Shown here: positions 1 through 64,000 of the stretch, piece by piece
Layout of the letters: every line of letters starts with the position of its first letter
How positions within the stretch are numbered: the first letter of the stretch is position 1
Assembly (NCBI RefSeq): GCF_027924185.1
Contig: NZ_BRVO01000002.1
Span: forward strand, 806,001-870,000
Direction: 5' to 3'
Origin: Neptunitalea lumnitzerae
GTDB taxonomy: Bacteria > Bacteroidota > Bacteroidia > Flavobacteriales > Flavobacteriaceae
Length of the DNA: 64,000 bases
Translations under genes and position numbers: made by a program
Notes under the pieces: generated by a model
What the model saw: the letters and a program-made list of their open reading frames with translations, nothing else
Told to the model about the DNA's origin: nothing
Database searches by the model: none

Positions 1-1
1 T

Positions 2-247
2 GACACCGAGGATATACCCGAAATGCGAAACCTTAAAAATATAGATATTGCCTTTGTATGTATGAACCTACCCTATACAATGACGGTTGATAAGGCAGCT
101 GAAGCAGTACTAGACTTTGCTCCTAAAACCGTATACCCTTACCACTACAGAGGACAAGATGGGAAAAGCGACATTGGAAAATTTAAAGAACTTACAACAT
201 CTGAAAGTAAAGATATAGAAGTTAAACTTCTTGAATGGTATCCTTAA
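2..247 (+). CDS. MBL-fold metallo-hydrolase, C-terminal fragment
   Basis: The frame is open from the left edge to the stop, so only the last 81 residues of this gene are present; the ATG at 23 is internal. The fragment reads DTEDIPEM, then a strand ending FVCMNLPYTM, then a YPYHYRG segment. This order (acidic D-T-E-D-x-P-E loop, 'MNLPYTM' strand, late Pro-x-His) is what I know from the C-terminal part of UlaG-like beta-lactamase-fold metal hydrolases, where the late His is a metal ligand. The substrate cannot be told. It converges on the amidase gene at 329, with a shared terminator between them. Confidence 0.7.
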   Translation, partial: DTEDIPEMRNLKNIDIAFVCMNLPYTMTVDKAAEAVLDFAPKTVYPYHYRGQDGKSDIGKFKELTTSESKDIEVKLLEWYP

Positions 248-272
248 AATTACTTTCGCTATACGTTAAAAA

Positions 273-307
273 AAAAGATCCTTCTAGATAATTTAGAAGG
301 ATCTTTT
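273..307. terminator. Bidirectional intrinsic terminator
   Basis: A perfect 14-bp stem, AAAAGATCCTTCTA paired with TAGAAGGATCTTTT, around a 7-nt loop, flanked by A and T runs on both sides. It lies between two convergent genes and can stop transcription from either direction. Confidence 0.85.
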
Positions 308-328
308 CTATTATAAATTATAGCAAGA

Positions 329-1459
329 CTATAGTGCCGGTTCTGGAACTGATACACTTTTAGTTAAATCAATGGCAAAGTTTTCCTTTGTTGGAATAGC
401 TATCTTAATATTAGCTAAAGAAGATAGATTATCCACGTAAGACTCTAATACCTCCTTAAAATCAACTACAAAAAAGGAAGGTGATCCATACATTCGTATA
501 TAGTACTTTAAATTTTGGGTATCTGAAATAGTAAGCCATTGGGTTAAATCTGAATCTTCACTTAGCGGATTTGCATCGATTCCTTCTCTAATAGTTCCAA
601 AAGGAATATCAATAGTATTTAATACATGTACTGCTAAATTAACCGACTCTTCTGTAGTTTCTGGTTCATACGCATAATTTACCATCATAGCAGCTCTCAC
701 AAATCTGCTTACCGGAGTAGAATTTGCAGGCAAGCCACTAAATCCAGTACCTTGAGAAGGACAACTAACAGAAAAACGAGCACCTTCGCGGGCAGGCTGA
801 TTAAAAGGAGTAATATTTGAATAATTATTTAAGTTTAGTTTCTGCCAAGGAAATACTGGGTCGTTGGTTAAAACTCCAATATCACTATTGTCATGAATTT
901 GTAATTTCCCATCTGTAAACTCAATAACGATAGCATTCCCTTGAGCGTCATTCACTGGGAAATGCATCAAAAAACCAGGATTATCTTTTGTAAATTCATT
1001 TATGGGGTTTGTTACTACTATTTCAGGTAACTTATTTTTCACATCTTCAACACTACTACATGTGCTTAAAATCCAATTAGTCAAATAAGGGTACCATAGC
1101 ACGCTATTATCAGAAGCTTCTTTTCCATCTTGGTACTCAGCTACAGTGAGCACCATATCTCCTGTAACAAGTCCTTCACTATTCATTCCGTTAGCAGCAA
1201 AATCTATTTTAAAAGAGTTCATTCCTATAAATGAATATAAGCCTTCCCATGTATGTAATTTTTTAACATCTATTGACTCCAAATCATCTATAGGAAGCCC
1301 AAGTTGTAGAAACTTCTCTATCAAGAGAAGCTTATCCTGTACGTATTGGTATCCCTTCGGACGAAAAAACACTTCAGAGTTTAGAAATTTAGCGTACTCC
1401 ATGGTACGGCCTACGATGGTATTTCCATCTTTACTGTTGATTGTAATACTGGTACACAT
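329..1459 (-). CDS. Linear amide C-N hydrolase, choloylglycine hydrolase / penicillin V acylase family
   Basis: A 376-residue Ntn-hydrolase starting MCTSITIN: removal of Met1 exposes Cys2, the catalytic nucleophile of the family. Other family signatures are GRTMEY at 17-22 (Arg18; Glu21 where bile salt hydrolases usually have Asp), the LTND motif around Asn199, and SRFVRAA at 251-257. Family members hydrolyse amide bonds of conjugated bile acids, penicillin V or N-acyl homoserine lactones. In a free-living flavobacterium the last kind of substrate, or another acyl amide, is more likely than bile salts, but that is inference. There is no signal peptide; the start is fixed because Cys must follow the initiator Met. 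It has its own candidate promoter and looks monocistronic. Confidence 0.85.
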   Translation of the reverse strand: MCTSITINSKDGNTIVGRTMEYAKFLNSEVFFRPKGYQYVQDKLLLIEKFLQLGLPIDDLESIDVKKLHTWEGLYSFIGMNSFKIDFAANGMNSEGLVTGDMVLTVAEYQDGKEASDNSVLWYPYLTNWILSTCSSVEDVKNKLPEIVVTNPINEFTKDNPGFLMHFPVNDAQGNAIVIEFTDGKLQIHDNSDIGVLTNDPVFPWQKLNLNNYSNITPFNQPAREGARFSVSCPSQGTGFSGLPANSTPVSRFVRAAMMVNYAYEPETTEESVNLAVHVLNTIDIPFGTIREGIDANPLSEDSDLTQWLTISDTQNLKYYIRMYGSPSFFVVDFKEVLESYVDNLSSLANIKIAIPTKENFAIDLTKSVSVPEPAL

Positions 1460-1524
1460 AACAAATAAATTATTTAAGTTATTAATTCATAAGATTTAGA
1501 GGGGGCTAAATCATTGATATACAC

Positions 1525-1532
1525 CAAAATTA
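1525..1532 (-). promoter_or_regulatory. Candidate -7 promoter element for the amidase gene
   Basis: On the minus strand this reads TAATTTTG, an exact match to the Bacteroidota consensus TAnnTTTG, 65 nt upstream of the ATG at 1459. No TTG was found at the -33 distance, so support rests on the -7 element alone. Confidence 0.4.
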
Positions 1533-1630
1533 CTTTATCAAAACACTAAAAAAATACGTAAAAAATGGTATTTTCTTACTTCTAATACAATTAAAAGCGC
1601 ATAAATCCATTTTTCAACTACTTTTTTAAA

Positions 1631-1658
1631 AACAAAAAAGCCGCTATAAAGCGGCTTT
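1631..1658 (-). terminator. Intrinsic terminator of the C1 peptidase gene
   Basis: Reading the minus strand, AAAGCCGC, a 6-nt loop, GCGGCTTT, then a T-rich tract. It sits about 20 nt after the stop codon of the peptidase gene. Confidence 0.85.
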
Positions 1659-1679
1659 CATGTTCGTTAAATATAAAAA

Positions 1680-2855
1680 TTAACTCTTATAAATCTTTTT
1701 AGGAATTGCTTTTTTGTTTACCAATAAAGCAGTGGTTTTGTACTTCACAAAGTTCTTAGTTACAAATAAATACCCCATGTAATCATTAGATTCTCCCCAT
1801 GAGTTTTTTACTATGTAGTATTCTTTACCATTTTGGTCCTTAGCTAAACCTACAATTTGCATACCATGATCATCTGTAGTAGTATAGTTATCAAATGCTT
1901 CTTGACGCATTTCTGGAGTAATTTCAGCTTCCGGTTGTGGACCATTAAACATATTGTCTTTTTCTTCTGCTGTCATATACTTATAATCCATTTCTGGTAC
2001 ATAAGCTACACCGTTTTTCCAGCTAAAATATTTCTCACTAACATCAGTAGCCCAACCTACTGTATACCCATTTTCTAAAGCATTATCAATAGTAGCTGTT
2101 AAGTCATCCATTTGTACGTTGTAAGCATAATCAAAACTCCAGTTGTCTGGTACCGGAAAAAATACTTCTTCATATAATGGCTCATTAGGAATACAAGTTA
2201 ATTCTAAATAATTATCAGCTTTTAACCCTATAACCTCATCTGCGAAACTTTTTGGTGTGTAAGTCTTACCTTTATATTCAAAATTTTCAGGTACTTCACC
2301 TAAATAGCTATCCAATACAGCTGTAAAAGCTTTAATCCAATTTGGTGTTAATTGACGGTTTTTATTTTGAATAACACCATCTAGCATTCCTTTAAGAGCC
2401 GCTTGCATCTCACCAAATCTATTAATATCGGTACCATAATTCAATCCATTATACACTTCTTGTGGTAACGCACCATAGGTATCGTACATATTTATTACAT
2501 CATGCAACGCACCGCCGTCTCCCCATCCAAGGTTTCCATGCATACGTACATAATTTTTAGCTTTCTCTATATAGGTACATCTAGCGGTATAAATTTCAGC
2601 AATATCTACAGGCTCTTTCCCTTCTCTAATCATTTCAGACTCTAAAAACGAGTTTCCTGAATAACTCCAACAAGTACCACTACTTCCCTGATTTTTCACA
2701 GAAGTTCTTTCTAAGTTTATAATCGGGGTAAACTCAAATCCTGCTGTAGCGCTTAAACTCTGGTTATCCTTTAAGGAAGCAATCAAATCATCCTGTGCAT
2801 GTGCCGAAAAGCCAATAAAACCAGCTAAGGCAAACGTCATTACTATTTTTTTCAT
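1680..2855 (-). CDS. Secreted C1-family cysteine peptidase (bleomycin hydrolase / PepC-like)
   Basis: 391 residues with a signal peptide (MKKIVMTFALAGFIGFSAHA, then Q). The papain-type catalytic residues are in place: NQGSSGTCWSYS with Cys62 and the oxyanion Gln55, DDHGMQIVG with His330, and VKNSWG with Asn351. Spacing and the long insertions between Cys and His fit subfamily C1B (bleomycin hydrolase, aminopeptidase C). Cytosolic PepC enzymes have no signal peptide; this exported form is the type common in Bacteroidota, probably acting as a periplasmic or outer-membrane aminopeptidase in peptide scavenging. It is a single-gene unit with a strong terminator. Confidence is high for the fold and catalytic type, moderate for exo- versus endopeptidase action. 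Confidence 0.88.
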   Translation of the reverse strand: MKKIVMTFALAGFIGFSAHAQDDLIASLKDNQSLSATAGFEFTPIINLERTSVKNQGSSGTCWSYSGNSFLESEMIREGKEPVDIAEIYTARCTYIEKAKNYVRMHGNLGWGDGGALHDVINMYDTYGALPQEVYNGLNYGTDINRFGEMQAALKGMLDGVIQNKNRQLTPNWIKAFTAVLDSYLGEVPENFEYKGKTYTPKSFADEVIGLKADNYLELTCIPNEPLYEEVFFPVPDNWSFDYAYNVQMDDLTATIDNALENGYTVGWATDVSEKYFSWKNGVAYVPEMDYKYMTAEEKDNMFNGPQPEAEITPEMRQEAFDNYTTTDDHGMQIVGLAKDQNGKEYYIVKNSWGESNDYMGYLFVTKNFVKYKTTALLVNKKAIPKKIYKS

Positions 2856-2934
2856 AATTCTGATTTAAAAATATCCTGCTAATTTACTCATTATGATTTG
2901 AAAAAGGAATTGTTAAAATCCTTTAAGTTTTGTT

Positions 2935-2978
2935 AAAAAAATAAGGCTGAAGTAATACGTATTACTTCAGCCTTATTT
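2935..2978 (-). terminator. Strong intrinsic terminator of ettA
   Basis: A perfect 40-nt palindrome (2939-2978): AAATAAGGCTGAAGTAATAC followed directly by its reverse complement. On the minus strand it is followed by a run of T (2935-2940). It lies just after the ettA stop codon. Confidence 0.88.
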
Positions 2979-3001
2979 AAAACCTTATTAATATGTAGAG
3001 A

Positions 3002-4693
3002 TTAATCTCTAATCAATTTTTTGTATTTAATACGTTTAGGAGTTATATCTCCTAATCGTTTTTTCTTATTTTCTTCATATTCAGAGAAACTACCCTCAAA
3101 GAAATATACTTGTGAATCGCCTTCAAAAGCTAAAATATGTGTACATATTCTATCTAAAAACCAACGGTCGTGAGAAATAACCACCGCACAACCCGCAAAG
3201 TTTTCTAAACCTTCTTCTAAAGCTCGCAGCGTATTCACATCTAAATCGTTGGTAGGCTCATCTAGTAACAATACATTCCCCTCTTCTCTCAAGGTCATTG
3301 CTAAATGCAGTCTATTACGTTCTCCTCCAGATAATGTAGCCACCTTTTTATTTTGTTCACTACCCGAAAAATTAAACCTACTTAAATAAGCTCTTGAATT
3401 TACCTGACGGCCACCCATCATTATTAATTCCTGACCATCACAGAAATTCTCCCAAATAGATTTTTCCGGATCAATATCTTTATGTGACTGGTCTACGTAA
3501 GCTATTTTAGCAGTATCTCCTACAGTAAAAGTTCCTTTATCAGGTGTTTCCTCTCCCATAATCATACGGAAGATAGTAGTTTTACCAGCACCATTAGGTC
3601 CTACAATACCCACAATACCTGCTTGTGGCAAGGTAAACTTTAAATCTTCATATAGTAACTTATCACCAAAAGCTTTCGAAACACCTTCTGCATCAATTAC
3701 ATTGGTACCCAAACGAGGTCCGTTAGGAATGTAAATCTCCAGTTTGTCATCTAATTGCTTTTGATCTTCATTCATCAATTTATCATAGTTCTTCAAACGT
3801 GCTTTTTGTTTCGCTTGGCGCCCTTTTGGTGCCATACGTACCCATTCCAACTCACGTTCTAAAGTTTTCTGACGCTTAGATGCTTGCTTTTGCTCTTGTG
3901 CTAAACGTTTTGCTTTTTGGTCTAACCAAGAAGAATAATTTCCTTTCCAAGGAATTCCCTCTCCTCTATCTAACTCTAAAATCCAACCAGCTACGTTATC
4001 TAAGAAATAACGGTCGTGCGTTACTGCTATAACAGTACCCGCATATTGCTGTAAATGTTGCTCTAACCACAGTACAGATTCTGCATCTAAGTGGTTGGTA
4101 GGCTCATCTAATAATAATACATCTGGTTGTTTCAATAACAGTCTACACAATGCTACACGTCTTCTTTCCCCTCCAGACAATACCTTAATTGGTGTTTCTG
4201 GGTCTGGCGTACGCAATGCATCCATAGCAATTTCTAACTTGGTATCTAATTCCCAAGCATTAGTAGCATCAATCTTATCTTGTAGTTCAGCTTGTTTGGC
4301 CATTAACTCATCCATCTTATCCGGATTTGAGTATACCTCTTCCAAGCCAAACATATCATTAATCTTGTTATACTCTTCTAAAACCTGAACGGTTTCTGCA
4401 ACCCCTTCCTTTACAATTTCAATAACCGTTTTTTCTTCATCTAATTGCGGTTCCTGAGCTAGGTAGCCCACGGTATAACCAGGAGCAAAAACAACATCTC
4501 CTTGAAAATTCTTTTCTAGACCGGCAATAATCTTTAATAACGTAGATTTACCCGATCCGTTTAAACCAAGAATCCCAATCTTAGCTCCGTAGAAGAAACT
4601 TAAATAAATATCTTTTAAAACTTGTTTTCCTGTACTTTGGTAAGTCTTACTTACCTTGTTCATGGAAAATATAACCTTCTTATCGTCTGACAT
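3002..4693 (-). CDS. ettA: Energy-dependent translational throttle protein EttA (ABC-F ATPase)
   Basis: 563 residues, close to the usual 555 of EttA. Two ABC cassettes are complete: Walker A GLNGSGKST at 43-51 and GPNGAGKTT in the second half; signature LSGGERRRVAL and LSGGERNRLHL; Walker B LLLDEPTNHLD and LLLDEPTNDLD. There are no membrane segments, as expected for ABC-F proteins. EttA binds the ribosomal E site and gates the first peptide bond according to the ATP/ADP ratio. The linker (about 245-310) is rich in Arg, Lys and Gln. A 59-codon membrane protein gene lies 36 nt upstream on the same strand and may be cotranscribed. Confidence 0.93.
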   Translation of the reverse strand: MSDDKKVIFSMNKVSKTYQSTGKQVLKDIYLSFFYGAKIGILGLNGSGKSTLLKIIAGLEKNFQGDVVFAPGYTVGYLAQEPQLDEEKTVIEIVKEGVAETVQVLEEYNKINDMFGLEEVYSNPDKMDELMAKQAELQDKIDATNAWELDTKLEIAMDALRTPDPETPIKVLSGGERRRVALCRLLLKQPDVLLLDEPTNHLDAESVLWLEQHLQQYAGTVIAVTHDRYFLDNVAGWILELDRGEGIPWKGNYSSWLDQKAKRLAQEQKQASKRQKTLERELEWVRMAPKGRQAKQKARLKNYDKLMNEDQKQLDDKLEIYIPNGPRLGTNVIDAEGVSKAFGDKLLYEDLKFTLPQAGIVGIVGPNGAGKTTIFRMIMGEETPDKGTFTVGDTAKIAYVDQSHKDIDPEKSIWENFCDGQELIMMGGRQVNSRAYLSRFNFSGSEQNKKVATLSGGERNRLHLAMTLREEGNVLLLDEPTNDLDVNTLRALEEGLENFAGCAVVISHDRWFLDRICTHILAFEGDSQVYFFEGSFSEYEENKKKRLGDITPKRIKYKKLIRD

Positions 4694-4729
4694 TGATTGT
4701 TATAAATTGATTATTAATTACTAAATATA

Positions 4730-4909
4730 CTAAACTCTACCTTTTAAGGCATTAAAAACCCATGCTATAGCAAAAAATCCAATTCCTACCGATGCAAATC
4801 CCCATCCGGCTACTTCGTTGTATCTAAAAGCTCCAAGACCAATTAAAAGTAGTCCTACTATAATCATTATTATGGTGGCATACGCCAACACTGTATTCTT
4901 ATTCATCAT
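4730..4909 (-). CDS. Small two-helix membrane protein, CAL67264 family
   Basis: A short ORF of 59 residues beginning MMNKNTVLAYATIIMI. It has two hydrophobic helices (about residues 8-27 and 34-52) separated by a short polar hinge with RYNEVAGWGF, and ends in ALKGRV. I recognise it as the CAL67264-type small membrane protein found throughout Flavobacteriaceae; its function is unknown. Start is either Met1 at 4909 or Met2 at 4906. It is codirectional with ettA and 36 nt upstream of it. The high conservation I remember for this family and the translatable length argue for a real gene despite its size. Confidence 0.8.
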   Translation of the reverse strand: MMNKNTVLAYATIIMIIVGLLLIGLGAFRYNEVAGWGFASVGIGFFAIAWVFNALKGRV

Positions 4910-5035
4910 AATTCTTAAATTCTAAGTAAAAATTAGGCTTATCTTGTCGTTTTATAAAAGCAACTTTTTAAGTTAAAAACTAAAAAATTCTTCTTTTGAC
5001 ATTTTATCAGATTGCAAATATCGCAATTTTCAAAG

Positions 5036-5129
5036 AATTTTATGGTAATAGTATTATAAAGCTTTTTGTATTTTAGCAAAACTTACCATAAAATTTAATA
5101 GAATTTACAATTTTTCATTGGTAAGTTTT
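5036..5129 (+). promoter_or_regulatory. Three-arm inverted repeat upstream of the carboxylase gene
   Basis: Arm 1 (AATTTTATGGTAA, 5036-5048) is exactly complementary to arm 2 (TTACCATAAAATT, 5083-5095). Arm 2, read as AAAACTTACCA (5078-5088), is also exactly complementary to arm 3 (TGGTAAGTTTT, 5119-5129). A promoter-like TTTTTGTATTTTAGC lies between arms 1 and 2. The arms may be operator half-sites around the promoter, or arms 2 and 3 a 5'-UTR hairpin. Confidence 0.5.
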
Positions 5130-5147
5130 TAAAAATCAGTATTCAAC

Positions 5148-6776
5148 ATGGATATAAACTTCAATAAAAATGAGGATCATAACAAACTACTCGTTTCTAG
5201 TTTAAAACATAAACTATCAAGAATATATAAAGGTGGCGGTGAAAAACGAATCGAAAAATTACACTCGGAAGGTAAACTTACTGCTAGAGAGCGTATTGAT
5301 TATTTATTAGACACCGATACCCACTCTATAGAAATTGGTGCCTTAGCTGGTGATGGCATGTATGAAGAACATGGTGGATGCCCAAGTGGTGGGGTTGTTG
5401 TAAAAATTGGGTATGTAAGCGGTAAACAAGTTATTGTTGTAGCTAATGATGCCACCGTAAAAGCAGGCGCTTGGTTCCCTATAACCGGTAAAAAGAATCT
5501 GAGAGCTCAGGAGATTGCCATGGAAAACAAGTTACCTATTATCTATCTTGTAGATAGTGCTGGTGTATATTTACCAATGCAAGATGAAATTTTTCCTGAT
5601 AAAGAGCACTTTGGTAGAATTTTTAGAAACAATGCTCAAATGAGTAGTATGGGTATTACCCAAATTGCTGCAGTAATGGGTAGTTGTGTTGCAGGCGGTG
5701 CTTATTTACCAATTATGAGCGATGAAGCTTTAATTGTAGATAAAACCGGAAGTATCTTTTTAGCAGGTAGTTATTTAGTAAAAGCCGCTATAGGAGAGTC
5801 TATTGATAATGAAACTTTGGGAGGTGCTACTACACATTGTGAAATAAGTGGAGTGACCGACTATAAGATGAAAGATGATAAGGAAGCCTTAGATACCATC
5901 AAGAAAATTGTTGGTAAAATTGGTGATCCGGAAGTTGCAGGGTATAACAGAATTAAACCTGCGGCTCCCACTGAAAACCAAGCCGACATTTACGGAATAC
6001 TGCCAAAATCTAGAACCGACCAGTACGATACAAAGGAGATTATTAAACGATTGGTTGACGGTTCTGAATATGAAGAATACAAAGAAGGCTACGGAAAAAC
6101 CATTATTACTTGTTATGCGCGTATTGACGGATGGGCGGTTGGTATAGTTGCCAACAACCGAAAACTGGTTAAAACAAAGCAAGGAGAAATGCAATTTGGA
6201 GGTGTAATATATTCAGACGCCGCAGATAAAGCTACCCGATTTATAGCTAATTGTAACCAAAAGAAAATACCATTGGTGTTTTTACAAGATGTTACTGGTT
6301 TTATGGTAGGTAGCAAAAGTGAACATGGTGGTATTATTAAAGATGGTGCTAAAATGGTAAATGCAGTGGCTAACTCTGTAGTACCAAAATTTACCATAGT
6401 AATGGGAAATTCTTATGGAGCAGGAAACTATGCTATGTGTGGTAAAGCCTATGACCCAAGACTTATTGCTGCATGGCCCAGTGCAGAACTTGCAGTAATG
6501 AGTGGTAACTCTGCTGCTAAAGTATTAATGCAAATAGAAAAGGCTTCGTTAAAAAAGAAAGGAGAAGTTTTAGACCAAGCAAAAGAAGAAGAATTATTTG
6601 CTAAAATTAAGTCTAAATACGATGCGCAAGTGTCCCCTTATTATGCAGCCGCACGTTTATGGACCGATGCTATTATTGACCCACTAGATACAAGAAAATG
6701 GATTTCTATGGGGATAGAAGCTGCTAACCAAGCGCCTATTGAAAAAAGATTTAATATGGGTGTACTTCAAGTTTAA
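5148..6776 (+). CDS. Acyl-CoA carboxylase beta (carboxyltransferase) subunit, methylcrotonoyl-CoA carboxylase-like
   Basis: 542 residues, the usual length for biotin-dependent acyl-CoA carboxylase beta subunits. Both crotonase-fold halves are present: the N-terminal half with GSCVAGGAYLPIMSDEA and the C-terminal half with GNSYGAGNYAMCGKAYDPR and the WPSAELAVMSG motif. The 'YGAGNYxMCG' form resembles methylcrotonoyl-CoA carboxylase (leucine breakdown) more than propionyl-CoA carboxylase, which reads 'GGAYGGAY'. The biotin carboxylase and carrier subunit is not in this window. The M1 peptidase gene starts 24 nt after the stop and is probably cotranscribed. The upstream region has the three-arm repeat described separately, a possible control site. 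Substrate specificity is inferred only from motif resemblance. Confidence 0.87.
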   Translation: MDINFNKNEDHNKLLVSSLKHKLSRIYKGGGEKRIEKLHSEGKLTARERIDYLLDTDTHSIEIGALAGDGMYEEHGGCPSGGVVVKIGYVSGKQVIVVANDATVKAGAWFPITGKKNLRAQEIAMENKLPIIYLVDSAGVYLPMQDEIFPDKEHFGRIFRNNAQMSSMGITQIAAVMGSCVAGGAYLPIMSDEALIVDKTGSIFLAGSYLVKAAIGESIDNETLGGATTHCEISGVTDYKMKDDKEALDTIKKIVGKIGDPEVAGYNRIKPAAPTENQADIYGILPKSRTDQYDTKEIIKRLVDGSEYEEYKEGYGKTIITCYARIDGWAVGIVANNRKLVKTKQGEMQFGGVIYSDAADKATRFIANCNQKKIPLVFLQDVTGFMVGSKSEHGGIIKDGAKMVNAVANSVVPKFTIVMGNSYGAGNYAMCGKAYDPRLIAAWPSAELAVMSGNSAAKVLMQIEKASLKKKGEVLDQAKEEELFAKIKSKYDAQVSPYYAAARLWTDAIIDPLDTRKWISMGIEAANQAPIEKRFNMGVLQV

Positions 6777-6800
6777 TATTTTATATTCTAATTAATTTAT

Positions 6801-8426
6801 ATGATTCAAAAAGTTATTGCAGGTGTACTTATACTGGTAGGGATTTCTGCCAATGCACAGCTATTACAAGAAAAAGAAAAGTATACAAAAGCTGATACCC
6901 TTAGAGGAAGTTTACGAAAAGAACGAAACTTTGATGTTTTGCATTATACACTAGATGTAAAAGTAGAACCTGAAAAAAAATACATTAGCGGGTCTAATAT
7001 CATAGGCTTTGTTCCTAATGAAGAATTAACGGATATACAAATAGATTTATATGCCAATATGAATGTAGACTCCATTATTTTTGATGGAAAACCTTTAAAG
7101 TATACCCGTGAATTTGATGCAGTGTTTATTCATTTTCCACAGCCTTTAGAAAAAGAAGTTACAAGTATTCAATTTTATTACTCTGGTAACCCTACAATAG
7201 CTAAACATGCTCCTTGGGATGGAGGCTTTGTTTTTACCAAAAGTGAAAGCGGATTACCGTGGATAGCCACTGCTTGTCAAGGTGCTGGTGCTAGTTTATG
7301 GTGGCCTAATAAAGACCATCAATCTGATGAGCCAAACAATGGTATGGATATTTTTGTAACAGTACCTAATACCTTAATGGATGTTTCTAACGGTAGACTT
7401 ATGGGGAGTGTACCTGTAGATGAAGAGTATACCAAATGGCATTGGGCTGTTACCAACCCTATAAACAATTACGACGTAGCCTTAAACATAGGAGATTACA
7501 CGCACTTTGGAGAAAATTACAAAGGACTTGATATGGATTTCTATGTATTAAAGGAAAACCTTGAAAAAGCAAAAGTTCATTTTGAAGAGGTTAAACCAAT
7601 GATGGATTGCTTTCAAGAAAAGTTTGGTACGTATCCGTTTAAAGAAGATAGCTATAAGTTAGTAGAAACACCGCATTTAGGAATGGAACATCAAAGTGCT
7701 GTTGCTTACGGAAATAAGTACCTAAAAGGATATTTAGGTAACGACCTATCTAGAACAGGAGTTGGTTTGCTGTGGGACTTTATTATTATTCATGAAACAG
7801 GTCATGAATGGTATGGAAATAGCATTACCGCTAAAGATATTGCAGATATGTGGATTCATGAAGGGTTTACTACGTATAGTGAAGCCGTATATATAGAGTG
7901 TAGATGGGGATATGAAAAAGCACAGACCTACTTAAACGGTATGAAACTTAGCATACAAAACGATCGTCCGGTAATTGGAGATTATGGTGTAAATAAAGAA
8001 GGTAGCGGAGATATGTACAATAAAGGGGCTATGCTAGTAAACACCTTAAGACATATTATTAATGATGATGAAAAATGGTGGAAAATTTTAAAGGATTATA
8101 CCCTACACTTTAAACACCAAACGGTTACTACAGAACAAGTAGTGTCTTATTTTGAAGAAGCTTCTGGCTTAACATTAAAACCTGTTTTTGATCAGTATTT
8201 AAGATACACTACAATACCTGTGTTACAATTAAAGCAAGATGGGAAACATGTAATGTACAGATGGGAAACAGCAGTACCAAATTTTAGTATGCCCTTTAAA
8301 ATCACTAACAATGGTAAAACAGAAATGCTACAAGCTACCAATGATTGGAAAAAACTAAAGAAAAGTAAACTAAAAAATATCAAAGTAGATACAGATCATT
8401 TCTATATTAAAACACAAATATTATAA
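6801..8426 (+). CDS. Secreted M1-family metallopeptidase
   Basis: 541 residues with a signal peptide ending ISANAQ at residue 20. The zinc site is HETGHEW (His331, Glu332, His335) with the third ligand Glu354 in WIHEGFTTYSE, the usual 18-residue spacing of M1. The exopeptidase motif GxMEN appears as GMEHQSA at 294-300, with His for Asn. The N-terminal beta domain (about 45-220) is typical. The protein ends shortly after the helical domain, so it lacks the long C-terminal arch of aminopeptidase N and is closer to leukotriene A4 hydrolase-like short forms. It follows the carboxylase gene by 24 nt and ends at a bidirectional terminator. Confidence 0.88.
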   Translation: MIQKVIAGVLILVGISANAQLLQEKEKYTKADTLRGSLRKERNFDVLHYTLDVKVEPEKKYISGSNIIGFVPNEELTDIQIDLYANMNVDSIIFDGKPLKYTREFDAVFIHFPQPLEKEVTSIQFYYSGNPTIAKHAPWDGGFVFTKSESGLPWIATACQGAGASLWWPNKDHQSDEPNNGMDIFVTVPNTLMDVSNGRLMGSVPVDEEYTKWHWAVTNPINNYDVALNIGDYTHFGENYKGLDMDFYVLKENLEKAKVHFEEVKPMMDCFQEKFGTYPFKEDSYKLVETPHLGMEHQSAVAYGNKYLKGYLGNDLSRTGVGLLWDFIIIHETGHEWYGNSITAKDIADMWIHEGFTTYSEAVYIECRWGYEKAQTYLNGMKLSIQNDRPVIGDYGVNKEGSGDMYNKGAMLVNTLRHIINDDEKWWKILKDYTLHFKHQTVTTEQVVSYFEEASGLTLKPVFDQYLRYTTIPVLQLKQDGKHVMYRWETAVPNFSMPFKITNNGKTEMLQATNDWKKLKKSKLKNIKVDTDHFYIKTQIL

Positions 8427-8431
8427 AGGCA

Positions 8432-8466
8432 AAAAGGGATAGTTTCACCAAAAAACTATCCCTTTT
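8432..8466. terminator. Bidirectional intrinsic terminator
   Basis: AAAAGGGATAGTTT pairs with AAACTATCCCTTTT over a 7-nt loop, between the convergent M1 peptidase and GH127 genes. Confidence 0.85.
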
Positions 8467-8496
8467 CTAAAACAAACAAATTATAACTATAATAAC

Positions 8497-10896
8497 TTAT
8501 AGACTTTCTTTCAGTATTCTTACCTCTACTATCTTAGGCATCCACAAATTGTCAATTGCTTTAATTTCTACTCTAAAATCTTTCATTTGCTGCACTTCTT
8601 CGGGTAAGTCAAAAACTACCGTATTCAAAGGTTTATCAGCCTCTCCATTCGATTTTAACTCGCCCACTTTTACACCACCAACATAAAACTCACAAGCTCT
8701 TAGCTTATCTATATCCAAATAGTCTATGTACAAATACTTCGCCATAGATTCATTATTTCTCATGTTATAAGAAAAATATCCTCCGCCTTCTCTCCAATGA
8801 CTTTCATAGTCATAACCCGTCCAAGTATCCTTTTGCTCTATACTATGGTCAGATTCTGGTTGCTGCTCTCCACAATACACTACGTCAGATGATTTCTCTT
8901 CTAAAACCCTAGCAGCTGCTTCTTCTTTTTCCATTTTTTCCTGCATCGCTTTTAAACCATCCTTAGTAGCCTGCGGAAAATAAATCATATATCTAGATTC
9001 ATGCAATGCATAAAACGGTTCTAATTCTAAACTATCAGTAAATGCTTCTGTATGGTACAATCCACCTATTTTAAAACGTAAATCTTCTGTATCTTCTTTT
9101 GTAATTTGATTTACTAAGGAATCAGGATTACCTACAACAGTAGGAATTTCTTTTAAAGATACTATTTCGCCAGAGGCTATATGCCCTCCTCTACTAGCAT
9201 CTGCAAATAAACCATCTTGATTATCGGTAGAAGTTTTGGCTGCTAGAACAATTGGCCCATATAAGAATGAATAATAGTTAGAACCATCTTTTAATTGTTC
9301 TGTACTTAAAGACATTGGTAAATTATAAGTTATCTCATCACCATCATTCCACTCACGTTCTATATTAATGTACGGAGCGTTCGCATCAAAATCTTTATAT
9401 TCTTCTCCATTAATGGTTAAACTTGCACCTCCATAAGTCCATGCCGGTAATCTTAAACGTAATGTAAAATTGGTTTTAGCCTTTGCCTTTATTTTAAAAT
9501 GAGTTGCGGCTTCAGTAGGGAAATTATTTACTTGTACTAACTCTACCCCCTTTTCATGCCAAATTACAGAAGATGGAATAAACAAATTAACCAATAAAGA
9601 TTGATTGGTATGGGCATATACCATTTCTCCGTATTTACCATGGTTTTCTATACCAGAACCAACACAGCACCAGAAACTAGTTTCTACCTGAGAGTACACT
9701 CTGTAATGCCCTGGTCGCATTTGAGTAAAGTAAACTAATCCTCCAGTTTCAGGGTTTTGAGTAGAAAGTATGTGATTATATAGTGCTTTTTCATAATAGG
9801 CTATGTAACTTTCATTCCCGGTATCTTCATATAACATCTTGGTTAATTTAAGCATGTTATACGTATTGCAAGTTTCAGGTCCCTGAGTGCCCTGAATCAT
9901 TTTAGAAAAATTATCTTTCGGATGAAAATGCTCATATGCACTATTACCACCAATAACCACTGAACGCTCATTTACCACATCATCCCAAAAAAAGGAAGCG
10001 GCACTAGCCCATTTTTTATTATTATTAATTTGGGCAATACGCTCAAAACCTATCACTTTTGGTATTTGAGTGTTTGCATGCATTCCTGTTAATTTATCTT
10101 CATGATCTAATAAAGGGTCTAATACTTCTTTATGAGAGAACTGCTTAGCCAGTTTCATGTACTTTACATCACCCGTCATATCAGCAACATCTGCAAAAGC
10201 TTCATTTAAACCACCATGTTCACTAATTAACATTTCCTGAATTTGCTCGTCTGTTAAATTAGCTACTAAATCTATAGCCCAATCTGTCATGGCTACAAGC
10301 ATTTCTTTAGCATCTTTACTACCTGTGTATACATAGACATCACGTAAACCTGAAAACGTTTTATGAATATTATATAAAGGAACCCATTTATCATTAAGGC
10401 TAAAGCCTCCTGCTCTTATATTGCCCTCCTTAATTTCTTTCCAAATGGTTTTTCCATCAGGAACCCCACCTATATAACCATTACCGTTTGCTTCTTGACA
10501 TTTTTTCAATTCAGCAATCATATAATCTAAACGTTCCTTTATCTCCTTATCTCCAGTAGCTGCATACATTAAAGACAATGCAGATAAATAGTGCCCACCA
10601 ATATGACCATCAAGTCCGGTGTTCTCCCAGTTAGGATAACTCTCTGCTTTTGGTGTTAAACCGGCTTCTCGTAAAAAGGGAGCTAAAAGTTTATCAGCCT
10701 CTAAAGCTAAAAGGTATTTTTTATCTAAATCTTGAGCATGTTTAAATGGACTCTCTAAAAGACTAACATCCTTTAAATCAAAATAAGTTAAAGGACTTTC
10801 TTCGGTCAAATCTGCTGAAACTATTTTCTTTTCTTCACATGAACTGAAAGTAAGCAACACCGAAGTAAAAACAGCAATGTATTTTATTCTAAACAT
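8497..10896 (-). CDS. GH127-family glycoside hydrolase lipoprotein (beta-L-arabinofuranosidase-like)
   Basis: 799 residues. The N-terminus has a lipobox ending FSSC with Cys20, so the protein is probably a periplasmic or outer-membrane lipoprotein. Residues 35-560 match the GH127/DUF1680 fold: YEHFHP with Glu322 (acid/base position), PETC with Glu341 and Cys343, and FWCCVG with Cys410-Cys411. In the Bifidobacterium beta-L-arabinofuranosidase HypBA1 the corresponding Glu-x-Cys and Cys-Cys bind zinc and one Cys is the nucleophile, so the active site looks intact. About 200 C-terminal residues form extra beta domains. It is not inside a polysaccharide utilisation locus here; no SusC/SusD genes lie nearby. 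The sugar substrate could be an arabinofuranoside or another furanoside. Confidence 0.85.
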   Translation of the reverse strand: MFRIKYIAVFTSVLLTFSSCEEKKIVSADLTEESPLTYFDLKDVSLLESPFKHAQDLDKKYLLALEADKLLAPFLREAGLTPKAESYPNWENTGLDGHIGGHYLSALSLMYAATGDKEIKERLDYMIAELKKCQEANGNGYIGGVPDGKTIWKEIKEGNIRAGGFSLNDKWVPLYNIHKTFSGLRDVYVYTGSKDAKEMLVAMTDWAIDLVANLTDEQIQEMLISEHGGLNEAFADVADMTGDVKYMKLAKQFSHKEVLDPLLDHEDKLTGMHANTQIPKVIGFERIAQINNNKKWASAASFFWDDVVNERSVVIGGNSAYEHFHPKDNFSKMIQGTQGPETCNTYNMLKLTKMLYEDTGNESYIAYYEKALYNHILSTQNPETGGLVYFTQMRPGHYRVYSQVETSFWCCVGSGIENHGKYGEMVYAHTNQSLLVNLFIPSSVIWHEKGVELVQVNNFPTEAATHFKIKAKAKTNFTLRLRLPAWTYGGASLTINGEEYKDFDANAPYINIEREWNDGDEITYNLPMSLSTEQLKDGSNYYSFLYGPIVLAAKTSTDNQDGLFADASRGGHIASGEIVSLKEIPTVVGNPDSLVNQITKEDTEDLRFKIGGLYHTEAFTDSLELEPFYALHESRYMIYFPQATKDGLKAMQEKMEKEEAAARVLEEKSSDVVYCGEQQPESDHSIEQKDTWTGYDYESHWREGGGYFSYNMRNNESMAKYLYIDYLDIDKLRACEFYVGGVKVGELKSNGEADKPLNTVVFDLPEEVQQMKDFRVEIKAIDNLWMPKIVEVRILKESL

Positions 10897-11080
10897 TTGT
10901 ACTTATTTACGTTATGGCTTATTAACAAACTAACAAATTGCGTCTATAAAAAACATCAATAAGTTATTTTAACACCTGTTATTTTACCATTTTAAAAACG
11001 AGTACAATTTCGGTTTTTTTTATCTTTAATCAAATAAATATGTGTAAAATTTACACTTATTAATATAATACCCTTATGCG

Positions 11081-11669
11081 CGTCATTCTGAACTTGATTC
11101 AGAATCTCACAACTACCTCGCAAATACAAAATAGTCTGTGCAAACTCCCCACTTAATAGTGATAAAACTAACTCTGATGAGACCCTGAATTGAATTAAGG
11201 GTGACGGAAGTTTCATCAACCCAACATCAACCATCGTCATTCTGAACTTCATTCAGAATCTCACAACTAACTCGGAAGTACAAAATAGTCTGTGCCAGCT
11301 ATCCCACTTAATAGTGATAAAAATTACTCAGATGAGAACCTGAATTGAATTAAGGGTGACGGAAGTTTCATCAACACACAATCAATACACGTCATTCTGA
11401 ACTTGATTCAGAATCTCATTAGTAGCTCGTAAATACAAATAGCCTATTCTAACTCCCCACTTAATAGCGATAAAAATTACTCAGATGAGAACCTGAATTG
11501 AGTTCAGGGTGACGCAAGTTTCATCAACCCAACACCAACAATCGTCATTCTGAACTTGATTCAGAATCTCACAACTAACTCGCAAGTACAGAATAGTCTG
11601 TGCTAACTTCTCACTTTATGGTGATAAAAAATCACTCAAATGAGACCCTGAAATAAGTTCAGGGTGACG
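11081..11669. repeat. Four tandem 154-bp units, each a palindromic REP/BIME-like element
   Basis: Units of 125-127 bp lie at 11081-11206, 11235-11361, 11390-11514 and 11543-11669, separated by similar 28-nt linkers (GAAGTTTCATCAAC...), giving a period of 153-155 bp. Each unit opens with a near copy of CGTCATTCTGAACTTGATTC and closes with a related sequence ending CAGGGTGACG. The two 29-nt ends are complementary, with G-T wobbles where they differ. Each end is also a small hairpin (TTCTGAA/TTCAGAA and CCCTGAA/TTCAGGG). No transposase gene is present. The units lie between two minus-strand genes, and the 184 bp at 10897-11080 show nothing further. Confidence 0.9.
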
Positions 11670-11683
11670 AAACAGCATAAATT

Positions 11684-11712
11684 AAAAAAGGTAGCACAAA
11701 ATGCTACCTTTT
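11684..11712 (-). terminator. Intrinsic terminator of the amidase gene
   Basis: AAAAGGTAGCA pairs with TGCTACCTTTT over a 5-nt loop; on the minus strand it is followed by a T run. It lies 25 nt beyond the amidase stop and separates that gene from the repeat array. Confidence 0.85.
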
Positions 11713-11737
11713 CATCAACTATTAATAGTCTTATTTC

Positions 11738-12337
11738 TTATTTTACAGCCTTATAAATTGCGGTTGCAATATCTTTTTGCTCTTCTTTATTGTTTAGTAA
11801 TTCTCTATCATTTTCATTAGATATATTACCTAACTCTAATAATACACAAGGACTCTTATTTACTTTAGTAACAAGATATTCATCAGAAGTTGAAATTTCC
11901 TTATTTGTTTGAATAAACTCTTGAGTTAGAGAATTTAGTATATCTGAAGCTAAGTGCTTTGATTTTTCGTAGAAAGTATTTTCTACCACAAAAGCTTCAA
12001 CTCCCATTTCTTCCTCATTAGCATCTAAACGTATATGTAAAGATATAACCATATCAGGGTTAATACTATCTATTTTAAGTAGTCTTTCGTTTAAAGGAAT
12101 ATAGCTATCGTCTGTTCTTAAAGGAATAAATTTAACCTCTTGAGAATTCATCCCTACTAAATACTTAGAAACATCTAAAACAATATCTTTCTCAATAATA
12201 TCATTGTAAACAGATCCTGAATCTTGCCCTCCGTGGGCTGCATCTATTACAATTACTTTTGGCTTTACACTTTTCATGTTAAAAGCAACTAACAATACAA
12301 GAAAGGGAAAGATTGAAATACGTAAAATTTTCTTCAT
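11738..12337 (-). CDS. N-acetylmuramoyl-L-alanine amidase (Amidase_3 family)
   Basis: 199 residues from the ATG at 12337. Residues 1-20 form a signal peptide or anchor (MKKILRISIFPFLVLLVAFN), then one Amidase_3 domain fills the rest. Zinc ligands are His35 (DAAHGGQDSG), Glu49 and His101 (VISLHIRLD); the catalytic Glu is Glu168 in LLELGNISNEND. Such enzymes cut the amide between muramic acid and the stem peptide during cell separation. It has only the catalytic domain, with no AMIN, LysM or SPOR domain. An upstream ATG at 12364 extends the frame by 9 residues but falls inside the candidate -7 element, so the shorter start is preferred. The MscS gene lies 90 nt upstream on the same strand. Confidence 0.87.
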   Translation of the reverse strand: MKKILRISIFPFLVLLVAFNMKSVKPKVIVIDAAHGGQDSGSVYNDIIEKDIVLDVSKYLVGMNSQEVKFIPLRTDDSYIPLNERLLKIDSINPDMVISLHIRLDANEEEMGVEAFVVENTFYEKSKHLASDILNSLTQEFIQTNKEISTSDEYLVTKVNKSPCVLLELGNISNENDRELLNNKEEQKDIATAIYKAVK

Positions 12338-12361
12338 CTGGAGCATTTGATTTTGTAATAT

Positions 12362-12369
12362 CAAATGTA
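12362..12369 (-). promoter_or_regulatory. Candidate -7 promoter element for the amidase gene
   Basis: The minus strand reads TACATTTG, an exact TAnnTTTG match, 24 nt upstream of the preferred ATG at 12337. It argues against the ATG at 12364 being used. Confidence 0.5.
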
Positions 12370-12427
12370 TTGATATAGTATCTAAAGAATTTATATTTTC
12401 TTTTAAACGTATATTAAATTAGATGAG

Positions 12428-13543
12428 TTACACTTTTATATCTTTCAAATCGTCTATTTTTCCATTTATTTCAATTCTAGATCTAGGTAAACTCTTAGGA
12501 TAATTGCTTTGTAAAAATTTAATTAGCTGTTCTCTTACATATACTCTTAAATCCCAAGCTGTTGGCGAATCTACAGCGCTCATTAACGCCCTCATCTCAA
12601 CAGATCCCTCTTTTGCCTCGGTTACCTGTAAAACATTTACTCTACCATCCCATAAATCGGTAGATTTTAAAACTCTAGTTAATTCTTTTCTAAATTCATC
12701 AAATGGCACATTATAATCGGTATATATAAATACGGTACCTAACAACTGAGAGGTTGTTCTAGTCCAGTTCTGAAATGGCTTTTCTATAAAATAAGTTGTA
12801 GGCAGTACTAATCTTCTCTCATCCCATATATTCACTACCACATAGGTAAGATTTATTTCCTCTATTCTCCCCCACTCTCCTTCAACTACAACTACATCAT
12901 CTATTCTTATGGGCTGACTTATAGCTATTTGAATTCCGGCTAAAATACCCCCTAAAACCTTTTGGGCAGCTAAACCTATTATAATACCTCCTATACCTGC
13001 CGAAGTAATTAAACTTAATCCTATTTTTTTAATCTCACTAAACGTCATTAAAGCAAGCGCTACCCCAATAATTAAAATAATAAAAATTAACACACGCTCA
13101 ATAATTCTAAACTGGGTATATATTTTTCTAGCTTTAAGATTGTCTTTTTGCTTTAAATCATATTTTTTAAGTACAAAATACTTTATCAATTTTACTGCAC
13201 TAATAGCCATCCAACTGAAAATAGCTATCATTAAAATACTTAATATTTTTTTTGCAGATTCTTCTAGTGTTTGAGGTATCTCCACATACGATAACGGAAC
13301 CCATAACGCTATGACCCCAATCAATAAAACAACAGGAACTTTAATACTGCTAAGTAATTTTCCTGTTACAAAACTATCGGAGTGTTTAGTTACTCTTTGG
13401 ATTATTTTATTAGCTATAAATATAATAGCTAGAAGAATTAAAAAAGTAATAGCAAAACCAGTTAAATACGGTACCCATTCATAATCTTTAGAAGATAGAC
13501 CAAAATTTAGCTTTTGTAATGATATTAAATTTAGTATTTTCAT
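12428..13543 (-). CDS. MscS-family mechanosensitive ion channel
   Basis: 371 residues. Hydrophobic segments lie near 25-47, 72-90, 100-118 and 150-170, followed by the pore helix region around GIGGIIIGLAAQKVLGGILAG (about 182-202), the glycine- and alanine-rich TM3 of MscS channels. The beta domain follows (RIDDVVVVEGEWGRIEEI), then the C-terminal alpha/beta domain with YVREQLIKFL. It would sit in the inner membrane and release solutes on osmotic downshock. It is larger than E. coli MscS (286 aa) because of extra N-terminal helices. No terminator separates it from the amidase gene, so partial cotranscription is possible. Confidence 0.87.
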   Translation of the reverse strand: MKILNLISLQKLNFGLSSKDYEWVPYLTGFAITFLILLAIIFIANKIIQRVTKHSDSFVTGKLLSSIKVPVVLLIGVIALWVPLSYVEIPQTLEESAKKILSILMIAIFSWMAISAVKLIKYFVLKKYDLKQKDNLKARKIYTQFRIIERVLIFIILIIGVALALMTFSEIKKIGLSLITSAGIGGIIIGLAAQKVLGGILAGIQIAISQPIRIDDVVVVEGEWGRIEEINLTYVVVNIWDERRLVLPTTYFIEKPFQNWTRTTSQLLGTVFIYTDYNVPFDEFRKELTRVLKSTDLWDGRVNVLQVTEAKEGSVEMRALMSAVDSPTAWDLRVYVREQLIKFLQSNYPKSLPRSRIEINGKIDDLKDIKV

Positions 13544-13608
13544 TTTTAGTGTTTTAGAGGAAAATTGAAATTACTAAAAATGCTTTAGAGAAGTATTTAA
13601 TAAAAAGT

Positions 13609-13657
13609 TAAATGCCACCTAAAACTTCAATAATACATAGGGTTTAGGTGGCATTTT
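13609..13657 (-). terminator. Intrinsic terminator of the aldehyde dehydrogenase gene
   Basis: The strand carries AAATGCCACCTAAAAC and, 17 nt on, GTTTAGGTGGCATTTT; the arms pair over about 14 bp. It lies just after the stop of the gene at 13675 on the minus strand. Confidence 0.8.
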
Positions 13658-13674
13658 AAAACTAATGAACAATA

Positions 13675-15252
13675 TTATAAAATATAGTCTGTACTAATAA
13701 AATTAGAGACTTTTGTTTCAAGTAGTTTTTCAAGAATTTCTTTATTATTAGGAGTATCTTTAGTAGCTACAAAAGTTCTTATAGAGAACGAACGTAACGC
13801 ATCGTGAACACTCAAGGTACTTACTGCAGAGTCTTTTCTACCAGTAAATGGGAACACATCTGGTCCTCTTTGGCAAGAACTGTTCAAGTTTACTCTACAA
13901 ACAAGATTTACCAAAGTATCTATTAACGGAGAAAGTTCATAGACATCTTTTCCGAATAAACTAACTTGTTGACCATAATTAGAAAGTGCTAACTCATCTA
14001 GAATCTGATCAATATCATTAAATAATTTTACTGGTATCACAGGTCCAAATTGCTCTTCTTGATACACGCGCATCTCCTCGTTTACAGGGTATAAAACAGC
14101 AGGATAAATATAATTATCAGAAATTTCTCCTCCTTTTTTATTTAATATTTTTGCTCCTTTTTCAAGTGCATCATCTATTAATTCTTTAATATAAGCAGGC
14201 TTATCTGGCTCTGGTAAAGGCGTTAATTTAACTCCAGCTTCCCAAGGATTACCAAACTTCAATGCATCTACTTTAGCAGAAAAACGTTTGTTAAACTCTT
14301 CTCTAATATCTTCATGTACATAAATCATTTTTAAGGCCGTACAGCGCTGACCATTAAAAGATAACGTACCGTTAATACACTCTTCTACTGCTAAATCTAA
14401 ATCGGCATCTGGTAGAATAATTGCCGGATTCTTAGCTTCCAATCCTAATACCAAACGTAGACGGTTTTTATTAGGGTGCTGATCTTGAAGTGCTATAGCA
14501 GATTTACTATTACCAATTAATGCTAAAACATCTATTCTACCACTTTGCATAATAGGGGCAGCTACTTCTCTACCTCTACCAAAAATAATGTTTACAACAC
14601 CACGTGGAAAACTGTTTTTAAAAGCTTCCATTAAAGGTGTAATAAGTAAAACACCATGCTTAGCTGGTTTAAAAATTGCCGTATTCCCCATAATTAAAGC
14701 TGGAATTAATAAGGCAAATGTTTCATTTAAAGGATAATTATATGGTCCTAAACATAATACAATTCCTAAAGGTCCTCTTCTAATGTGCGCATACACACCA
14801 TCACGCTTTAAAAACTTAGCGCTATCTCTATCTAGTTGTTTATAATCTTCAATAGTATCGTAAATGTACTCTACGGTTCTATCAAATTCCTTTTCTGAGT
14901 CAGGTAAATTTTTACCTATTTCCCACATTAATAACTTAACTACTTCATCGCGCTTAGTTTTCATTTGCTCAACAAACTTTTCCATACAAGCTATCCTATC
15001 AGATACCTTCATGGTTGGCCAAGCTCCTTTACCTTTACCATAAGCATCGCATGCAGCCAACAGCACTTCCTTTGCACTTTCTGCATCCATGTTTGGTACA
15101 CTTCCTACTAAAGTAGGTTTGTATTCTTCAGTACTTGAAATAGTTGAATATACCTCTGCGGTTTCTCCTTCCCATTTTTTTAACTCTCCATTTATAAGGT
15201 AATTTGAGTAATGAAGAGGTTCATTAATTTGAAATTGTTCAGGTATTTCCAA
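13675..15252 (-). CDS. Aldehyde dehydrogenase, probably non-phosphorylating NADP-dependent glyceraldehyde-3-phosphate dehydrogenase (GapN-like)
   Basis: 525 residues of the aldehyde dehydrogenase fold. Catalytic Cys304 lies in [10 protein letters not shown], the oxyanion Asn172 in GPYNYPLN, and the general base Glu272 in GLEAKNP (usually LELGGK). 'GQRCTA' is the form seen in GapN proteins, which oxidise glyceraldehyde 3-phosphate directly to 3-phosphoglycerate and make NADPH. The protein is about 40 residues longer than classical GapN, mostly at the N-terminus. It is not clearly in an operon: ilvA ends 100 nt upstream and a terminator follows. The ALDH assignment is firm; GapN substrate use is inferred from the motif and family memory. 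Confidence 0.78.
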
Positions 15253-15352
15253 AATTATATTTTTTAGTAGTTATAATTGTAAATTTATTAATTTCTACGC
15301 CTATAAAAAAGCTGTTTTTATAGGATTTATATAAATTTAACAAAAAGGAATT

Positions 15353-16615
15353 TTAAATTAAAAACTCAAACAAATCGGGGTTATTATTTAAATAATCACC
15401 ATAAAATTTACGGGCTTTCATGCGTTCTACCAGAGGTTTTAAATCACTTTCACTTTTCAATTCTATACCCACTACTGCTGGTCCGTTTTCTCTGTTTATT
15501 TTTTTAGAATATTCAAAATACGTAATATCGTCATCAGGCCCTAAAATTTCAGCAACAAACTCTTTCAAAGCTCCTGCACGTTGCGGGAATCTTACAATAA
15601 AATAATGCTTTAAATTGGCATACAACAATGCCTTTTCTTTTATCTCTGGTGTTCTGGTAATATCGTTATTACTTCCACTTACAATACAAGCAACACGCTT
15701 CCCTTTTATTTCCTCTTTAAAAAAGTCTAAAACCGATATACTTAAAGCCCCAGCAGGTTCTACCACTACAGCATCTTTATTGTACATCTCCAGAATGGTT
15801 TGACAAACTTTACCTTCGGGTACCGTTACCATTTTATACAAGTTCTCTTTACATATGGCAAAAGTTAAGTCTCCTACTCTTTTCACAGAAGCTCCATCTA
15901 CAAACTTGTCTACAGTTTCTAACTCCGTATTCACATTGTTTGTTATAGATGTTAGCATTGACGGTGCCCCTAATGGTTCTACGCCTATCACTTTAGTTTT
16001 TGGTGATAACTGCTTAAACACAGAAGATACCCCAGCAGATAATCCGCCTCCACCTACAGGCACAAATAAATAATCTAGTGGTTCTACTAATTGATCTATC
16101 AATTCTAAGCCTACGGTTCCTTGCCCTTCAATTACTTTCTCATCATCAAACGGATGAACAAAAGTCTTTTTTTGCTCAGTACATTGTTGAATGGCAGCTT
16201 TGTAAGAATCGTCATAGGTATCACCTATTAAAACAATCTCCACAAAATTTTCACCAAACATAGCAACCTGCTCTACCTTTTGTTTAGGGGTTGGTGCAGG
16301 CATAAATATGGTTCCGTGAATTTCTAATTCCTTGCAAGAATAAGCAACTCCCTGTGCATGGTTACCTGCACTGGCACAAACAATTCCGTTTGCCTTTTGG
16401 ATAGCTGTTAAGCTTTGAATTTTATTATAAGCGCCTCTAATTTTGTACGAGCGTACAATTTGGAGGTCTTCTCTTTTTAAATATATCTCAGCTTGATATT
16501 CTTTAGATAGTCTTAAGTTTTTATCTAATGGGGTTTTGGCTGCTACACCTTCTAGTGTAGTGGCGGCTTTTTTTATAGCCTCTAAAGTTGGAAAATATAC
16601 TGTATTGGTGTGCAT
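15353..16615 (-). CDS. ilvA: Threonine ammonia-lyase (threonine deaminase)
   Basis: 420 residues. The PLP lysine is Lys58 in RSYKIRGAYNK; the phosphate-binding Gly-rich loop is PVGGGGLSAG. About 80 C-terminal residues after position 335 (KHYFIVRFPQRAGALKEFV) form one ACT-like regulatory domain, so this is the shorter, single-ACT type of biosynthetic enzyme rather than the 514-residue E. coli form. It makes 2-oxobutanoate, the isoleucine precursor, and would feed the acetolactate synthase encoded upstream. It lies downstream of ilvC on the same strand, but a terminator and a 178-nt gap separate them, so it may have its own promoter or depend on readthrough. Confidence 0.92.
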   Translation of the reverse strand: MHTNTVYFPTLEAIKKAATTLEGVAAKTPLDKNLRLSKEYQAEIYLKREDLQIVRSYKIRGAYNKIQSLTAIQKANGIVCASAGNHAQGVAYSCKELEIHGTIFMPAPTPKQKVEQVAMFGENFVEIVLIGDTYDDSYKAAIQQCTEQKKTFVHPFDDEKVIEGQGTVGLELIDQLVEPLDYLFVPVGGGGLSAGVSSVFKQLSPKTKVIGVEPLGAPSMLTSITNNVNTELETVDKFVDGASVKRVGDLTFAICKENLYKMVTVPEGKVCQTILEMYNKDAVVVEPAGALSISVLDFFKEEIKGKRVACIVSGSNNDITRTPEIKEKALLYANLKHYFIVRFPQRAGALKEFVAEILGPDDDITYFEYSKKINRENGPAVVGIELKSESDLKPLVERMKARKFYGDYLNNNPDLFEFLI

Positions 16616-16729
16616 TACTACAAAAAATCTTTTTAGTTAGAATTATGGTTAAATTCATAAAAAAGTATCGCTACCATCAAAGGTAGGTTTCAGGTGTATG
16701 AAGATACGATTTTGAAACTTAACAATACA

Positions 16730-16786
16730 AAAAAAGCTGTCCGTTACTAACTTTGTCGCATAGCATTAGCTTCAGACAGCTTTTTT
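16730..16786 (-). terminator. Intrinsic terminator after ilvC
   Basis: AAAAAAGCTGTC and GACAGCTTTTTT form a 12-bp stem around a 33-nt loop, directly after the ilvC stop codon. It ends the ilvDBNC unit before ilvA. Confidence 0.75.
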
Positions 16787-16793
16787 ATCCCAA

Positions 16794-18266
16794 CTAAATA
16801 ATTTTTTTCATCGCTGTCATAGAAGCTCTTAACCAAGCTCCTACTTCTTCTATAGGATGATTTCTTATAGCATCGTTTACAGCTATTAATTCTTTATTAT
16901 CTACTCCATTATCACCAGCCTCAAAAGTACCTCCAATTACGTCGGTATCAATTTTCTCCATAAAGTCTTTCAATAACGGCTTACATACATGATCAAATAA
17001 ATAACATCCGTATTCTGCTGTATCTGAAATTACACGGTTCATTTCAAACAACTTCTTACGCGCTATGGTATTAGCTATTAATGGTGTTTCGTGTAACGAT
17101 TCATAATAAGCAGATTCTTCTATAATACCAGCTTCTGTCATTGTTTCAAACGCTAACTCTACTCCAGACTTTACAAAAGCCACCATTAAAATACCTTTAT
17201 CAAAGTATTCTTGCTCGGTAATCTCATCGGTAGTTATAGCTGTTTTCTCAAAAGCAGTTTCCCCTGTAGCCTTTCTCCAGGTTAACAAGTTAACGTCGTC
17301 ATTAGCCCAATCTTCCATCATGGTTTTAGAGAAATGACCACTCATAATATCATCCATGTGTTTTTGAAACAACGGACGCATTATTTCTTTTAACTCTTCA
17401 GTTAATTTAAACGCTTCAATTTTTGCAGGGTTAGAAAGTCTGTCCATCATATTGGTAATACCACCATGCTTTAAGGCCTCTGTAATAGTTTCCCACCCGT
17501 ATTGCACTAATTTAGCAGCATAACCTGGTTCTATCCCTTGTTCTACCATTTTATCAAAAGATAAGATAGATCCTGTTTGTAGTAATCCACATAAAATGGT
17601 TTGTTCTCCCATTAAATCAGATTTCACTTCTGCTACAAATGAAGAACGTAAAACCCCTGCTTTATGTCCGCCTGTAGCTGCTGCGTATGCTTTAGCTTCT
17701 GCTAAACCTTTCCCTTGTGGATCATTCTCTGGGTGTACCGCAATTAACGTTGGTACTCCAAAACCTCTTTTATATTCTTCTCTAACCTCTGAACCCGGGC
17801 TTTTAGGAGCCACCATAATTACGGTTAAATCTTTTCTTATTTGCATTCCTTCTTCTACAATGTTAAAACCATGAGAATAAGATAAGGTTGCCCCTTCTTT
17901 CATCAATGGCATTACTGCAGAAACTACATTGGTATGTTGCTTATCTGGTGTTAAATTACAAACTAAATCAGCCGTAGGAATTAAATCTTCATACGTACCT
18001 ACAGTAAAACCATTTTCAGTTGCATTTGTATAAGAAGCTCTTTTTTCATCAATAGCAGCTTGTCTTAATGCATAGGATACATCTAGACCGCTATCTCTCA
18101 TATTCAACCCCTGATTTAATCCTTGTGCACCGCATCCTACGATAACCACTTTTTTTCCGGCTAAGGCCGCTACACCATCACTGAATTCAGAAATATCCAT
18201 GAATTCACACACTCCTAATTGATTTAATTTTTCTCGTAATGATAGTGTATTGAAATAATTTTCCAT
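16794..18266 (-). CDS. ilvC: Ketol-acid reductoisomerase, class II
   Basis: 490 residues, matching the long class II enzyme (E. coli 491) with a duplicated helical domain. The nucleotide-binding motif is [22 protein letters not shown] near 33-54, followed by Arg residues (YALRQ) that favour NADPH. The metal-binding acidic residues are in the [15 protein letters not shown] region. It converts acetolactate and acetohydroxybutyrate to dihydroxy acids. It is the last gene of the ilvD-ilvB-ilvN-ilvC series, 35 nt after ilvN, and is followed at once by a terminator. Confidence 0.95.
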
Positions 18267-18301
18267 TGCTACTTAGTTCTTAGTTTTATAGTTAATTAGT
18301 T

Positions 18302-18829
18302 TTAATTCTCTTGAAATTCCTTTAAGATATTTGATATCTCCATACTCTCTTTAGATACTGAAATACGACCCGAACGTACAAATTGCATAATACCATAAGG
18401 CTCTAATTCATCATACAATTCTTCTATCTCATGTCTTCTTCCTGTTTTAGCTATCACAAAAAAGTTTCTAGATACCGTTACAATTTGCGAATTGCTATCT
18501 TTTATGATGTTCTGAATTTGACGTTCATCAAATAACAAATCAGACTTGATTTTAAATAAAGCCGATTCTTGATAAATAATTTCATCATCGGTATGGTAAA
18601 AAGCTTTAATAACCTCTACTTGCTTTTCTAATTGTCCGGTAATTTTACGCACCCAATCTTCTGTGGTTTTCACTAAAACAACGTACTTATGAACCCCTTG
18701 AATTTCACTAACAGAAGCATTGATACTTTCTATATTAATATGCCTTTTTAAAAAGATGCCCGAAACACGGTTTAACAATCCTACACTGTTTTCGGTATAT
18801 ACGGTGATGGTATAAAATTTTTCTTCCAT
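18302..18829 (-). CDS. ilvN: Acetolactate synthase small (regulatory) subunit
   Basis: 175 residues with an N-terminal ACT domain (YTITVYTENSVGLLNRVSGIF, then HINIESINAS) and a C-terminal ALS_ss_C domain with SDLLFDERQIQNIIKD. The small subunit binds valine, giving feedback inhibition, and activates the large subunit. It starts 5 nt after the ilvB stop, so it is clearly translated from the same message. Confidence 0.94.
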   Translation of the reverse strand: MEEKFYTITVYTENSVGLLNRVSGIFLKRHINIESINASVSEIQGVHKYVVLVKTTEDWVRKITGQLEKQVEVIKAFYHTDDEIIYQESALFKIKSDLLFDERQIQNIIKDSNSQIVTVSRNFFVIAKTGRRHEIEELYDELEPYGIMQFVRSGRISVSKESMEISNILKEFQEN

Positions 18830-18834
18830 TACTT

Positions 18835-20568
18835 TTAGCTTAATCTACATTCTGATACACTAGATCCGGTTGGAATCATAGGGAATACATTATCTTCTTT
18901 TTCTACTACTACTTCTAGAAAATAAGCTCCGTCTGTAGCCATCATTTCATGAATAGCCGAAGCCAAATCTTCTCTTTTCGTTACTTTTTTAGCTGGAATA
19001 TGATATCCTTCAGCAATCTTTACAAAATCAGGATTAATCATTTCTGTAGAAGCATATCGTTTATCAAAAAACAGTTGTTGCCATTGACGTACCATTCCTA
19101 AAAACTCATTATTTAATACCACTATTTTCACTGGTATTTGTGTTTGGTAAATGGTACCTAACTCTTGAATAGTCATTTGATAACCACCATCACCTGCTAT
19201 AGCTACTACGGGTCTATCTGGTGCTCCCATGGCAGCTCCCATAGCTGCTGGCAACGCAAACCCCATAGTACCTAAACCACCGGAGGTTACATTGCTTTTA
19301 GACTTTTTAAATTTAGCATACCTACAGGCAAACATTTGGTGTTGCCCAACATCTGATACTACAATAGCCTCGTTCCCCGATTCTTTATTAATCTGATTAA
19401 TTACCTCTGCCATAGTTAGCCCCTCTTTGGTAGGCTCCATTTCAGGCTGAATCACTTTTTCAAATTCGATATCATATAACCTTTTGAATTCTGCAAACCA
19501 ATCTGGGTATTGCTTTTCTTCAATTAAAGGCATTATTTGAGACAATGTATCTTTTACATTTCCTAATACAGCTACATCTGCCTTTACATTTTTATCTATT
19601 TCCGCTGGGTCTATTTCAAAGTGAAGTACTTTAGCTTGTTTCGCATAGCGCGATAAATCTCCAGTAACTCTATCATCAAAACGCATCCCTAATGCAATAA
19701 GCACATCACACTCATTAGTTAATAAATTAGGTGCATAATTACCATGCATACCCACCATACCAACATTTAATGGATGGTCTGAATCTAATGCAGATAATCC
19801 TAACACGGTCCAAGCTGCAGGAATACCAGATTTTTCAATAAACGCTTTCAACTCGGCTTCTGCATTCCCAAGTAAAATTCCTTGTCCAAAAACAATCATA
19901 GGCTTTTTAGCACTATTAATTATCTTGGCAGCTTCTTCTAATTTTGCAGGCTCAATAGTAGGTACTGGTTTGTAACTACGTATAGCAGTGCATTTTTTAT
20001 ATTCAAACTCAAATTGTTGAAATTGAGCATCTTTTGTAATATCAATTAATACAGGACCTGGTCTACCCGATCTTGCTATATAAAAAGCTTTTGCTAAAAC
20101 ACTAGGTATATCATTCGCATCTGTAATTTGGCAATTCCATTTGGTAATTGGCGTAGAAATACCCACGATATCAGTTTCCTGAAAAGCATCAGAACCCAAT
20201 AACGGGCTAGCGACTTGCCCGGTAATACATACCACCGGATTAGAATCTATCTGAGCATCTGCTAACCCTGTAACCAAATTTGTTGCTCCTGGACCAGAAG
20301 TTGCGAATGCGACCCCTACTTTACCACTAACTCTGGCAAAGCCTTGAGCAGCGTGTATAGCTCCTTGTTCATGTCTGGTTAAAACATGATGTAACTCCTC
20401 CTGAAATTTAAATAATTCATCATATACAGGCATAATAGCACCTCCGGGATAACCGTAAACAGTATGTACCCCTTCAGCCAACAAACAATGGATTACCGCT
20501 TCCGATCCAGTAATCTTTATTTTCTTTTGCGTATTTGTGGTTTCGCTTTTCATTGTTTTTGTTTCCAT
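18835..20568 (-). CDS. ilvB: Acetolactate synthase large (catalytic) subunit
   Basis: 577 residues. Thiamine diphosphate enzyme signatures: GYPGGAIMPVYDELF early, RHEQGAIHAAQGFARVSGKVG with the cofactor-activating Glu, and near the C-terminus AGDGGYQMTIQELGT...NNEFLGMVRQWQ for Mg-diphosphate binding. It joins pyruvate with pyruvate or 2-oxobutanoate. The start could be Met1 or Met6 of METKTMKSE; both lie in the gap after ilvD, which ends 15 nt upstream. The gene sits between ilvD and ilvN in one operon. Confidence 0.95.
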   Translation of the reverse strand: METKTMKSETTNTQKKIKITGSEAVIHCLLAEGVHTVYGYPGGAIMPVYDELFKFQEELHHVLTRHEQGAIHAAQGFARVSGKVGVAFATSGPGATNLVTGLADAQIDSNPVVCITGQVASPLLGSDAFQETDIVGISTPITKWNCQITDANDIPSVLAKAFYIARSGRPGPVLIDITKDAQFQQFEFEYKKCTAIRSYKPVPTIEPAKLEEAAKIINSAKKPMIVFGQGILLGNAEAELKAFIEKSGIPAAWTVLGLSALDSDHPLNVGMVGMHGNYAPNLLTNECDVLIALGMRFDDRVTGDLSRYAKQAKVLHFEIDPAEIDKNVKADVAVLGNVKDTLSQIMPLIEEKQYPDWFAEFKRLYDIEFEKVIQPEMEPTKEGLTMAEVINQINKESGNEAIVVSDVGQHQMFACRYAKFKKSKSNVTSGGLGTMGFALPAAMGAAMGAPDRPVVAIAGDGGYQMTIQELGTIYQTQIPVKIVVLNNEFLGMVRQWQQLFFDKRYASTEMINPDFVKIAEGYHIPAKKVTKREDLASAIHEMMATDGAYFLEVVVEKEDNVFPMIPTGSSVSECRLS

Positions 20569-20583
20569 AAATCAAACTACAAA

Positions 20584-22260
20584 TTAAAATATATCGGTAA
20601 CACAGCCTTGCGCTGCAGACGATACCGTTCTTGCATATTTATATAAACTACCAGTTTTTATTTTTAACTCTGGTTGCACCCAGTTCGCTTTTCGTTTTGC
20701 TAGTTCTTCCTCACTAACTTCCATGTTAATAGTATTTTTAACAGCATCAATGGTTATAATATCTCCATCTTGTACCAAAGCAATACCACCACCTACTTGC
20801 GCCTCTGGCGATACATGCCCCACAACAAAACCGTGAGAACCTCCTGAAAATCTACCATCGGTAATTAAAGCTACATCTTTTCCTAAACCAGCTCCCATAA
20901 TAGCCGATGTTGGTTTTAACATCTCTGGCATACCTGGTGCACCTTTAGGTCCTTCATATCTAATAACTACTACATCTCCTTTTTCTACTTTTCCGTTTTT
21001 AATACCTTCATTTACCGCTACCTCACTATTAAAAACTTTGGCTTTTCCGGTAAAAGCTAATCCTTCTTTCCCGGTTATTTTTGCTACTGCGCCTTCTGTG
21101 GCAAGGTTACCGTATAGCACACGAATGTGTCCAGTCTCTTTAATTGGCTGGTCTACTGTTTTAATAATCTCTTGTCCTTCTATTAAATCAGGAGCGTCCA
21201 ATAGATTTTCTGCAATGGTTTTTCCAGTAACCGTCATACAGTCTCCATGCAACATCCCTTGTTTAAGCATGTATTTAAGTACTGCAGGCACCCCACCTAC
21301 TTTATGTAAATCTTCCATAACAAACTTACCACTAGGTTTAAGGTCTGCCAAGAAAGGGGTAGTCTCACTAATTCTAGTAATATCTTCTAGAGTAAAATCT
21401 ACTTCAGCAGCATGAGCTATAGCCATAAAGTGTAGTACGGCATTGGTAGAACCTCCTAATACGGTTACCAATCTAAAAGCATTTTCTAATGACTTTTTAG
21501 TAACAATATCTCTTGGTTTAATATCTTCTTTTAAAAGGTGTAGTAAAGCCGCTCCTGCTGCTTCACAATCGGCACCTTTTTTAGCGTTTTCTGCTGGTAT
21601 AGAAGAATTAAAAGGCATGGACATTCCCATAGCCTCAATAGCCGATGCCATTGTATTAGCAGTATACATACCCCCACAAGCACCCGCACCAGGGCAAGCT
21701 TTGTGAATTACTTCTTTAAACTCTTTTTGGTCTATAGTACCTGCTACTTTTTGTCCGTATGCTTCAAAAGCAGAGATAATATCAAGTTTCTTGTTATTAT
21801 GACATCCAGGAGCAATAGTACCTCCATACACTAAAATAGAAGGCCTGTTTAAACGTAATTGCGCCATTAATGCACCCGGCATATTTTTATCACATCCCAC
21901 TACGGTTACCAAACCGTCATAACTCATAGCTTCTACTACGGTTTCAATAGAGTCGGCAATAATATCTCTTGATGGTAATGAGAAACGCATACCAGGAGTA
22001 CCATTAGAAATACCATCACTAACACCAATGGTATTAAAAATAAGGCTTACTAAATTGGTAGACTCTACTCCTTTTTTTACATCTACCGCTAATTTGTTCA
22101 AATGTACATTACACGGGTTTCCTTCATACCCCGTACTGGCAATTCCTACAAAAGGTTTTTGTAAATCTTCATCGGTTAACCCCAGCGCATGTAACATGGC
22201 TTGGGCAGCCGGTAATGTATCGTTCTGAGTAACTATCTTACTATATTTGTTTAAACTCAT
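20584..22260 (-). CDS. ilvD: Dihydroxy-acid dehydratase
   Basis: 558 residues. The iron-sulphur ligands of the IlvD/Edd family are Cys50 (YEGNPCNVH), Cys123 ([10 protein letters not shown]) and Cys195 ([12 protein letters not shown]). Three cysteines in this arrangement fit the [2Fe-2S] class of the family. It dehydrates 2,3-dihydroxy acids to the 2-oxo acids of valine and isoleucine. It is the first structural gene of the operon; the 292 nt upstream carry a leader peptide, an attenuator terminator and a long untranslated stretch, so expression is likely controlled before this gene. Confidence 0.95.
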
Positions 22261-22429
22261 TATTTATGTTAAATCTTTGAATTATTTCTAAGTTATATCA
22301 AATTTATTAGGTTTCCTTTCTTGCATCTTCCTATAAACGCAAAGCTGTTTAAATCCAAATTACAAATTATTTTATTAAAATATTGAAAATCAGTGATTTA
22401 AATCATTTTTTTCAATTACATCCAAGAGC

Positions 22430-22468
22430 AAAAAAAAGCCTGCAATCTTGTTATAGATGCAGGCTTTT
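22430..22468 (-). terminator. Attenuator terminator in the ilv leader
   Basis: On the minus strand: AAAAGCCTGCA, a 13-nt loop, TGCAGGCTTTT and a run of eight T. It lies 25 nt after the leader peptide stop and 162 nt before ilvD. Its 5' arm contains CTGCATC (22462-22456), exactly complementary to GATGCAG at 22494-22488, which begins within the leader stop codon; the two pairings exclude each other. Confidence 0.82.
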
Positions 22469-22492
22469 CATTATATCCAATACCAAACTGCA

Positions 22493-22552
22493 TCACTCCA
22501 TTTTTGGAATAATAATGCTAATTCGGATGACGTTTCTTTTATTGTTCTTCAT
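22493..22552 (-). CDS. Isoleucine/valine-rich leader peptide of the ilv operon
   Basis: A 20-codon ORF on the minus strand: MKNNKRNVIRISIIIPKME, stop TGA. Five Ile codons (ATC, ATT and an ATT-ATT-ATT run) and one Val codon fall in residues 8-15. It lies 233 nt before ilvD, directly ahead of an intrinsic terminator. A ribosome stalled at the Ile run would leave the GATGCAG segment beginning at the stop codon free to pair with the terminator's 5' arm; a ribosome that reaches the stop would cover it. This is the layout of classical amino acid operon attenuation. A near-match -7 element (TAATATTG, 22567-22560) sits just upstream of the ATG, so the 5' UTR would be very short. Confidence 0.78.
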   Translation of the reverse strand: MKNNKRNVIRISIIIPKME

Positions 22553-22609
22553 GTATTATCAATATTAAAAATTATTTTTAACTTAAGCTACTAATTCAAC
22601 TAAAAAATT

Positions 22610-23950
22610 GTGTCTACACTAAATAAAACATATCCTTCTGTAGCTGTGCGTGTTGCACTTTTAAAAAAGCTAAAAACCCAAATTAAAAAACAAGAAAAAG
22701 AGATTTGCGAAGCACTTGCAAAAGACTTAGGAAAGCCAACTTTTGAAAGTATGCTTACCGAAACACAATTTGTTTTAGCTGAATTAAGACATACGATTAA
22801 ACATTTAAGAGGTTGGGCTGTACCGAAACGTATACCGGGTAGTATGCTTAATTTTCCGGCTAAAGAATATATTTACCAACACCCTTATGGACGTGTTTTA
22901 ATTTTTGCCCCTTGGAACTATCCATTTCAACTTACACTGGCTCCTCTTATTGGTGCTGTTGCTGCAGGGAATAGCGTTGTTTTAAAACCTTCTGAAATGG
23001 CACCCAATACTGGGGCAGTAATAAAAGATATACTTACCAAGGTATTTGATATTAAGTTTGTCACTGTTATTGAAGGTGGCCCACTTCTGGCTAAAGAACT
23101 TCTTAAACAGCAATGGGACTATATTTTCTATACAGGTAGCACTGCTATAGGTAAAGAGATTTACCAAGCAGCTGCAAAAAATTTAACTCCGGTTACTTTA
23201 GAGCTTGGCGGTAAAAGCCCTTGTATTGTTCACGAGTCGGCTTCTTTAAAAGTAGCAGCAAAACGAATAGCCTGGGGTAAATTTGTAAATACCGGACAAA
23301 CCTGTGTGGCCCCCGATTTTGTATTAGTTCATGAAAGTGTAAAGCAACAATTTACACAGTACCTGATAAGTGCTATTAAAGATTTATATGGGGAAAACCC
23401 AGAAGAAAATACTGACTACGGTAAAATTATTAATAAGAAACACTTTCAGCGTTTGATAGGTTACCTTGAAGGTACTAAAATCTCCCATGGAGGTACAAGC
23501 AATGAAACTTCTTTATATATAGCCCCAACGGTGGTTGACAATCCATCTTTACAAAGTGCTGTAATGAGTGAGGAAATATTTGGCCCCATACTGCCTATTA
23601 TTAGTTATACCTATGAGAAGGATTTAGATACTATTCTAAAAAAGTACGAGCATTCTTTAGCCTTATATGTATTTGCTAACAACAAAGAATTTACCAATGC
23701 TATTATAGAAAATTATGCTTTTGGAGGAGGTTGTATTAACGACACCCTAGTGCATTTAGTTAACAACCAATTGCCTTTTGGTGGTATAGGGAACAGTGGA
23801 ATTGGCAAATACCACGGAAAATACTCCTTTGATACGTTTAGTCATTCTAAAGCTATCGTGAAACGTAGTAAGCTTGAAAACCCGCTACGCTATGCCCCAT
23901 ATAAAAAGAAAACTAAACTTATAAAGTTATTGTATCGATTTATTAACTAA
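22610..23950 (+). CDS. Aldehyde dehydrogenase, class 3-like
   Basis: 446 residues. Catalytic Cys232 lies in NTGQTCVAPD, the base Glu198 in VTLELGGKSP, and the oxyanion Asn in PWNYPFQL at 101-108. The short N-terminus and the basic C-terminal tail fit the class 3 / fatty aldehyde dehydrogenase group, which oxidises medium- and long-chain or aromatic aldehydes with NAD(P). The start is GTG at 22610: a stop codon lies three codons upstream in frame and no ATG is available. It is transcribed away from the ilv operon with 57 nt between its start and the leader peptide start, so the two promoters are packed back to back. Confidence 0.85.
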   Translation: MSTLNKTYPSVAVRVALLKKLKTQIKKQEKEICEALAKDLGKPTFESMLTETQFVLAELRHTIKHLRGWAVPKRIPGSMLNFPAKEYIYQHPYGRVLIFAPWNYPFQLTLAPLIGAVAAGNSVVLKPSEMAPNTGAVIKDILTKVFDIKFVTVIEGGPLLAKELLKQQWDYIFYTGSTAIGKEIYQAAAKNLTPVTLELGGKSPCIVHESASLKVAAKRIAWGKFVNTGQTCVAPDFVLVHESVKQQFTQYLISAIKDLYGENPEENTDYGKIINKKHFQRLIGYLEGTKISHGGTSNETSLYIAPTVVDNPSLQSAVMSEEIFGPILPIISYTYEKDLDTILKKYEHSLALYVFANNKEFTNAIIENYAFGGGCINDTLVHLVNNQLPFGGIGNSGIGKYHGKYSFDTFSHSKAIVKRSKLENPLRYAPYKKKTKLIKLLYRFIN

Positions 23951-23985
23951 ACCTGCTACATTTTTTGATCTATTAACTTCAAGAC

Positions 23986-24103
23986 CGTCAATTCGAGTAA
24001 AAATAGGATACTATTTTTGTATCGAGAATAGGGCTTGAAACTAAAGTGTAGTTCTCGATACAATTTTGCTTCGATTCTCTACACAAAATCACTCGAACTG
24101 ACG
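23986..24103. repeat. 118-bp palindromic element with terminal and internal inverted repeats
   Basis: The ends CGTCAATTCGAGT (23986-23998) and ACTCGAACTGACG (24091-24103) are complementary at 12 of 13 positions. Inside, TGTATCGAGAA (24018-24028) and TTCTCGATACA (24052-24062) are perfectly complementary. It lies between the convergent ALDH and yifB genes, codes for nothing and resembles small dispersed palindromic elements of Flavobacteriia. It may also help terminate transcription. Confidence 0.7.
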
Positions 24104-24144
24104 TATTTTTAATTTCTAAATACTCTACATTATTAATATCATAC

Positions 24145-25683
24145 CTACCCCAACCAACCATCTCTATCTAAACTACGGTACTGAATAGCTTCACTAATAT
24201 GATGACCTAAAACAGCTTCCGAAGTATCTAAATCGGCAATGGTACGTGCTACTTTTAAAATACGATCGTACGCTCTGGCCGATAAATTCAACCGCTGCAT
24301 GGCATTTTTTAACAAGTCTAAAGAGGCATCGTCTAGTGCACAATAGGCTCGTATTTGCTTGGTATTCATTTGCGCATTGTAATGTATGTTGGGTAGCTCT
24401 TCAAACCGTTGGGTTTGTAGTTCTCTTGCTTTCATCACCCGTTCTCTAATAGCTACACTACTTTCGGCTTTGTCTGTAGACGATAGTTTTTCAAACGGTA
24501 CAGGGGTTACCTCAATATGAATGTCGATACGGTCTAACAACGGCCCCGATATTTTACCTAAATACCGTTGCATTTCTGCAGGTGATGAAGACACTGGCGC
24601 ATCTGGGTCGTTAAAATAACCTCCCGGACTCGGGTTCATACTAGCTACCAACATAAAAGAAGATGGATAAGTGACTGTGAATTTAGCTCGGGAAATGGTT
24701 ACCTCTCTATCTTCCAAAGGTTGGCGCATAACTTCTAATACCGACCGTTTAAATTCTGGCAACTCATCTAAAAACAATACCCCATTGTGTGACAGTGATA
24801 TTTCTCCCGGTTGCGGATATGTACCACCACCTACTAGGGCTACATCTGATATGGTATGGTGTGGTGCCCTAAACGGACGTTGACTTAGCAAACCAATATC
24901 TTTTACCTTACCTACTACACTATGTATTTTGGTAGTTTCTAATGCCTCATGTAAGGTCATAGGCGGCAATATACTAGGAAGCCGCTTGGCTAACATGGTT
25001 TTACCAGAACCTGGTGGACCTATTAAAATAATATTATGTCCACCCGCAGCGGCAATTTCCATACAGCGTTTAATACTCTCCTGCCCTTTTACATCTGCAA
25101 AATCAAATTCGGGAAAATCAAGGTTTTTGTAAAACTGCTCACGGGTATTAATAATGGTAGGTTGTAAGGTTGTAGTTCCCTCAAAAAATTCAATTACTTC
25201 TGTAATATTACTTACTCCGTATACCTCTAAATCATTTACAATAGCAGCTTCTTTTGCATTGGCTATGGGTAATATAAAGCCTTTAACCCCTTCTTGTCGA
25301 GCTTTAATAGCAATTGGAAGTGCTCCCGTAATGGGTTGTACACTACCGTCTAAAGAAAGTTCTCCCATAATCAGGTAATCCTCTACCGAATGTTTTAATT
25401 TAATTTGGTTGCTTGCTGCCAGTATTCCCATTGCTAGAGTAAGGTCATAGGCAGACCCTTCCTTCCGTAAATCGGCAGGTGCCATGTTAATGGTTATCTT
25501 CTTTCCTGGTATTTTATAGCTGTTATTTTGCAGTGCCGCTGCAATACGGTAATTACTTTCTTTAATCGCATTATCTGGTAATCCTACCAAGTGGTACCCA
25601 ATGCCTTTATTAATATCTACTTCTACAGTAATAGTAGTAGCTTCTACCCCAAATACAGCACTCCCAAAAACCTTTATAAGCAT
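24145..25683 (-). CDS. YifB-family Mg chelatase-like AAA ATPase
   Basis: 512 residues from the ATG at 25683, the normal YifB/ComM length. The N-terminal domain starts MLIKVFGSAVFGVEA (family hallmark), followed by the AAA core with Walker A GPPGSGKT, Walker B VLFLDELPEF and the C-terminal chelatase-like lid. ComM, the best-studied member, is a helicase aiding branch migration in natural transformation. The frame can be extended upstream to 25959, but the added 92 residues have no family similarity and overlap the divergent DoxX gene, so the internal ATG is chosen. Confidence 0.9.
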   Translation of the reverse strand: MLIKVFGSAVFGVEATTITVEVDINKGIGYHLVGLPDNAIKESNYRIAAALQNNSYKIPGKKITINMAPADLRKEGSAYDLTLAMGILAASNQIKLKHSVEDYLIMGELSLDGSVQPITGALPIAIKARQEGVKGFILPIANAKEAAIVNDLEVYGVSNITEVIEFFEGTTTLQPTIINTREQFYKNLDFPEFDFADVKGQESIKRCMEIAAAGGHNIILIGPPGSGKTMLAKRLPSILPPMTLHEALETTKIHSVVGKVKDIGLLSQRPFRAPHHTISDVALVGGGTYPQPGEISLSHNGVLFLDELPEFKRSVLEVMRQPLEDREVTISRAKFTVTYPSSFMLVASMNPSPGGYFNDPDAPVSSSPAEMQRYLGKISGPLLDRIDIHIEVTPVPFEKLSSTDKAESSVAIRERVMKARELQTQRFEELPNIHYNAQMNTKQIRAYCALDDASLDLLKNAMQRLNLSARAYDRILKVARTIADLDTSEAVLGHHISEAIQYRSLDRDGWLG

Positions 25684-25879
25684 TCTATGTATATTTAAAA
25701 TAACCCACCTTGCAGGTAAACCTACAAAGCATCTATAATCATATTTATCAAGTAAAAATAAAGGGATTCCCGCATCTATACTTACGGTAATACGTAAACT
25801 ATCGCTGTAAACGTAAGGTATTAGTATTTGTCGAAAAATCTTCTTACATTTATATCGTACACGATTTAAATTAAAAACT

Positions 25880-26308
25880 ATGAAAGCATACTCCAAAACG
25901 TCAACAACACAGAACATATTCAGAATACTACTAGGAGGCCTTATGGTACTTGCCGCCATAGGTCACATGACTTTTCAACGGGAAGAGTTTCAAGCTCAGG
26001 TACCAGATTGGGTACCGCTTTCTAAAGACTTTGTAGTTATAGCCTCAGGTATTGCCGAATTATTATTAGGTGGTGCCATGGTATTTTACTATAAAAAGAA
26101 AGTATATGTAGGTATAGCTTTAGCTATTTTCTACGTGCTTATATTTCCTGGTAACATAGCCCAATATGTAAACCATACCGATGCCTTTGGGTTAGATACA
26201 GACAAGGCTAGATTGATTCGGTTATTCTTTCAGCCGGTTTTAATTCTTTGGGCATTATGGAGTACCGGAGCCTTAAAAATATTGACACAAAAAAAGCCGA
26301 ATCAATGA
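25880..26308 (+). CDS. DoxX-family membrane protein
   Basis: 142 residues with four predicted membrane helices (about 10-30, 50-70, 75-95, 112-132) and a short, basic cytoplasmic N-terminus. The pattern ILLGGLMVLAAIGHMTF, then VPLSKDFVVIASGIAELLLG, is that of small DoxX/DUF4870-like proteins. The function is unknown; relatives are linked to redox homeostasis. It is divergent from yifB. Its TGA stop lies within the stem-loop of the downstream terminator, leaving essentially no 3' UTR. Confidence 0.75.
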   Translation: MKAYSKTSTTQNIFRILLGGLMVLAAIGHMTFQREEFQAQVPDWVPLSKDFVVIASGIAELLLGGAMVFYYKKKVYVGIALAIFYVLIFPGNIAQYVNHTDAFGLDTDKARLIRLFFQPVLILWALWSTGALKILTQKKPNQ

Positions 26309-26318
26309 TTCGGCTTTT
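26292..26318. terminator. Bidirectional intrinsic terminator overlapping the DoxX stop codon
   Basis: AAAAGCCGAATCA and TGATTCGGCTTTT form a near-perfect stem between the convergent DoxX and symporter genes. The TGA that ends the DoxX gene (26306-26308) is part of the 3' arm. Confidence 0.82.
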
Positions 26319-26339
26319 CTATATATGTTAAATGTAAGC

Positions 26340-27995
26340 TTATTTAGCGCTCCAGAACATCGCGTATAAGAATGCTAAAATAATCATCACAGCAAAAGCT
26401 CCAATATTAAATACACTTCCTGTTTTAAACAGTCCGCCACCTAAATCAATTCCTTTAGGACTATCTTCTCCTTTACCTTCAGATAAACTTACTGCAGCAA
26501 TAATAATAGAAGTGATAATAAGTGTAAGTCCCATTTGGTTCATAAACGGAATATTTACAAACAAAGGTCCTTCTAACCAACCATGCTGACCAATTTTAAA
26601 GTAAAATGCAATAGGAAGTGACACTAAAGCACCTACAATAGCTCCTTTGTTGGTCGTTTTCTTCCAGAATAAACCTAACAAGAAAATAGCCAAAATACCA
26701 GGACTCACAAGACCTGTATATTCTTGAATAAACTGGAATGCCTGATCAATCCCTCCTAATAACGGAGCCATAGCACAACCAATTACCAACGCTACAGCAG
26801 CAGAAATTCTACCTACATTTACAGTAGTTCTATCGCTTGCCTTAGGGTTAATGTATTGTTTATAAATATCCATTGTAAAGATGGTAGATGTAGAGTTAAG
26901 CATAGATGCTAATGATGATACCACTGCGGCAGCTAATGCAGCAAACGCCACCCCTTTAAGTCCTACTGGTAAAAACTGTAGTAACCACGGGTAAGCTTCA
27001 TCTGGCTTACCAAGTTCACTTTGTATTCCTAAATCCGTTATTTTACTTAAAAATTCCGGATCTTTATTTAGTAAAACATAAGCTGCTATACCTGGAATTA
27101 CTACCACAAAAGGAATTATTAACTTTAAGCCGGCAGCCATTAAAATACCTCTTTGTGATTCTTTTAAGGATTTAGCTGCCAACGTTCTTTGAATAATGTA
27201 CTGGTTAAAGCCCCAATAGTACAAGTTAGCAACCCACATACCTCCTACTAATACCCATATACCTGGTAATTTATCATAATCATCATAAGTCTTATCAAGA
27301 ATCATAGCAAAATGCTTAGGTGCTTTTTCTGTAATAATTTCAAAACCTTTAACAATACCGCCTCCATCAGATACGGTATTTAAAGCAAGGTATGTAGTAA
27401 TAACACCTCCTAGTACCAAGAAAACTACTTGAATAACATCGGTCCAAGCAACCGCTGAAAGTCCACCATATAAAGAATAAGCAGCCGCAAATAAAGCTAA
27501 ACCAATAACCCCATACATCAACGGAACTCCCATAATAGTTTGTATTGCTAAAGCCCCTAAGTATAATACAGAAGCTAAGTTTACAAACACATAAAGTGCA
27601 ATCCAGAAAACTGCTAAAATAGTTTTCAGGTTGGTTGAATATCTTTTCTCAATAAATTCAGGAATGGTATATAATCCTTTGTTTATGAATACCGGTAAAA
27701 AATACTTACCTACAATAATTAAAGTTAAAGCAGCCATCCACTCATACGATGCAATAGCCAATCCGGTTGCGTAACCAGATCCTGACATTCCTATAAATTG
27801 TTCAGCTGAAATATTTGCTGCTATAAGGGAAGCACCAATTGCCCACCACGGTAATGATTTGCTTGCTAAGAAGTAATCTTCGGCATTACGATCCTGCCCT
27901 TTTTTACCTCTAGATACGAACAAACCTACTCCTAGAATTAATACTGCATATCCAATGAATACAATATAATCCCAAAATTCAAAAGTTGAACTCAT
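26340..27995 (-). CDS. Sodium/solute symporter, SSS family (sodium/sugar type)
   Basis: 551 residues, about 14 membrane helices. It begins FEFWDYIVFIGYAVLILGVGLFVSR, contains the sodium-site regions NISAEQFIGMSGSGYATG (about 60-77) and AALAAAVVSSLASMLNSTSTIF (about 350-371) typical of vSGLT-like transporters, and a tryptophan- and asparagine-rich WVANLYYWGFNQYIIQRTL segment. The likely role is sodium-driven uptake of a sugar or related polyol in the inner membrane; the substrate cannot be read from the sequence. It stands alone between a terminator and a 166-nt gap upstream. Confidence 0.87.
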   Translation of the reverse strand: MSSTFEFWDYIVFIGYAVLILGVGLFVSRGKKGQDRNAEDYFLASKSLPWWAIGASLIAANISAEQFIGMSGSGYATGLAIASYEWMAALTLIIVGKYFLPVFINKGLYTIPEFIEKRYSTNLKTILAVFWIALYVFVNLASVLYLGALAIQTIMGVPLMYGVIGLALFAAAYSLYGGLSAVAWTDVIQVVFLVLGGVITTYLALNTVSDGGGIVKGFEIITEKAPKHFAMILDKTYDDYDKLPGIWVLVGGMWVANLYYWGFNQYIIQRTLAAKSLKESQRGILMAAGLKLIIPFVVVIPGIAAYVLLNKDPEFLSKITDLGIQSELGKPDEAYPWLLQFLPVGLKGVAFAALAAAVVSSLASMLNSTSTIFTMDIYKQYINPKASDRTTVNVGRISAAVALVIGCAMAPLLGGIDQAFQFIQEYTGLVSPGILAIFLLGLFWKKTTNKGAIVGALVSLPIAFYFKIGQHGWLEGPLFVNIPFMNQMGLTLIITSIIIAAVSLSEGKGEDSPKGIDLGGGLFKTGSVFNIGAFAVMIILAFLYAMFWSAK

Positions 27996-28105
27996 AATCT
28001 TACATTAGTTAGTATAGTTAGATAATTTAATTTGATTTGTAAAAATAATTATTTTGACAAAATAAGCCGCATGAAATTGAAGTATTATAAAATAACACCT
28101 GTAAT

Positions 28106-28138
28106 AATTAATAAATGTAAAAAACACATTTATTAATT
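28106..28138. terminator. AT-only 13-bp inverted repeat, possible weak terminator
   Basis: AATTAATAAATGT and ACATTTATTAATT are perfectly complementary around a 7-nt A-rich loop. It follows the CocE/NonD hydrolase gene on the minus strand but has no clear T tract, so termination is uncertain. Confidence 0.45.
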
Positions 28139-28161
28139 AGTCATCAGCCTTAGTTTGTGCC

Positions 28162-30006
28162 TTATTTTTTAAGCACCGTAAACTCAATAGTAGACATATT
28201 GTATACACGGTGTGTTTGCTTTTGAAAATCCTTAGCTTCTGCCTTATAAATATTCTCAACATACGTCTGCGGATTCATATCTATTAAAGGAAACCATGAA
28301 CTCTGAATTTGTACTTGAATTTTATGTCCTTTTTTGAAGGTATGGAAAACATCTTGAAGTTTCACATCTACATTGGTTACTTGGTTAGGAACAAACGGCT
28401 CTGGGTTTTCAAAACTATTTCTAAATCTACCGCGCATTACCTCACTACGTACCATCATGTGATAGTTATCCATTTTTAAATATTCTTGAGTTTCTTCAAA
28501 ATCTTCTGCATCTGAAGGAAATACATCAATTACCTTTACAATCCAATCAGCATCAGTTCCGGTAGTAGATACTTTTAATTTAGCTAAAATATCTCCTGCT
28601 AAGGTAATATCGTCTTCTAAAACTGGGGTTTCAAATACCAATACATCTGGTCTTCTAGCAGCAAAACGCTGATCATCCGTCATGTATTTTCTAGGTGTAA
28701 ATACAAATTTAATATCTTCAGAATATGGTACTGGCTTTTTAGGATCACTCACAAATTCTGCAAAAGAAAATTCTCTGGTCATCATTTTAGATAATGCCTG
28801 ATGAGCTCCTAAACCATAAGTTTCTTTAATAGTATTTTCAGGTGGCCAAGAATCAAACTTATTCCATTCATTGCTTCCTGTATTATACATATAAGCTTCT
28901 GGTAACCCAGACTCCCCTTTTCCGTCTTCTTTTAAGAAATGGTGAAAGAATTTACTTTGAATGTTTTCTTGGAAAAATTTAGATATATCAGAACCAAAAT
29001 ACACATTTCCTATCGCTTGTCTTTCTTTGTTACGCGCCCAGTCTCCATGGCTCCACGGCCCCATAACAATAGTATTGTAAAGCTTTTTATTTTCTTCTAC
29101 TTGCGCATACGAATTTAATGGTCCGTATAAATCTTCAGCATCAAACCAGCCACCTACAAACATTACCGCAGGTTTCTTTTTAATATCATTTAAGTGTTGT
29201 ACCAATCCTCTTGGTTTCCAAAACTCATCATAATTAGGATGATCCTTAATTTGCTCGTAGAATACATTTTCTTTAGAGTAAAAGGTATCTAATTTAGATA
29301 ACGGCATATGATCTAAGAAAAACTGATATTGATCTTGTGTAGGTACATCTGTAATCTTATACCAATCTTTTGTCATTGGTGTATCTTTCTCATAACCAAA
29401 TAACCCTGTAATTCTCCAGTAGCTTAATAAAAATGCTCCATTATGATGAAAATCATCAAAGAAGAAATCTCCAATACATGCTTGTGGAGACACTGCTTTT
29501 AACGCTGGGTGCTCTGATAATAACGAATACGAAGCATAAAAGCCAGGATAAGAAATTCCCCAAGTACCAACATTTCCGTTGTTGTTAGGTACATTTTTTA
29601 CCAACCAATCAATAGTGTCGTACGTATCGGATGCTTCATCTACTTGCTTCCCTTTTTTGTTGGGTATGTAAGCGCGCATATTATCATATACACCCTCACT
29701 ATTCCAACGTCCTCTAACGTCTTGATAAACGATAATGTACCCTTCTTCCATCATAGTTTTATCAGGACCAATGGTAGCTCGGTATTTATCAGGACCATAA
29801 GGTTGGCAGCTATAAGGGGTACGCTGCATTACAATAGGGTATTTTTTAGAAGTATCTTTAGGACTATAGATAGTCGTATGCAAGTGAATACCATCTCGCA
29901 TTTCAATAGATACTTCTTTTTTTGTGTAGTGGGCTTTTACGTCATAACCTTGAGCGTTAAGCACAAATACACTTAAAAAGGTAAGAACTAATAATTTTAA
30001 TTTCAT
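28162..30006 (-). CDS. Secreted CocE/NonD-family alpha/beta hydrolase
   Basis: 614 residues with a signal peptide (MKLKLLVLTFLSVFVLNAQG). The nucleophile is Ser152 in GTWGISYPGFYA; the Asp candidate lies in GGWFDAEDLYG and the His in GPWSHGDW. A C-terminal jelly-roll (X-Pro dipeptidyl-peptidase C-terminal type) domain follows from about residue 400, with IQVQIQSSWFPLIDMNPQT. The family holds X-Pro dipeptidyl-peptidases, cocaine esterase and glutaryl-7-ACA acylases; a secreted acyl- or dipeptidyl-hydrolase is the most that can be said. Monocistronic. Confidence 0.87.
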   Translation of the reverse strand: MKLKLLVLTFLSVFVLNAQGYDVKAHYTKKEVSIEMRDGIHLHTTIYSPKDTSKKYPIVMQRTPYSCQPYGPDKYRATIGPDKTMMEEGYIIVYQDVRGRWNSEGVYDNMRAYIPNKKGKQVDEASDTYDTIDWLVKNVPNNNGNVGTWGISYPGFYASYSLLSEHPALKAVSPQACIGDFFFDDFHHNGAFLLSYWRITGLFGYEKDTPMTKDWYKITDVPTQDQYQFFLDHMPLSKLDTFYSKENVFYEQIKDHPNYDEFWKPRGLVQHLNDIKKKPAVMFVGGWFDAEDLYGPLNSYAQVEENKKLYNTIVMGPWSHGDWARNKERQAIGNVYFGSDISKFFQENIQSKFFHHFLKEDGKGESGLPEAYMYNTGSNEWNKFDSWPPENTIKETYGLGAHQALSKMMTREFSFAEFVSDPKKPVPYSEDIKFVFTPRKYMTDDQRFAARRPDVLVFETPVLEDDITLAGDILAKLKVSTTGTDADWIVKVIDVFPSDAEDFEETQEYLKMDNYHMMVRSEVMRGRFRNSFENPEPFVPNQVTNVDVKLQDVFHTFKKGHKIQVQIQSSWFPLIDMNPQTYVENIYKAEAKDFQKQTHRVYNMSTIEFTVLKK

Positions 30007-30101
30007 GATACATATTTGTTTGCAACTTTAAATATATTTCTTCTTAATAGAACCACCTTATATTCTCCTAAAATTAACATTTATAGCTGCATAAAAAATT
30101 A

Positions 30102-30135
30102 AAAAAGCCATTCTTAACTGTAAGAATGGCTTTTT
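30102..30135 (-). terminator. Strong intrinsic terminator of the dsbD gene
   Basis: A perfect 15-bp stem, AAAAAGCCATTCTTA with TAAGAATGGCTTTTT, around the tetraloop ACTG. It closes the pabB-tilS-dsbD series on the minus strand, 60 nt after the last stop. Confidence 0.85.
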
Positions 30136-30195
30136 ATATCGTTTAAAATTACTTCAAGTAATAACTTAGAAGTTCTTAATTATCTAATCTGTAAT

Positions 30196-32151
30196 TTACT
30201 TTTTAGCGTTTGCTACACCTGTTTCTAACCAAGACAAGTAAGCTTCTACAGGTTCATACTGCATTGGTACATTCAGCATTTCATAATCTGTAGTCATTAA
30301 TACATAATAAGGCTGTGATGTTGTTTTAAAATTAATATACCTCATCGTTGCCCATTTATCACCAATGGTTTCAATGTCCTTTACGCTACCGTTGTCATAT
30401 TGGTATTTAAATTGCTCAGCTTCTTCTAAAGCTTTTCTATCATCGGTATATAATGAAATAATAACTACATCTTTCTCTAGTATTTCATTTACACGCTCGT
30501 CTGTCCAAATTTGTTCTTCTACTTTTCTACAGTTTACACATGCCCAACCCGTAAAATCTAACATTACCAATTTATCATTTTCTTTGGCATAGGCCATTCC
30601 CTCTTCCATATCGGTAAAAATGGTTAAATCACTCTCATGTTTTCCTGGGAATAACGAGTAGAAAGATGGTGGTGGGAATCCACTTAATAAGCGTAAATTA
30701 TTTACCCCTGCTATACCCAAAATAAGGTATACAGAAAATACCCCAGAAAGAATACCAAGTCCTAATCTACCTTTAGACAACTTCCCTTTTGGTCCATCAT
30801 GCGGAAATCTATAAACACCAAATAAGTATAATGTTAATAACACAAACAATACAATCCATAATCCTATAAATACTTCTTTTTTCAAAATACCCCAGTGCAT
30901 TACCAAATCTGCATTTGATAAAAACTTAAGCGCAAATGCTAACTCTAAAAACCCTAAGAATACTTTGGTAGTAGTCATCCATCCACCTGATTTAGGTAAC
31001 GACTTTAATAAGTTAGGGAATAAAGCAAAGAAAGCAAATGGTAACGCTAAAGCCAATCCAAAAGCGCCCATACCTACTGTTAATAGCATTGCACCACCAT
31101 CTGCAGTAAGTGAACCAGCTAGTAACGACCCTAATATAGGACCCGTACAAGAAAAAGAAACAATAGCTAAGGTTACCGCCATAAAGAAAATACCAATAAC
31201 CCCACCTATATTAGATGCATTATCCATTTTATTGGTCCAAGAGTTTGGTAATGTAATCTCGTAGTATCCAAAAAATGAAAAAGCAAAGAATAAAAAGATA
31301 ATAAAGAAAAAGGCATTTAAAAATGCATTGGTAGATATATTACCTAAAATGTCTGGGTTTATAGTAGTTAATAAATGGAAAGGTAAACTTAACAACAAGT
31401 AAATTAAAACTATAAAAAATCCGTATAACAAAGCATTTGCTTTTCCTTTAGTAGAGTTTTCATTTCTTTTAGTAAAGAAAGAAACCGTTAAAGGAATAAT
31501 TGGAAATACACAAGGCGTTAATAACGCTATAAAACCACCTAAAAAGCCTAGTACAAAAACTTCCCAGTAACCTTTTTGTTCTTCAGTATTTTCTAAATAA
31601 TGTGTATTTTTTAAAGATAACACCAATGCAGAAGAAAGTTCAGCATCGCGCTCTGTCATTACCTTTTTCTTTACTTCCGCCTTTTGTCCGGTTAAAGAAA
31701 ATGCAAATTCCTGATCGCCATTAATACACACCTCTTTACATACTTGATAAGTTAATTTACCATAAACAGCTTTTAAATCTCCCTTTAATAAATGAATGCG
31801 CTGTTTTACATACAGCTCATCTTTAAAAAAGGTTTCATCTACTTCAAAAATTTCGTTGTATTCTGTATAGGTATCTCCTTCTGCTGCAGTACCAACCAAT
31901 TCGTAATCAGCTCCAGCATTCTCAAACTTAAATTCCAAAGGTAATGAACCTCCTTCACTGGTAAATTGAGAATACACGTGCCATTCTGGTTCTATATTTG
32001 CTTTAAAAATAAGGTCAAATTCAGTTTCAGAAATTTTTTCTACGCTATAAAACCATTTAACAGGCTCTACTTGCATGGGTTGTTGGTTACCGAATTGTGA
32101 AAATCCTAAAAATCCGGTTAGTAATAGTACTACAGCAAATAAATTCTTCAT
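30196..32151 (-). CDS. Thiol:disulfide interchange protein DsbD-like (CcdA domain plus thioredoxin domain)
   Basis: 651 residues: a signal peptide (MKNLFAVVLLLTGFLGFS), a periplasmic DsbD-alpha-like domain to about 200 with CKEVCING, an eight-helix CcdA/DsbD membrane domain with the Cys pair in LLTPCVFPIIPL and SFSCTGPILG, and a C-terminal thioredoxin domain with GWACVNC (Cys538, Cys541). It would carry electrons from cytosolic thioredoxin to the periplasm. The frame can start 28 codons earlier, but those codons lie inside tilS and precede the obvious signal peptide. The ATG overlaps the tilS stop in TAATG, indicating translational coupling. Confidence 0.9.
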   Translation of the reverse strand: MKNLFAVVLLLTGFLGFSQFGNQQPMQVEPVKWFYSVEKISETEFDLIFKANIEPEWHVYSQFTSEGGSLPLEFKFENAGADYELVGTAAEGDTYTEYNEIFEVDETFFKDELYVKQRIHLLKGDLKAVYGKLTYQVCKEVCINGDQEFAFSLTGQKAEVKKKVMTERDAELSSALVLSLKNTHYLENTEEQKGYWEVFVLGFLGGFIALLTPCVFPIIPLTVSFFTKRNENSTKGKANALLYGFFIVLIYLLLSLPFHLLTTINPDILGNISTNAFLNAFFFIIFLFFAFSFFGYYEITLPNSWTNKMDNASNIGGVIGIFFMAVTLAIVSFSCTGPILGSLLAGSLTADGGAMLLTVGMGAFGLALALPFAFFALFPNLLKSLPKSGGWMTTTKVFLGFLELAFALKFLSNADLVMHWGILKKEVFIGLWIVLFVLLTLYLFGVYRFPHDGPKGKLSKGRLGLGILSGVFSVYLILGIAGVNNLRLLSGFPPPSFYSLFPGKHESDLTIFTDMEEGMAYAKENDKLVMLDFTGWACVNCRKVEEQIWTDERVNEILEKDVVIISLYTDDRKALEEAEQFKYQYDNGSVKDIETIGDKWATMRYINFKTTSQPYYVLMTTDYEMLNVPMQYEPVEAYLSWLETGVANAKK

Positions 32152-33458
32152 TATGTAATCACTTGTATTTTTAAAATTGTTTTTGTTTGCTCCGAAACCG
32201 AAAAACGTCGGTCTGCTCTTTTGCCTATGATCCAAACAATATCTTGTTCAGTGCATAAAATCCATTGTTCCTCTTTGGCTTTTATAGAGTATTTTTCATC
32301 TTTATAAAACTTACTCACTTTCTTTTTACCAAACATTCCGAACGGATGGAAATAGTCTCCTATTTTTCGTTTCCTTACAATCAGCGGCAAATTTAACTTT
32401 TCTCCATCAACATATATAACAGAATCTCCTATTTCTTGAATTTCTTCTACAATTTTGAAAGATAATTTAACAGGCTGGTCTATTTCTTCAGGAATGGTAT
32501 TAAATATATAAGTATCAGAAACTACATTTTCTATAGCTCTTAAAATAAGTGTATCTCTGTGTTTACTTAGCTCATGAGTTTTAGAGTACACTACCTTGCC
32601 TCCTTGAGCACTTAACAGATGTTCTACATCTTTCCACGAGGTAAATCCGTATGGCTTAAATAATTCAAATAAATAAGTAGCAAGCGGATTAAGCGCTGAT
32701 AATTGAACCACAGGAATTTTTATCACTCCATTTTCTTTAATGAAAAGTACCGATTTCAATTCGGCTATATGACGGTCCACTATAGCTTTAGATCCCATTA
32801 AGTACTCCTGTGTTTTTAAGAAATTCTCTAAAAAATTTGGATGTAACTCTTCTAATAAGGGCGTTATATGGTGTCTAATTTTATTTCTCAGATATGCATC
32901 TGATGCGTTACTACTATCCTCTCTCCAATCAATACCTTGGCTTTTAGCATATGCTTCAATGGTTTCACGAGAAAATGGTAACATAGGGCGTACTACTTTA
33001 TCATTCTCAACCGGAATTCCGGCCAAACCATCTATACCAGTACCTCTAGAAAGATTAATTAAAAAAGTTTCAATTTTATCATTGGCATGGTGTGCTACCA
33101 AAATATGCTCAAAACCATGAGTAACACAAAGTTCATTAAACCATGCATAGCGTAACTCCCTTGCTGCTAACTGGGTATTTAAACCTTTGTCTGCTGCGTA
33201 TTTCTTAGTTTCAAAACGCTTGCAGTATATAGGTACCTTATATTTTTTAGTCGTATCAACCACTAGCTGCTCATCACCATCACTCTCAGTACCACGCAAG
33301 CTAAAATTACAATGCGCTACTGCTAAATCTGCTTTTAATTCCTGAAAAAGATGTAACATTACCATGCTATCTACCCCTCCACTAACGGCCAATAATACTT
33401 TTTTCTGAAGTAATTGCGGAAAAGAAATATTTAGGTGATATGTGAATTCTTTGAGCAT
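32151..33458 (-). CDS. tilS: tRNA(Ile)-lysidine synthetase
   Basis: 435 residues from the ATG at 33458 (MLKEFTYHLN). The PP-loop ATP site is AVSGGVDSMVML near 24-35; DWREDSSNASDAYLRNKIRH is the conserved TilS region that contacts tRNA, and the C-terminal PRKRKIGDYFHPFG-type segment (VRKRKIGDYFHPFGM) is also present. It converts cytidine 34 of tRNA-Ile(CAU) to lysidine and is essential in most bacteria. A TTG two codons upstream also opens the frame but falls in the candidate -7 element. It lies between pabB and dsbD and overlaps the latter by one base. Confidence 0.93.
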   Translation of the reverse strand: MLKEFTYHLNISFPQLLQKKVLLAVSGGVDSMVMLHLFQELKADLAVAHCNFSLRGTESDGDEQLVVDTTKKYKVPIYCKRFETKKYAADKGLNTQLAARELRYAWFNELCVTHGFEHILVAHHANDKIETFLINLSRGTGIDGLAGIPVENDKVVRPMLPFSRETIEAYAKSQGIDWREDSSNASDAYLRNKIRHHITPLLEELHPNFLENFLKTQEYLMGSKAIVDRHIAELKSVLFIKENGVIKIPVVQLSALNPLATYLFELFKPYGFTSWKDVEHLLSAQGGKVVYSKTHELSKHRDTLILRAIENVVSDTYIFNTIPEEIDQPVKLSFKIVEEIQEIGDSVIYVDGEKLNLPLIVRKRKIGDYFHPFGMFGKKKVSKFYKDEKYSIKAKEEQWILCTEQDIVWIIGKRADRRFSVSEQTKTILKIQVIT

Positions 33459-33461
33459 GCC

Positions 33462-33469
33462 CAAATATA
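33462..33469 (-). promoter_or_regulatory. Candidate -7 promoter element for tilS
   Basis: The minus strand reads TATATTTG, an exact TAnnTTTG match, only 3 nt before the tilS ATG. If used, the message would be nearly leaderless. Confidence 0.35.
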
Positions 33470-33524
33470 CTAACTTCGTAAATACTTTTGCTTAAGTTTC
33501 GCTTAATCCAACAAAGGCAGTTTG

Positions 33525-34829
33525 TTAATCATTAATTTCTAACAAAACATTTTTCATTGCATTGGCTTTTAAAAGACATTCCTCATACTCTTTTTCTGGG
33601 TCAGATAAAGAAGTAATAGCACTCCCAACTGAAAAAGAAACATATTGTTTTTCTTCATTATATAGAATACTCCTAATCACTACATTAAAATCAAAATTAC
33701 CATTCGGATCAAAATAACCTACGGCTCCGCTATACAAACCTCGTTTGGTTTCTTCTAATTCTTCAATAATCTTCATAGCAGATATTTTAGGAGCTCCTGT
33801 CATGCTGCCCATAGGGAAAGTACTTTTAATTAGATCTACTGAGTGTATATGATCCTCTACTGTAGCTGCCACCGTAGATATTAATTGATGCACCTGTTTA
33901 AAGGTATACACCTTACATAATTCGGTAACCTTTACACTACCCTTTTTGGCATAATGAGATAAATCGTTACGCACCAAATCAACAATCATAATGTTCTCTG
34001 CACGTTCTTTTTCATCTACACTCAACATAGTTGCTAAATCCTTATCGTCATTTTCATCTACTGCTCGCTTGGCTGTTCCTTTGATGGGCTGAGAAATCAC
34101 TTGATCTCCTATACGCTGTATGTAACGTTCTGGAGAAGCCGAAAGTAAATAAAGCTTATGGTGTTTTAAAAAAGTAGCAAAAGGCGGAATAGAAATAGCA
34201 TTCAACCGATGATACATAAGTACAGGGTCTATAGTTGCCTGCTCTCCATAAAATTCCATACACATATTGGCCTCATAAATATCGCCTCTATGAATATAAG
34301 ATTGCATTTTAGCTACCTTATCTAAATATTCATTTTTAGAAATTTTATCATTAATTGTAAAACTTGGCGTGTAAACATCCTCAAACAAATCGGTACTTAC
34401 AATGTTCTTAAAATCATCCTCTATTTCATCATCTACCATTCCTAAGTAAGAGAACTCTAACTGATTTCCTTTTACAAAAATAATTTTCTTAGGCTGAAAA
34501 AAACTTAAGGCTGCAAAATCTAAACCATCACTGTTGTTAGATTGCAATGACTCAGTATCATTTTTTAAATCATAGCTCAAATAACCAAAAATCCAGTCTT
34601 TAGTAGTTAGCTGATATTCCTTTAAAGCCTCAAACCCATTATCGGTATCTGGTTTTTGAATACTAGTTAAAGCATCTACGGCTAATATAGCATCAAAAAC
34701 ACTGTGCTCTTGTCCGTAGTTATTAGAGTCTAACCAAGTAACCTCATCATACTGAGATGCCCATTGTACTAATTTATTTTTTAGTGTAGAGGTAACAGTA
34801 ATGGTGTACGTTTGGTTTGTTCGCTTCAT
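33525..34829 (-). CDS. pabB: Aminodeoxychorismate synthase component I (anthranilate synthase component I family)
   Basis: 434 residues of the chorismate-binding fold. PIKGTAKR at 248-255 contains Lys250, the active-site lysine of PabB; anthranilate synthase TrpE has Ala at that position (PIAGT). Other conserved blocks are GDIYEANMCMEF, SASPERYI and GSMTGAPKISAMKIIEE. It would make aminodeoxychorismate for folate. Neither the glutaminase partner PabA nor PabC lies in this window. It is first in a pabB-tilS-dsbD series, with a 66-nt gap before tilS, and is divergent from the arg leader. Confidence 0.87.
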   Translation of the reverse strand: MKRTNQTYTITVTSTLKNKLVQWASQYDEVTWLDSNNYGQEHSVFDAILAVDALTSIQKPDTDNGFEALKEYQLTTKDWIFGYLSYDLKNDTESLQSNNSDGLDFAALSFFQPKKIIFVKGNQLEFSYLGMVDDEIEDDFKNIVSTDLFEDVYTPSFTINDKISKNEYLDKVAKMQSYIHRGDIYEANMCMEFYGEQATIDPVLMYHRLNAISIPPFATFLKHHKLYLLSASPERYIQRIGDQVISQPIKGTAKRAVDENDDKDLATMLSVDEKERAENIMIVDLVRNDLSHYAKKGSVKVTELCKVYTFKQVHQLISTVAATVEDHIHSVDLIKSTFPMGSMTGAPKISAMKIIEELEETKRGLYSGAVGYFDPNGNFDFNVVIRSILYNEEKQYVSFSVGSAITSLSDPEKEYEECLLKANAMKNVLLEIND

Positions 34830-34848
34830 AGGGTTTAAAAAAGTGTGA

Positions 34849-34856
34849 CAAATTTA
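34849..34856 (-). promoter_or_regulatory. Candidate -7 promoter element for pabB
   Basis: The minus strand reads TAAATTTG (TAnnTTTG), 19 nt before the pabB ATG. The divergent arg -7 element starts only 38 bp away, so the two promoters share one control region. Confidence 0.45.
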
Positions 34857-34893
34857 ACAAACTATTAAAAAATTCATGATTTAAATTTCAAAA

Positions 34894-34901
34894 TATATTT
34901 G
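34894..34901 (+). promoter_or_regulatory. Candidate -7 promoter element of the arg operon leader
   Basis: TATATTTG, an exact TAnnTTTG match, 12 nt before the ATG of the first arginine-rich leader ORF. No TTG is visible at the usual -33 distance. Transcription from here would include the entire 300-nt leader. Confidence 0.5.
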
Positions 34902-34913
34902 TATCATTGCTAT

Positions 34914-34985
34914 ATGAAAAATATAATTTTGAACATTAGACGCAATTACCCCACTCGCTCTCCTGAGCGCCGCCGCTGTATGTAA
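34914..34985 (+). CDS. Arginine-rich leader peptide 1 of the arg operon
   Basis: A 23-codon ORF starting MKNIILNIRRNYP and ending RSPERRRCM, stop TAA. Six of 23 residues are Arg, with a CGC-CGC-CGC run near the end and an AGA-CGC pair earlier. It starts just after a promoter-like TATATTTG and 236 nt before the first arg gene. CGCTC-TCCT-GAGCG (34956-34969) is a 5-bp hairpin inside the Arg-coding part, and TGTAAT/ATTACA (34981-34995) forms another across the stop codon. By analogy with attenuated operons it is probably a sensor of Arg-tRNA charging. Confidence 0.68.
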   Translation: MKNIILNIRRNYPTRSPERRRCM

Positions 34986-35033
34986 TATCATTACAGGCAA
35001 GTAACTAGTGTTTTATTTTTCATTTTATCAATA

Positions 35034-35129
35034 ATGTTTTTATCCTCATTTTTATCGGAGTTTGTTACCTCTCAGTTATTCACTGAGAAACGCTCTATTT
35101 TGTTTAGTCCCATCCGCCGCCGCCCGTAA
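35034..35129 (+). CDS. Possible arginine-rich leader peptide 2 of the arg operon
   Basis: A 31-codon ORF starting MFLSSFLSEF and ending SPIRRRP, stop TAA. Its end repeats the Ser-Pro-x-Arg-Arg-Arg pattern of leader ORF 1, again with three CGC codons in a row. The CGC run and stop codon fall in a hairpin, CGCCC-GTAA-GGGTG (35121-35134), with a GNRA-type tetraloop. A perfect hairpin TCTCAGT-TATTC-ACTGAGA (35070-35088) lies within the ORF. Whether it is translated is unknown. Confidence 0.5.
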   Translation: MFLSSFLSEFVTSQLFTEKRSILFSPIRRRP

Positions 35130-35148
35130 GGGTGCAGTTATTTTTATG

Positions 35149-35176
35149 GAACCTAGGTGAGTCCGGTTCTTTTCTT
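35149..35176 (+). terminator. Possible attenuator hairpin before the arg genes
   Basis: GAACC and GGTTC pair, extended by GG/CC after a two-base bulge, followed by TTTTCTT. It is weak compared with other terminators in the window. It lies 45 nt before the GNAT gene. Confidence 0.4.
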
Positions 35177-35221
35177 GAAAAAATTACCTTTTTTATTGTT
35201 TTTAATTCTTAAATTGTTGAA

Positions 35222-35866
35222 ATGAAGATTGTTGTAGCCAATAAATCTCATAGTAAGTATGCTACTATAATTTGCGATACTATGGCAGAGTCTGCCAAAG
35301 TGCGTGGCACAGGTATTGCCAAAAGAACTCCTGAGTATATTATTACAAAAATGGAGAATGGTAACGCTGTTATAGCATTAGAGGGCGACTCTTTTGCTGG
35401 CTTCTGCTACATTGAGGTTTGGAGTCACGAAAAATTTGTGGCTAACTCTGGTTTAATAGTTCATCCTGATTATAGAAATCTAGGACTCGCTAAAAGTATA
35501 AAACAAGAGATTTTTAACCTCTCCAGAAAGAAATTTCCAGATGCAAAAATTTTTGGTATTACCACAGGCTTAGCAGTTATGAAAATTAACTATGAGCTAG
35601 GGTATAAACCTGTAACATTTTCTGAATTAACAGATGATCCTACGTTTTGGAAAGGTTGCCAAACTTGTAAGAACTACGATATTCTGCAACGTACAGAACA
35701 AAAAATGTGCTTATGTACAGGTATGCTATATGATCCTGATGCTAAAAAGGATGAAAAAGTAAAGCCAAAAAATCATCAACATGATTACGATAAAAAAGTG
35801 TTGCAACGCTTAAAAAATATCAAACAACATTTATTCTTACCAAAAGAAAAAGAAGATAAAAAATGA
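35222..35866 (+). CDS. GNAT-family N-acetyltransferase, first gene of the arg operon
   Basis: 214 residues. The acetyl-CoA binding region is LIVHPDYRNLGLAKSIKQEI (about 78-97). After the GNAT domain comes a four-cysteine cluster, Cys146-x2-Cys149 and Cys163-x-Cys165 (CQTC...CLC), which could bind zinc, and a basic, lysine-rich tail. No ArgA or ArgJ is encoded in the operon, so this protein is the best candidate for the enzyme that acylates glutamate in the first arginine step; that is inference from gene position. It overlaps argG in ATGA. Confidence 0.8.
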   Translation: MKIVVANKSHSKYATIICDTMAESAKVRGTGIAKRTPEYIITKMENGNAVIALEGDSFAGFCYIEVWSHEKFVANSGLIVHPDYRNLGLAKSIKQEIFNLSRKKFPDAKIFGITTGLAVMKINYELGYKPVTFSELTDDPTFWKGCQTCKNYDILQRTEQKMCLCTGMLYDPDAKKDEKVKPKNHQHDYDKKVLQRLKNIKQHLFLPKEKEDKK

Positions 35867-37050
35867 AAAAATTAGTTTTAGCCTACAGTGGCGGTTTAGA
35901 CACCTCTTATTGTGCAAAATATTTAAGTAAAGATCAAGGTTTTGAAGTACATGCTGTAAGTGTAAACACTGGTGGTTTTACTGAAAACGAAATAAAAATA
36001 ATGGAAGAAAAAGCGTATGCACTAGGGGTAGCTTCTTACACCAGCATCAATGCGCTTAGTATCTTTTATAATAAAGTAGTAAAGTATTTAATTTATGGTA
36101 ATATTTTAAAAAACAACACCTATCCGCTATCGGTAAGTGCAGAACGTATAGTGCAAGCCATTGAAATTATAAACCACGCTAAAAAAATAGGTGCAGGTTA
36201 TATAGCACATGGTAGTACTGGAGCTGGTAATGACCAAGTTAGATTTGATATGATCTTTCAGATTTTAGCTCCTGAAATTGAAATTATTACTCCTATTAGA
36301 GATTTAAAATTGTCTAGAGAATCTGAAATAGCCTATTTACAAGAAAATGGAATTGAATACAGTTGGGAAAAAGCTAAATATTCCATTAACAAAGGCCTAT
36401 GGGGTACCAGCGTTGGAGGTAGTGAAACCTTAACATCTCATGGTTCTTTACCAGAAGAAGCATACCCAAGTCAGCTAGAAGAAACAACGCCTAAACAGGT
36501 TACCCTAACATTTACCAAAGGAGAATTAACCGCAATTGATGGAAAAGAAAATACACCTGAAATTAATATTCAGCTTCTCAATGAAATTGCCTCTAAATAT
36601 GCAATAGGTAGAGATATTCATGTGGGAGATACAATTATAGGTATTAAAGGACGTGTTGGTTTTGAAGCTGCAGCACCTTTAGTAATTATTAAAGCACACC
36701 ATTTATTAGAAAAACATGTACTTACCAAATGGCAACAGCATCATAAAGAGTACTTAGCTAATTGGTACGGTATGTTATTACACGAAGGACAATATTTAGA
36801 TGAGGTAATGAGAAACATGGAGGCCTTTTTATCAGATGCTCAGAAAAATGTAAGCGGCGATGTATTTGTAACCTTATTACCATACAGATTTCAGCTAGAT
36901 GGTATTAGCTCTATGCACGATTTAATGAATGCCTCATTTGGTAGTTATGGAGAAATGAATAAAGGTTGGACAGCAGATGATGCCAAAGGATTCATTAAGC
37001 TAACAGCAAATCAGAACAAAATCTATTATCACGTAAACGGAGAATCATGA
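35863..37050 (+). CDS. argG: Argininosuccinate synthase
   Basis: 395 residues. The N-terminal PP-loop is LAYSGGLDTSYCAKYL at 5-20; GAGYIAHGSTGAGNDQVRF (about 106-124) and EYSWEKAKYSINKGLWGTSVGG are the citrulline- and aspartate-binding blocks. It joins citrulline and aspartate using ATP. It overlaps the GNAT gene upstream and argC downstream by four bases each (ATGA), so these three genes are translationally coupled. Unusually for the pathway order, argG comes before the genes for the early steps. Confidence 0.94.
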   Translation: MKKLVLAYSGGLDTSYCAKYLSKDQGFEVHAVSVNTGGFTENEIKIMEEKAYALGVASYTSINALSIFYNKVVKYLIYGNILKNNTYPLSVSAERIVQAIEIINHAKKIGAGYIAHGSTGAGNDQVRFDMIFQILAPEIEIITPIRDLKLSRESEIAYLQENGIEYSWEKAKYSINKGLWGTSVGGSETLTSHGSLPEEAYPSQLEETTPKQVTLTFTKGELTAIDGKENTPEINIQLLNEIASKYAIGRDIHVGDTIIGIKGRVGFEAAAPLVIIKAHHLLEKHVLTKWQQHHKEYLANWYGMLLHEGQYLDEVMRNMEAFLSDAQKNVSGDVFVTLLPYRFQLDGISSMHDLMNASFGSYGEMNKGWTADDAKGFIKLTANQNKIYYHVNGES

Positions 37051-38024
37051 TTCAAGTAGGTATTGCAGGTAGTGCGGGATATACCGCAGGAGAATTGATT
37101 AGATTATTACTACAACACCCTAAGGCTGTTATTAACTTTGCCTATAGTACTTCTAATGCAGGTAACTTAATTAGTAGTGTGCACGATGATCTTATAGGTG
37201 AAACAGACCTTACTTTTACAAATGAAGTAAACCCAAATGTGAATGTTGTTTTTCTATGTTTGGGCCATGGAAATTCTAAAAAGTTTCTAGAGGAACATAC
37301 GTTTGCTCCTCATACAAAGGTAATTGACTTAAGCAATGATTTCCGTTTAGAGAAAGATGCTCTTTTTATGGGTAGAGATTTTGTATATGGCTTACCAGAG
37401 TTTCAAAAAGCTGCTATTAAAGAGGCTAGTAATATTGCAAACCCAGGATGCTTTGCTACCGCAATTCAATTAGCACTATTACCCTTGGCTAAAGAAAAAA
37501 AACTAACACATGAAGTTCACATCCATGCTGTAACGGGTAGTACAGGAGCCGGACAATCACTTTCTGCTACCAGTCATTTTACTTGGAGAAATAATAATTT
37601 CTCTTACTATAAACCATTTACGCATCAGCATCTAGGAGAAATATCAGAAACCTTAACATCGCTTCAGGGTACACTAGACACAGCTATTAACTTTATGCCC
37701 TATCGAGGCGATTTTACCAGAGGTATTTTTGTGACGGCTTATACCAACTTTGATGGTAGTTTGGAAGACGCTAAAGCTATTTACAAAAATTACTTTAAAA
37801 ATGCACCCTTTACTACCGTATCAGACACTGAGTTAAACCTGAAACAAGTAGTAAATACTAACAAATGTTTAGTGCATTTACACAAGCATGAAAATAAACT
37901 ATTAATAACTAGCTGTATAGATAACTTATTAAAGGGTGCTAGTGGGCAGGCTATTCATAATATGAATTTAATGTTTGGTTTAGAAGAAACTACTGGACTG
38001 CATATTAAAGCCTCTTATTTTTAA
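37047..38024 (+). CDS. argC: N-acetyl-gamma-glutamyl-phosphate reductase
   Basis: 325 residues. The NADP-binding start is QVGIAGSAGYTAGELIRLL; catalytic Cys lies in ANPGCFATAIQL; the His-containing block is VTGSTGAGQSLSATSHFTWR. It reduces the acyl-glutamyl phosphate to the semialdehyde. The protein is of the short (about 325-residue) type. Overlap with argG by ATGA; proC begins 25 nt after the stop. If the operon uses succinylated intermediates (see argF'), this enzyme must accept them as well. Confidence 0.93.
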   Translation: MIQVGIAGSAGYTAGELIRLLLQHPKAVINFAYSTSNAGNLISSVHDDLIGETDLTFTNEVNPNVNVVFLCLGHGNSKKFLEEHTFAPHTKVIDLSNDFRLEKDALFMGRDFVYGLPEFQKAAIKEASNIANPGCFATAIQLALLPLAKEKKLTHEVHIHAVTGSTGAGQSLSATSHFTWRNNNFSYYKPFTHQHLGEISETLTSLQGTLDTAINFMPYRGDFTRGIFVTAYTNFDGSLEDAKAIYKNYFKNAPFTTVSDTELNLKQVVNTNKCLVHLHKHENKLLITSCIDNLLKGASGQAIHNMNLMFGLEETTGLHIKASYF

Positions 38025-38049
38025 TTTTTTAAGCCTTAAATAACAAACT

Positions 38050-38844
38050 ATGAAAATAGCCATATTAGGAACCGGAAACCTAGGACTTTCCATAGCAAAA
38101 GGATTAATTGTAAATAATGCAATTACTACGCTATACCTTACAAAACGTACCATAGCATCTATTGAAAGTTATAGTGAATACGGTAATGTTTTTGTAACTA
38201 CAGATAATAGAACCGCAGTAGAAAAATCGGATATTATTATTTTGGCTATACAGCCAAGACACACTGAGTTGGTTTTAAATGAAATAAAAGATATGCTTAC
38301 TGAAAAGCATGTAGTTATTTCAACTGTAACAGGATTTAAAATACCACGTATTGAAGCCATTATAGGTAACGATCAGTTTATCATAAGAGCAATGCCAAAT
38401 ACAGCCATTTCTGTAGGAAAGTCTATGACGTGTATTTGCTCTAATGAAAAAGGAAAAAAACGAGTTAATGTTGCGTTGGCTATATTTAATCGTTTAGGAA
38501 ATTCCATTGAAATTCCGGAAGAACAGATGCAGGCGGCCACCGTTATTTGTGCTAGTGGTATTGCCTTTTGGATGCGTTTAATACGTGCTACTACGCAAGG
38601 AGCTATTCAATTAGGATTTGAATCTACCGAAGCATTAGAAATGTCTATGCACACCTGTTTAGGCGCAGCAAGTTTATTGGTAGAAAGTGGTAACCATCCT
38701 GAACAAGAAATAGACCGTGTGACCACTCCTGGTGGTTGTACTATTGAAGGCCTTAACGAAATGGAACATCAGGGATTGAGTTCCTCATTGATTAAAGGGT
38801 TAAAAGCTTCTTTTGATAAAATCAATCAAATTTCTAAATCGTAA
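38050..38844 (+). CDS. proC: Pyrroline-5-carboxylate reductase
   Basis: 264 residues. The Rossmann start is KIAILGTGNLGLSIAKGL; further blocks are IIRAMPNTAISVGKSMT and the C-terminal signature RVTTPGGCTIEGLNEME. It makes proline from pyrroline-5-carboxylate. Its place between argC and argD links proline and arginine synthesis, which share glutamate as source, but it is not needed for arginine itself. The next gene follows by 2 nt. Confidence 0.92.
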   Translation: MKIAILGTGNLGLSIAKGLIVNNAITTLYLTKRTIASIESYSEYGNVFVTTDNRTAVEKSDIIILAIQPRHTELVLNEIKDMLTEKHVVISTVTGFKIPRIEAIIGNDQFIIRAMPNTAISVGKSMTCICSNEKGKKRVNVALAIFNRLGNSIEIPEEQMQAATVICASGIAFWMRLIRATTQGAIQLGFESTEALEMSMHTCLGAASLLVESGNHPEQEIDRVTTPGGCTIEGLNEMEHQGLSSSLIKGLKASFDKINQISKS

Positions 38845-38846
38845 GT

Positions 38847-39980
38847 ATGAAACTATTTAATGTATATCCATTATATGATATCACCCCTGTACTAGGTAAA
38901 GATGTATATGTTTATGACGATAAAGGTGTTGAATATTTAGACCTATACGGCGGACACGCAGTAATTTCTATTGGACATGCACACCCTACCTATGTTACTA
39001 GTATTCAAGAACAAGTTGCCAAACTAGGGTTTTACTCTAATGCCATTCAGAATCCATTGCAAACCGAATTAGCCGAAAAACTTGGTGTATTATCGGGGTG
39101 TGACGCTTATAACCTATTCTTGTGTAACTCAGGAGCGGAAGCCAACGAAAATGCACTAAAAGTTGCTTCCTTTGTTACTGGTAAATCAAGAGTGATTTCT
39201 TTTGGTAATTCCTTTCACGGAAGAACCTCAGCAGCCGTTGCCGCTACTGATAACCCTAAAATTGTAGCTCCTATCAATGCGCAACAAAAAGTGACTTTTT
39301 TAGAACTTGGTGATATTGACGGTGTTAAAGCAGAACTTGAAAAAGGAGATGTATGTGCGGTAATCCTAGAGTTTATTCAAGGAGTGGGTGGTTTAGATGA
39401 AACCACTGCCGAATTTTATGAAACATTAGATGCTCTTTGTAAAACTAACAACACCTTTTTAATTGCTGATGAGGTACAGTCTGGCTATGGTAGAACAGGA
39501 AATTTCTTTGCCTTTCAGGCTTATAATGTAACGCCAGATATAATCTCTATGGCAAAAGGCATGGGTAATGGTTTCCCTATTGGAGGTATTTTAACACATC
39601 CTTCTATAGAGGCTTGGCATGGTATGCTGGGTACTACTTTTGGTGGTAATCACTTGGCATGTGCTGCAGGTATCGCTGTGTTAAATGTTATGAAGGATGA
39701 AAACCTAATGGAGCATGTAAAAGAGGTTGCTACCTATTTTAAAGAAAAAGCAGCCGAAATCCCTGATGTTAAAACGATTAAAGGGCGTGGATTAATGCTT
39801 GGTTTAGAATTTGATTTTGAAGTGGTTGAGCTTCGAAAAAAGCTTATCTATGACTATCACATTTTCACTGGAAGCGCCAACAACAAAAAGTTATTGCGAA
39901 TACTACCTCCGCTAACGGTTCAAAAAGAACACATTGACACTTTCTTAACTGCATTGAAATCGGTTTTACAGCCGGTATAA
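38847..39980 (+). CDS. argD: Acetylornithine aminotransferase (class III PLP aminotransferase)
   Basis: 377 residues. The PLP lysine is in DIISMAKGMGNGFPIGG; the upstream blocks are LFLCNSGAEANENALKVA and IADEVQSGYGRTGNFFA. It transfers an amino group from glutamate to the acyl-glutamate semialdehyde. The position in the arg operon supports the acylornithine role rather than ornithine or GABA transamination. One base separates its stop from the next start. Confidence 0.92.
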   Translation: MKLFNVYPLYDITPVLGKDVYVYDDKGVEYLDLYGGHAVISIGHAHPTYVTSIQEQVAKLGFYSNAIQNPLQTELAEKLGVLSGCDAYNLFLCNSGAEANENALKVASFVTGKSRVISFGNSFHGRTSAAVAATDNPKIVAPINAQQKVTFLELGDIDGVKAELEKGDVCAVILEFIQGVGGLDETTAEFYETLDALCKTNNTFLIADEVQSGYGRTGNFFAFQAYNVTPDIISMAKGMGNGFPIGGILTHPSIEAWHGMLGTTFGGNHLACAAGIAVLNVMKDENLMEHVKEVATYFKEKAAEIPDVKTIKGRGLMLGLEFDFEVVELRKKLIYDYHIFTGSANNKKLLRILPPLTVQKEHIDTFLTALKSVLQPV

Positions 39981-39981
39981 C

Positions 39982-40953
39982 ATGAAATTGACACCATACA
40001 AAATGAAAGAATATTTAGACATACCTGATATTGATAATCTCCCTGAACTTATAGAGGAAGCTATTGCACTAAAAAAAGCCCCGTATGCTTTTGAAGCATT
40101 AGGCAAACATAAAACTATCGGACTATTGTTTTTTAATTCTAGTCTACGTACTAGATTGAGTACACAAAAGGCTGCTCAGCAATTAGGTATGCATTGTATT
40201 GTTATGAATTTTGGTGCAGATGCTTGGGCTATAGAGTTTGAAGATGGTACCGTTATGGATGGTAGTACTTCTGAACACATCAAAGAAGCTGCTGCTGTAA
40301 TTTCTCAATATTGTAATATAGTTGCCATACGCGCCTTCCCTACTTTAACAGATAAAGAGAAGGACTTATCGGAACATGTACTGAATAATTTTAAAAAATA
40401 TGGTAGCATTCCTATTGTGAATATGGAAAGTGCTACGGCGCACCCTTTACAGGCTTTAGCAGATGCTATTACCATTACCGAACTTAAAAAAACGGCTAAA
40501 CCAAAAGTGGTTTTAAGTTGGGCTCCGCATCCTAAAGCACTACCCCATGCGGTGGCTAATTCGTTTACTAAAATAATGCAACGTATGGATGTTGACTTTG
40601 TGATTACCCATCCGGAAGGCTATGAACTTAATCCGGAGGTGACCAAGGATACGCCTATTGTGTACAATCAGGAAGAAGCTTTTAAAGATGCCGATTTCAT
40701 CTATGTGAAAAATTGGAGTAATTACAAGGACTATGGAAAAGTAGTGAATAACGACCCAAACTGGACAATCACTAATAAACAAATGGCTGTTACCAATAAC
40801 GCTAAGTTTATGCACTGCCTTCCGGTACGTAGAAATGTAATTGTAGCCGATGAAATATTAGATAGTGATGCTTCGGTGGTTATTGAACAAGCTAACAACC
40901 GTACCTATTCAGCACAGGTAGTTTTAAAAAGAATTTTAGAGCATTTAAAATAA
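39982..40953 (+). CDS. N-acylornithine carbamoyltransferase (acetyl- or succinyl-ornithine type)
   Basis: 323 residues. The carbamoyl phosphate motif is FFNSSLRTRLST (50-61) in place of the STRTR of ordinary ArgF, and MHCLPVRRN and WAPHPKALPHAVANS are typical of the Xanthomonas and Bacteroides N-acylornithine enzymes. The specificity site reads MDGSTSEH (92-99): Xanthomonas acetylornithine enzyme has Glu and Bacteroides succinylornithine enzyme Pro where this one has Ser97. The acyl group used is therefore open. It carbamoylates the N-acyl-ornithine, so deacylation by the ArgE-like enzyme comes afterwards. An alternative start is Met8. Confidence 0.9.
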   Translation: MKLTPYKMKEYLDIPDIDNLPELIEEAIALKKAPYAFEALGKHKTIGLLFFNSSLRTRLSTQKAAQQLGMHCIVMNFGADAWAIEFEDGTVMDGSTSEHIKEAAAVISQYCNIVAIRAFPTLTDKEKDLSEHVLNNFKKYGSIPIVNMESATAHPLQALADAITITELKKTAKPKVVLSWAPHPKALPHAVANSFTKIMQRMDVDFVITHPEGYELNPEVTKDTPIVYNQEEAFKDADFIYVKNWSNYKDYGKVVNNDPNWTITNKQMAVTNNAKFMHCLPVRRNVIVADEILDSDASVVIEQANNRTYSAQVVLKRILEHLK

Positions 40954-40957
40954 GCTT

Positions 40958-41734
40958 ATGGAACTAAAAGTCATTAAAATAGGTGGAAACGTTATAGAAA
41001 ATGAAACGGCTCTGGAAGCCTTCATTACCGATTTTGCAGCAGTTAAAGGACCTAAAATTTTGGTGCATGGTGGTGGTAAGTTAGCCACACAATTAGCTAA
41101 AAAAATGGGAATTGAAACTACTATGGTAGAAGGTCGCCGTATTACTGATGCTGAAACTCTAAAAGTAATCACCATGGTATATGGTGGTTTTGCTAATAAA
41201 AATATTGTTGCCAAATTACAAGGAAATGGCTGTAACGCTATTGGTTTGTCTGGTGCAGATGGTAATGTCATACAGGCTATTAAACGCCCAGTTAAAACTA
41301 TTGATTACGGTTATGTGGGCGATGTTACCGGTATAAGCGAACAAACCATTGATGCCTTATTAAAAAATGGATTAACGCCAGTTTTCTGTGCGATCACCCA
41401 TGATGGTAACGGACAGCTTTTTAATACAAATGCAGATACCATAGCCGCTACCATTGCAGTAGGTATGAGCAATTTATACGATACTGCTCTGTACTATTGT
41501 TTTGAGAAAAATGGGGTAATGAGAGATATTAATGATGATGATTCTGTAATTGAACATATAAACACTCAAAATTACCCGACGCTGTTAGAAGAAAAAGTAG
41601 TAAGTGACGGAATGATTCCTAAACTACACAATGCCTTTGAAGCCTTAAAACAAAATGTAAAAAAGGTTTGCATTGGTAACACCAAAATGATTGTAGAAAA
41701 CAGCCAACAAAAACACACCACAATTACGTTATGA
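40958..41734 (+). CDS. argB: Acetylglutamate kinase
   Basis: 258 residues of the amino acid kinase fold: KVIKIGGNVIE at the start, KILVHGGGKLATQLAKKMG for substrate binding, and TPVFCAITHDGNGQLFNTNADTIAATIA for ATP and Mg. It lacks the extra N-terminal helix of arginine-inhibited kinases, so feedback inhibition by arginine is less likely. Four bases after the carbamoyltransferase; overlaps the deacetylase gene by ATGA. Confidence 0.93.
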   Translation: MELKVIKIGGNVIENETALEAFITDFAAVKGPKILVHGGGKLATQLAKKMGIETTMVEGRRITDAETLKVITMVYGGFANKNIVAKLQGNGCNAIGLSGADGNVIQAIKRPVKTIDYGYVGDVTGISEQTIDALLKNGLTPVFCAITHDGNGQLFNTNADTIAATIAVGMSNLYDTALYYCFEKNGVMRDINDDDSVIEHINTQNYPTLLEEKVVSDGMIPKLHNAFEALKQNVKKVCIGNTKMIVENSQQKHTTITL

Positions 41735-42798
41735 TAACTCAGGAACATTTAACCGAAAAAGCCACCGAGCTGCTGAGGCAACTCATAGAAACACCTTCAT
41801 TTTCATCGGAAGAAGAAGGTACTGCTGCCCTTATTGAAAACTGGCTTACCCAATTCGGTATTCCTTTTCAACGCAAGCAACATAATATTTATGCGTTTAA
41901 TAAACATTATGAAGATGGCAAACCATTATTATTGTTAAACTCACACCATGATACCGTAAAGCCAAATTCAGGTTATACCAAAGATCCGTTTAAAGCTATT
42001 GAAGAAGATGGTAAATTATACGGACTAGGAAGTAACGATGCAGGAGGATGCTTGGTTAGCTTACTAGCCTCCTTTATACATTTCTACGAAAAAGAAAATT
42101 TATCGCACAACATTGTACTAGTAGCATCAGCCGAAGAAGAAAGCTCAGGTGCTAACGGGTTAAACAGCATGTTGACTCATTTACCTAAAATTGATGTAGC
42201 CATTGTAGGAGAACCTACATTAATGAATTTGGCCATAGCAGAAAAAGGATTGGTGGTATTTGATGCCGTGGTAAAAGGAACCCCTAGCCATGCTGCACAT
42301 CCTAACAATGACAATGCTATCTATAATTCTATAGAGGTCTTAAAATGGTTTGAGCAAAAGAAGTTTGAAAAAGTATCTGAGGTATTAGGAGAAGTAAAAC
42401 TCACCGTTACACAAATAAACGCTGGGAAACAGCACAATGTAGTTCCGGCAGAAGTACAATTGGTAATAGATGTTAGAGTTAACGATAAATATACCAACGC
42501 AGAGATAGCAGAAATCTTAGCTACTGAAGCACCATGTGAGGTAAAAGCAAGATCACTAAGACTAAATTCGTCTTCTATAGATAAAAATCATGATTTGGTA
42601 AAAGCTGGTATAGGTTTAGGCAGAGCAACCTATGGCTCTCCTACCCTTTCAGATCAATCGGTATTATCATGCCAATCCTTAAAATTAGGTCCTGGAGATT
42701 CTACCCGATCGCACTCAGCCGATGAATTTATTTATCTTCAAGAAATTGAAGAGGGAATTGATCTTTACATTAAAATTTTAAGCACCTTTTTACAGTAA
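41731..42798 (+). CDS. M20-family N-acyl-citrulline/ornithine deacylase (ArgE-like)
   Basis: 355 residues. Metal and catalytic residues of M20: His72-x-Asp74 in NSHHDTVKP, Asp103 in GSNDAGG, and the Glu pair in SAEEESSG (about 135-136). A dimerisation domain lies between about 165 and 270 (GTPSHAAHP). In a pathway with an N-acylornithine carbamoyltransferase the substrate would be N-acetyl- or N-succinyl-citrulline rather than acetylornithine. It overlaps argB by four bases and argH follows by 5 nt. Confidence 0.88.
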   Translation: MITQEHLTEKATELLRQLIETPSFSSEEEGTAALIENWLTQFGIPFQRKQHNIYAFNKHYEDGKPLLLLNSHHDTVKPNSGYTKDPFKAIEEDGKLYGLGSNDAGGCLVSLLASFIHFYEKENLSHNIVLVASAEEESSGANGLNSMLTHLPKIDVAIVGEPTLMNLAIAEKGLVVFDAVVKGTPSHAAHPNNDNAIYNSIEVLKWFEQKKFEKVSEVLGEVKLTVTQINAGKQHNVVPAEVQLVIDVRVNDKYTNAEIAEILATEAPCEVKARSLRLNSSSIDKNHDLVKAGIGLGRATYGSPTLSDQSVLSCQSLKLGPGDSTRSHSADEFIYLQEIEEGIDLYIKILSTFLQ

Positions 42799-42803
42799 TT
42801 ATT

Positions 42804-44090
42804 ATGAAACTTTGGGACAAAGGTTTTAGTACCGATAAAAAAATAGATCATTTTACCGTTGGTAATGACAGACAATTAGATTTGTTATTAGCCAAATACG
42901 ACGTGCAAGCATCTAAAGCGCATGCTAAGATGTTGGGGAATATTGGCATCTTAACAACCAAGGAAACACTGGATGTTATCTTGGCCTTAGACGAAATAGC
43001 TACGACAATTGACAATGGAACATTTACCATTGAAGATAGCTTTGAAGACATGCATTCTAAAATTGAGTTTCTATTAGTTGAAAAACTAGGAGATACCGGA
43101 AAAAAAATACATACGGCACGCTCCAGAAACGATCAGGTTTTAGTAGCAGTTCACTTGTATCTTAAAGAAGAAATAAAGGAGATTAAACAACAAGTAAAAG
43201 AGCTGTTTGATTTGCTTATCAATCATGCCGAAACCTATAAAGATATTCTTATACCTGGATATACCCATTTACAAGTAGCAATGCCTTCTTCATTTGGTTT
43301 ATGGTTTTCTGCCTACGCCGAAAGTTTGATAGACGATGTGTATTTTTTAAATGCAGCTTACAAAATAGTAGACCAAAACCCTTTGGGTAGTGCTGCCGGT
43401 TATGGTAGTTCTTTTGATATCAACAGAACGTTTACCACGCAAGAACTAGATTTTGCTACTATGAAATACAATGTGGTAGCAGCTCAAATGAGCAGAGGTA
43501 AGTCTGAAAAAAGTACTGCCTTTGCCATTAGTAGTATAGCTGCTACACTTGCCAAAATGAGTATGGATATCTGCCTATATATGAGTCAGAATTTTAATTT
43601 TATTGGTTTTCCTGATGAGCTTACTACCGGAAGTAGTATTATGCCCCACAAGAAAAACCCAGATGTATTTGAACTTATTAGAGGCAAGTGTAATGTGCTA
43701 CAAGGTTTACCTCAGCAACTGGCACTATTAACTACTAATTTACCAAGTGGTTATCATAGAGATTTACAGCTTTCGAAAGAGCTTATAGTACCCGCGATAC
43801 AAGAGTTAAAATCATGTATTGAAATGGCTACCTTTACATTAAAAGATATAAAAGTAAATACCCATATTTTAGAAGACCCTAAGTATGATTATTTGTTTAG
43901 CGTAGACACTTTAAACAAGCTAGTACAAGACGGCATGCCGTTTAGAGATGCCTATAAAAAAATAGGTATGGATATTCAAGAAGGTGCTTTTACACCCAAC
44001 AAGAATGTTCATCACACCCACGAAGGTAGTATAGGAAATCTATGTTTAGAAGCTATTCAAAACAAAATGGAATCCGTCTTAAAATTATGA
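42804..44090 (+). CDS. argH: Argininosuccinate lyase
   Basis: 428 residues. The fumarase-superfamily signature is GSSIMPHKKNPDVFE; other conserved blocks are TARSRNDQVLVAVHLYL and PGYTHLQVAMPSSFGLW. It releases fumarate and arginine, completing the pathway. It is the last gene of the operon, followed by a strong terminator. The protein is slightly shorter than the 457-residue E. coli enzyme, as is usual in Bacteroidota. Confidence 0.94.
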   Translation: MKLWDKGFSTDKKIDHFTVGNDRQLDLLLAKYDVQASKAHAKMLGNIGILTTKETLDVILALDEIATTIDNGTFTIEDSFEDMHSKIEFLLVEKLGDTGKKIHTARSRNDQVLVAVHLYLKEEIKEIKQQVKELFDLLINHAETYKDILIPGYTHLQVAMPSSFGLWFSAYAESLIDDVYFLNAAYKIVDQNPLGSAAGYGSSFDINRTFTTQELDFATMKYNVVAAQMSRGKSEKSTAFAISSIAATLAKMSMDICLYMSQNFNFIGFPDELTTGSSIMPHKKNPDVFELIRGKCNVLQGLPQQLALLTTNLPSGYHRDLQLSKELIVPAIQELKSCIEMATFTLKDIKVNTHILEDPKYDYLFSVDTLNKLVQDGMPFRDAYKKIGMDIQEGAFTPNKNVHHTHEGSIGNLCLEAIQNKMESVLKL

Positions 44091-44153
44091 TTTTCAAAAT
44101 TTTAAAGGTTTCATATTAATAAAATGATATTAATAACCAATGTCCTAAAAATT

Positions 44154-44186
44154 AGGATAGCTACTTTTAAAAGCTATCCTTTTTTT
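44154..44186 (+). terminator. Intrinsic terminator of the arg operon
   Basis: AGGATAGCT and AGCTATCCT form a 9-bp stem followed by six T. It lies 64 nt after the argH stop. Confidence 0.85.
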
Positions 44187-44189
44187 ATA

Positions 44190-44197
44190 TACTTTTG
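44190..44197 (+). promoter_or_regulatory. Candidate -7 promoter element of the membrane acyltransferase gene
   Basis: TACTTTTG, an exact TAnnTTTG match, immediately after the arg terminator and 18 nt before the ATG at 44216. It rules out an upstream TTG at 44195 as the start. Confidence 0.5.
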
Positions 44198-44215
44198 GGA
44201 AAAATTAACACACCT

Positions 44216-45406
44216 ATGAAACCGTCTTCTTTTAGATTATATTTTATTGATCTTATCAGGGCTTTTGCTATTTGCATGATGCTTCAAGGGCATTTTACAG
44301 ATAGTTTGTTAGGCCATGAGTTTAGAGATCCTAACAATATATTCTATTCGGTGTGGTTATATTTTAGAGGTATTACAGCACCTACTTTCTTTACTGTGTC
44401 CGGTTTTATATTTACGTATTTATTAATTAAAGATACTGTACATACTGGGTGGAATAACATTCGTGTTAGTAAAGGTATAAGAAGAGGTATTACGTTAGTT
44501 CTAGTAGGTTATGCCCTTAGAACTAATATGGCTGGGCTACTAATGGGGCGCATTTACGATGGTTTTTATATGGTAGATGTATTACAGTGTATTGGTATTT
44601 CTTTAATGCTAATTATTACGGTATACTTACTTACGTTAAAAGCTCCTAAATGGGTAATGCCACTGATGTTATTAAGTGCAACGGTATTTTTATTTGCATT
44701 TGAGCCTATTTATTCAAAATTAAGTTTTGACTATTTACCTAAAATGTTTGCTAACTATTTTACAAAAGCCAATGGTTCTGTATTTACTATTTTCCCTTGG
44801 TTTGGATATGCAGCTTTTGGTTCATTCATGGGCTATGTATTTAATTACTTTAAAGAACGTAAAAACATGTATAGCTATGCTGTGGTAATCACTTTAATTA
44901 CTGGGCTTGCTTTATTATTTGGTAGTTCTCCGTTTTTCAATAAAATGTATGAGTGGACAAACATTAGTTTATTTCATAATATTTATAGTAACAACTATCT
45001 TTTTGCAAGACTTGGTAATGTATTATTAAGCTTTGCTATTTTTATGATATTGCAAAATGTTATTACCTCCAGAAAAATTAGAGAAATAGGTCAAAATACA
45101 CTTTCTATTTATATAATTCACTTCATGCTTTTGTACGGTAGTTTTACAGGTTTGGGCTTATATAAATACTTTAACCATCAACTACATCCATACATTGTGG
45201 TACCAGGAGCTATTTTGTTTGTTATTACCAATGTATTTATTTCTTTTAAATACAACTTATACAAACCTGATTTTGATGAAAAAGTAGCCATTGCCAAGCA
45301 AGAAGTAATGCTTTGGATTATTGGAGGGTATTATTTACTTATTAATTTAGGCATTAAAATAAAGCAAAAAGTAGACTCATTACTTTCTACCTACCGAAAC
45401 TCATGA
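44216..45406 (+). CDS. Membrane acyltransferase-like protein (DUF1624 / heparan-alpha-glucosaminide N-acetyltransferase type)
   Basis: 396 residues with about ten membrane helices. It opens RLYFIDLIRAFAICMMLQGHFTDSLLG, the N-terminal signature of the DUF1624/HGSNAT group, including the His (QGHF) implicated in acyl transfer in human HGSNAT. Later segments (ISIYIIHFMLLYGSF) resemble the broader acyltransferase-3 superfamily. The role is probably acylation of a cell-envelope sugar from cytosolic acyl-CoA; the substrate is unknown. The 3' end overlaps the convergent AraC gene by six bases, with no terminator between them. Confidence 0.75.
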   Translation: MKPSSFRLYFIDLIRAFAICMMLQGHFTDSLLGHEFRDPNNIFYSVWLYFRGITAPTFFTVSGFIFTYLLIKDTVHTGWNNIRVSKGIRRGITLVLVGYALRTNMAGLLMGRIYDGFYMVDVLQCIGISLMLIITVYLLTLKAPKWVMPLMLLSATVFLFAFEPIYSKLSFDYLPKMFANYFTKANGSVFTIFPWFGYAAFGSFMGYVFNYFKERKNMYSYAVVITLITGLALLFGSSPFFNKMYEWTNISLFHNIYSNNYLFARLGNVLLSFAIFMILQNVITSRKIREIGQNTLSIYIIHFMLLYGSFTGLGLYKYFNHQLHPYIVVPGAILFVITNVFISFKYNLYKPDFDEKVAIAKQEVMLWIIGGYYLLINLGIKIKQKVDSLLSTYRNS

Positions 45407-46309
45407 TAACAAGGATCTATACTGCTTAGGTGTAATTTTTTCTATTTTCTTAAATTGTCGGTTAAAATAACTAACATTATTAAAACCAGATTGAAAAGCT
45501 ATTTCTCTTAATTTATCATTAGAGTTTCTAATTAGGTTTTTAGCTAACTTTATACGCTCAGTATTCAAATAATCTATAGGAGTTTCACCCAAGGTATTTT
45601 TAAAGGTTTTAAAAAAGCTAGATTTACTCATACAAGCCTTATCCGCTAGTTTATCTACATTAATATCTTCAGTTAGGTGTTCTCTTATATATTTTACCAC
45701 AAAAGCAATCCTATTATCATCTAATAATTTATCGGTATCATTTAAAAGCAACACCCTTGCTTTTGTTTGCAATAATCTAATAATAAGTTCTTTTATCATT
45801 AAGTCTAATAAAACATCTTTAGCCTTGCTACCTTCAACAAAAGTAAGCGTTAGTCTATCTACCAACGCCTGTAAATTACGGTTATGATTTAAATGAATAG
45901 CCGCATCTTCTAACTGAAAAGTATCATTTTCAAATTCTATACGCGTTTTATCATTAAAAAAGTCAACGGTTTCTTTTATTTTATCGGCTGCAATGCCCAA
46001 AGCCAAACATTCTGTAGGTTGCTCCAACGTTGCCGTAGGAAAATCTATAATCATTTTTTCATTTGCAGGAAGCACCACAGACTCTCCAGGAAGAAAATCA
46101 AATTGCTTCATATGATCTAAGTGCATAATTTTTTTTCCTGAAATCATGCTTGCTATAATAGGATAACTAAATTCCAAATAAACATTTTCAGCTTTCTGCC
46201 GAGTTTCATAAATATTTAATTCCGCGAAATCAGTACTGTAAACCGTTCTATTTTCCACTAAAGTCTCAATTTTTCTAAGACTTCTATGTTTTATCAATTT
46301 GTCATTCAA
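45401..46309 (-). CDS. AraC-family transcriptional regulator
   Basis: 302 residues. The last 105 residues carry two helix-turn-helix units (INVDKLADKACMSKSSFFKTFK and LREIAFQSGFNNVSYFNRQFKK) ending TPKQYRSLL, the AraC hallmark. The N-terminal 190 residues look like an AraC_N-type ligand domain (FLPGESVVLPANEKMIIDFPTA). It is divergent from an aldehyde dehydrogenase gene, with 114 nt between the starts, so it most likely activates that gene in response to an aldehyde or alcohol; this is inference from gene order. Confidence 0.88.
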   Translation of the reverse strand: MNDKLIKHRSLRKIETLVENRTVYSTDFAELNIYETRQKAENVYLEFSYPIIASMISGKKIMHLDHMKQFDFLPGESVVLPANEKMIIDFPTATLEQPTECLALGIAADKIKETVDFFNDKTRIEFENDTFQLEDAAIHLNHNRNLQALVDRLTLTFVEGSKAKDVLLDLMIKELIIRLLQTKARVLLLNDTDKLLDDNRIAFVVKYIREHLTEDINVDKLADKACMSKSSFFKTFKNTLGETPIDYLNTERIKLAKNLIRNSNDKLREIAFQSGFNNVSYFNRQFKKIEKITPKQYRSLLS

Positions 46310-46423
46310 AACATCCTATTTTATCAAAATCATACTAATGTACTACAAAAAAATACAAATGTTCAATTTTTTAAGTAAATTAATAACGAATTTTAACACT
46401 GTAATCAAAATCAAACAATAATT

Positions 46424-47950
46424 ATGGATACTATAACGCAATCCTTTCCTTTTGTTGGGAAAGAAGTTTCTTTCAAAGAAAAATACGATAATTTCATTGG
46501 TGGTAAATGGGTAGCACCTGTAAAAGGTGAATATTTTGATAATACTTCTCCTATTAATGGCAAACTTATCTCTAAAGTAGCAAGGTCTACTGAAGAAGAT
46601 GTAGAGTTAGCTTTAGACGCAGCACACGAGGCTTATAAAACATGGAGTAAGACCTCTGCAACTGAAAGAAGTGCGGTACTTCTTAAAATAGCCGATGTAA
46701 TGGAACAAAACCTAGAATATCTGGCAACTGTAGAGACTATTGATAATGGAAAAGCAATTAGAGAAACCCTCAACGCCGACTTACCTTTATGTGTTGATCA
46801 CTTTAGATACTTTGCAGGGGTTATTAGAGGAGAAGAAAGTACCATTGCCGAACTAGACCAAAACATGGTAAGTATTGCATTGCACGAGCCTCTTGGTGTA
46901 GTTGGACAAATTATTCCGTGGAACTTTCCGCTTTTAATGGCTACATGGAAAATGGCTCCAGCAATTGCTGCCGGTAATGTAACGGTAGTAAAAGCAGCAG
47001 AGCAAACCCCTACCTCTATTATGGTACTTATGGAATTAATTCAAGATGTGCTACCGCCAGGTGTAATTAACATTATAAATGGTTTTGGTGTAGAAGCTGG
47101 TAAGCCTTTAGCAAGATCTCCAAGAATTGCCAAAGTAGCATTTACAGGTGAAACCACTACAGGTAGATTAATTATGCAATATGCTTCAGAAAACATTATT
47201 CCATCTACCATGGAATTAGGAGGCAAATCACCAAATATCTTCTTTAAATCTGTTGGAGATGCAGATGATGAATTCTTTGACAAAGCAGTTGAAGGTGCAG
47301 TGATGTTTGCCTTAAACCAAGGTGAGGTATGTACGTGTCCGTCACGTATGCTAGTACATGAAGATATTTACGATAAATTTATGGAGCGTGTGGTTGCAAG
47401 AACCAAAGCTATTGTATGTGGTAACCCACTAGACCCAGCTACTATGATGGGTGCACAGGCTAGTAACGATCAGAAAGAAAAAATTATGTCGTACCTAAAA
47501 ATTGGTAAAGAAGAAGGTGCCGAAGTATTATGTGGTGGAGATGAAAACCATTTAGGAGGTGAATTTGAAGATGGTTACTACATTCAACCAACTATTTTTA
47601 AAGGACATAATAAAATGCGCGTATTCCAAGAAGAAATTTTTGGGCCAGTAGTTGCCGTGACTACTTTTAAAACAACTGAAGAAGCATTAGAAATAGCTAA
47701 CGACACCTTATACGGTTTAGGTGCCGGAGTTTGGACAAGAGATGCTCATGAAATGTATCAAGTACCCCGTGAAATACTTGCCGGTAGAGTTTGGGTAAAT
47801 AATTACCACTCCTACCCTGCACATGCACCATTTGGAGGATACAAAAAATCCGGTTATGGTAGAGAAACCCATAAAATGATGTTAGATCACTACAGACAAA
47901 CTAAAAACATGCTTATTTCTTATGACAAGAATAAGCTTGGATTCTTTTAA
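46424..47950 (+). CDS. Aldehyde dehydrogenase, AldB/ExaC-like
   Basis: 508 residues. Catalytic Cys303 in [11 protein letters not shown], Glu264 in MELGGKSPN, Asn167 in IIPWNFPLL. The EVCTCPSR form, with a second Cys two residues later, is the one seen in bacterial acetaldehyde dehydrogenases such as AldB and ExaC. It would oxidise short-chain aldehydes with NAD(P). A DUF779 gene follows by 69 nt and an AraC gene is divergent, a module I know from several Proteobacteria and Bacteroidota. A terminator-like hairpin lies between it and the DUF779 gene. Confidence 0.9.
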
Positions 47951-47969
47951 ATTTTAGTTGGGCAAATGT

Positions 47970-47999
47970 AAGGGCAGATTCTTCGGTCTGCCCTTTTTT
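47970..47999 (+). terminator. Intrinsic terminator after the aldehyde dehydrogenase
   Basis: AGGGCAGA and TCTGCCCT form an 8-bp stem with a loop containing CTTCGG, followed by six T. It would reduce but perhaps not abolish transcription into the DUF779 gene. Confidence 0.8.
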
Positions 48000-48019
48000 A
48001 ATTTCAAAAGAAAGATAGA

Positions 48020-48385
48020 ATGGAGAAGCAAATAGAAAAAATAAGTGCTACAGATAAAGCTTTAAAATTAATAGCAGAACTAAAAGACCGTTATGGAGCT
48101 ATTATGTTTCACCAAAGTGGCGGATGTTGTGATGGGTCTCAGCCCATGTGTTTTACTATTGATGATTTTAAAATTGGAGGATCCGATATAAAGCTAGGCG
48201 AAATTGAGGGTGTTGAATTCTGGATGAGCAAAGATCAATACGAATATTGGAAACATACTCACCTAACTTTAGATGTGGTTTCCGGCCGTGGTTCAAGCTT
48301 TTCTTTAGAAATTCCTATGGGGGTACGTTTCATCATACAATCAAGATTACTTACCCAAGAAGAAAGAGAAGCACTAAACATTTGA
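48020..48385 (+). CDS. DUF779 domain protein
   Basis: 121 residues filled by one DUF779 domain: MFHQSGGCCDGSQPMCF (about 30-46) with a Cys-Cys pair and a third Cys, then GVEFWMSKDQYEYWKHTHLTLDV. The function is unknown. DUF779 genes usually sit next to an AldB/ExaC-type aldehyde dehydrogenase, as here. The conserved cysteines suggest metal or aldehyde contact, which is conjecture. Confidence 0.88.
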   Translation: MEKQIEKISATDKALKLIAELKDRYGAIMFHQSGGCCDGSQPMCFTIDDFKIGGSDIKLGEIEGVEFWMSKDQYEYWKHTHLTLDVVSGRGSSFSLEIPMGVRFIIQSRLLTQEEREALNI

Positions 48386-48394
48386 TAAAAAGGT

Positions 48395-48402
48395 TACCTT
48401 TG
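48395..48402 (+). promoter_or_regulatory. Candidate -7 promoter element of the DEAD-box helicase
   Basis: TACCTTTG, an exact TAnnTTTG match, 16 nt before the ATG. No TTG lies at the expected -33 distance. Confidence 0.5.
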
Positions 48403-48418
48403 CATAAATTTATATGCA

Positions 48419-49771
48419 ATGGGTACGTTTGAAGATTTAAATCTCACCAAATTTTTACATAATGCAATAGAAGACTTAGGGTATACTACCCCTACTCCTA
48501 TTCAAGAAGAAGCTTTTCCGGTAATACTATCGGGTAAAGATATTGTTGGTATTGCCCAAACAGGAACGGGTAAAACATTTGCCTACTTACTTCCTTTATT
48601 AAGAGAACTTAAATTCTCTAAACAACAAGCCCCACGTATTTTAATTTTAGTACCTACCAGAGAATTGGTTGTTCAGGTAGTAGAAGCTATTGAAAAGCTT
48701 ACCGCTTATATGAATGTGCGTATTGCTGGCGTATATGGTGGTGTTAACATGAATACCCATATAGCATTAGTTCAAGAAGGACAAGATATTATTGTTGCTA
48801 CTCCAGGACGTTTATATGATTTAGCTATTAGCAGAATGCTCAGCTTAAAATCTATTCAGAAACTAGTGATAGATGAGGTAGATGTAATGTTAGACTTAGG
48901 TTTTAGATTTCAACTAATGAATATCTTTGATTTACTTCCAGAAAGACGTCAAAATATTATGTTCTCTGCTACTATGACTACAGAAGTAGATGATTTAATT
49001 ACCGACTTTTTCATGTTTCCTGAAAAAATATCGGTAGCCGCTTCTGGTACTCCACTAGAAAACATTGAACAAACCCGTTACGAAGTACCAAACTTCTATA
49101 CCAAAATAAATTTAATAGCCGATCTACTAAAAGATAAACAAACGTTTTCTAAGGTGGTTATCTTTTCTCCAGACAAAAAGAAAGCTGATATTCTTTTTGA
49201 AAAATTAGAAGACATCTTTATGGGGCAATGTGCTATTATTCACTCTAATAAAACACAAAACTACCGTTTAAGAGCTATTGAAGATTTTGACAATGCTAAG
49301 AAACGTATTTTGGTGGCAAGTGATATTATTGCACGTGGTTTAGATTTTGAAGAACTATCACATGTAATTAGTATAGATGTACCGGAATACCCTGAAAATT
49401 ATATCCATAGAATTGGTAGAACTGGTAGGGCTGAAAAAGAAGGTAAATCTATTTTACTATCTACCCCAAAAGAAGTGGAATATGTGGAGGCTATAGAAGA
49501 TTTAATGCAGAAGAAGATTAACTTTATAGAAACGCCTGAGTATATAGAAATAAACGAGCAGCTATTACCAGAAGAACGAACAAAGGTAAGAGAACGTAAT
49601 AACCCTATTAGAGTTGATGAAGAAGAAAGAGGGCCTGCTTTTCATGAAAAGAAAGAGAAAAATAAGAAAGTAAATCAGGGAGGTTCTTACCGAAGAGAAC
49701 TAGCTAAAAAATATAAAAAGCCTAAAACAAGAGGTGATAAAAATGCTAATAAAAAGAAAAGGAGACGCTAA
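48419..49771 (+). CDS. DEAD-box RNA helicase
   Basis: 450 residues. Q motif TPTPIQEEAFP (24-34), motif I AQTGTGKT (46-53), Ia PTRELV, motif II DEVD (152-155, a variant of DEAD), motif III SAT (183-185), and motifs V and VI in ASDIIARGLDFEELSHVIS and HRIGRTGRAEKEG. The last 60 residues are a strongly basic, disordered RNA-binding tail. It resembles RhlE/CshA-type helicases active in ribosome assembly or cold adaptation. The stop codon lies in the loop of its terminator. Confidence 0.9.
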   Translation: MGTFEDLNLTKFLHNAIEDLGYTTPTPIQEEAFPVILSGKDIVGIAQTGTGKTFAYLLPLLRELKFSKQQAPRILILVPTRELVVQVVEAIEKLTAYMNVRIAGVYGGVNMNTHIALVQEGQDIIVATPGRLYDLAISRMLSLKSIQKLVIDEVDVMLDLGFRFQLMNIFDLLPERRQNIMFSATMTTEVDDLITDFFMFPEKISVAASGTPLENIEQTRYEVPNFYTKINLIADLLKDKQTFSKVVIFSPDKKKADILFEKLEDIFMGQCAIIHSNKTQNYRLRAIEDFDNAKKRILVASDIIARGLDFEELSHVISIDVPEYPENYIHRIGRTGRAEKEGKSILLSTPKEVEYVEAIEDLMQKKINFIETPEYIEINEQLLPEERTKVRERNNPIRVDEEERGPAFHEKKEKNKKVNQGGSYRRELAKKYKKPKTRGDKNANKKKRRR

Positions 49772-49784
49772 GGTCTCCTTTTTT
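49757..49784 (+). terminator. Intrinsic terminator overlapping the helicase stop codon
   Basis: GGAGAC and GTCTCC pair around a 6-nt loop that contains the TAA stop (49769-49771), with A and T runs extending the stem and a T tract after it. Confidence 0.82.
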
Positions 49785-49927
49785 ATTTCCACAATTTAGA
49801 GGTTAAGCATTTTTTATAATACGTTAATCCAAGAATCATTTAACATGAAAAACAAAAAACAAAGCGCGTAAAAAACTATATTATGGATGCATAACAAATA
49901 AATGCTGCTATAAAAAAAATTACGCTT

Positions 49928-51478
49928 TTGTTTTTATTTATTAGTTGTTTTAGCCTTAGCTATGCGCAACTAGATGACTTGATAATTTGTGATGACTATC
50001 CGTATCAAGATATTGGTACATTTAACCTTACCATTAACAATGATATCTTTTTGTCTGGAGACAATCCTAATGATTACAGCATTACCTATTACACCAGTTT
50101 TACTGATGCAGATACAGGTGTTAATTTCATATACGACCCTACCGCCTACATGAATGAAACGAACCCACAAACCATTTATGCAAGAAAAGAAGAAAATAGC
50201 TCAGGTATTTATGAGGTACAATTATTCTCAATTATCGTAAATCAAGCTCCACAAATGGATATACACGATGCTGTTGTTTGTTCAGATGCATTTCCGTATC
50301 AAATCAATACAGTTGTAGATAACGGAAACTATTCTTATGAATGGTATTGGGGAGATTATATACAGAGTGAAACCTCAAGTACATTGCTAGCGCAAATACC
50401 CGGACATTATTCTGTAGTTATGACAGATAACATCACTGGTTGTAGCAGAACGTTTAATTCATGGGTGTATTCTATAAATTGTGACCTGCCTGATTTAACA
50501 GTATGTGACGATGATATAGCCGATGGTATTGCGCTATTTGATTTAACTGACAATGAAACGTTACTACTAAACGGAAATTTACCTACATCACTAAACATAT
50601 CTTACTATGCTACAGAAAATGATGCTATGGCAGCAGTAAATGTTTTACCTACAAGCTATTATAATGTTATTCCATACATTCAAACAATTTACGTAAGAAC
50701 AGAGTCATTAAATAACGAATTTAATGTTACCACATTTGACTTAATTGTTAACCCTAGCCCATTCATAACTTTTGCAGGTGCTCCGTTTATTTGTAATGAT
50801 GGTACCGCTACCAACCTAGAAGTAAATTTACCAGAAACAGACTATACTTTTGAATGGTATCAAGAAGGTACTACATTACCACAAACAACTGCTTCTTTAG
50901 ATATTTATACTCCAGGTAATTATTCGGTAATTGTAACTAACAATAGTAATTGCCAGTCTCAATATGATTTTGTGATTGAACAAATTGATTGTCAAGACTC
51001 TGATAATGATGGAATACCAGATGTTATTGAAGATTTAAATGGCAATGGAAATCTAGATGACGATGATACCGATGGTGATTCTATTGCCAACTATTTAGAT
51101 GACGATGATTATAATGACGGTGTACTAACCATTAATGAAGATTATAATAATAATAGTTATCCAGGTGATGACGATACCAATAATAACGGACTTAGAGACT
51201 ATTTAGAAGCTGCTGTAGCATTAGATATAAACAGTGTTGCAACTGCTGGTTTTGAAATATACCCTAACCCTGCTACCACATTGGTTACCATTACATCTAA
51301 AACACCTATAGATGCGGTAACTGTTTATACTCTAAACGGTAAAATAATAGAATTACCGATTATTAAAACGTCTAACAAAACAAGCCGCATTAATGTAAAT
51401 AGCCTACAAAGCGGTTTATATATTATAAAAGTAACGGCAGGAGGTACCGCTACCAACCAAAAACTATTAGTAAAATAA
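49928..51478 (+). CDS. Secreted T9SS cargo protein with Ig-like repeats and calcium-binding Asp-rich repeats
   Basis: 516 residues from a TTG start. Two homologous domain pairs follow each other (blocks opening LIICDDYPYQD and LTVCDDDIADG, each followed by an Ig-like segment with FEWY or YEWY). Then come thrombospondin type 3-like Asp-rich repeats (DSDNDGIPDVIED...) and a C-terminal type A T9SS sorting domain (FEIYPNPATTLVTI...GLYIIKVTAGG). It would be exported and anchored on the surface, perhaps as an adhesin. The start is odd: the frame upstream reads ATA-AAA-AAA-ATT-ACG, so the expected signal peptide xKKITLLFLFISCF begins with ATA at 49910 instead of ATG. Confidence 0.78.
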   Translation: MFLFISCFSLSYAQLDDLIICDDYPYQDIGTFNLTINNDIFLSGDNPNDYSITYYTSFTDADTGVNFIYDPTAYMNETNPQTIYARKEENSSGIYEVQLFSIIVNQAPQMDIHDAVVCSDAFPYQINTVVDNGNYSYEWYWGDYIQSETSSTLLAQIPGHYSVVMTDNITGCSRTFNSWVYSINCDLPDLTVCDDDIADGIALFDLTDNETLLLNGNLPTSLNISYYATENDAMAAVNVLPTSYYNVIPYIQTIYVRTESLNNEFNVTTFDLIVNPSPFITFAGAPFICNDGTATNLEVNLPETDYTFEWYQEGTTLPQTTASLDIYTPGNYSVIVTNNSNCQSQYDFVIEQIDCQDSDNDGIPDVIEDLNGNGNLDDDDTDGDSIANYLDDDDYNDGVLTINEDYNNNSYPGDDDTNNNGLRDYLEAAVALDINSVATAGFEIYPNPATTLVTITSKTPIDAVTVYTLNGKIIELPIIKTSNKTSRINVNSLQSGLYIIKVTAGGTATNQKLLVK

Positions 51479-51494
51479 TACTAGAGAATAACTT

Positions 51495-51526
51495 AAAAAA
51501 AGGCATCATAAAGATGCCTTTTTTTT
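51495..51526. terminator. Bidirectional intrinsic terminator
   Basis: AGGCATC and GATGCCT pair around ATAAA, with seven-base A and T runs on either side. It serves the convergent T9SS-protein and flavin reductase genes; the stop codon of the latter begins in the T run. Confidence 0.85.
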
Positions 51527-52061
51527 ATGCTAAAGATGCTAAGAACTGTTGCAAACTTTCCTGATGCATTTTTTTGAAGTTGTCTTCAGTAATACCCTTT
51601 TCAGGAGAAAAATGCTCATTATATTGTGGTAAAGAAAACGTTGTAATAATTTCTGCTCCAAAAAAAGGTAGTATTAACTTAACTGCTTCTAAAGATCTTT
51701 TACCGCCTAATTTACCATTAGAAGTACTCATTAAAAATACTTTCTTACCTTCTAAAAATTTGGCATTAAAACGAGACATCCAGTCTATCAAATTTTTAAA
51801 ATAGGCAGACATAGTACCATTATGCTCATTTACAGAGATTATTAAACCATCTGCTTGTTTTATATAATTAATTAACTCTACTAATGAGTTTTTAAAACCT
51901 TCTGTACGTTCAATATCTTCACTATATATGGGAAAAGCAATTCCACTCATATCAAGTGCATCTACCTCTGCCTCTTCTATTAATGAAGCCGTATATTTTA
52001 TTAACTGGTAGTTGATAGATTTTGAAGAATTACTTCCTGCAAAAGCAATTATTTTTTTCAT
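51525..52061 (-). CDS. NAD(P)H-dependent FMN reductase-type flavoprotein
   Basis: 178 residues of the flavodoxin-like FMN_red fold: IIAFAGSNSSKSINYQLIKY at the N-terminus binds the FMN phosphate, DGLIISVNEHNGTMSAYFKNLIDW (about 90-113) is the characteristic second motif, and FLMSTSNGKLGG the third. Members reduce FMN, quinones or azo dyes using NAD(P)H. The physiological acceptor is unknown. Monocistronic, divergent from the epimerase gene. Confidence 0.86.
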   Translation of the reverse strand: MKKIIAFAGSNSSKSINYQLIKYTASLIEEAEVDALDMSGIAFPIYSEDIERTEGFKNSLVELINYIKQADGLIISVNEHNGTMSAYFKNLIDWMSRFNAKFLEGKKVFLMSTSNGKLGGKRSLEAVKLILPFFGAEIITTFSLPQYNEHFSPEKGITEDNFKKMHQESLQQFLASLA

Positions 52062-52154
52062 TTTTTACTAATTTTATTTAAAGATATACGTTATTAGGCT
52101 TATATCTACAATAACTATAGTAAATTACCGATTTTATATTAGACCGTTTATCTT

Positions 52155-53039
52155 ATGAAGATTCCAAAAAAGCTTTCAATTTCTAACAAGTACCTTACTG
52201 TAACTATTAAAACAGAAGGTGCAGAAATTTGTAGCATTACAGACCAAAATGGCACCGAATATATGTGGGATGCAAACCCTGATGTTTGGAGTAGCCATGC
52301 TCCTGTTCTATTCCCTATAATAGGCAGCTTAAAAGACAAGCATTTTACCTACGAAGGAAAAAAATATTATACCCCAAAGCATGGGTTTATTAGACACAAC
52401 GAAAACTTAAAAGTAGAAGATCATTCAGATAGTGCTATTAGTTTTAGATATACTTACTCTGAAGACACCTTAGCTATCTATCCGTTTAAGTTTGATTTTA
52501 CTGTTACTTTTTCATTAGAAGAGAAAACACTAAAAGTATATCACGCAGTTAAAAACTTGGGTGATGAAACCATGTTATTCTCTTTAGGAGGACACCCAGC
52601 CTTTAAATGCCCTTTAACCGATGCTGAAAATTACGATGATTACCTACTTTCTTTTGAAACTGAAGAAACTTGTGATACGCATTTATTAGACAAAGAAGGA
52701 TTGCAGTCTGGTAAAACAGCTCCGTTACTTCAAAATGATAAAATACTAAGGCTACAGCACGACCTTTTTAAAGATGATGCACTGATTTTAAAAGATCTTG
52801 TGTCTAGAAAAGTAAGTTTGTGCCATGAAACCAAAGGAGAAGTAATTACCGTAATTTTTGATGACTTTAATTATTTAGGTGTTTGGGCAAAACCATCAGG
52901 GGATTTTGTTTGTATAGAGCCCTGGTTAGGTGTTACAGATGCCTCTGATACTGATGGAGATTTTACCAAAAAGGAGGGGAATCTACAATTAGAGCCTCAG
53001 AAAGAATATGAAGCTAGTTATTACATTCAGATTCATTAA
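52155..53039 (+). CDS. Aldose 1-epimerase family protein (LacX-like)
   Basis: 294 residues, beta-sandwich mutarotase fold. Conserved segments are SHAPVLFPIIGSLKDK, KHGFIRHNEN with a catalytic-site His, LGGHPAFKCPL with the second His, and CIEPWLGVTDASDTDGDF near the end. The length and motifs fit the LacX/YeaD-like subgroup rather than canonical GalM; substrates of that group are poorly known, with phosphorylated or free hexoses suggested. It stands alone and ends at a bidirectional terminator. Confidence 0.85.
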   Translation: MKIPKKLSISNKYLTVTIKTEGAEICSITDQNGTEYMWDANPDVWSSHAPVLFPIIGSLKDKHFTYEGKKYYTPKHGFIRHNENLKVEDHSDSAISFRYTYSEDTLAIYPFKFDFTVTFSLEEKTLKVYHAVKNLGDETMLFSLGGHPAFKCPLTDAENYDDYLLSFETEETCDTHLLDKEGLQSGKTAPLLQNDKILRLQHDLFKDDALILKDLVSRKVSLCHETKGEVITVIFDDFNYLGVWAKPSGDFVCIEPWLGVTDASDTDGDFTKKEGNLQLEPQKEYEASYYIQIH

Positions 53040-53045
53040 AATATA

Positions 53046-53077
53046 AAAGCCGAAAGAAACAAACTTCTTTCGGCTTT
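53046..53077. terminator. Bidirectional intrinsic terminator
   Basis: A perfect 13-bp stem, AAAGCCGAAAGAA with TTCTTTCGGCTTT, around a 6-nt loop, between the convergent epimerase and lysozyme-fold genes. Confidence 0.85.
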
Positions 53078-53099
53078 CTGTATTTAAAATAAAATAAGC

Positions 53100-53759
53100 T
53101 TATAATACTTTAGCTCTTCTATTGGCTTTGATAAAAGAGACATCATAACCTGCAAACTTCTTCATATAAAACTTAATAGAAGTTCCGTTTGCATCTCTAA
53201 AAACATTTCTACCTGAAGATTTTAAAAACTTCTTCACATTACCAGCTCCTCCTAAATGAGCCGCTGCTAAAATACCAGATTCGGTTACGTTAACTCCGTT
53301 TATGGTTTTTCCTGCGTACTTGCTAATTTCTTTTCGCAGTATAGCCTTGTTACGAGACATATACGCAATAAGTACTTTTTCTTGAAGTTCAGGATCGTTT
53401 AAGAACTTTTGAGTATCATAAATACCAAACGCCTTTAACGTATTTCTACCAAATTGATACTTACCTAGATAACCTAACTGATTGGTTACGAAATAATTTC
53501 CTCGAGATTCCTTATACCCTAAAGCTTCTTTAAAACCTGTAAAAGACTTTCCTGTATAAGGAGGTTTTATAATTTCCAAGTCCTCTAAATCAGCAAGAGG
53601 TTTTGGATGAACAATCTTAATGGCTAAAGAATCGTCTATTACTTTTTGAACTTTAACCAATGGTTTTCTATATGTTTGGGTTCTGCTAGAACTGTATCCA
53701 AAATATAAAAACCCTACAAATACTAATGACAGAATAATTTTAACTGCATTCTTTTTCAT
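53100..53759 (-). CDS. Lysozyme-fold exported protein, putative lytic transglycosylase
   Basis: 219 residues with an N-terminal membrane anchor or signal (KNAVKIILSLVFVGFLYFGY). The domain from about 75 reads FKEALGYKESRGNYFVTN, where the Glu of KESRG fits the catalytic Glu of SLT-type lytic transglycosylases, followed by GYLGKYQFGRNTLKAFGI. Near the C-terminus AAAHLGGAGNVKKFL resembles the 'AYNAG' region. It likely cuts peptidoglycan glycan strands. No LysM or other binding domain is visible. The assignment rests on these motifs only. Confidence 0.7.
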   Translation of the reverse strand: MKKNAVKIILSLVFVGFLYFGYSSSRTQTYRKPLVKVQKVIDDSLAIKIVHPKPLADLEDLEIIKPPYTGKSFTGFKEALGYKESRGNYFVTNQLGYLGKYQFGRNTLKAFGIYDTQKFLNDPELQEKVLIAYMSRNKAILRKEISKYAGKTINGVNVTESGILAAAHLGGAGNVKKFLKSSGRNVFRDANGTSIKFYMKKFAGYDVSFIKANRRAKVL

Positions 53760-53845
53760 TCAATTTAATTTCTCTGAATGTTGTCAAAAACATGACCGAA
53801 AAACATTGAAAAACTCTCAATTTCTCCACTCAGAAATTTGGGCGA

Positions 53846-53853
53846 CAAATGTA
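53846..53853 (-). promoter_or_regulatory. Candidate -7 promoter inside a GGGCG/CGCCC dyad
   Basis: The minus strand reads TACATTTG (TAnnTTTG), 86 nt before the ATG of the lysozyme-fold gene. GGGCG and CGCCC (53840-53858) flank it symmetrically. The rest of the 353-nt gap 53760-54112 is AT-rich with no ORF or other structure I can support. Confidence 0.42.
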
Positions 53854-54112
53854 CGCCCTTTTTAGTTAACTGAAAAACAACTAGTTAAAATTGTATTAAT
53901 AATGAAGATACTCTTATTTTATCCATAAAATCGTGCAATAGGCACCAGAACTATGATAAAATAACATGTATTTGAATAAATTATTAAATAATCATCAATT
54001 TAAAAACAAAAATTAGTACCTCTTAACACTTGAAACCTTAAGAAAAACACTAAAAATTTAACACTTATTAACATGATTAACAAGCAGTTAACCATTAAAA
54101 AACACCATAATT

Positions 54113-55156
54113 TTAGTAATTCTGGCGGGCAACCCACTTATGATAAAGAGCCGCATTTGCGTTATGTTGAGATAAAGTTTTAGCAAATTTATGATAGCCA
54201 AAATTACTTACATCTGCCACAAAAAAGTAATAATCATGATGCTCATAATTTAATACCGCATCTATAGAAGATATGTCTGGCATAGCAATTGGCCCCGGAG
54301 GTATTCCTGCAGCATAATATGTATTATACGGAGATGTAGCAGTTACTTCCTTATGCTTATTTAAAACACGCTTAATAACAAAATCATCATCCCCTACTTT
54401 TTGTCGGTATGCATAAATTACAGTTGGGTCTGCCTCTAAAAGCCAATTAGACTTTACTCTATTCATATACACACCAGCTACACGCTTGCGCTCACTTACT
54501 TTTGCTGTTTCCTTCTGCACAATAGCAGCCAAAGAAATTACCTGCATGGGTGTTATTCCCAATTCTTTAGCCTTACTAACACGTTCTTCATTCCAAAAGT
54601 TATGGTACTCTTTTAACATTCTTTCTCTAAACTGGCTTGCAGAAGTATTCCAGAAAAACTCATACGTGTTTGGTATATACATGGCAATAGCAGTTTCTTC
54701 TGTAAAGTTATTTTCTGCCAAAAACGTACTATCTGTCATTGCTTCTAATAACTCTAAACTATCAGCCTCTATCTGTACCGCTATTCTACCCGCAAGTTTT
54801 TCTACCGTATCTTGGTTGTTAAAAGTAACTCTAATAGGAATATTATTAACGCGCAGCGTATTCACTATATCATTATTAGTCATCCCTTTTTTAATAATAT
54901 AGAACCCCGCTTTTACATTTTCGCTATAACCTTTTCTATTAGCTACCTGTACAAAACCATCTAAATCTGTTAGTAACACAGACAGTTGCTCTTTTACATC
55001 ATCAAAAGTATCTCCAGATTCAATATACAAATGAGCTTCCTTATTGTTAAAACTAGTGTTAGGGGTAAAAAGTATGTTATAAATTCTGTAGACAAAAATT
55101 CCACCGGCTATAACACCAAGTATAGCAACAATTGCAATAAGTTTTTTTAAGTTCAT
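54113..55156 (-). CDS. mltG: Endolytic murein transglycosylase MltG
   Basis: 347 residues: one N-terminal membrane helix (KKLIAIVAILGVIAGGIFVYRIY), a LysM-like subdomain, and the YceG catalytic domain with LAAIVQKETAKVSERKRVAGVYMNR, where the Glu of QKE is the catalytic residue, and LLEADPTVIYA. It cuts nascent peptidoglycan strands at the inner membrane and sets glycan length. It is the last of three overlapping genes (dapF, GNAT, mltG), overlapping the acetyltransferase gene by four bases. Confidence 0.92.
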   Translation of the reverse strand: MNLKKLIAIVAILGVIAGGIFVYRIYNILFTPNTSFNNKEAHLYIESGDTFDDVKEQLSVLLTDLDGFVQVANRKGYSENVKAGFYIIKKGMTNNDIVNTLRVNNIPIRVTFNNQDTVEKLAGRIAVQIEADSLELLEAMTDSTFLAENNFTEETAIAMYIPNTYEFFWNTSASQFRERMLKEYHNFWNEERVSKAKELGITPMQVISLAAIVQKETAKVSERKRVAGVYMNRVKSNWLLEADPTVIYAYRQKVGDDDFVIKRVLNKHKEVTATSPYNTYYAAGIPPGPIAMPDISSIDAVLNYEHHDYYFFVADVSNFGYHKFAKTLSQHNANAALYHKWVARQNY

Positions 55157-55674
55157 GAGTTTATTTTCTGAAAAAGTAATTCGTTTTTATAAGTTCCGTC
55201 AATTAATGTCCAATCGGTTTTAATACCCGATAATTTAAACCCTAACTTTTCAAATAAGCTTATACTAGGCTTATTATCTTCGGAAATATTTGCGTAAATC
55301 TGATGTAAGTTCAATTTTTTAAAGCAGTAAGTAACCACCAAGTTAAGAGCTTCTGCCCCAAAACCCTTACCCCGCTTGGTTTTCTTTACAATAATACCAA
55401 CCCCAGCTTTTAGATTTTTAGGATCAAAATCAAAAATATCTACAAAACCGCACAATTCTTCTTTGCCTGTAACAATAGCTAAGCGCAATTGCTTTACGTC
55501 AAAAATATCTCTATGGCTATTTTCAAGATATTGTTTCAATATAAATTTAGAGTAAGGCGTAATAGTTTCACTAACCTCCCAAACGTTTTCATCATTTTCT
55601 ATTTCATACAGAAAATCTAAGTCTTCGGGCTCTAGGGCTCTTAAATAACAATATGTTCCTTTAAGTGTTAGCAT
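55153..55674 (-). CDS. GNAT-family acetyltransferase, RimJ/RimL-like
   Basis: 173 residues, one acetyltransferase_3 domain: YLRALEPEDLDFLYEIEND at the start, the acetyl-CoA loop KKTKRGKGFGAEALNLV (about 92-108), and the ending NKPSISLFEKLGFKLSG. The substrate is unknown; relatives acetylate N-terminal amines of proteins or small amines. It overlaps dapF upstream (7 bases) and mltG downstream (4 bases), so its placement between two cell-wall genes is tight. Confidence 0.87.
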   Translation of the reverse strand: MLTLKGTYCYLRALEPEDLDFLYEIENDENVWEVSETITPYSKFILKQYLENSHRDIFDVKQLRLAIVTGKEELCGFVDIFDFDPKNLKAGVGIIVKKTKRGKGFGAEALNLVVTYCFKKLNLHQIYANISEDNKPSISLFEKLGFKLSGIKTDWTLIDGTYKNELLFQKINS

Positions 55675-56447
55675 TCTATTTCTCCTTCAAAAACAAAAGT
55701 TGCTTTTCCTTTTAAAAATATATTCTTATATGTAGTACCATCTTGCTCAAAACTAACCGTAAGGGTACCTCCTGGGGTTTCTAAATTTACAGCATTCTTA
55801 GTAGTTTGTTGGTTAGCATACATTGCCAGTGCCACTGCTGTAACCCCTGTTCCGCAAGAAAGCGTTTCATCCTCTACTCCGCGCTCGTAGGTACGAACTG
55901 CAAATGTGTCATCTGACATTTTTTCAACGAAATTCACATTAGTTCCTTCTTCAAAATAAGGGCTTCCATTTCGTATAGCTTTCCCATTAGAAAAAACATC
56001 ATACTCCGTTAAGTTAGCTACCAACTGAACATGGTGTGGAGATCCTGTATTTAAAAACGTATGCGTTTCTTCAATATTAACAGCATCCACATCAATCATT
56101 TGTAAACTTACCACATCATCAGCTACCTCTGCATAGTGCAATCCGTCAATAGCATTAAAAGTAGCGTTATTATTAATAACCCCTAATTTATTTGCAAAAG
56201 CCACCAAGCATCTACCTCCATTACCACACATGGTACTCTCATTTCCATCAGAATTAAAATATACCATTTTAAAATCGGTAGTAGCATCTTCTTCTAATAG
56301 AATTAAACCATCAGCTCCTATTCCAAATTTTCTATCACAAAGCCTTTTCACTAAGCTTGTATTAGTAACTGGAAAAGTTTTAGAACGGTTATCAACCATC
56401 ACAAAATCGTTTCCTGTACCCTGATATTTATAAAACTTCAACTTCAT
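55668..56447 (-). CDS. dapF: Diaminopimelate epimerase
   Basis: 259 residues. The two catalytic cysteines are Cys74 (TMCGNGGRC) and Cys198 (LSCGTGVTA); N-terminal YQGTGNDFVMVDN is the family start. It converts LL- to meso-diaminopimelate for peptidoglycan and lysine. First gene of the dapF-GNAT-mltG operon, with a TAnnTTTG promoter candidate upstream. Confidence 0.94.
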   Translation of the reverse strand: MKLKFYKYQGTGNDFVMVDNRSKTFPVTNTSLVKRLCDRKFGIGADGLILLEEDATTDFKMVYFNSDGNESTMCGNGGRCLVAFANKLGVINNNATFNAIDGLHYAEVADDVVSLQMIDVDAVNIEETHTFLNTGSPHHVQLVANLTEYDVFSNGKAIRNGSPYFEEGTNVNFVEKMSDDTFAVRTYERGVEDETLSCGTGVTAVALAMYANQQTTKNAVNLETPGGTLTVSFEQDGTTYKNIFLKGKATFVFEGEIEC

Positions 56448-56465
56448 TTTTCTATGTTAGTATTG

Positions 56466-56473
56466 CAAATATA
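56466..56473 (-). promoter_or_regulatory. Candidate -7 promoter element of the dapF operon
   Basis: The minus strand reads TATATTTG, 18 nt before the dapF ATG, with a TTG 14 nt further upstream (somewhat closer than the usual -33 position). Confidence 0.48.
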
Positions 56474-56617
56474 CATTTTTTAATAGGCAAAATCCTCTGT
56501 TAAAATGTGGTTAAAGTTAAGTTTCGAAAATAATTATGGAATAATTTTAGGTAATGTTTTTACAGAAATATTTAAAATAATAAAAAAGAATATTAATTAA
56601 TAACAAAGAAAAGCAAA

Positions 56618-58027
56618 ATGAAAAAGTATTTTAGTCTGTTGATTGTTGCTATCTTAGGAGGTGTAATTACACTAGCCTCTTATAAACTATTTTTAGAAAA
56701 ACCTTATGTGGTAAGTGAAATGTCTAATGCTAACGCTGCACAAACTTTTACCACCAGTTTTAATAATCCGCCGGCAATTGCTATGGATGATGAAGGCTTT
56801 ACCAATGCTGCCAATAAAACCGTTCATGCGGTAGTGCACGTTAAAAACACTTCTATAGCTACACGTCCAAATTCTGTTTTCGATTTCTTTTACGGATCTA
56901 ATGGAGGACAACAAAGAGAACAAGTTGGTACAGGTTCTGGAGTTATTATTACATCTGATGGGTATATTGTAACCAATAATCACGTAATTGAAAATGCCTC
57001 TAAACTTGAGGTTACACTAAACAATAATAAAACTTATGCAGCTACTCTAGTAGGTACTGACCCAAATACGGATATAGCACTTTTAAAAGTAGATGCCGAT
57101 GAAAAATTACCTTATTTAGCATTTGGCGACTCTGATACTGCTAAAATTGGAGAATGGGTATTAGCTGTTGGTAACCCTTTTAATTTAACTTCTACCGTTA
57201 CTGCTGGTATTATTAGTGCCAAAGCAAGAGATTTGAATCCGTACGATGATAAAATTCAATCATTTATTCAAACCGATGCTGCTGTAAATCCAGGAAACAG
57301 TGGAGGTGCTTTGGTTAATACTGCCGGAGATTTAATTGGTATTAACACTGCTATTACCTCACAAACGGGTAACTATGTTGGGTACTCATTTGCAGTACCT
57401 AGTAACATTGCTAAAAAAATAGTTGATGACTTATTGGAATTTGGTAACGTACAAAAAGGAATTTTAGGAATTTCAGGTGGCGGCTTAAACTCTAGCATTG
57501 CTAAAGAAATTGGAATTGACGATACTGAAGGGGTATACGTAGCAGGTGTAGAAGAAGGTTCAGGAGCAGCTAAGGCTGGATTAAAAGAGGGAGATATTAT
57601 TAAGAAAATTGATAATAAAACCATCAAAAACTTTGCAGACCTTACAGGGTATTTAACTTCTAAAAGACCAGGAGACGATGTAAATGTTACTTATAGTAGA
57701 GAGGGTGACTTAAAAACTTCTAAAGTTACACTTACTAAAAACGAAAGCTACTCTATTGCAGGATTAGGCCTTACCGTTAAAAATTTATCAAAAGAAGATA
57801 AGAAGAAATTTGACACCGATTATGGGGTTAAAATAACCAAAGAAGGAGCTTACTATAGCAATAGTAATCTTCAATTAGAAGGTAAGATTCTTTTAAGTAT
57901 TAACAATATAAAATTAAATACGGTAGATGATGTAAAAGCCGCTTTAGCAAGTGGATCTCAGTACAATGGTAATGTACTTATAGTACTCAACCAAGATGGT
58001 GAAAAAGAAAGATATTTTCTACAATAA
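56618..58027 (+). CDS. DegP/HtrA-type periplasmic serine protease
   Basis: 469 residues: an N-terminal anchor or signal (KYFSLLIVAILGGVITLASY), the trypsin-like domain with His122 (TNNHVIE), Asp152 (NTDIALLK) and Ser228 (NPGNSGGAL), PDZ1 (about 280-365, GVYVAGVEEGSGAAKAGLKEGD) and a degenerate PDZ2 at the C-terminus. The Do-type domain order points to periplasmic quality control of misfolded envelope proteins. Monocistronic with a strong terminator. PDZ2 is less conserved, as is common in Bacteroidota. Confidence 0.92.
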   Translation: MKKYFSLLIVAILGGVITLASYKLFLEKPYVVSEMSNANAAQTFTTSFNNPPAIAMDDEGFTNAANKTVHAVVHVKNTSIATRPNSVFDFFYGSNGGQQREQVGTGSGVIITSDGYIVTNNHVIENASKLEVTLNNNKTYAATLVGTDPNTDIALLKVDADEKLPYLAFGDSDTAKIGEWVLAVGNPFNLTSTVTAGIISAKARDLNPYDDKIQSFIQTDAAVNPGNSGGALVNTAGDLIGINTAITSQTGNYVGYSFAVPSNIAKKIVDDLLEFGNVQKGILGISGGGLNSSIAKEIGIDDTEGVYVAGVEEGSGAAKAGLKEGDIIKKIDNKTIKNFADLTGYLTSKRPGDDVNVTYSREGDLKTSKVTLTKNESYSIAGLGLTVKNLSKEDKKKFDTDYGVKITKEGAYYSNSNLQLEGKILLSINNIKLNTVDDVKAALASGSQYNGNVLIVLNQDGEKERYFLQ

Positions 58028-58051
58028 AAATAATATAAACACATTATTTAG

Positions 58052-58084
58052 AAAGGAGTTGTATAAAAAACAACTCCTTTTTTT
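58052..58084 (+). terminator. Intrinsic terminator of the protease gene
   Basis: AAAGGAGTTGT and ACAACTCCTTT form a perfect 11-bp stem around a 7-nt loop, followed by a T run. The next gene has a promoter-like TACCTTTA right after it. Confidence 0.85.
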
Positions 58085-58119
58085 GTACCTTTACGTTAGT
58101 AAAACCTAATCAATAAACA

Positions 58120-59346
58120 ATGAAAAATATTCTACTATTAGCAATTGCTTTAATCAGCAGTTGCAGTTATTTACACGCCCAAACAGAATTTGTAGAGGGT
58201 TATATTATAACAACTGATTCTGTTAAAACTGAATGCCTAATTAAAAATAACGACTGGAAATTTTCTCCTAAAGACTTTAAATATAAACTTTCAGAAAATG
58301 GAGAAGTTTTGTCTGGAAATTTAGAAAACGTTATAGTATTTGCAGATAACGCTAATACTTTTAAATACATAAAACAAACCGTTGATATTGACTATTCTAG
58401 TAATTTTGTTTCTTCCTACAGTAAACAACGCCATCCGGAATATAAAAATGAAACCGTTTTCTTAAAAGAAATATTATCAGGCAACGCTAGTCTATATGCT
58501 TTTTATGATGCTGGTATTAATAATTACTACTATCAAATTAAAGATGTTCAGGAAACCATAACCCCGCTCGTTTTTAAATTTTACCAAACTGAAAATTTTA
58601 AAATAGGTAAAAACGAGCATTACAAACAACAATTACTCAATCAACTTAAATGCGAGGAAATTAGTTTAAGAGATATTGAAAATTTGTCTTATAAAGAAGA
58701 TGAATTGGTAGACATATTTAACACCTATAATTATTGTGGTAAAGAAAAAACAGTAGAAAACAACAAAACAACCACTAGAACTACCAGAAAAGGAGAAATT
58801 AATACCAAAATAAAACTAGGTGTTAACTTTACTTCCCTTGCTATTTCTCATGAATCGTATTCACATTACCATACAGAGTTTGACACTAAAGCAAATTTTC
58901 GTGGTGGTGTAGAATTAGAATATGTTATACCCTTTAATAATAATAAATGGTCCATTTTTCTAGAGCCAACGTACCAATCTTATAGTAATGAAAAAACACA
59001 CCATGCACCTTATTATGATATTGATTATACCGTAGATTATAGCTCTATAGAACTTCCTATAGGTGTTAGACACTATATGTACCTTAATGATAAGAATGCC
59101 TTTTTTATAGATGCTTGCTACTATGCTTTTGATTTTTTGATAAATGATGAATTTAAAATGTCTAACAGAACAGATTATAATGAATTATCTTCTCGTTCTA
59201 ACTTTGGTTTTGGTGTAGGATATAAATATGATAAGTTCAGTATTCAACTAAAATATAATACCGATAGAGATATATTAGAAAGTTATACCTTATGGACTGC
59301 AGACTACAGCTCTACCGCAATTATTTTAGGATATACTATTTTATAA
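58120..59346 (+). CDS. Outer membrane beta-barrel protein of unknown function
   Basis: 408 residues with a signal peptide (MKNILLLAIALISSCSYLHA, then Q). Residues 22-200 form a polar region of unknown fold (EGYIITTDSVKTECLIKN). The C-terminal half (225-408) shows alternating strands such as IKLGVNFTSLAISHE, GVELEYVIPF, WSIFLEPTYQSYS and FGFGVGYKYDKFSIQLKY, a PorT-like eight-strand barrel pattern ending in hydrophobic GYTIL. I recognise the architecture but not a function. Confidence 0.72.
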   Translation: MKNILLLAIALISSCSYLHAQTEFVEGYIITTDSVKTECLIKNNDWKFSPKDFKYKLSENGEVLSGNLENVIVFADNANTFKYIKQTVDIDYSSNFVSSYSKQRHPEYKNETVFLKEILSGNASLYAFYDAGINNYYYQIKDVQETITPLVFKFYQTENFKIGKNEHYKQQLLNQLKCEEISLRDIENLSYKEDELVDIFNTYNYCGKEKTVENNKTTTRTTRKGEINTKIKLGVNFTSLAISHESYSHYHTEFDTKANFRGGVELEYVIPFNNNKWSIFLEPTYQSYSNEKTHHAPYYDIDYTVDYSSIELPIGVRHYMYLNDKNAFFIDACYYAFDFLINDEFKMSNRTDYNELSSRSNFGFGVGYKYDKFSIQLKYNTDRDILESYTLWTADYSSTAIILGYTIL

Positions 59347-59360
59347 GATACTTTTAAACT

Positions 59361-59389
59361 AAAAAGACTCCCAATTGGGAGCCTTTTTT
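59361..59389. terminator. Bidirectional intrinsic terminator
   Basis: CTCCCAATTGGGAG with AAAAAG and CTTTTT outside it, between the convergent beta-barrel gene and the metal-operon gene at 59449. Confidence 0.8.
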
Positions 59390-59448
59390 ATAACTAGTTT
59401 TTCCAAATAGATAAACTCTAAAAATCTATAAGTAAAACAAATTATTAA

Positions 59449-59907
59449 TCATCTTTCACTTTGATTAGCTAATTTAGCAGTACATGATGTTAATATATAA
59501 TTAAAATGTTCAACATCGGTTCCATTAAGTTTTAAAATTCCAGTAACAGAAACAACTTTATCTGTTTTAAACAATGGTTTATTAGTAAACTCAAGCTCTA
59601 TTGCCGTTTCTGGACCTCCTACCCCACAGAAAAAACAAGCAGACATGGGAGTTTTTGAAAGAATATATACGTTCTCTTCAGGAGCTATATTTAAAAAATA
59701 TCCCGTTATAATTATCTGTTTACCTTCCAATTCTTTTACAACTTCCTCAAACTTTGGTGTTAAATAATATTCATCATATTCCGAGTAGTATTCTTCACTA
59801 AATGTAATATGTGATAAATCTTTCCATGTAACTATTTTTTGTGCGTAAGACAACTGTATTCCTACCACAAAAAATATGAATATAATTAAATGCTTATTAT
59901 AACTCAT
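59449..59907 (-). CDS. Periplasmic Cys-containing protein, DUF3299-like, last gene of the metal operon
   Basis: 152 residues with a signal peptide (KHLIIFIFFVVGIQLSYAQ). The core is an OB-like segment, GKQIIITGYFLNI...VYILSKTPMSACFFCGVGGPETAIEL, with Cys91-x2-Cys94 and a third Cys142 near the end. This pattern resembles the DUF3299 proteins found next to FtsX-type ABC genes in zinc-starvation loci, such as the PA4063-PA4066 region of Pseudomonas aeruginosa as I remember it. The cysteines could bind metal. It overlaps the permease gene by 11 bases. Confidence 0.72.
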   Translation of the reverse strand: MSYNKHLIIFIFFVVGIQLSYAQKIVTWKDLSHITFSEEYYSEYDEYYLTPKFEEVVKELEGKQIIITGYFLNIAPEENVYILSKTPMSACFFCGVGGPETAIELEFTNKPLFKTDKVVSVTGILKLNGTDVEHFNYILTSCTAKLANQSER

Positions 59908-61117
59908 GATTTAATACTTTAGAAATTTTAATTTTTGATAATGGAATAATACTAACTAAAACCGCGATAAATAAAACACCTAGCAATAAAAAAACTATTT
60001 TAAAAAACTGAAGGTATGGCATATCAAACGAAAGCCCTTGCAAATAATCATCTTTTAAAATCATAGTAACCAAAAGCACAATAATTTGTGATATTAAAGT
60101 ACCTAAAGTAATTGCTATAGTTATTAAAATAATACCTTCATAAAAAACCATTTTTAGCAATTCTGAAGTTTTAGCACCATACGTACGTAGTAATGCTAAA
60201 TCAAATACACGTTCCGAAATCATTTTAAATAAACTCAACAACAATGTAAAACATGATAGACTAAGTATGAGGTAAGCTATATAACTGATGATAGTTACTC
60301 CTACACCAGTATAATTATATAGTTTTTCTAATTCATATTTAGGCAATGCAGCCTGCATATTAGTGGTTTCATTAATTTTACGAGGAATGGTTAACAAACC
60401 CGTTGGAGACCTAAAAACAACCAACAAAGCAGTTATTTCTTTCTCAATATGTTCATTTTTATCTTCATGCTTATGTTCATGATGAATTTCTCCTTTTTCT
60501 TCATGATGATGCATCTCCCAAACACTTTCTAACGGCGTTATTACCAACCTATCTAATACTGTTTCTGTGGCTTGATACACACCTGTTACAACCAAATCTT
60601 TATCATGTAAATGCCCACCAGTAACAACTCCATGAGAACTTTTAAAGGTATCACCTACCTTTAAAAGTTCCTTTTTTGCTATTGCATTTCCTACAGCTAC
60701 CTCAAAAGGCTTTATAGGTTTACGACCTTCTACTATCTCTCCATGAAATAAGGAGGCATAGGCATCTGTAGTACCTACAACTCTAAATCCATTATAATTA
60801 TCTCCATAGGATATAGGTACCGCTTTTTCTATTAACCTATTCCTTCCTATTTTTTCCGCTTCTTGATACGAAATATTTCCAATAGGATTATCAATTTGTA
60901 AAAGAGAAGCCATCACTAATTGCAACGGACTTCCCTTTGCTCCAACAACAAGATCTACACCACTTAATCCTTTATTAAATTGACTTTTAAAAGACATATT
61001 CAACTCTTCTACTCCTAACAAAAGCGCAAAACCAACAGCCAAGAAAAGTACACTTAAAACAAAATTTAAAGGTTTGTGTTTGATATTATCAATACTTATT
61101 TTCCAAACATTCATCAT
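59897..61117 (-). CDS. FtsX/LolE-type ABC transporter permease with a His-rich periplasmic loop
   Basis: 406 residues: one N-terminal helix (20-36), a large periplasmic MacB_PCD-like domain (40-265), then three helices (about 268-292, 318-345, 365-392), the FtsX layout. The periplasmic domain contains a His- and Glu-rich loop, residues 203-223, with eight His (203-205, 212, 213, 215, 217, 223) and a separate GGHLHD at 168-172. Such loops bind zinc or nickel. MacB-like systems usually work as mechanotransmitters rather than importers, so it may move or release a metal-binding lipoprotein or protein. It overlaps the ATPase gene by ATGA. Confidence 0.85.
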   Translation of the reverse strand: MMNVWKISIDNIKHKPLNFVLSVLFLAVGFALLLGVEELNMSFKSQFNKGLSGVDLVVGAKGSPLQLVMASLLQIDNPIGNISYQEAEKIGRNRLIEKAVPISYGDNYNGFRVVGTTDAYASLFHGEIVEGRKPIKPFEVAVGNAIAKKELLKVGDTFKSSHGVVTGGHLHDKDLVVTGVYQATETVLDRLVITPLESVWEMHHHEEKGEIHHEHKHEDKNEHIEKEITALLVVFRSPTGLLTIPRKINETTNMQAALPKYELEKLYNYTGVGVTIISYIAYLILSLSCFTLLLSLFKMISERVFDLALLRTYGAKTSELLKMVFYEGIILITIAITLGTLISQIIVLLVTMILKDDYLQGLSFDMPYLQFFKIVFLLLGVLFIAVLVSIIPLSKIKISKVLNHEL

Positions 61118-61743
61118 AACATCAATACTTTAGAAAACTTTGAAACAATTCTCTTATCATGAGTAATCACAACTAAATTTGCTTGATGCCTTTGAGCCTC
61201 TTTTAAAAGTAGATTCATTACATTTTCGCAATTTTCATCATCAAGGCTAGATGTAGGCTCATCTGCTAAAATAAGTTTAGGGTTATGAATAATAGCCATA
61301 GCGATACCTAATCTTTGGAGCTGGCCCGTACTTAATGTTTGTATACTCTTATCTTTATAATCTAAAAGATCTAAAGTGGTAAGCACTTCATTTATTCTTT
61401 TATAGTTAATAGGTTTTCTACTAAAGAAAAGTCGAGCTTGCAAATTTTTAGCTACTGTGAGCGATTTAAGCGCATGGTTTCTTTGAAAAACAAGTCCTAT
61501 GTGCTCTCCCCTAAAAGCATCTAGCTTTTTTTGTGATAAATCTTCAATTCTAGTAGAGTTGATACATATAGAACCGGTCTTTATCGGTAATAATCCGGCT
61601 AGTAGATGTAATAATGTTGTCTTACCAATACCAGATTTCCCTACTATAAGTAGATGCTCCTTAGCTTTAAGGTTAATATTAGGAAATTTAAATACCTCAT
61701 CTTTACTATCATAACCAAAAGTAATGTCTAATGTCTGAATCAT
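61114..61743 (-). CDS. ABC transporter ATP-binding protein, LolD/MacB type
   Basis: 209 residues with Walker A GKSGIGKTTLLHLLAG (about 33-48), signature LSTGQLQRLGIAMAI, Walker B LILADEPTSSLDDEN and the H-loop VVITHDKR. LSTGQ replaces the usual LSGGQ. It forms one unit with the downstream permease through a four-base overlap, and the GTPase gene lies 17 nt upstream. Confidence 0.9.
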   Translation of the reverse strand: MIQTLDITFGYDSKDEVFKFPNINLKAKEHLLIVGKSGIGKTTLLHLLAGLLPIKTGSICINSTRIEDLSQKKLDAFRGEHIGLVFQRNHALKSLTVAKNLQARLFFSRKPINYKRINEVLTTLDLLDYKDKSIQTLSTGQLQRLGIAMAIIHNPKLILADEPTSSLDDENCENVMNLLLKEAQRHQANLVVITHDKRIVSKFSKVLML

Positions 61744-61760
61744 GTGTTTATCGGGTATAA

Positions 61761-62966
61761 TTAATTATAAGTTACTATAGGCCAAGAATCTTCTTCTAGA
61801 ATCCCACCATTTTCAAACATCTTCACTTCTAAATCGGTTAATAAACAATCATTTAGTTTTTCAATTATTTTATTTTTTTGCAAATATTGACCAATAAATA
61901 CTAATTCTATTTTTCGATCTCCAAATACCGAATCCCAATTAGCCTCTATAGCTTGTTGATTTTCTAAAAATGGAGCATAATTTATTCGTCTATTAAACGG
62001 CATAGATGCCCACCATACACCAGCACTATCTGCTTTACAAGATCCTCCAGCAGAACTCCAAATAAGTGCTTGATCTGGTCTTGACGCCATCCAAAATAAT
62101 CCCTTACTTCTAATTACATTTCTTGGAAATTCTTGATTTATGAAATCCATAAATCTATCTGGATGAAAGGGGCGCCTACTATTAAAAACAAAAGAACTTA
62201 TACCATATTCTTCTGTTTCAGGAGTATGTTCATGTTCTAGCTCATTTATCCAACCGGCAGAACGCTCTGCCTTCTCATAGTCAAACAATCCAGTATTCAC
62301 AACGCTTTCAATGGGCACATTACTATGTTGGGTAGGTAATATAAGAGCATCTGCATTTAACTTTTGAAGTATTGCATACAACTCTTTCAACTGTTCTTCT
62401 GTAATTAAATCAACCTTATTTAAAACAATAACATTGGCAAACTCTACTTGATCGGTTAATAAATTTACAATTGTTCTATTGTCATCTGGTATATCTGTAA
62501 GATCACGGGTAGCTAGATAGTCGGAACTAGAAAAGTCTTTTAAAAAATTAAGCGCATCTACTACCGTTACCATGGTATCAATATAACTAAAAGAGCTTAA
62601 ATCAATTGTTCCGTCTGCACTTTCAAAAGAGAAAGTTTGTGCTACAGGTATAGGCTCACTAATACCAGTACTTTCTATAAGTAAATAATCAAATCTGTCT
62701 TGCTTAGCTAACTTCTCTACTTCAATCATCAAGTCTTCTCTAAGCGTACAACAAATACAACCATTACTCATTTCTACTAATTTTTCGTCTGTCCGAGATA
62801 ATATATGCTCATTTTCTACCAGTTGGGAATCAATATTTACTTCACTCATATCATTTACAATAACTGCAACCTTAAGCCCTTTTTTATTGTGTAATATATG
62901 ATTGAGTAATGTGGTTTTTCCTGCTCCTAAAAATCCACTAAGTACAGTAACGGGAAGCTTTTTCAT
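61761..62966 (-). CDS. COG0523 (CobW/ZNG1-like) GTP-dependent metallochaperone
   Basis: 401 residues. The G1 loop is [12 protein letters not shown] at 10-21; the family metal motif GCICC is at 69-73 (Cys70, Cys72, Cys73); NKVD lies near 188. A C-terminal CobW_C domain begins about residue 250 ([19 protein letters not shown]). COG0523 proteins load zinc or other metals into client enzymes; many are Zur-regulated. It is the first gene of the operon, and its promoter carries two repeated operator-like sites. The genes downstream fit a zinc-limitation response. The metal is inferred, not seen. Confidence 0.9.
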
Positions 62967-63023
62967 TTTAAGTTTGTTTTACATGCTATTCTTTAAAACA
63001 ATAAAATAATGACTCATTTTATT

Positions 63024-63073
63024 GCAACTACAATGCAAATATAACAAACTATCTATTAATGCAACTAAGTTGC
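63024..63073 (-). promoter_or_regulatory. Promoter with two operator-like 13-bp sites, COG0523 metal operon
   Basis: The minus strand has TTG (63064-63062), an 18-nt spacer and TATATTTG (63043-63036), matching the Bacteroidota -33/-7 promoter. GCAACTAAGTTGC (63061-63073, a perfect 5-bp dyad) covers the -33 element and GCAACTACAATGC (63024-63036) overlaps the -7 element. The two sites agree at 10 of 13 positions and start 37 bp apart. A Fur/Zur-type repressor is the obvious candidate. Confidence 0.62.
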
Positions 63074-63241
63074 TTTAAAATAATTTTAACGCTATTATAC
63101 GTTAGATCCAACTTAAAATAAAGCTTCTTAAGAAAAAACGACTTATTATAGAAACGATCAAATTAAAAATTACTTAAATATAAGTATTTGAAAAACAGTA
63201 TTTTAAACATATATTACAAGTGCTAATTAAAATTGATTTGT

Positions 63242-64000
63242 ATGAATTTCATTAAATCTATAATATATATATATTTAAGTCTGGCAATGTTTTTAGATAT
63301 GAAAGCTTTTGCTAACGAACCACCTAACAATAGGCCTACTCTTAACCCCATAGAGGTACAAAGTCAAGTAAATTGTAACGTCCTATTCTTAATAACTATA
63401 AAAGCCATGGGGACTGGAGAACTTATCCCTAATTCTTTATTAAAGATTAAGGATAGTGATAATAACATATTAAAAATATTAACAGCGAATAGAGATGGTT
63501 TTATAGCTATAAACTTACCCTGTAAAAAAGATTATAAATTAGAAATTTACTCTGAAGGTTATGAAAATAAGATGATAGAAATAAAATACGTGAATAACAT
63601 CCCTATAATATTAGAAATTAATTTAGAGCCTCTTCTTAAATCATCCAATCCTTATGCTAATTTTTCTTTTAATCCTATATTTTTTGACGTAAATGATACG
63701 AATATAAATACAGAAAATAAGGTACAACTAGATGCTTTGACTGAACTTATGAAGAAATACCCAGGGATAAATATTAAAATAGAAGCATATGCAGATATAA
63801 GAGGTAGTGAAAGTTACAACTTAAAACTTACTGATAAAAGAGCTAAAACTTTAAAACAGTATCTCATTTCTAGAGGTATTTCGGAAGAAAGACTCATTAG
63901 TGAAGGTATGGGAGAGATAAACCCTTTGATTGATTGCAAAGCTGGTTGTACTAGTGAAGACCTTCAGAAAAACAGAAGAGCGGATATTGTAATTCTTAAC
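63242..64000 (+). CDS. OmpA-family outer membrane protein, partial at 3' end
   Basis: 253 residues are visible before the window ends. After a signal peptide (MNFIKSIIYIYLSLAMF..., to about residue 25) comes a carboxypeptidase-regulatory-like beta domain (about 40-130, with KIKDSDNNILKILTANRDGF), then an OmpA_C peptidoglycan-binding domain: FNPIFFDVNDTNI, IKIEAYADIRGSESYNLKLTDKRAKTLKQYL and GMGEINPL. The Asp and Arg that bind diaminopimelate (ADIRG, KNRRADI) are present. It probably links the outer membrane to the wall. The start fits the signal peptide. The stop lies beyond the window. Confidence 0.85.
   Translation, partial: MNFIKSIIYIYLSLAMFLDMKAFANEPPNNRPTLNPIEVQSQVNCNVLFLITIKAMGTGELIPNSLLKIKDSDNNILKILTANRDGFIAINLPCKKDYKLEIYSEGYENKMIEIKYVNNIPIILEINLEPLLKSSNPYANFSFNPIFFDVNDTNINTENKVQLDALTELMKKYPGINIKIEAYADIRGSESYNLKLTDKRAKTLKQYLISRGISEERLISEGMGEINPLIDCKAGCTSEDLQKNRRADIVILN

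What the first reader, a model, noticed from the sequence alone, without database searches (positions are those of the whole stretch)
34894..35176. Arginine operon leader with two successive Arg-rich ORFs ending in the same SPxRRR motif
Seen: a 23-codon ORF (34914-34985) with six Arg and a 31-codon ORF (35034-35129), both ending Ser-Pro-x-Arg-Arg-Arg then one or two residues and TAA, both using CGC-CGC-CGC. A TATATTTG element is 12 nt before ORF 1, and several hairpins follow (CGCTC/GAGCG, TGTAAT/ATTACA, TCTCAGT/ACTGAGA, CGCCC-GTAA-GGGTG, and GAACC/GGTTC plus TTTTCTT before the first gene). Known: amino acid operons are attenuated through leader peptides rich in the end product. Inference: a tandem, two-sensor arginine leader. 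I know of no described double Arg leader.
Basis: partly seen in the sequence, partly recalled or inferred. Interest (0 to 1): 0.8.

Follow-up and report, generated by a model that had tools for sequence, protein, structure and literature searches.

The report
Two-step arginine leader of flavobacterial arg operon
Upstream of the arginine-making genes of this marine flavobacterium lie two short arginine-rich reading frames in series, conserved across many related genera that have lost the usual arginine repressor, so the cell probably measures arginine twice by how ribosomes move along these frames before it switches the genes on.

Summary
The two Arg-rich ORFs (34914-34985, 35034-35129) are the only two of their kind in 64 kb, and 0 of 3000 shuffles give two. 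Homologous leaders precede GNAT-argG throughout Flavobacteriaceae: 198 were parsed, 79 of them with both ORFs. Both ORFs show in-frame synonymous excess, and the promoter-like TAnnTTTG sits 12 nt before ORF1. Arg codons are CGC/CGT, against AGA in ordinary genes. ArgR is absent from all Flavobacteriales searched.

Two modules emerge. Module 1 is ORF1 plus a long helix (P1) that pairs ORF1's start with the stretch just before ORF2 (0 of 10,000 partner swaps as good). Module 2 is ORF2, whose last Arg codons lie in a stop-codon hairpin (H1), a fixed spacer, and a bulged hairpin (H2) with invariant loop GG-UGNGU-CC; it is strongly covarying and not in Rfam. Some genera have module 2 only. Flavobacterium has module 1 only, with ORF2 turned into an Arg-poor ORF abutting the GNAT start.

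Best reading: serial arginine sensing, ORF1 gating ORF2. The SPxRRR match between the ORFs is coincidental, and H2 is not an intrinsic terminator. How module 2 acts on the operon is unresolved.

The parts
34894..34901 (+). Bacteroidota -7 promoter element TATATTTG, 12 nt before ORF1
   Evidence: TAnnTTT[G/A] lies within 30 nt upstream of ORF1 in 34 of 39 non-redundant two-ORF leaders (mode -12), but before ORF2 in only 8 of 39; in single-ORF leaders it lies before ORF2 in 33 of 52.
34914..34985 (+). ORF1, leader peptide 1 (23 aa; Arg at codons 9, 10, 15, 19-21)
   Evidence: synonymous excess in frame; homologues in about 79 of 198 parsed leaders, and in Flavobacterium.
34914..34939 (+). P1 5' arm (ORF1 start, up to the first Arg codon)
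   Evidence: Fold; swap test: own partner -14.8 versus swapped -10.1 kcal/mol, 0 of 10,000 permutations.
34956..34969 (+). Hairpin CGCTC/GAGCG just before the terminal Arg run of ORF1
   Evidence: (ORF1 +30 with stop -30, t = -4.7).
35005..35023 (+). P1 3' arm (CUAGUGUUUUAUUUUUCAU), just upstream of the ORF2 start
   Evidence: (t = -8.0).
35034..35129 (+). ORF2, leader peptide 2 (31 aa, ends RRRP*)
   Evidence: Ends in RRP in 76 of 91 non-redundant leaders; synonymous excess.
35070..35088 (+). H0, hairpin inside ORF2 at a fixed place before the Arg codons
   Evidence: Fold z-score zone -60 to -35 from the ORF2 stop in 91 leaders; swap t = -3.9 in single-ORF leaders; own z = -3.2.
35115..35123 (+). 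Terminal Arg codons CGC CGC CGC of ORF2
   Evidence: CGC/CGT make up 316 of 322 Arg codons in the last eight codons of ORF2 in relatives, versus 49 of 137 in window genes.
35121..35134 (+). H1, hairpin over the stop codon (CGCCC-GUAA-GGGUG); its 5' arm contains the last Arg codon
   Evidence: C-G to A-U compensatory change in 9 of 80 scored sequences.
35135..35147 (+). Single-stranded spacer of nearly constant length between H1 and H2
   Evidence: H1 end to H2 inner GG is 20-25 nt in all 86 measured leaders.
35148..35170 (+). H2, bulged hairpin GGAACC-UA-GG-UGAGU-CC-GGUUCU with invariant GG-UGNGU-CC
   Evidence: All six stem pairs show two-sided changes; one copy per genome, only upstream of GNAT-argG.
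35222..44090 (+). Controlled arg operon: GNAT, argG, argC, proC, argD-type, N-acetylornithine carbamoyltransferase-type, argB, argE/DapE-type, argH
   Evidence: ORFs; families.

Best explanation
This is an arginine-specific leader RNA with two ribosome sensors in series that does the job of the missing ArgR repressor. A promoter right before ORF1 starts transcription. Ribosomes translate ORF1; if Arg-tRNA reading CGC/CGT is short they slow in ORF1, and the slow or queued ribosomes cover the front of ORF1. That keeps helix P1 open and leaves the start region of ORF2 free. If arginine is plentiful, ORF1 is finished quickly, P1 closes and ORF2 is not started. ORF2 then repeats the test: a ribosome waiting on its last Arg codons sits on hairpin H1 and prevents it from forming, which keeps the arg genes on. 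With no ribosome there, H1 forms next to constitutive H2 and expression is shut down before the first gene. Shown by comparison: both ORFs, their Arg codons, P1, H0, H1, H2, the promoter position, absence of ArgR. Inferred: that stalling is the signal (about 0.85), that ORF1 gates ORF2 through P1 (about 0.6), and that module 2 works on elongation or termination of the transcript, or on its stability, rather than on the GNAT start codon (about 0.6). The molecular partner of H2 is unknown.
For: In-frame synonymous excess in both ORFs but not in other frames. Arg codons in the leaders are CGC/CGT rather than the genome's preferred AGA. ArgR is absent in 60 of 60 genomes searched (own and relatives) but present in 54 of 148 sampled Bacteroidota, all outside Flavobacteriales. 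P1 passes the swap test and is the strongest long-range signal in an unbiased window-by-window scan. In silico, the ORF2 start region is 34% unpaired in free RNA and 61-65% when a ribosome covers the early Arg codons or queues behind the terminal run. In two-ORF leaders ORF2 starts with TTG/GTG in 31 of 38, and in single-ORF leaders with ATG in 45 of 52. Modularity: Flavobacterium keeps ORF1 but its ORF2 has 0-2 Arg and stops from 4 nt before to 1 nt past the GNAT start, so ORF1 there probably controls translation of ORF2 and, by coupling, GNAT. Single-ORF genera keep ORF2-H1-H2 directly behind the promoter. H1 cannot form with a ribosome on the last Arg codon, while H2 can; the GNAT start stays open either way, and H2-to-ATG distance varies from 42 to 132 nt. 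Initiation in F. johnsoniae lacks SD sequences and is tuned by mRNA structure (PMC6847099).
Against: A ribosome on the terminal Arg run of ORF1 alone does not open P1 in the model (0.355 versus 0.339); the early Arg codons or queued ribosomes are needed, and 18 of 78 ORF1s lack Arg at codons 8-10. Among eight Flavobacterium leaders the P1 swap test shows no advantage (-10.6 versus -10.2; they are near relatives and one ORF2 start was probably misplaced), so P1 there rests on anatomy only. No intrinsic terminator follows ORF2 apart from weak H1 plus a U-rich spacer, and that spacer is hardly richer in U than neighbouring intergenic DNA. H1 and H2 are degraded in a few leaders (L013, L204, L211, L216). 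No expression, TSS or ribosome data were available.
Confidence: 0.6

Rival explanations
1. Two independent arginine attenuators that act additively, each on the transcript, with P1 acting as ORF1's own terminator or antiterminator rather than as a gate on ORF2. This would be like the tandem attenuators of the Salmonella mgtCBR leader.
For: The two modules occur separately in different genera. The P1 3' arm is U-rich, as in a terminator. The mgtCBR precedent acts additively (PMC3641672).
Against: P1 is nearly all A-U with a loop of some 60-80 nt, poor as an intrinsic terminator. Its 3' arm lies directly before the ORF2 start. In Flavobacterium ORF2 abuts the GNAT start, which points to translation coupling.
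Confidence: 0.25
2. Only ORF2 with H1/H2 is a working attenuator; ORF1 is a relic or an accessory that is neither sensed nor needed.
For: Single-ORF genera manage without ORF1; ORF1 is more variable than ORF2.
Against: ORF1 shows synonymous excess, a conserved helix, deep and clustered distribution on the tree, and is the only Arg-rich ORF in Flavobacterium leaders.
Confidence: 0.1
3. H2 preceded by ORF2 is a textbook intrinsic terminator (GAACC/GGTTC + TTTTCTT).
For: In the window itself H2 is followed by TTTTCTT.
Against: Across 86 relatives the 12 nt after H2 hold 3.3 T on average, and 5% have six or more. The loop is more conserved than any terminator needs. The window terminator scan flags H1, not H2.
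Confidence: 0.07
4. Nascent-peptide sensing of free arginine, as TnaC senses tryptophan: the peptide ending RRP* stalls at the stop codon.
For: RRP* ending in 76 of 91 leaders.
Against: Pro changes to Thr together with H1 pairing (CCC/GGG to CAC/GUG), and the stop codon lies about 12 nt later in Salinimicrobium and Gillisia while H1-H2 spacing stays fixed. Residues before the Arg run are not conserved. Arg codon choice is biased, which a peptide sensor would not need.
Confidence: 0.07
5. H2 is a DNA operator (inverted repeat) for a repressor rather than an RNA hairpin.
For: It is an inverted repeat in one copy per genome before the arg operon.
Against: G-U pairs are frequent at two stem positions (34 U-G and 17 G-U cells). 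An asymmetric bulge breaks the dyad. ArgR is absent.
Confidence: 0.04

Closest known systems
Ribosome-mediated attenuation leaders of amino acid operons (trpL, hisL, thrL type; own knowledge)
   Same: Short leader ORF rich in codons of the end product, promoter-proximal, hairpins whose formation depends on the ribosome at those codons.
   Different: Two such ORFs for the same amino acid in series; no competing terminator/antiterminator pair found downstream of ORF2; a conserved bulged hairpin of unknown partner.
Tandem attenuators of Salmonella mgtCBR (mgtM, mgtP; PMC3641672)
   Same: Two short ORFs in one leader, each with its own structures.
   Different: There the two ORFs respond to different signals (ATP and proline) independently; here both are Arg-rich and the first appears to gate the second.
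ermA / ermB macrolide leaders with two leader peptides (reviewed in PMC8274638)
   Same: One proposed model: stalling on leader 1 activates translation of leader 2, and stalling on leader 2 activates the gene.
   Different: Drug-dependent peptide stalling versus amino acid starvation; the erm genes are controlled at their own start codon, whereas here the GNAT start is open.
ArgR repressor control of arg genes
   Same: Same physiological job, end-product control of arginine synthesis.
   Different: No ArgR in the own genome and 59 relatives searched.
Structured 5' regions of Flavobacterium psychrophilum (PMC9723704)
   Same: Leader-peptide attenuation was suggested upstream of amino acid operons in the same family.
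   Different: In the passages found by keyword no arginine leader, tandem ORFs or H1/H2 motif is described; supplements could not be read.

Membership tests
Ribosome-mediated amino acid attenuator | Translated short leader ORF close to the promoter | tested here: met
   In-frame synonymous excess; promoter element 12 nt before ORF1.
Ribosome-mediated amino acid attenuator | Run of codons for the end product of the operon | tested here: met
   Arg run before an arginine operon.
Ribosome-mediated amino acid attenuator | Mutually exclusive antiterminator and intrinsic terminator | tested here: inconclusive
   H2 lacks a U-tract. H1 plus a U-rich spacer is only a weak candidate. No covarying antiterminator found in the scan.
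Ribosome-mediated amino acid attenuator | Expression responds to charged tRNA-Arg through the leader codons | not testable with these tools
   Needs reporter assays.
Translational attenuator with two leader ORFs (ermA-like) | Leader 1 translation frees the start region of leader 2 | tested here: inconclusive
   Conserved P1 sequesters the ORF2 start region in silico and ribosomes on the ORF1 front free it; no experiment.
Translational attenuator with two leader ORFs (ermA-like) | Leader 2 stall frees the start codon of the main gene | tested here: not met
   GNAT start is 65% unpaired with or without a stalled ribosome.
Known Rfam cis-regulatory RNA (including T-box) | Match to a curated covariance model | tested here: not met
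   No match in the window at gathering thresholds; one chance-level match at E = 2.8.
ArgR regulon | ArgR encoded in the genome | tested here: not met
   PF02863 absent from the own genome and 59 relatives; the control genomes score as expected.

The most novel reading that the evidence does not exclude
A serial (AND-type) arginine sensor: ORF1 translation gates ORF2 translation through an A/U-rich long-range helix, ORF2 reads the same amino acid again, and a previously undescribed RNA element (H1-spacer-H2 with an invariant UGNGU loop) bound by an unknown factor turns the second reading into on/off control. It arose where ArgR is absent, and its two halves are used alone in different genera.
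Probability: 0.45. Interest if true: 0.82.

Novelty: new variant of a known kind. Interest (0 to 1): 0.72.

Why it matters
It explains how a whole bacterial family without ArgR can control arginine synthesis. It gives a family-wide natural series (module 1 only, module 2 only, both) for testing what a second sensor for the same signal adds, such as a steeper response or lower leak. It supplies a new, well-bounded RNA motif (H2) with strong covariation and an invariant loop but no known partner. It is also a case of long-range control of translation start in bacteria that do not use Shine-Dalgarno sequences.

Tried and rejected
Rfam, at gathering and permissive thresholds: nothing. H2 motif elsewhere in the genome: only inside coding regions. 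H2 as Shine-Dalgarno-like AGGUGA pairing with 16S: rejected, because the middle loop base varies (A, U, C) and two leaders (L170, L212) keep the inner helix as GA/UC. Out-of-family hits of the H1/H2 model: chance, in coding DNA or ordinary terminators. Pairing of late ORF2 with H2 or with the H2-GNAT interval: no signal. Early ORF2 with the H2-GNAT interval: weak (p = 0.0015, -8.2 versus -7.5), not used. SPxRRR as a duplicated motif: rejected, seen in both ORFs only in this genome. Literature on an arginine leader or tandem same-amino-acid leaders: none found in the held library.

Full report
What is there. The window carries a complete arginine operon (GNAT, argG, argC, proC, argD-type, N-acetylornithine carbamoyltransferase-type, argB, argE-type, argH; 35222-44090), preceded by about 320 nt of leader. 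The leader has a Bacteroidota-type -7 box TATATTTG (34894-34901), ORF1 (34914-34985) and ORF2 (35034-35129), exactly as described. These are the only two small ORFs with RRR in their last six residues on either strand of 64 kb; no shuffle of the leader in 3000 gave two. The genome is close to Neptunitalea chrysea (GNAT 90% identical).

Conservation. GNAT homologues were collected from public genomes (80 loci; 30 loci) and 100 further upstream regions were taken. ORF2, ending RRP or a close variant about 90 nt before GNAT, is present almost throughout Flavobacteriaceae. In 198 leaders parsed automatically, 79 (after removing one false call) also have ORF1, some 17-24 codons long. Two-ORF genera include Neptunitalea, Winogradskyella, Olleya, Lacinutrix, Psychroserpens, Gelidibacter, Mangrovimonas, Gillisia, Salinimicrobium, Zunongwangia and Christiangramia. 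Single-ORF genera include Arenibacter, Maribacter, Muricauda/Flagellimonas, Zobellia, Cellulophaga, Pricia, Sinomicrobium and Leeuwenhoekiella. On a GNAT tree the label needs 7 changes against 35 expected, and at least two of these (L088, L089) are misses of my ORF caller seen by eye. So the tandem is old and was gained or lost only a few times.

Both ORFs are translated, by comparative evidence. Single-substitution codons between nearest relatives are synonymous in 36% (ORF1; 23% expected, p = 1.5e-4), 37% (ORF2 in two-ORF leaders, p = 1e-8) and 51% (ORF2 in single-ORF leaders, p = 8e-20); the other frames show no excess. The promoter consensus lies 12 nt before ORF1 in two-ORF leaders, and about 15 nt before ORF2 in single-ORF leaders. 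Arg codons in the last eight codons of ORF2 are CGC or CGT in 316 of 322 cases, and in ORF1 in 148 of 196. In window genes they are 49 of 137, AGA being commonest. This is what sensing of one tRNA-Arg class would need (inference).

Structure. A fold-energy scan anchored on the ORF2 stop shows three and only three conserved hairpin zones: H0 at -60 to -35, H1 on the stop codon, H2 at +18 to +44 (91 non-redundant leaders). H2 (GGAACY-UA-GG-UGNGU-CC-GGUUCC or GGAAAU-A-GG-UGAGU-CC-AUUUCC) shows two-sided compensatory changes at all six stem pairs over 83 distinct sequences, 99% paired, with the inner GG/CC and UGNGU invariant in those sequences. H1 keeps pairing through C-G to A-U changes, at the cost of changing the last residue from Pro to Thr, so the hairpin and not the residue is kept. 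In Salinimicrobium and Gillisia the stop codon lies about 12 nt later, yet H1, the Arg codons and the H1-H2 spacing stay. H2 therefore reads its distance from the Arg codons and H1, not from the stop.

P1. In two-ORF leaders the front of ORF1 pairs with the U-rich stretch directly before ORF2. Own pairs average -14.8 kcal/mol against -10.1 for pairs made from different species; none of 10,000 permutations reaches the observed sum (34 non-redundant leaders). An unbiased scan of all window pairs returns P1 as the strongest signal (t = -8.0), followed by the hairpin before the ORF1 Arg run. In the window P1 is 34914-34939 with 35005-35023. Modelling a ribosome on the early Arg codons, or a queued one behind the terminal run, raises the unpaired share of the ORF2 start region from 34% to 61-65%; a lone ribosome on the terminal run does not. 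This predicts that the early Arg (codons 8-10, present in 60 of 78 ORF1s) or queuing matters.

Modules. Flavobacterium gives an independent check. Its leader keeps ORF1 (..SPEVRML) right behind the promoter. Its ORF2 has grown to 61-70 codons with 0-2 Arg and stops from 4 nt before to 1 nt past the GNAT start (8 of 8 leaders), and H1/H2 are gone (no model match in the Flavobacterium genomes sampled). So ORF1 can probably work alone by controlling ORF2 translation, coupled to GNAT. In single-ORF genera ORF2-H1-H2 works alone. The window has both in series.

Regulatory setting. ArgR (PF02863) is absent from the own genome and all 59 relatives searched, while the control genomes score as expected. 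It is present in 54 of 148 Bacteroidota, outside Flavobacteriales. The leader therefore stands where a repressor would otherwise act. One model match per genome and no copies before other operons make the element arginine-specific.

Mechanism. The best account is given above: two successive readings of arginine supply, the first gating the second. What module 2 does next is open. The GNAT start is free whether or not a ribosome is stalled, and H2-to-start distance ranges from 42 to 132 nt, so direct control of GNAT initiation is unlikely. No U-tract follows H2, so it is not a usual terminator. H1 with its U-rich spacer is the only terminator-like site, and a weak one. Rho-dependent termination, RNase cleavage in the spacer between two hairpins, or a protein on the H2 loop all remain possible; these are guesses.

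Known relatives. mgtCBR has tandem attenuators for different signals, called a singular example by its authors (PMC3641672). ermA is thought to have two leader peptides in which the first may activate the second (PMC8274638). F. psychrophilum shows signs of leader-peptide attenuation before amino acid operons (PMC9723704). I found no description of tandem leaders for one amino acid, or of this arginine leader, in the held library, which lacks most subscription papers.

Caveats. Sequences are related, so permutation counts are not independent trials. ORF2 starts were chosen by length. Folding is at 37 C without proteins or kinetics. Within Flavobacterium the P1 swap test was not significant.

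Noticed in passing
L150 (another Bacteroidota family, G340), about 165-60 nt upstream of GNAT: A separate Arg leader, MQFFFNDRITLATLRRRRQRMG*, followed by GCCGG-gcataa-CCGGC and a T-rich stretch: an arginine attenuator with a terminator-like hairpin may also exist before GNAT-argG outside Flavobacteriaceae.
   Followed up: partly
L007, L093, L098, L197, between H2 and GNAT: An inserted inverted repeat of the type TTCCTG...CAGGAATCT lengthens the H2-GNAT interval by roughly 35-50 nt without loss of the leader.
   Followed up: no
L204, L211, L216: The clade with ORF1 of the type MKNLKNKIRCTIPGLPVRSRRRF keeps a hairpin at the H2 place in some members but loses the invariant loop; the second module seems to be decaying.
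   Followed up: partly
L002, L010, L025 and other single-ORF leaders, ORF2 -80 to -60 with -30 to -10 from the stop: A further long-range helix enclosing H0 is suggested by the swap scan (t = -4.0), bringing early ORF2 next to the Arg codons; it resembles P1 in layout.
   Followed up: partly
L170, L212: H2 variant with inner GA/UC in place of GG/CC (AGAUGNGUUC), a compensatory change in the otherwise invariant apical part.
   Followed up: no
G462, L146 and L155: One Flavobacterium genome has two GNAT copies, the second (54% identical to the window protein, L155) without an Arg-rich leader.
   Followed up: no
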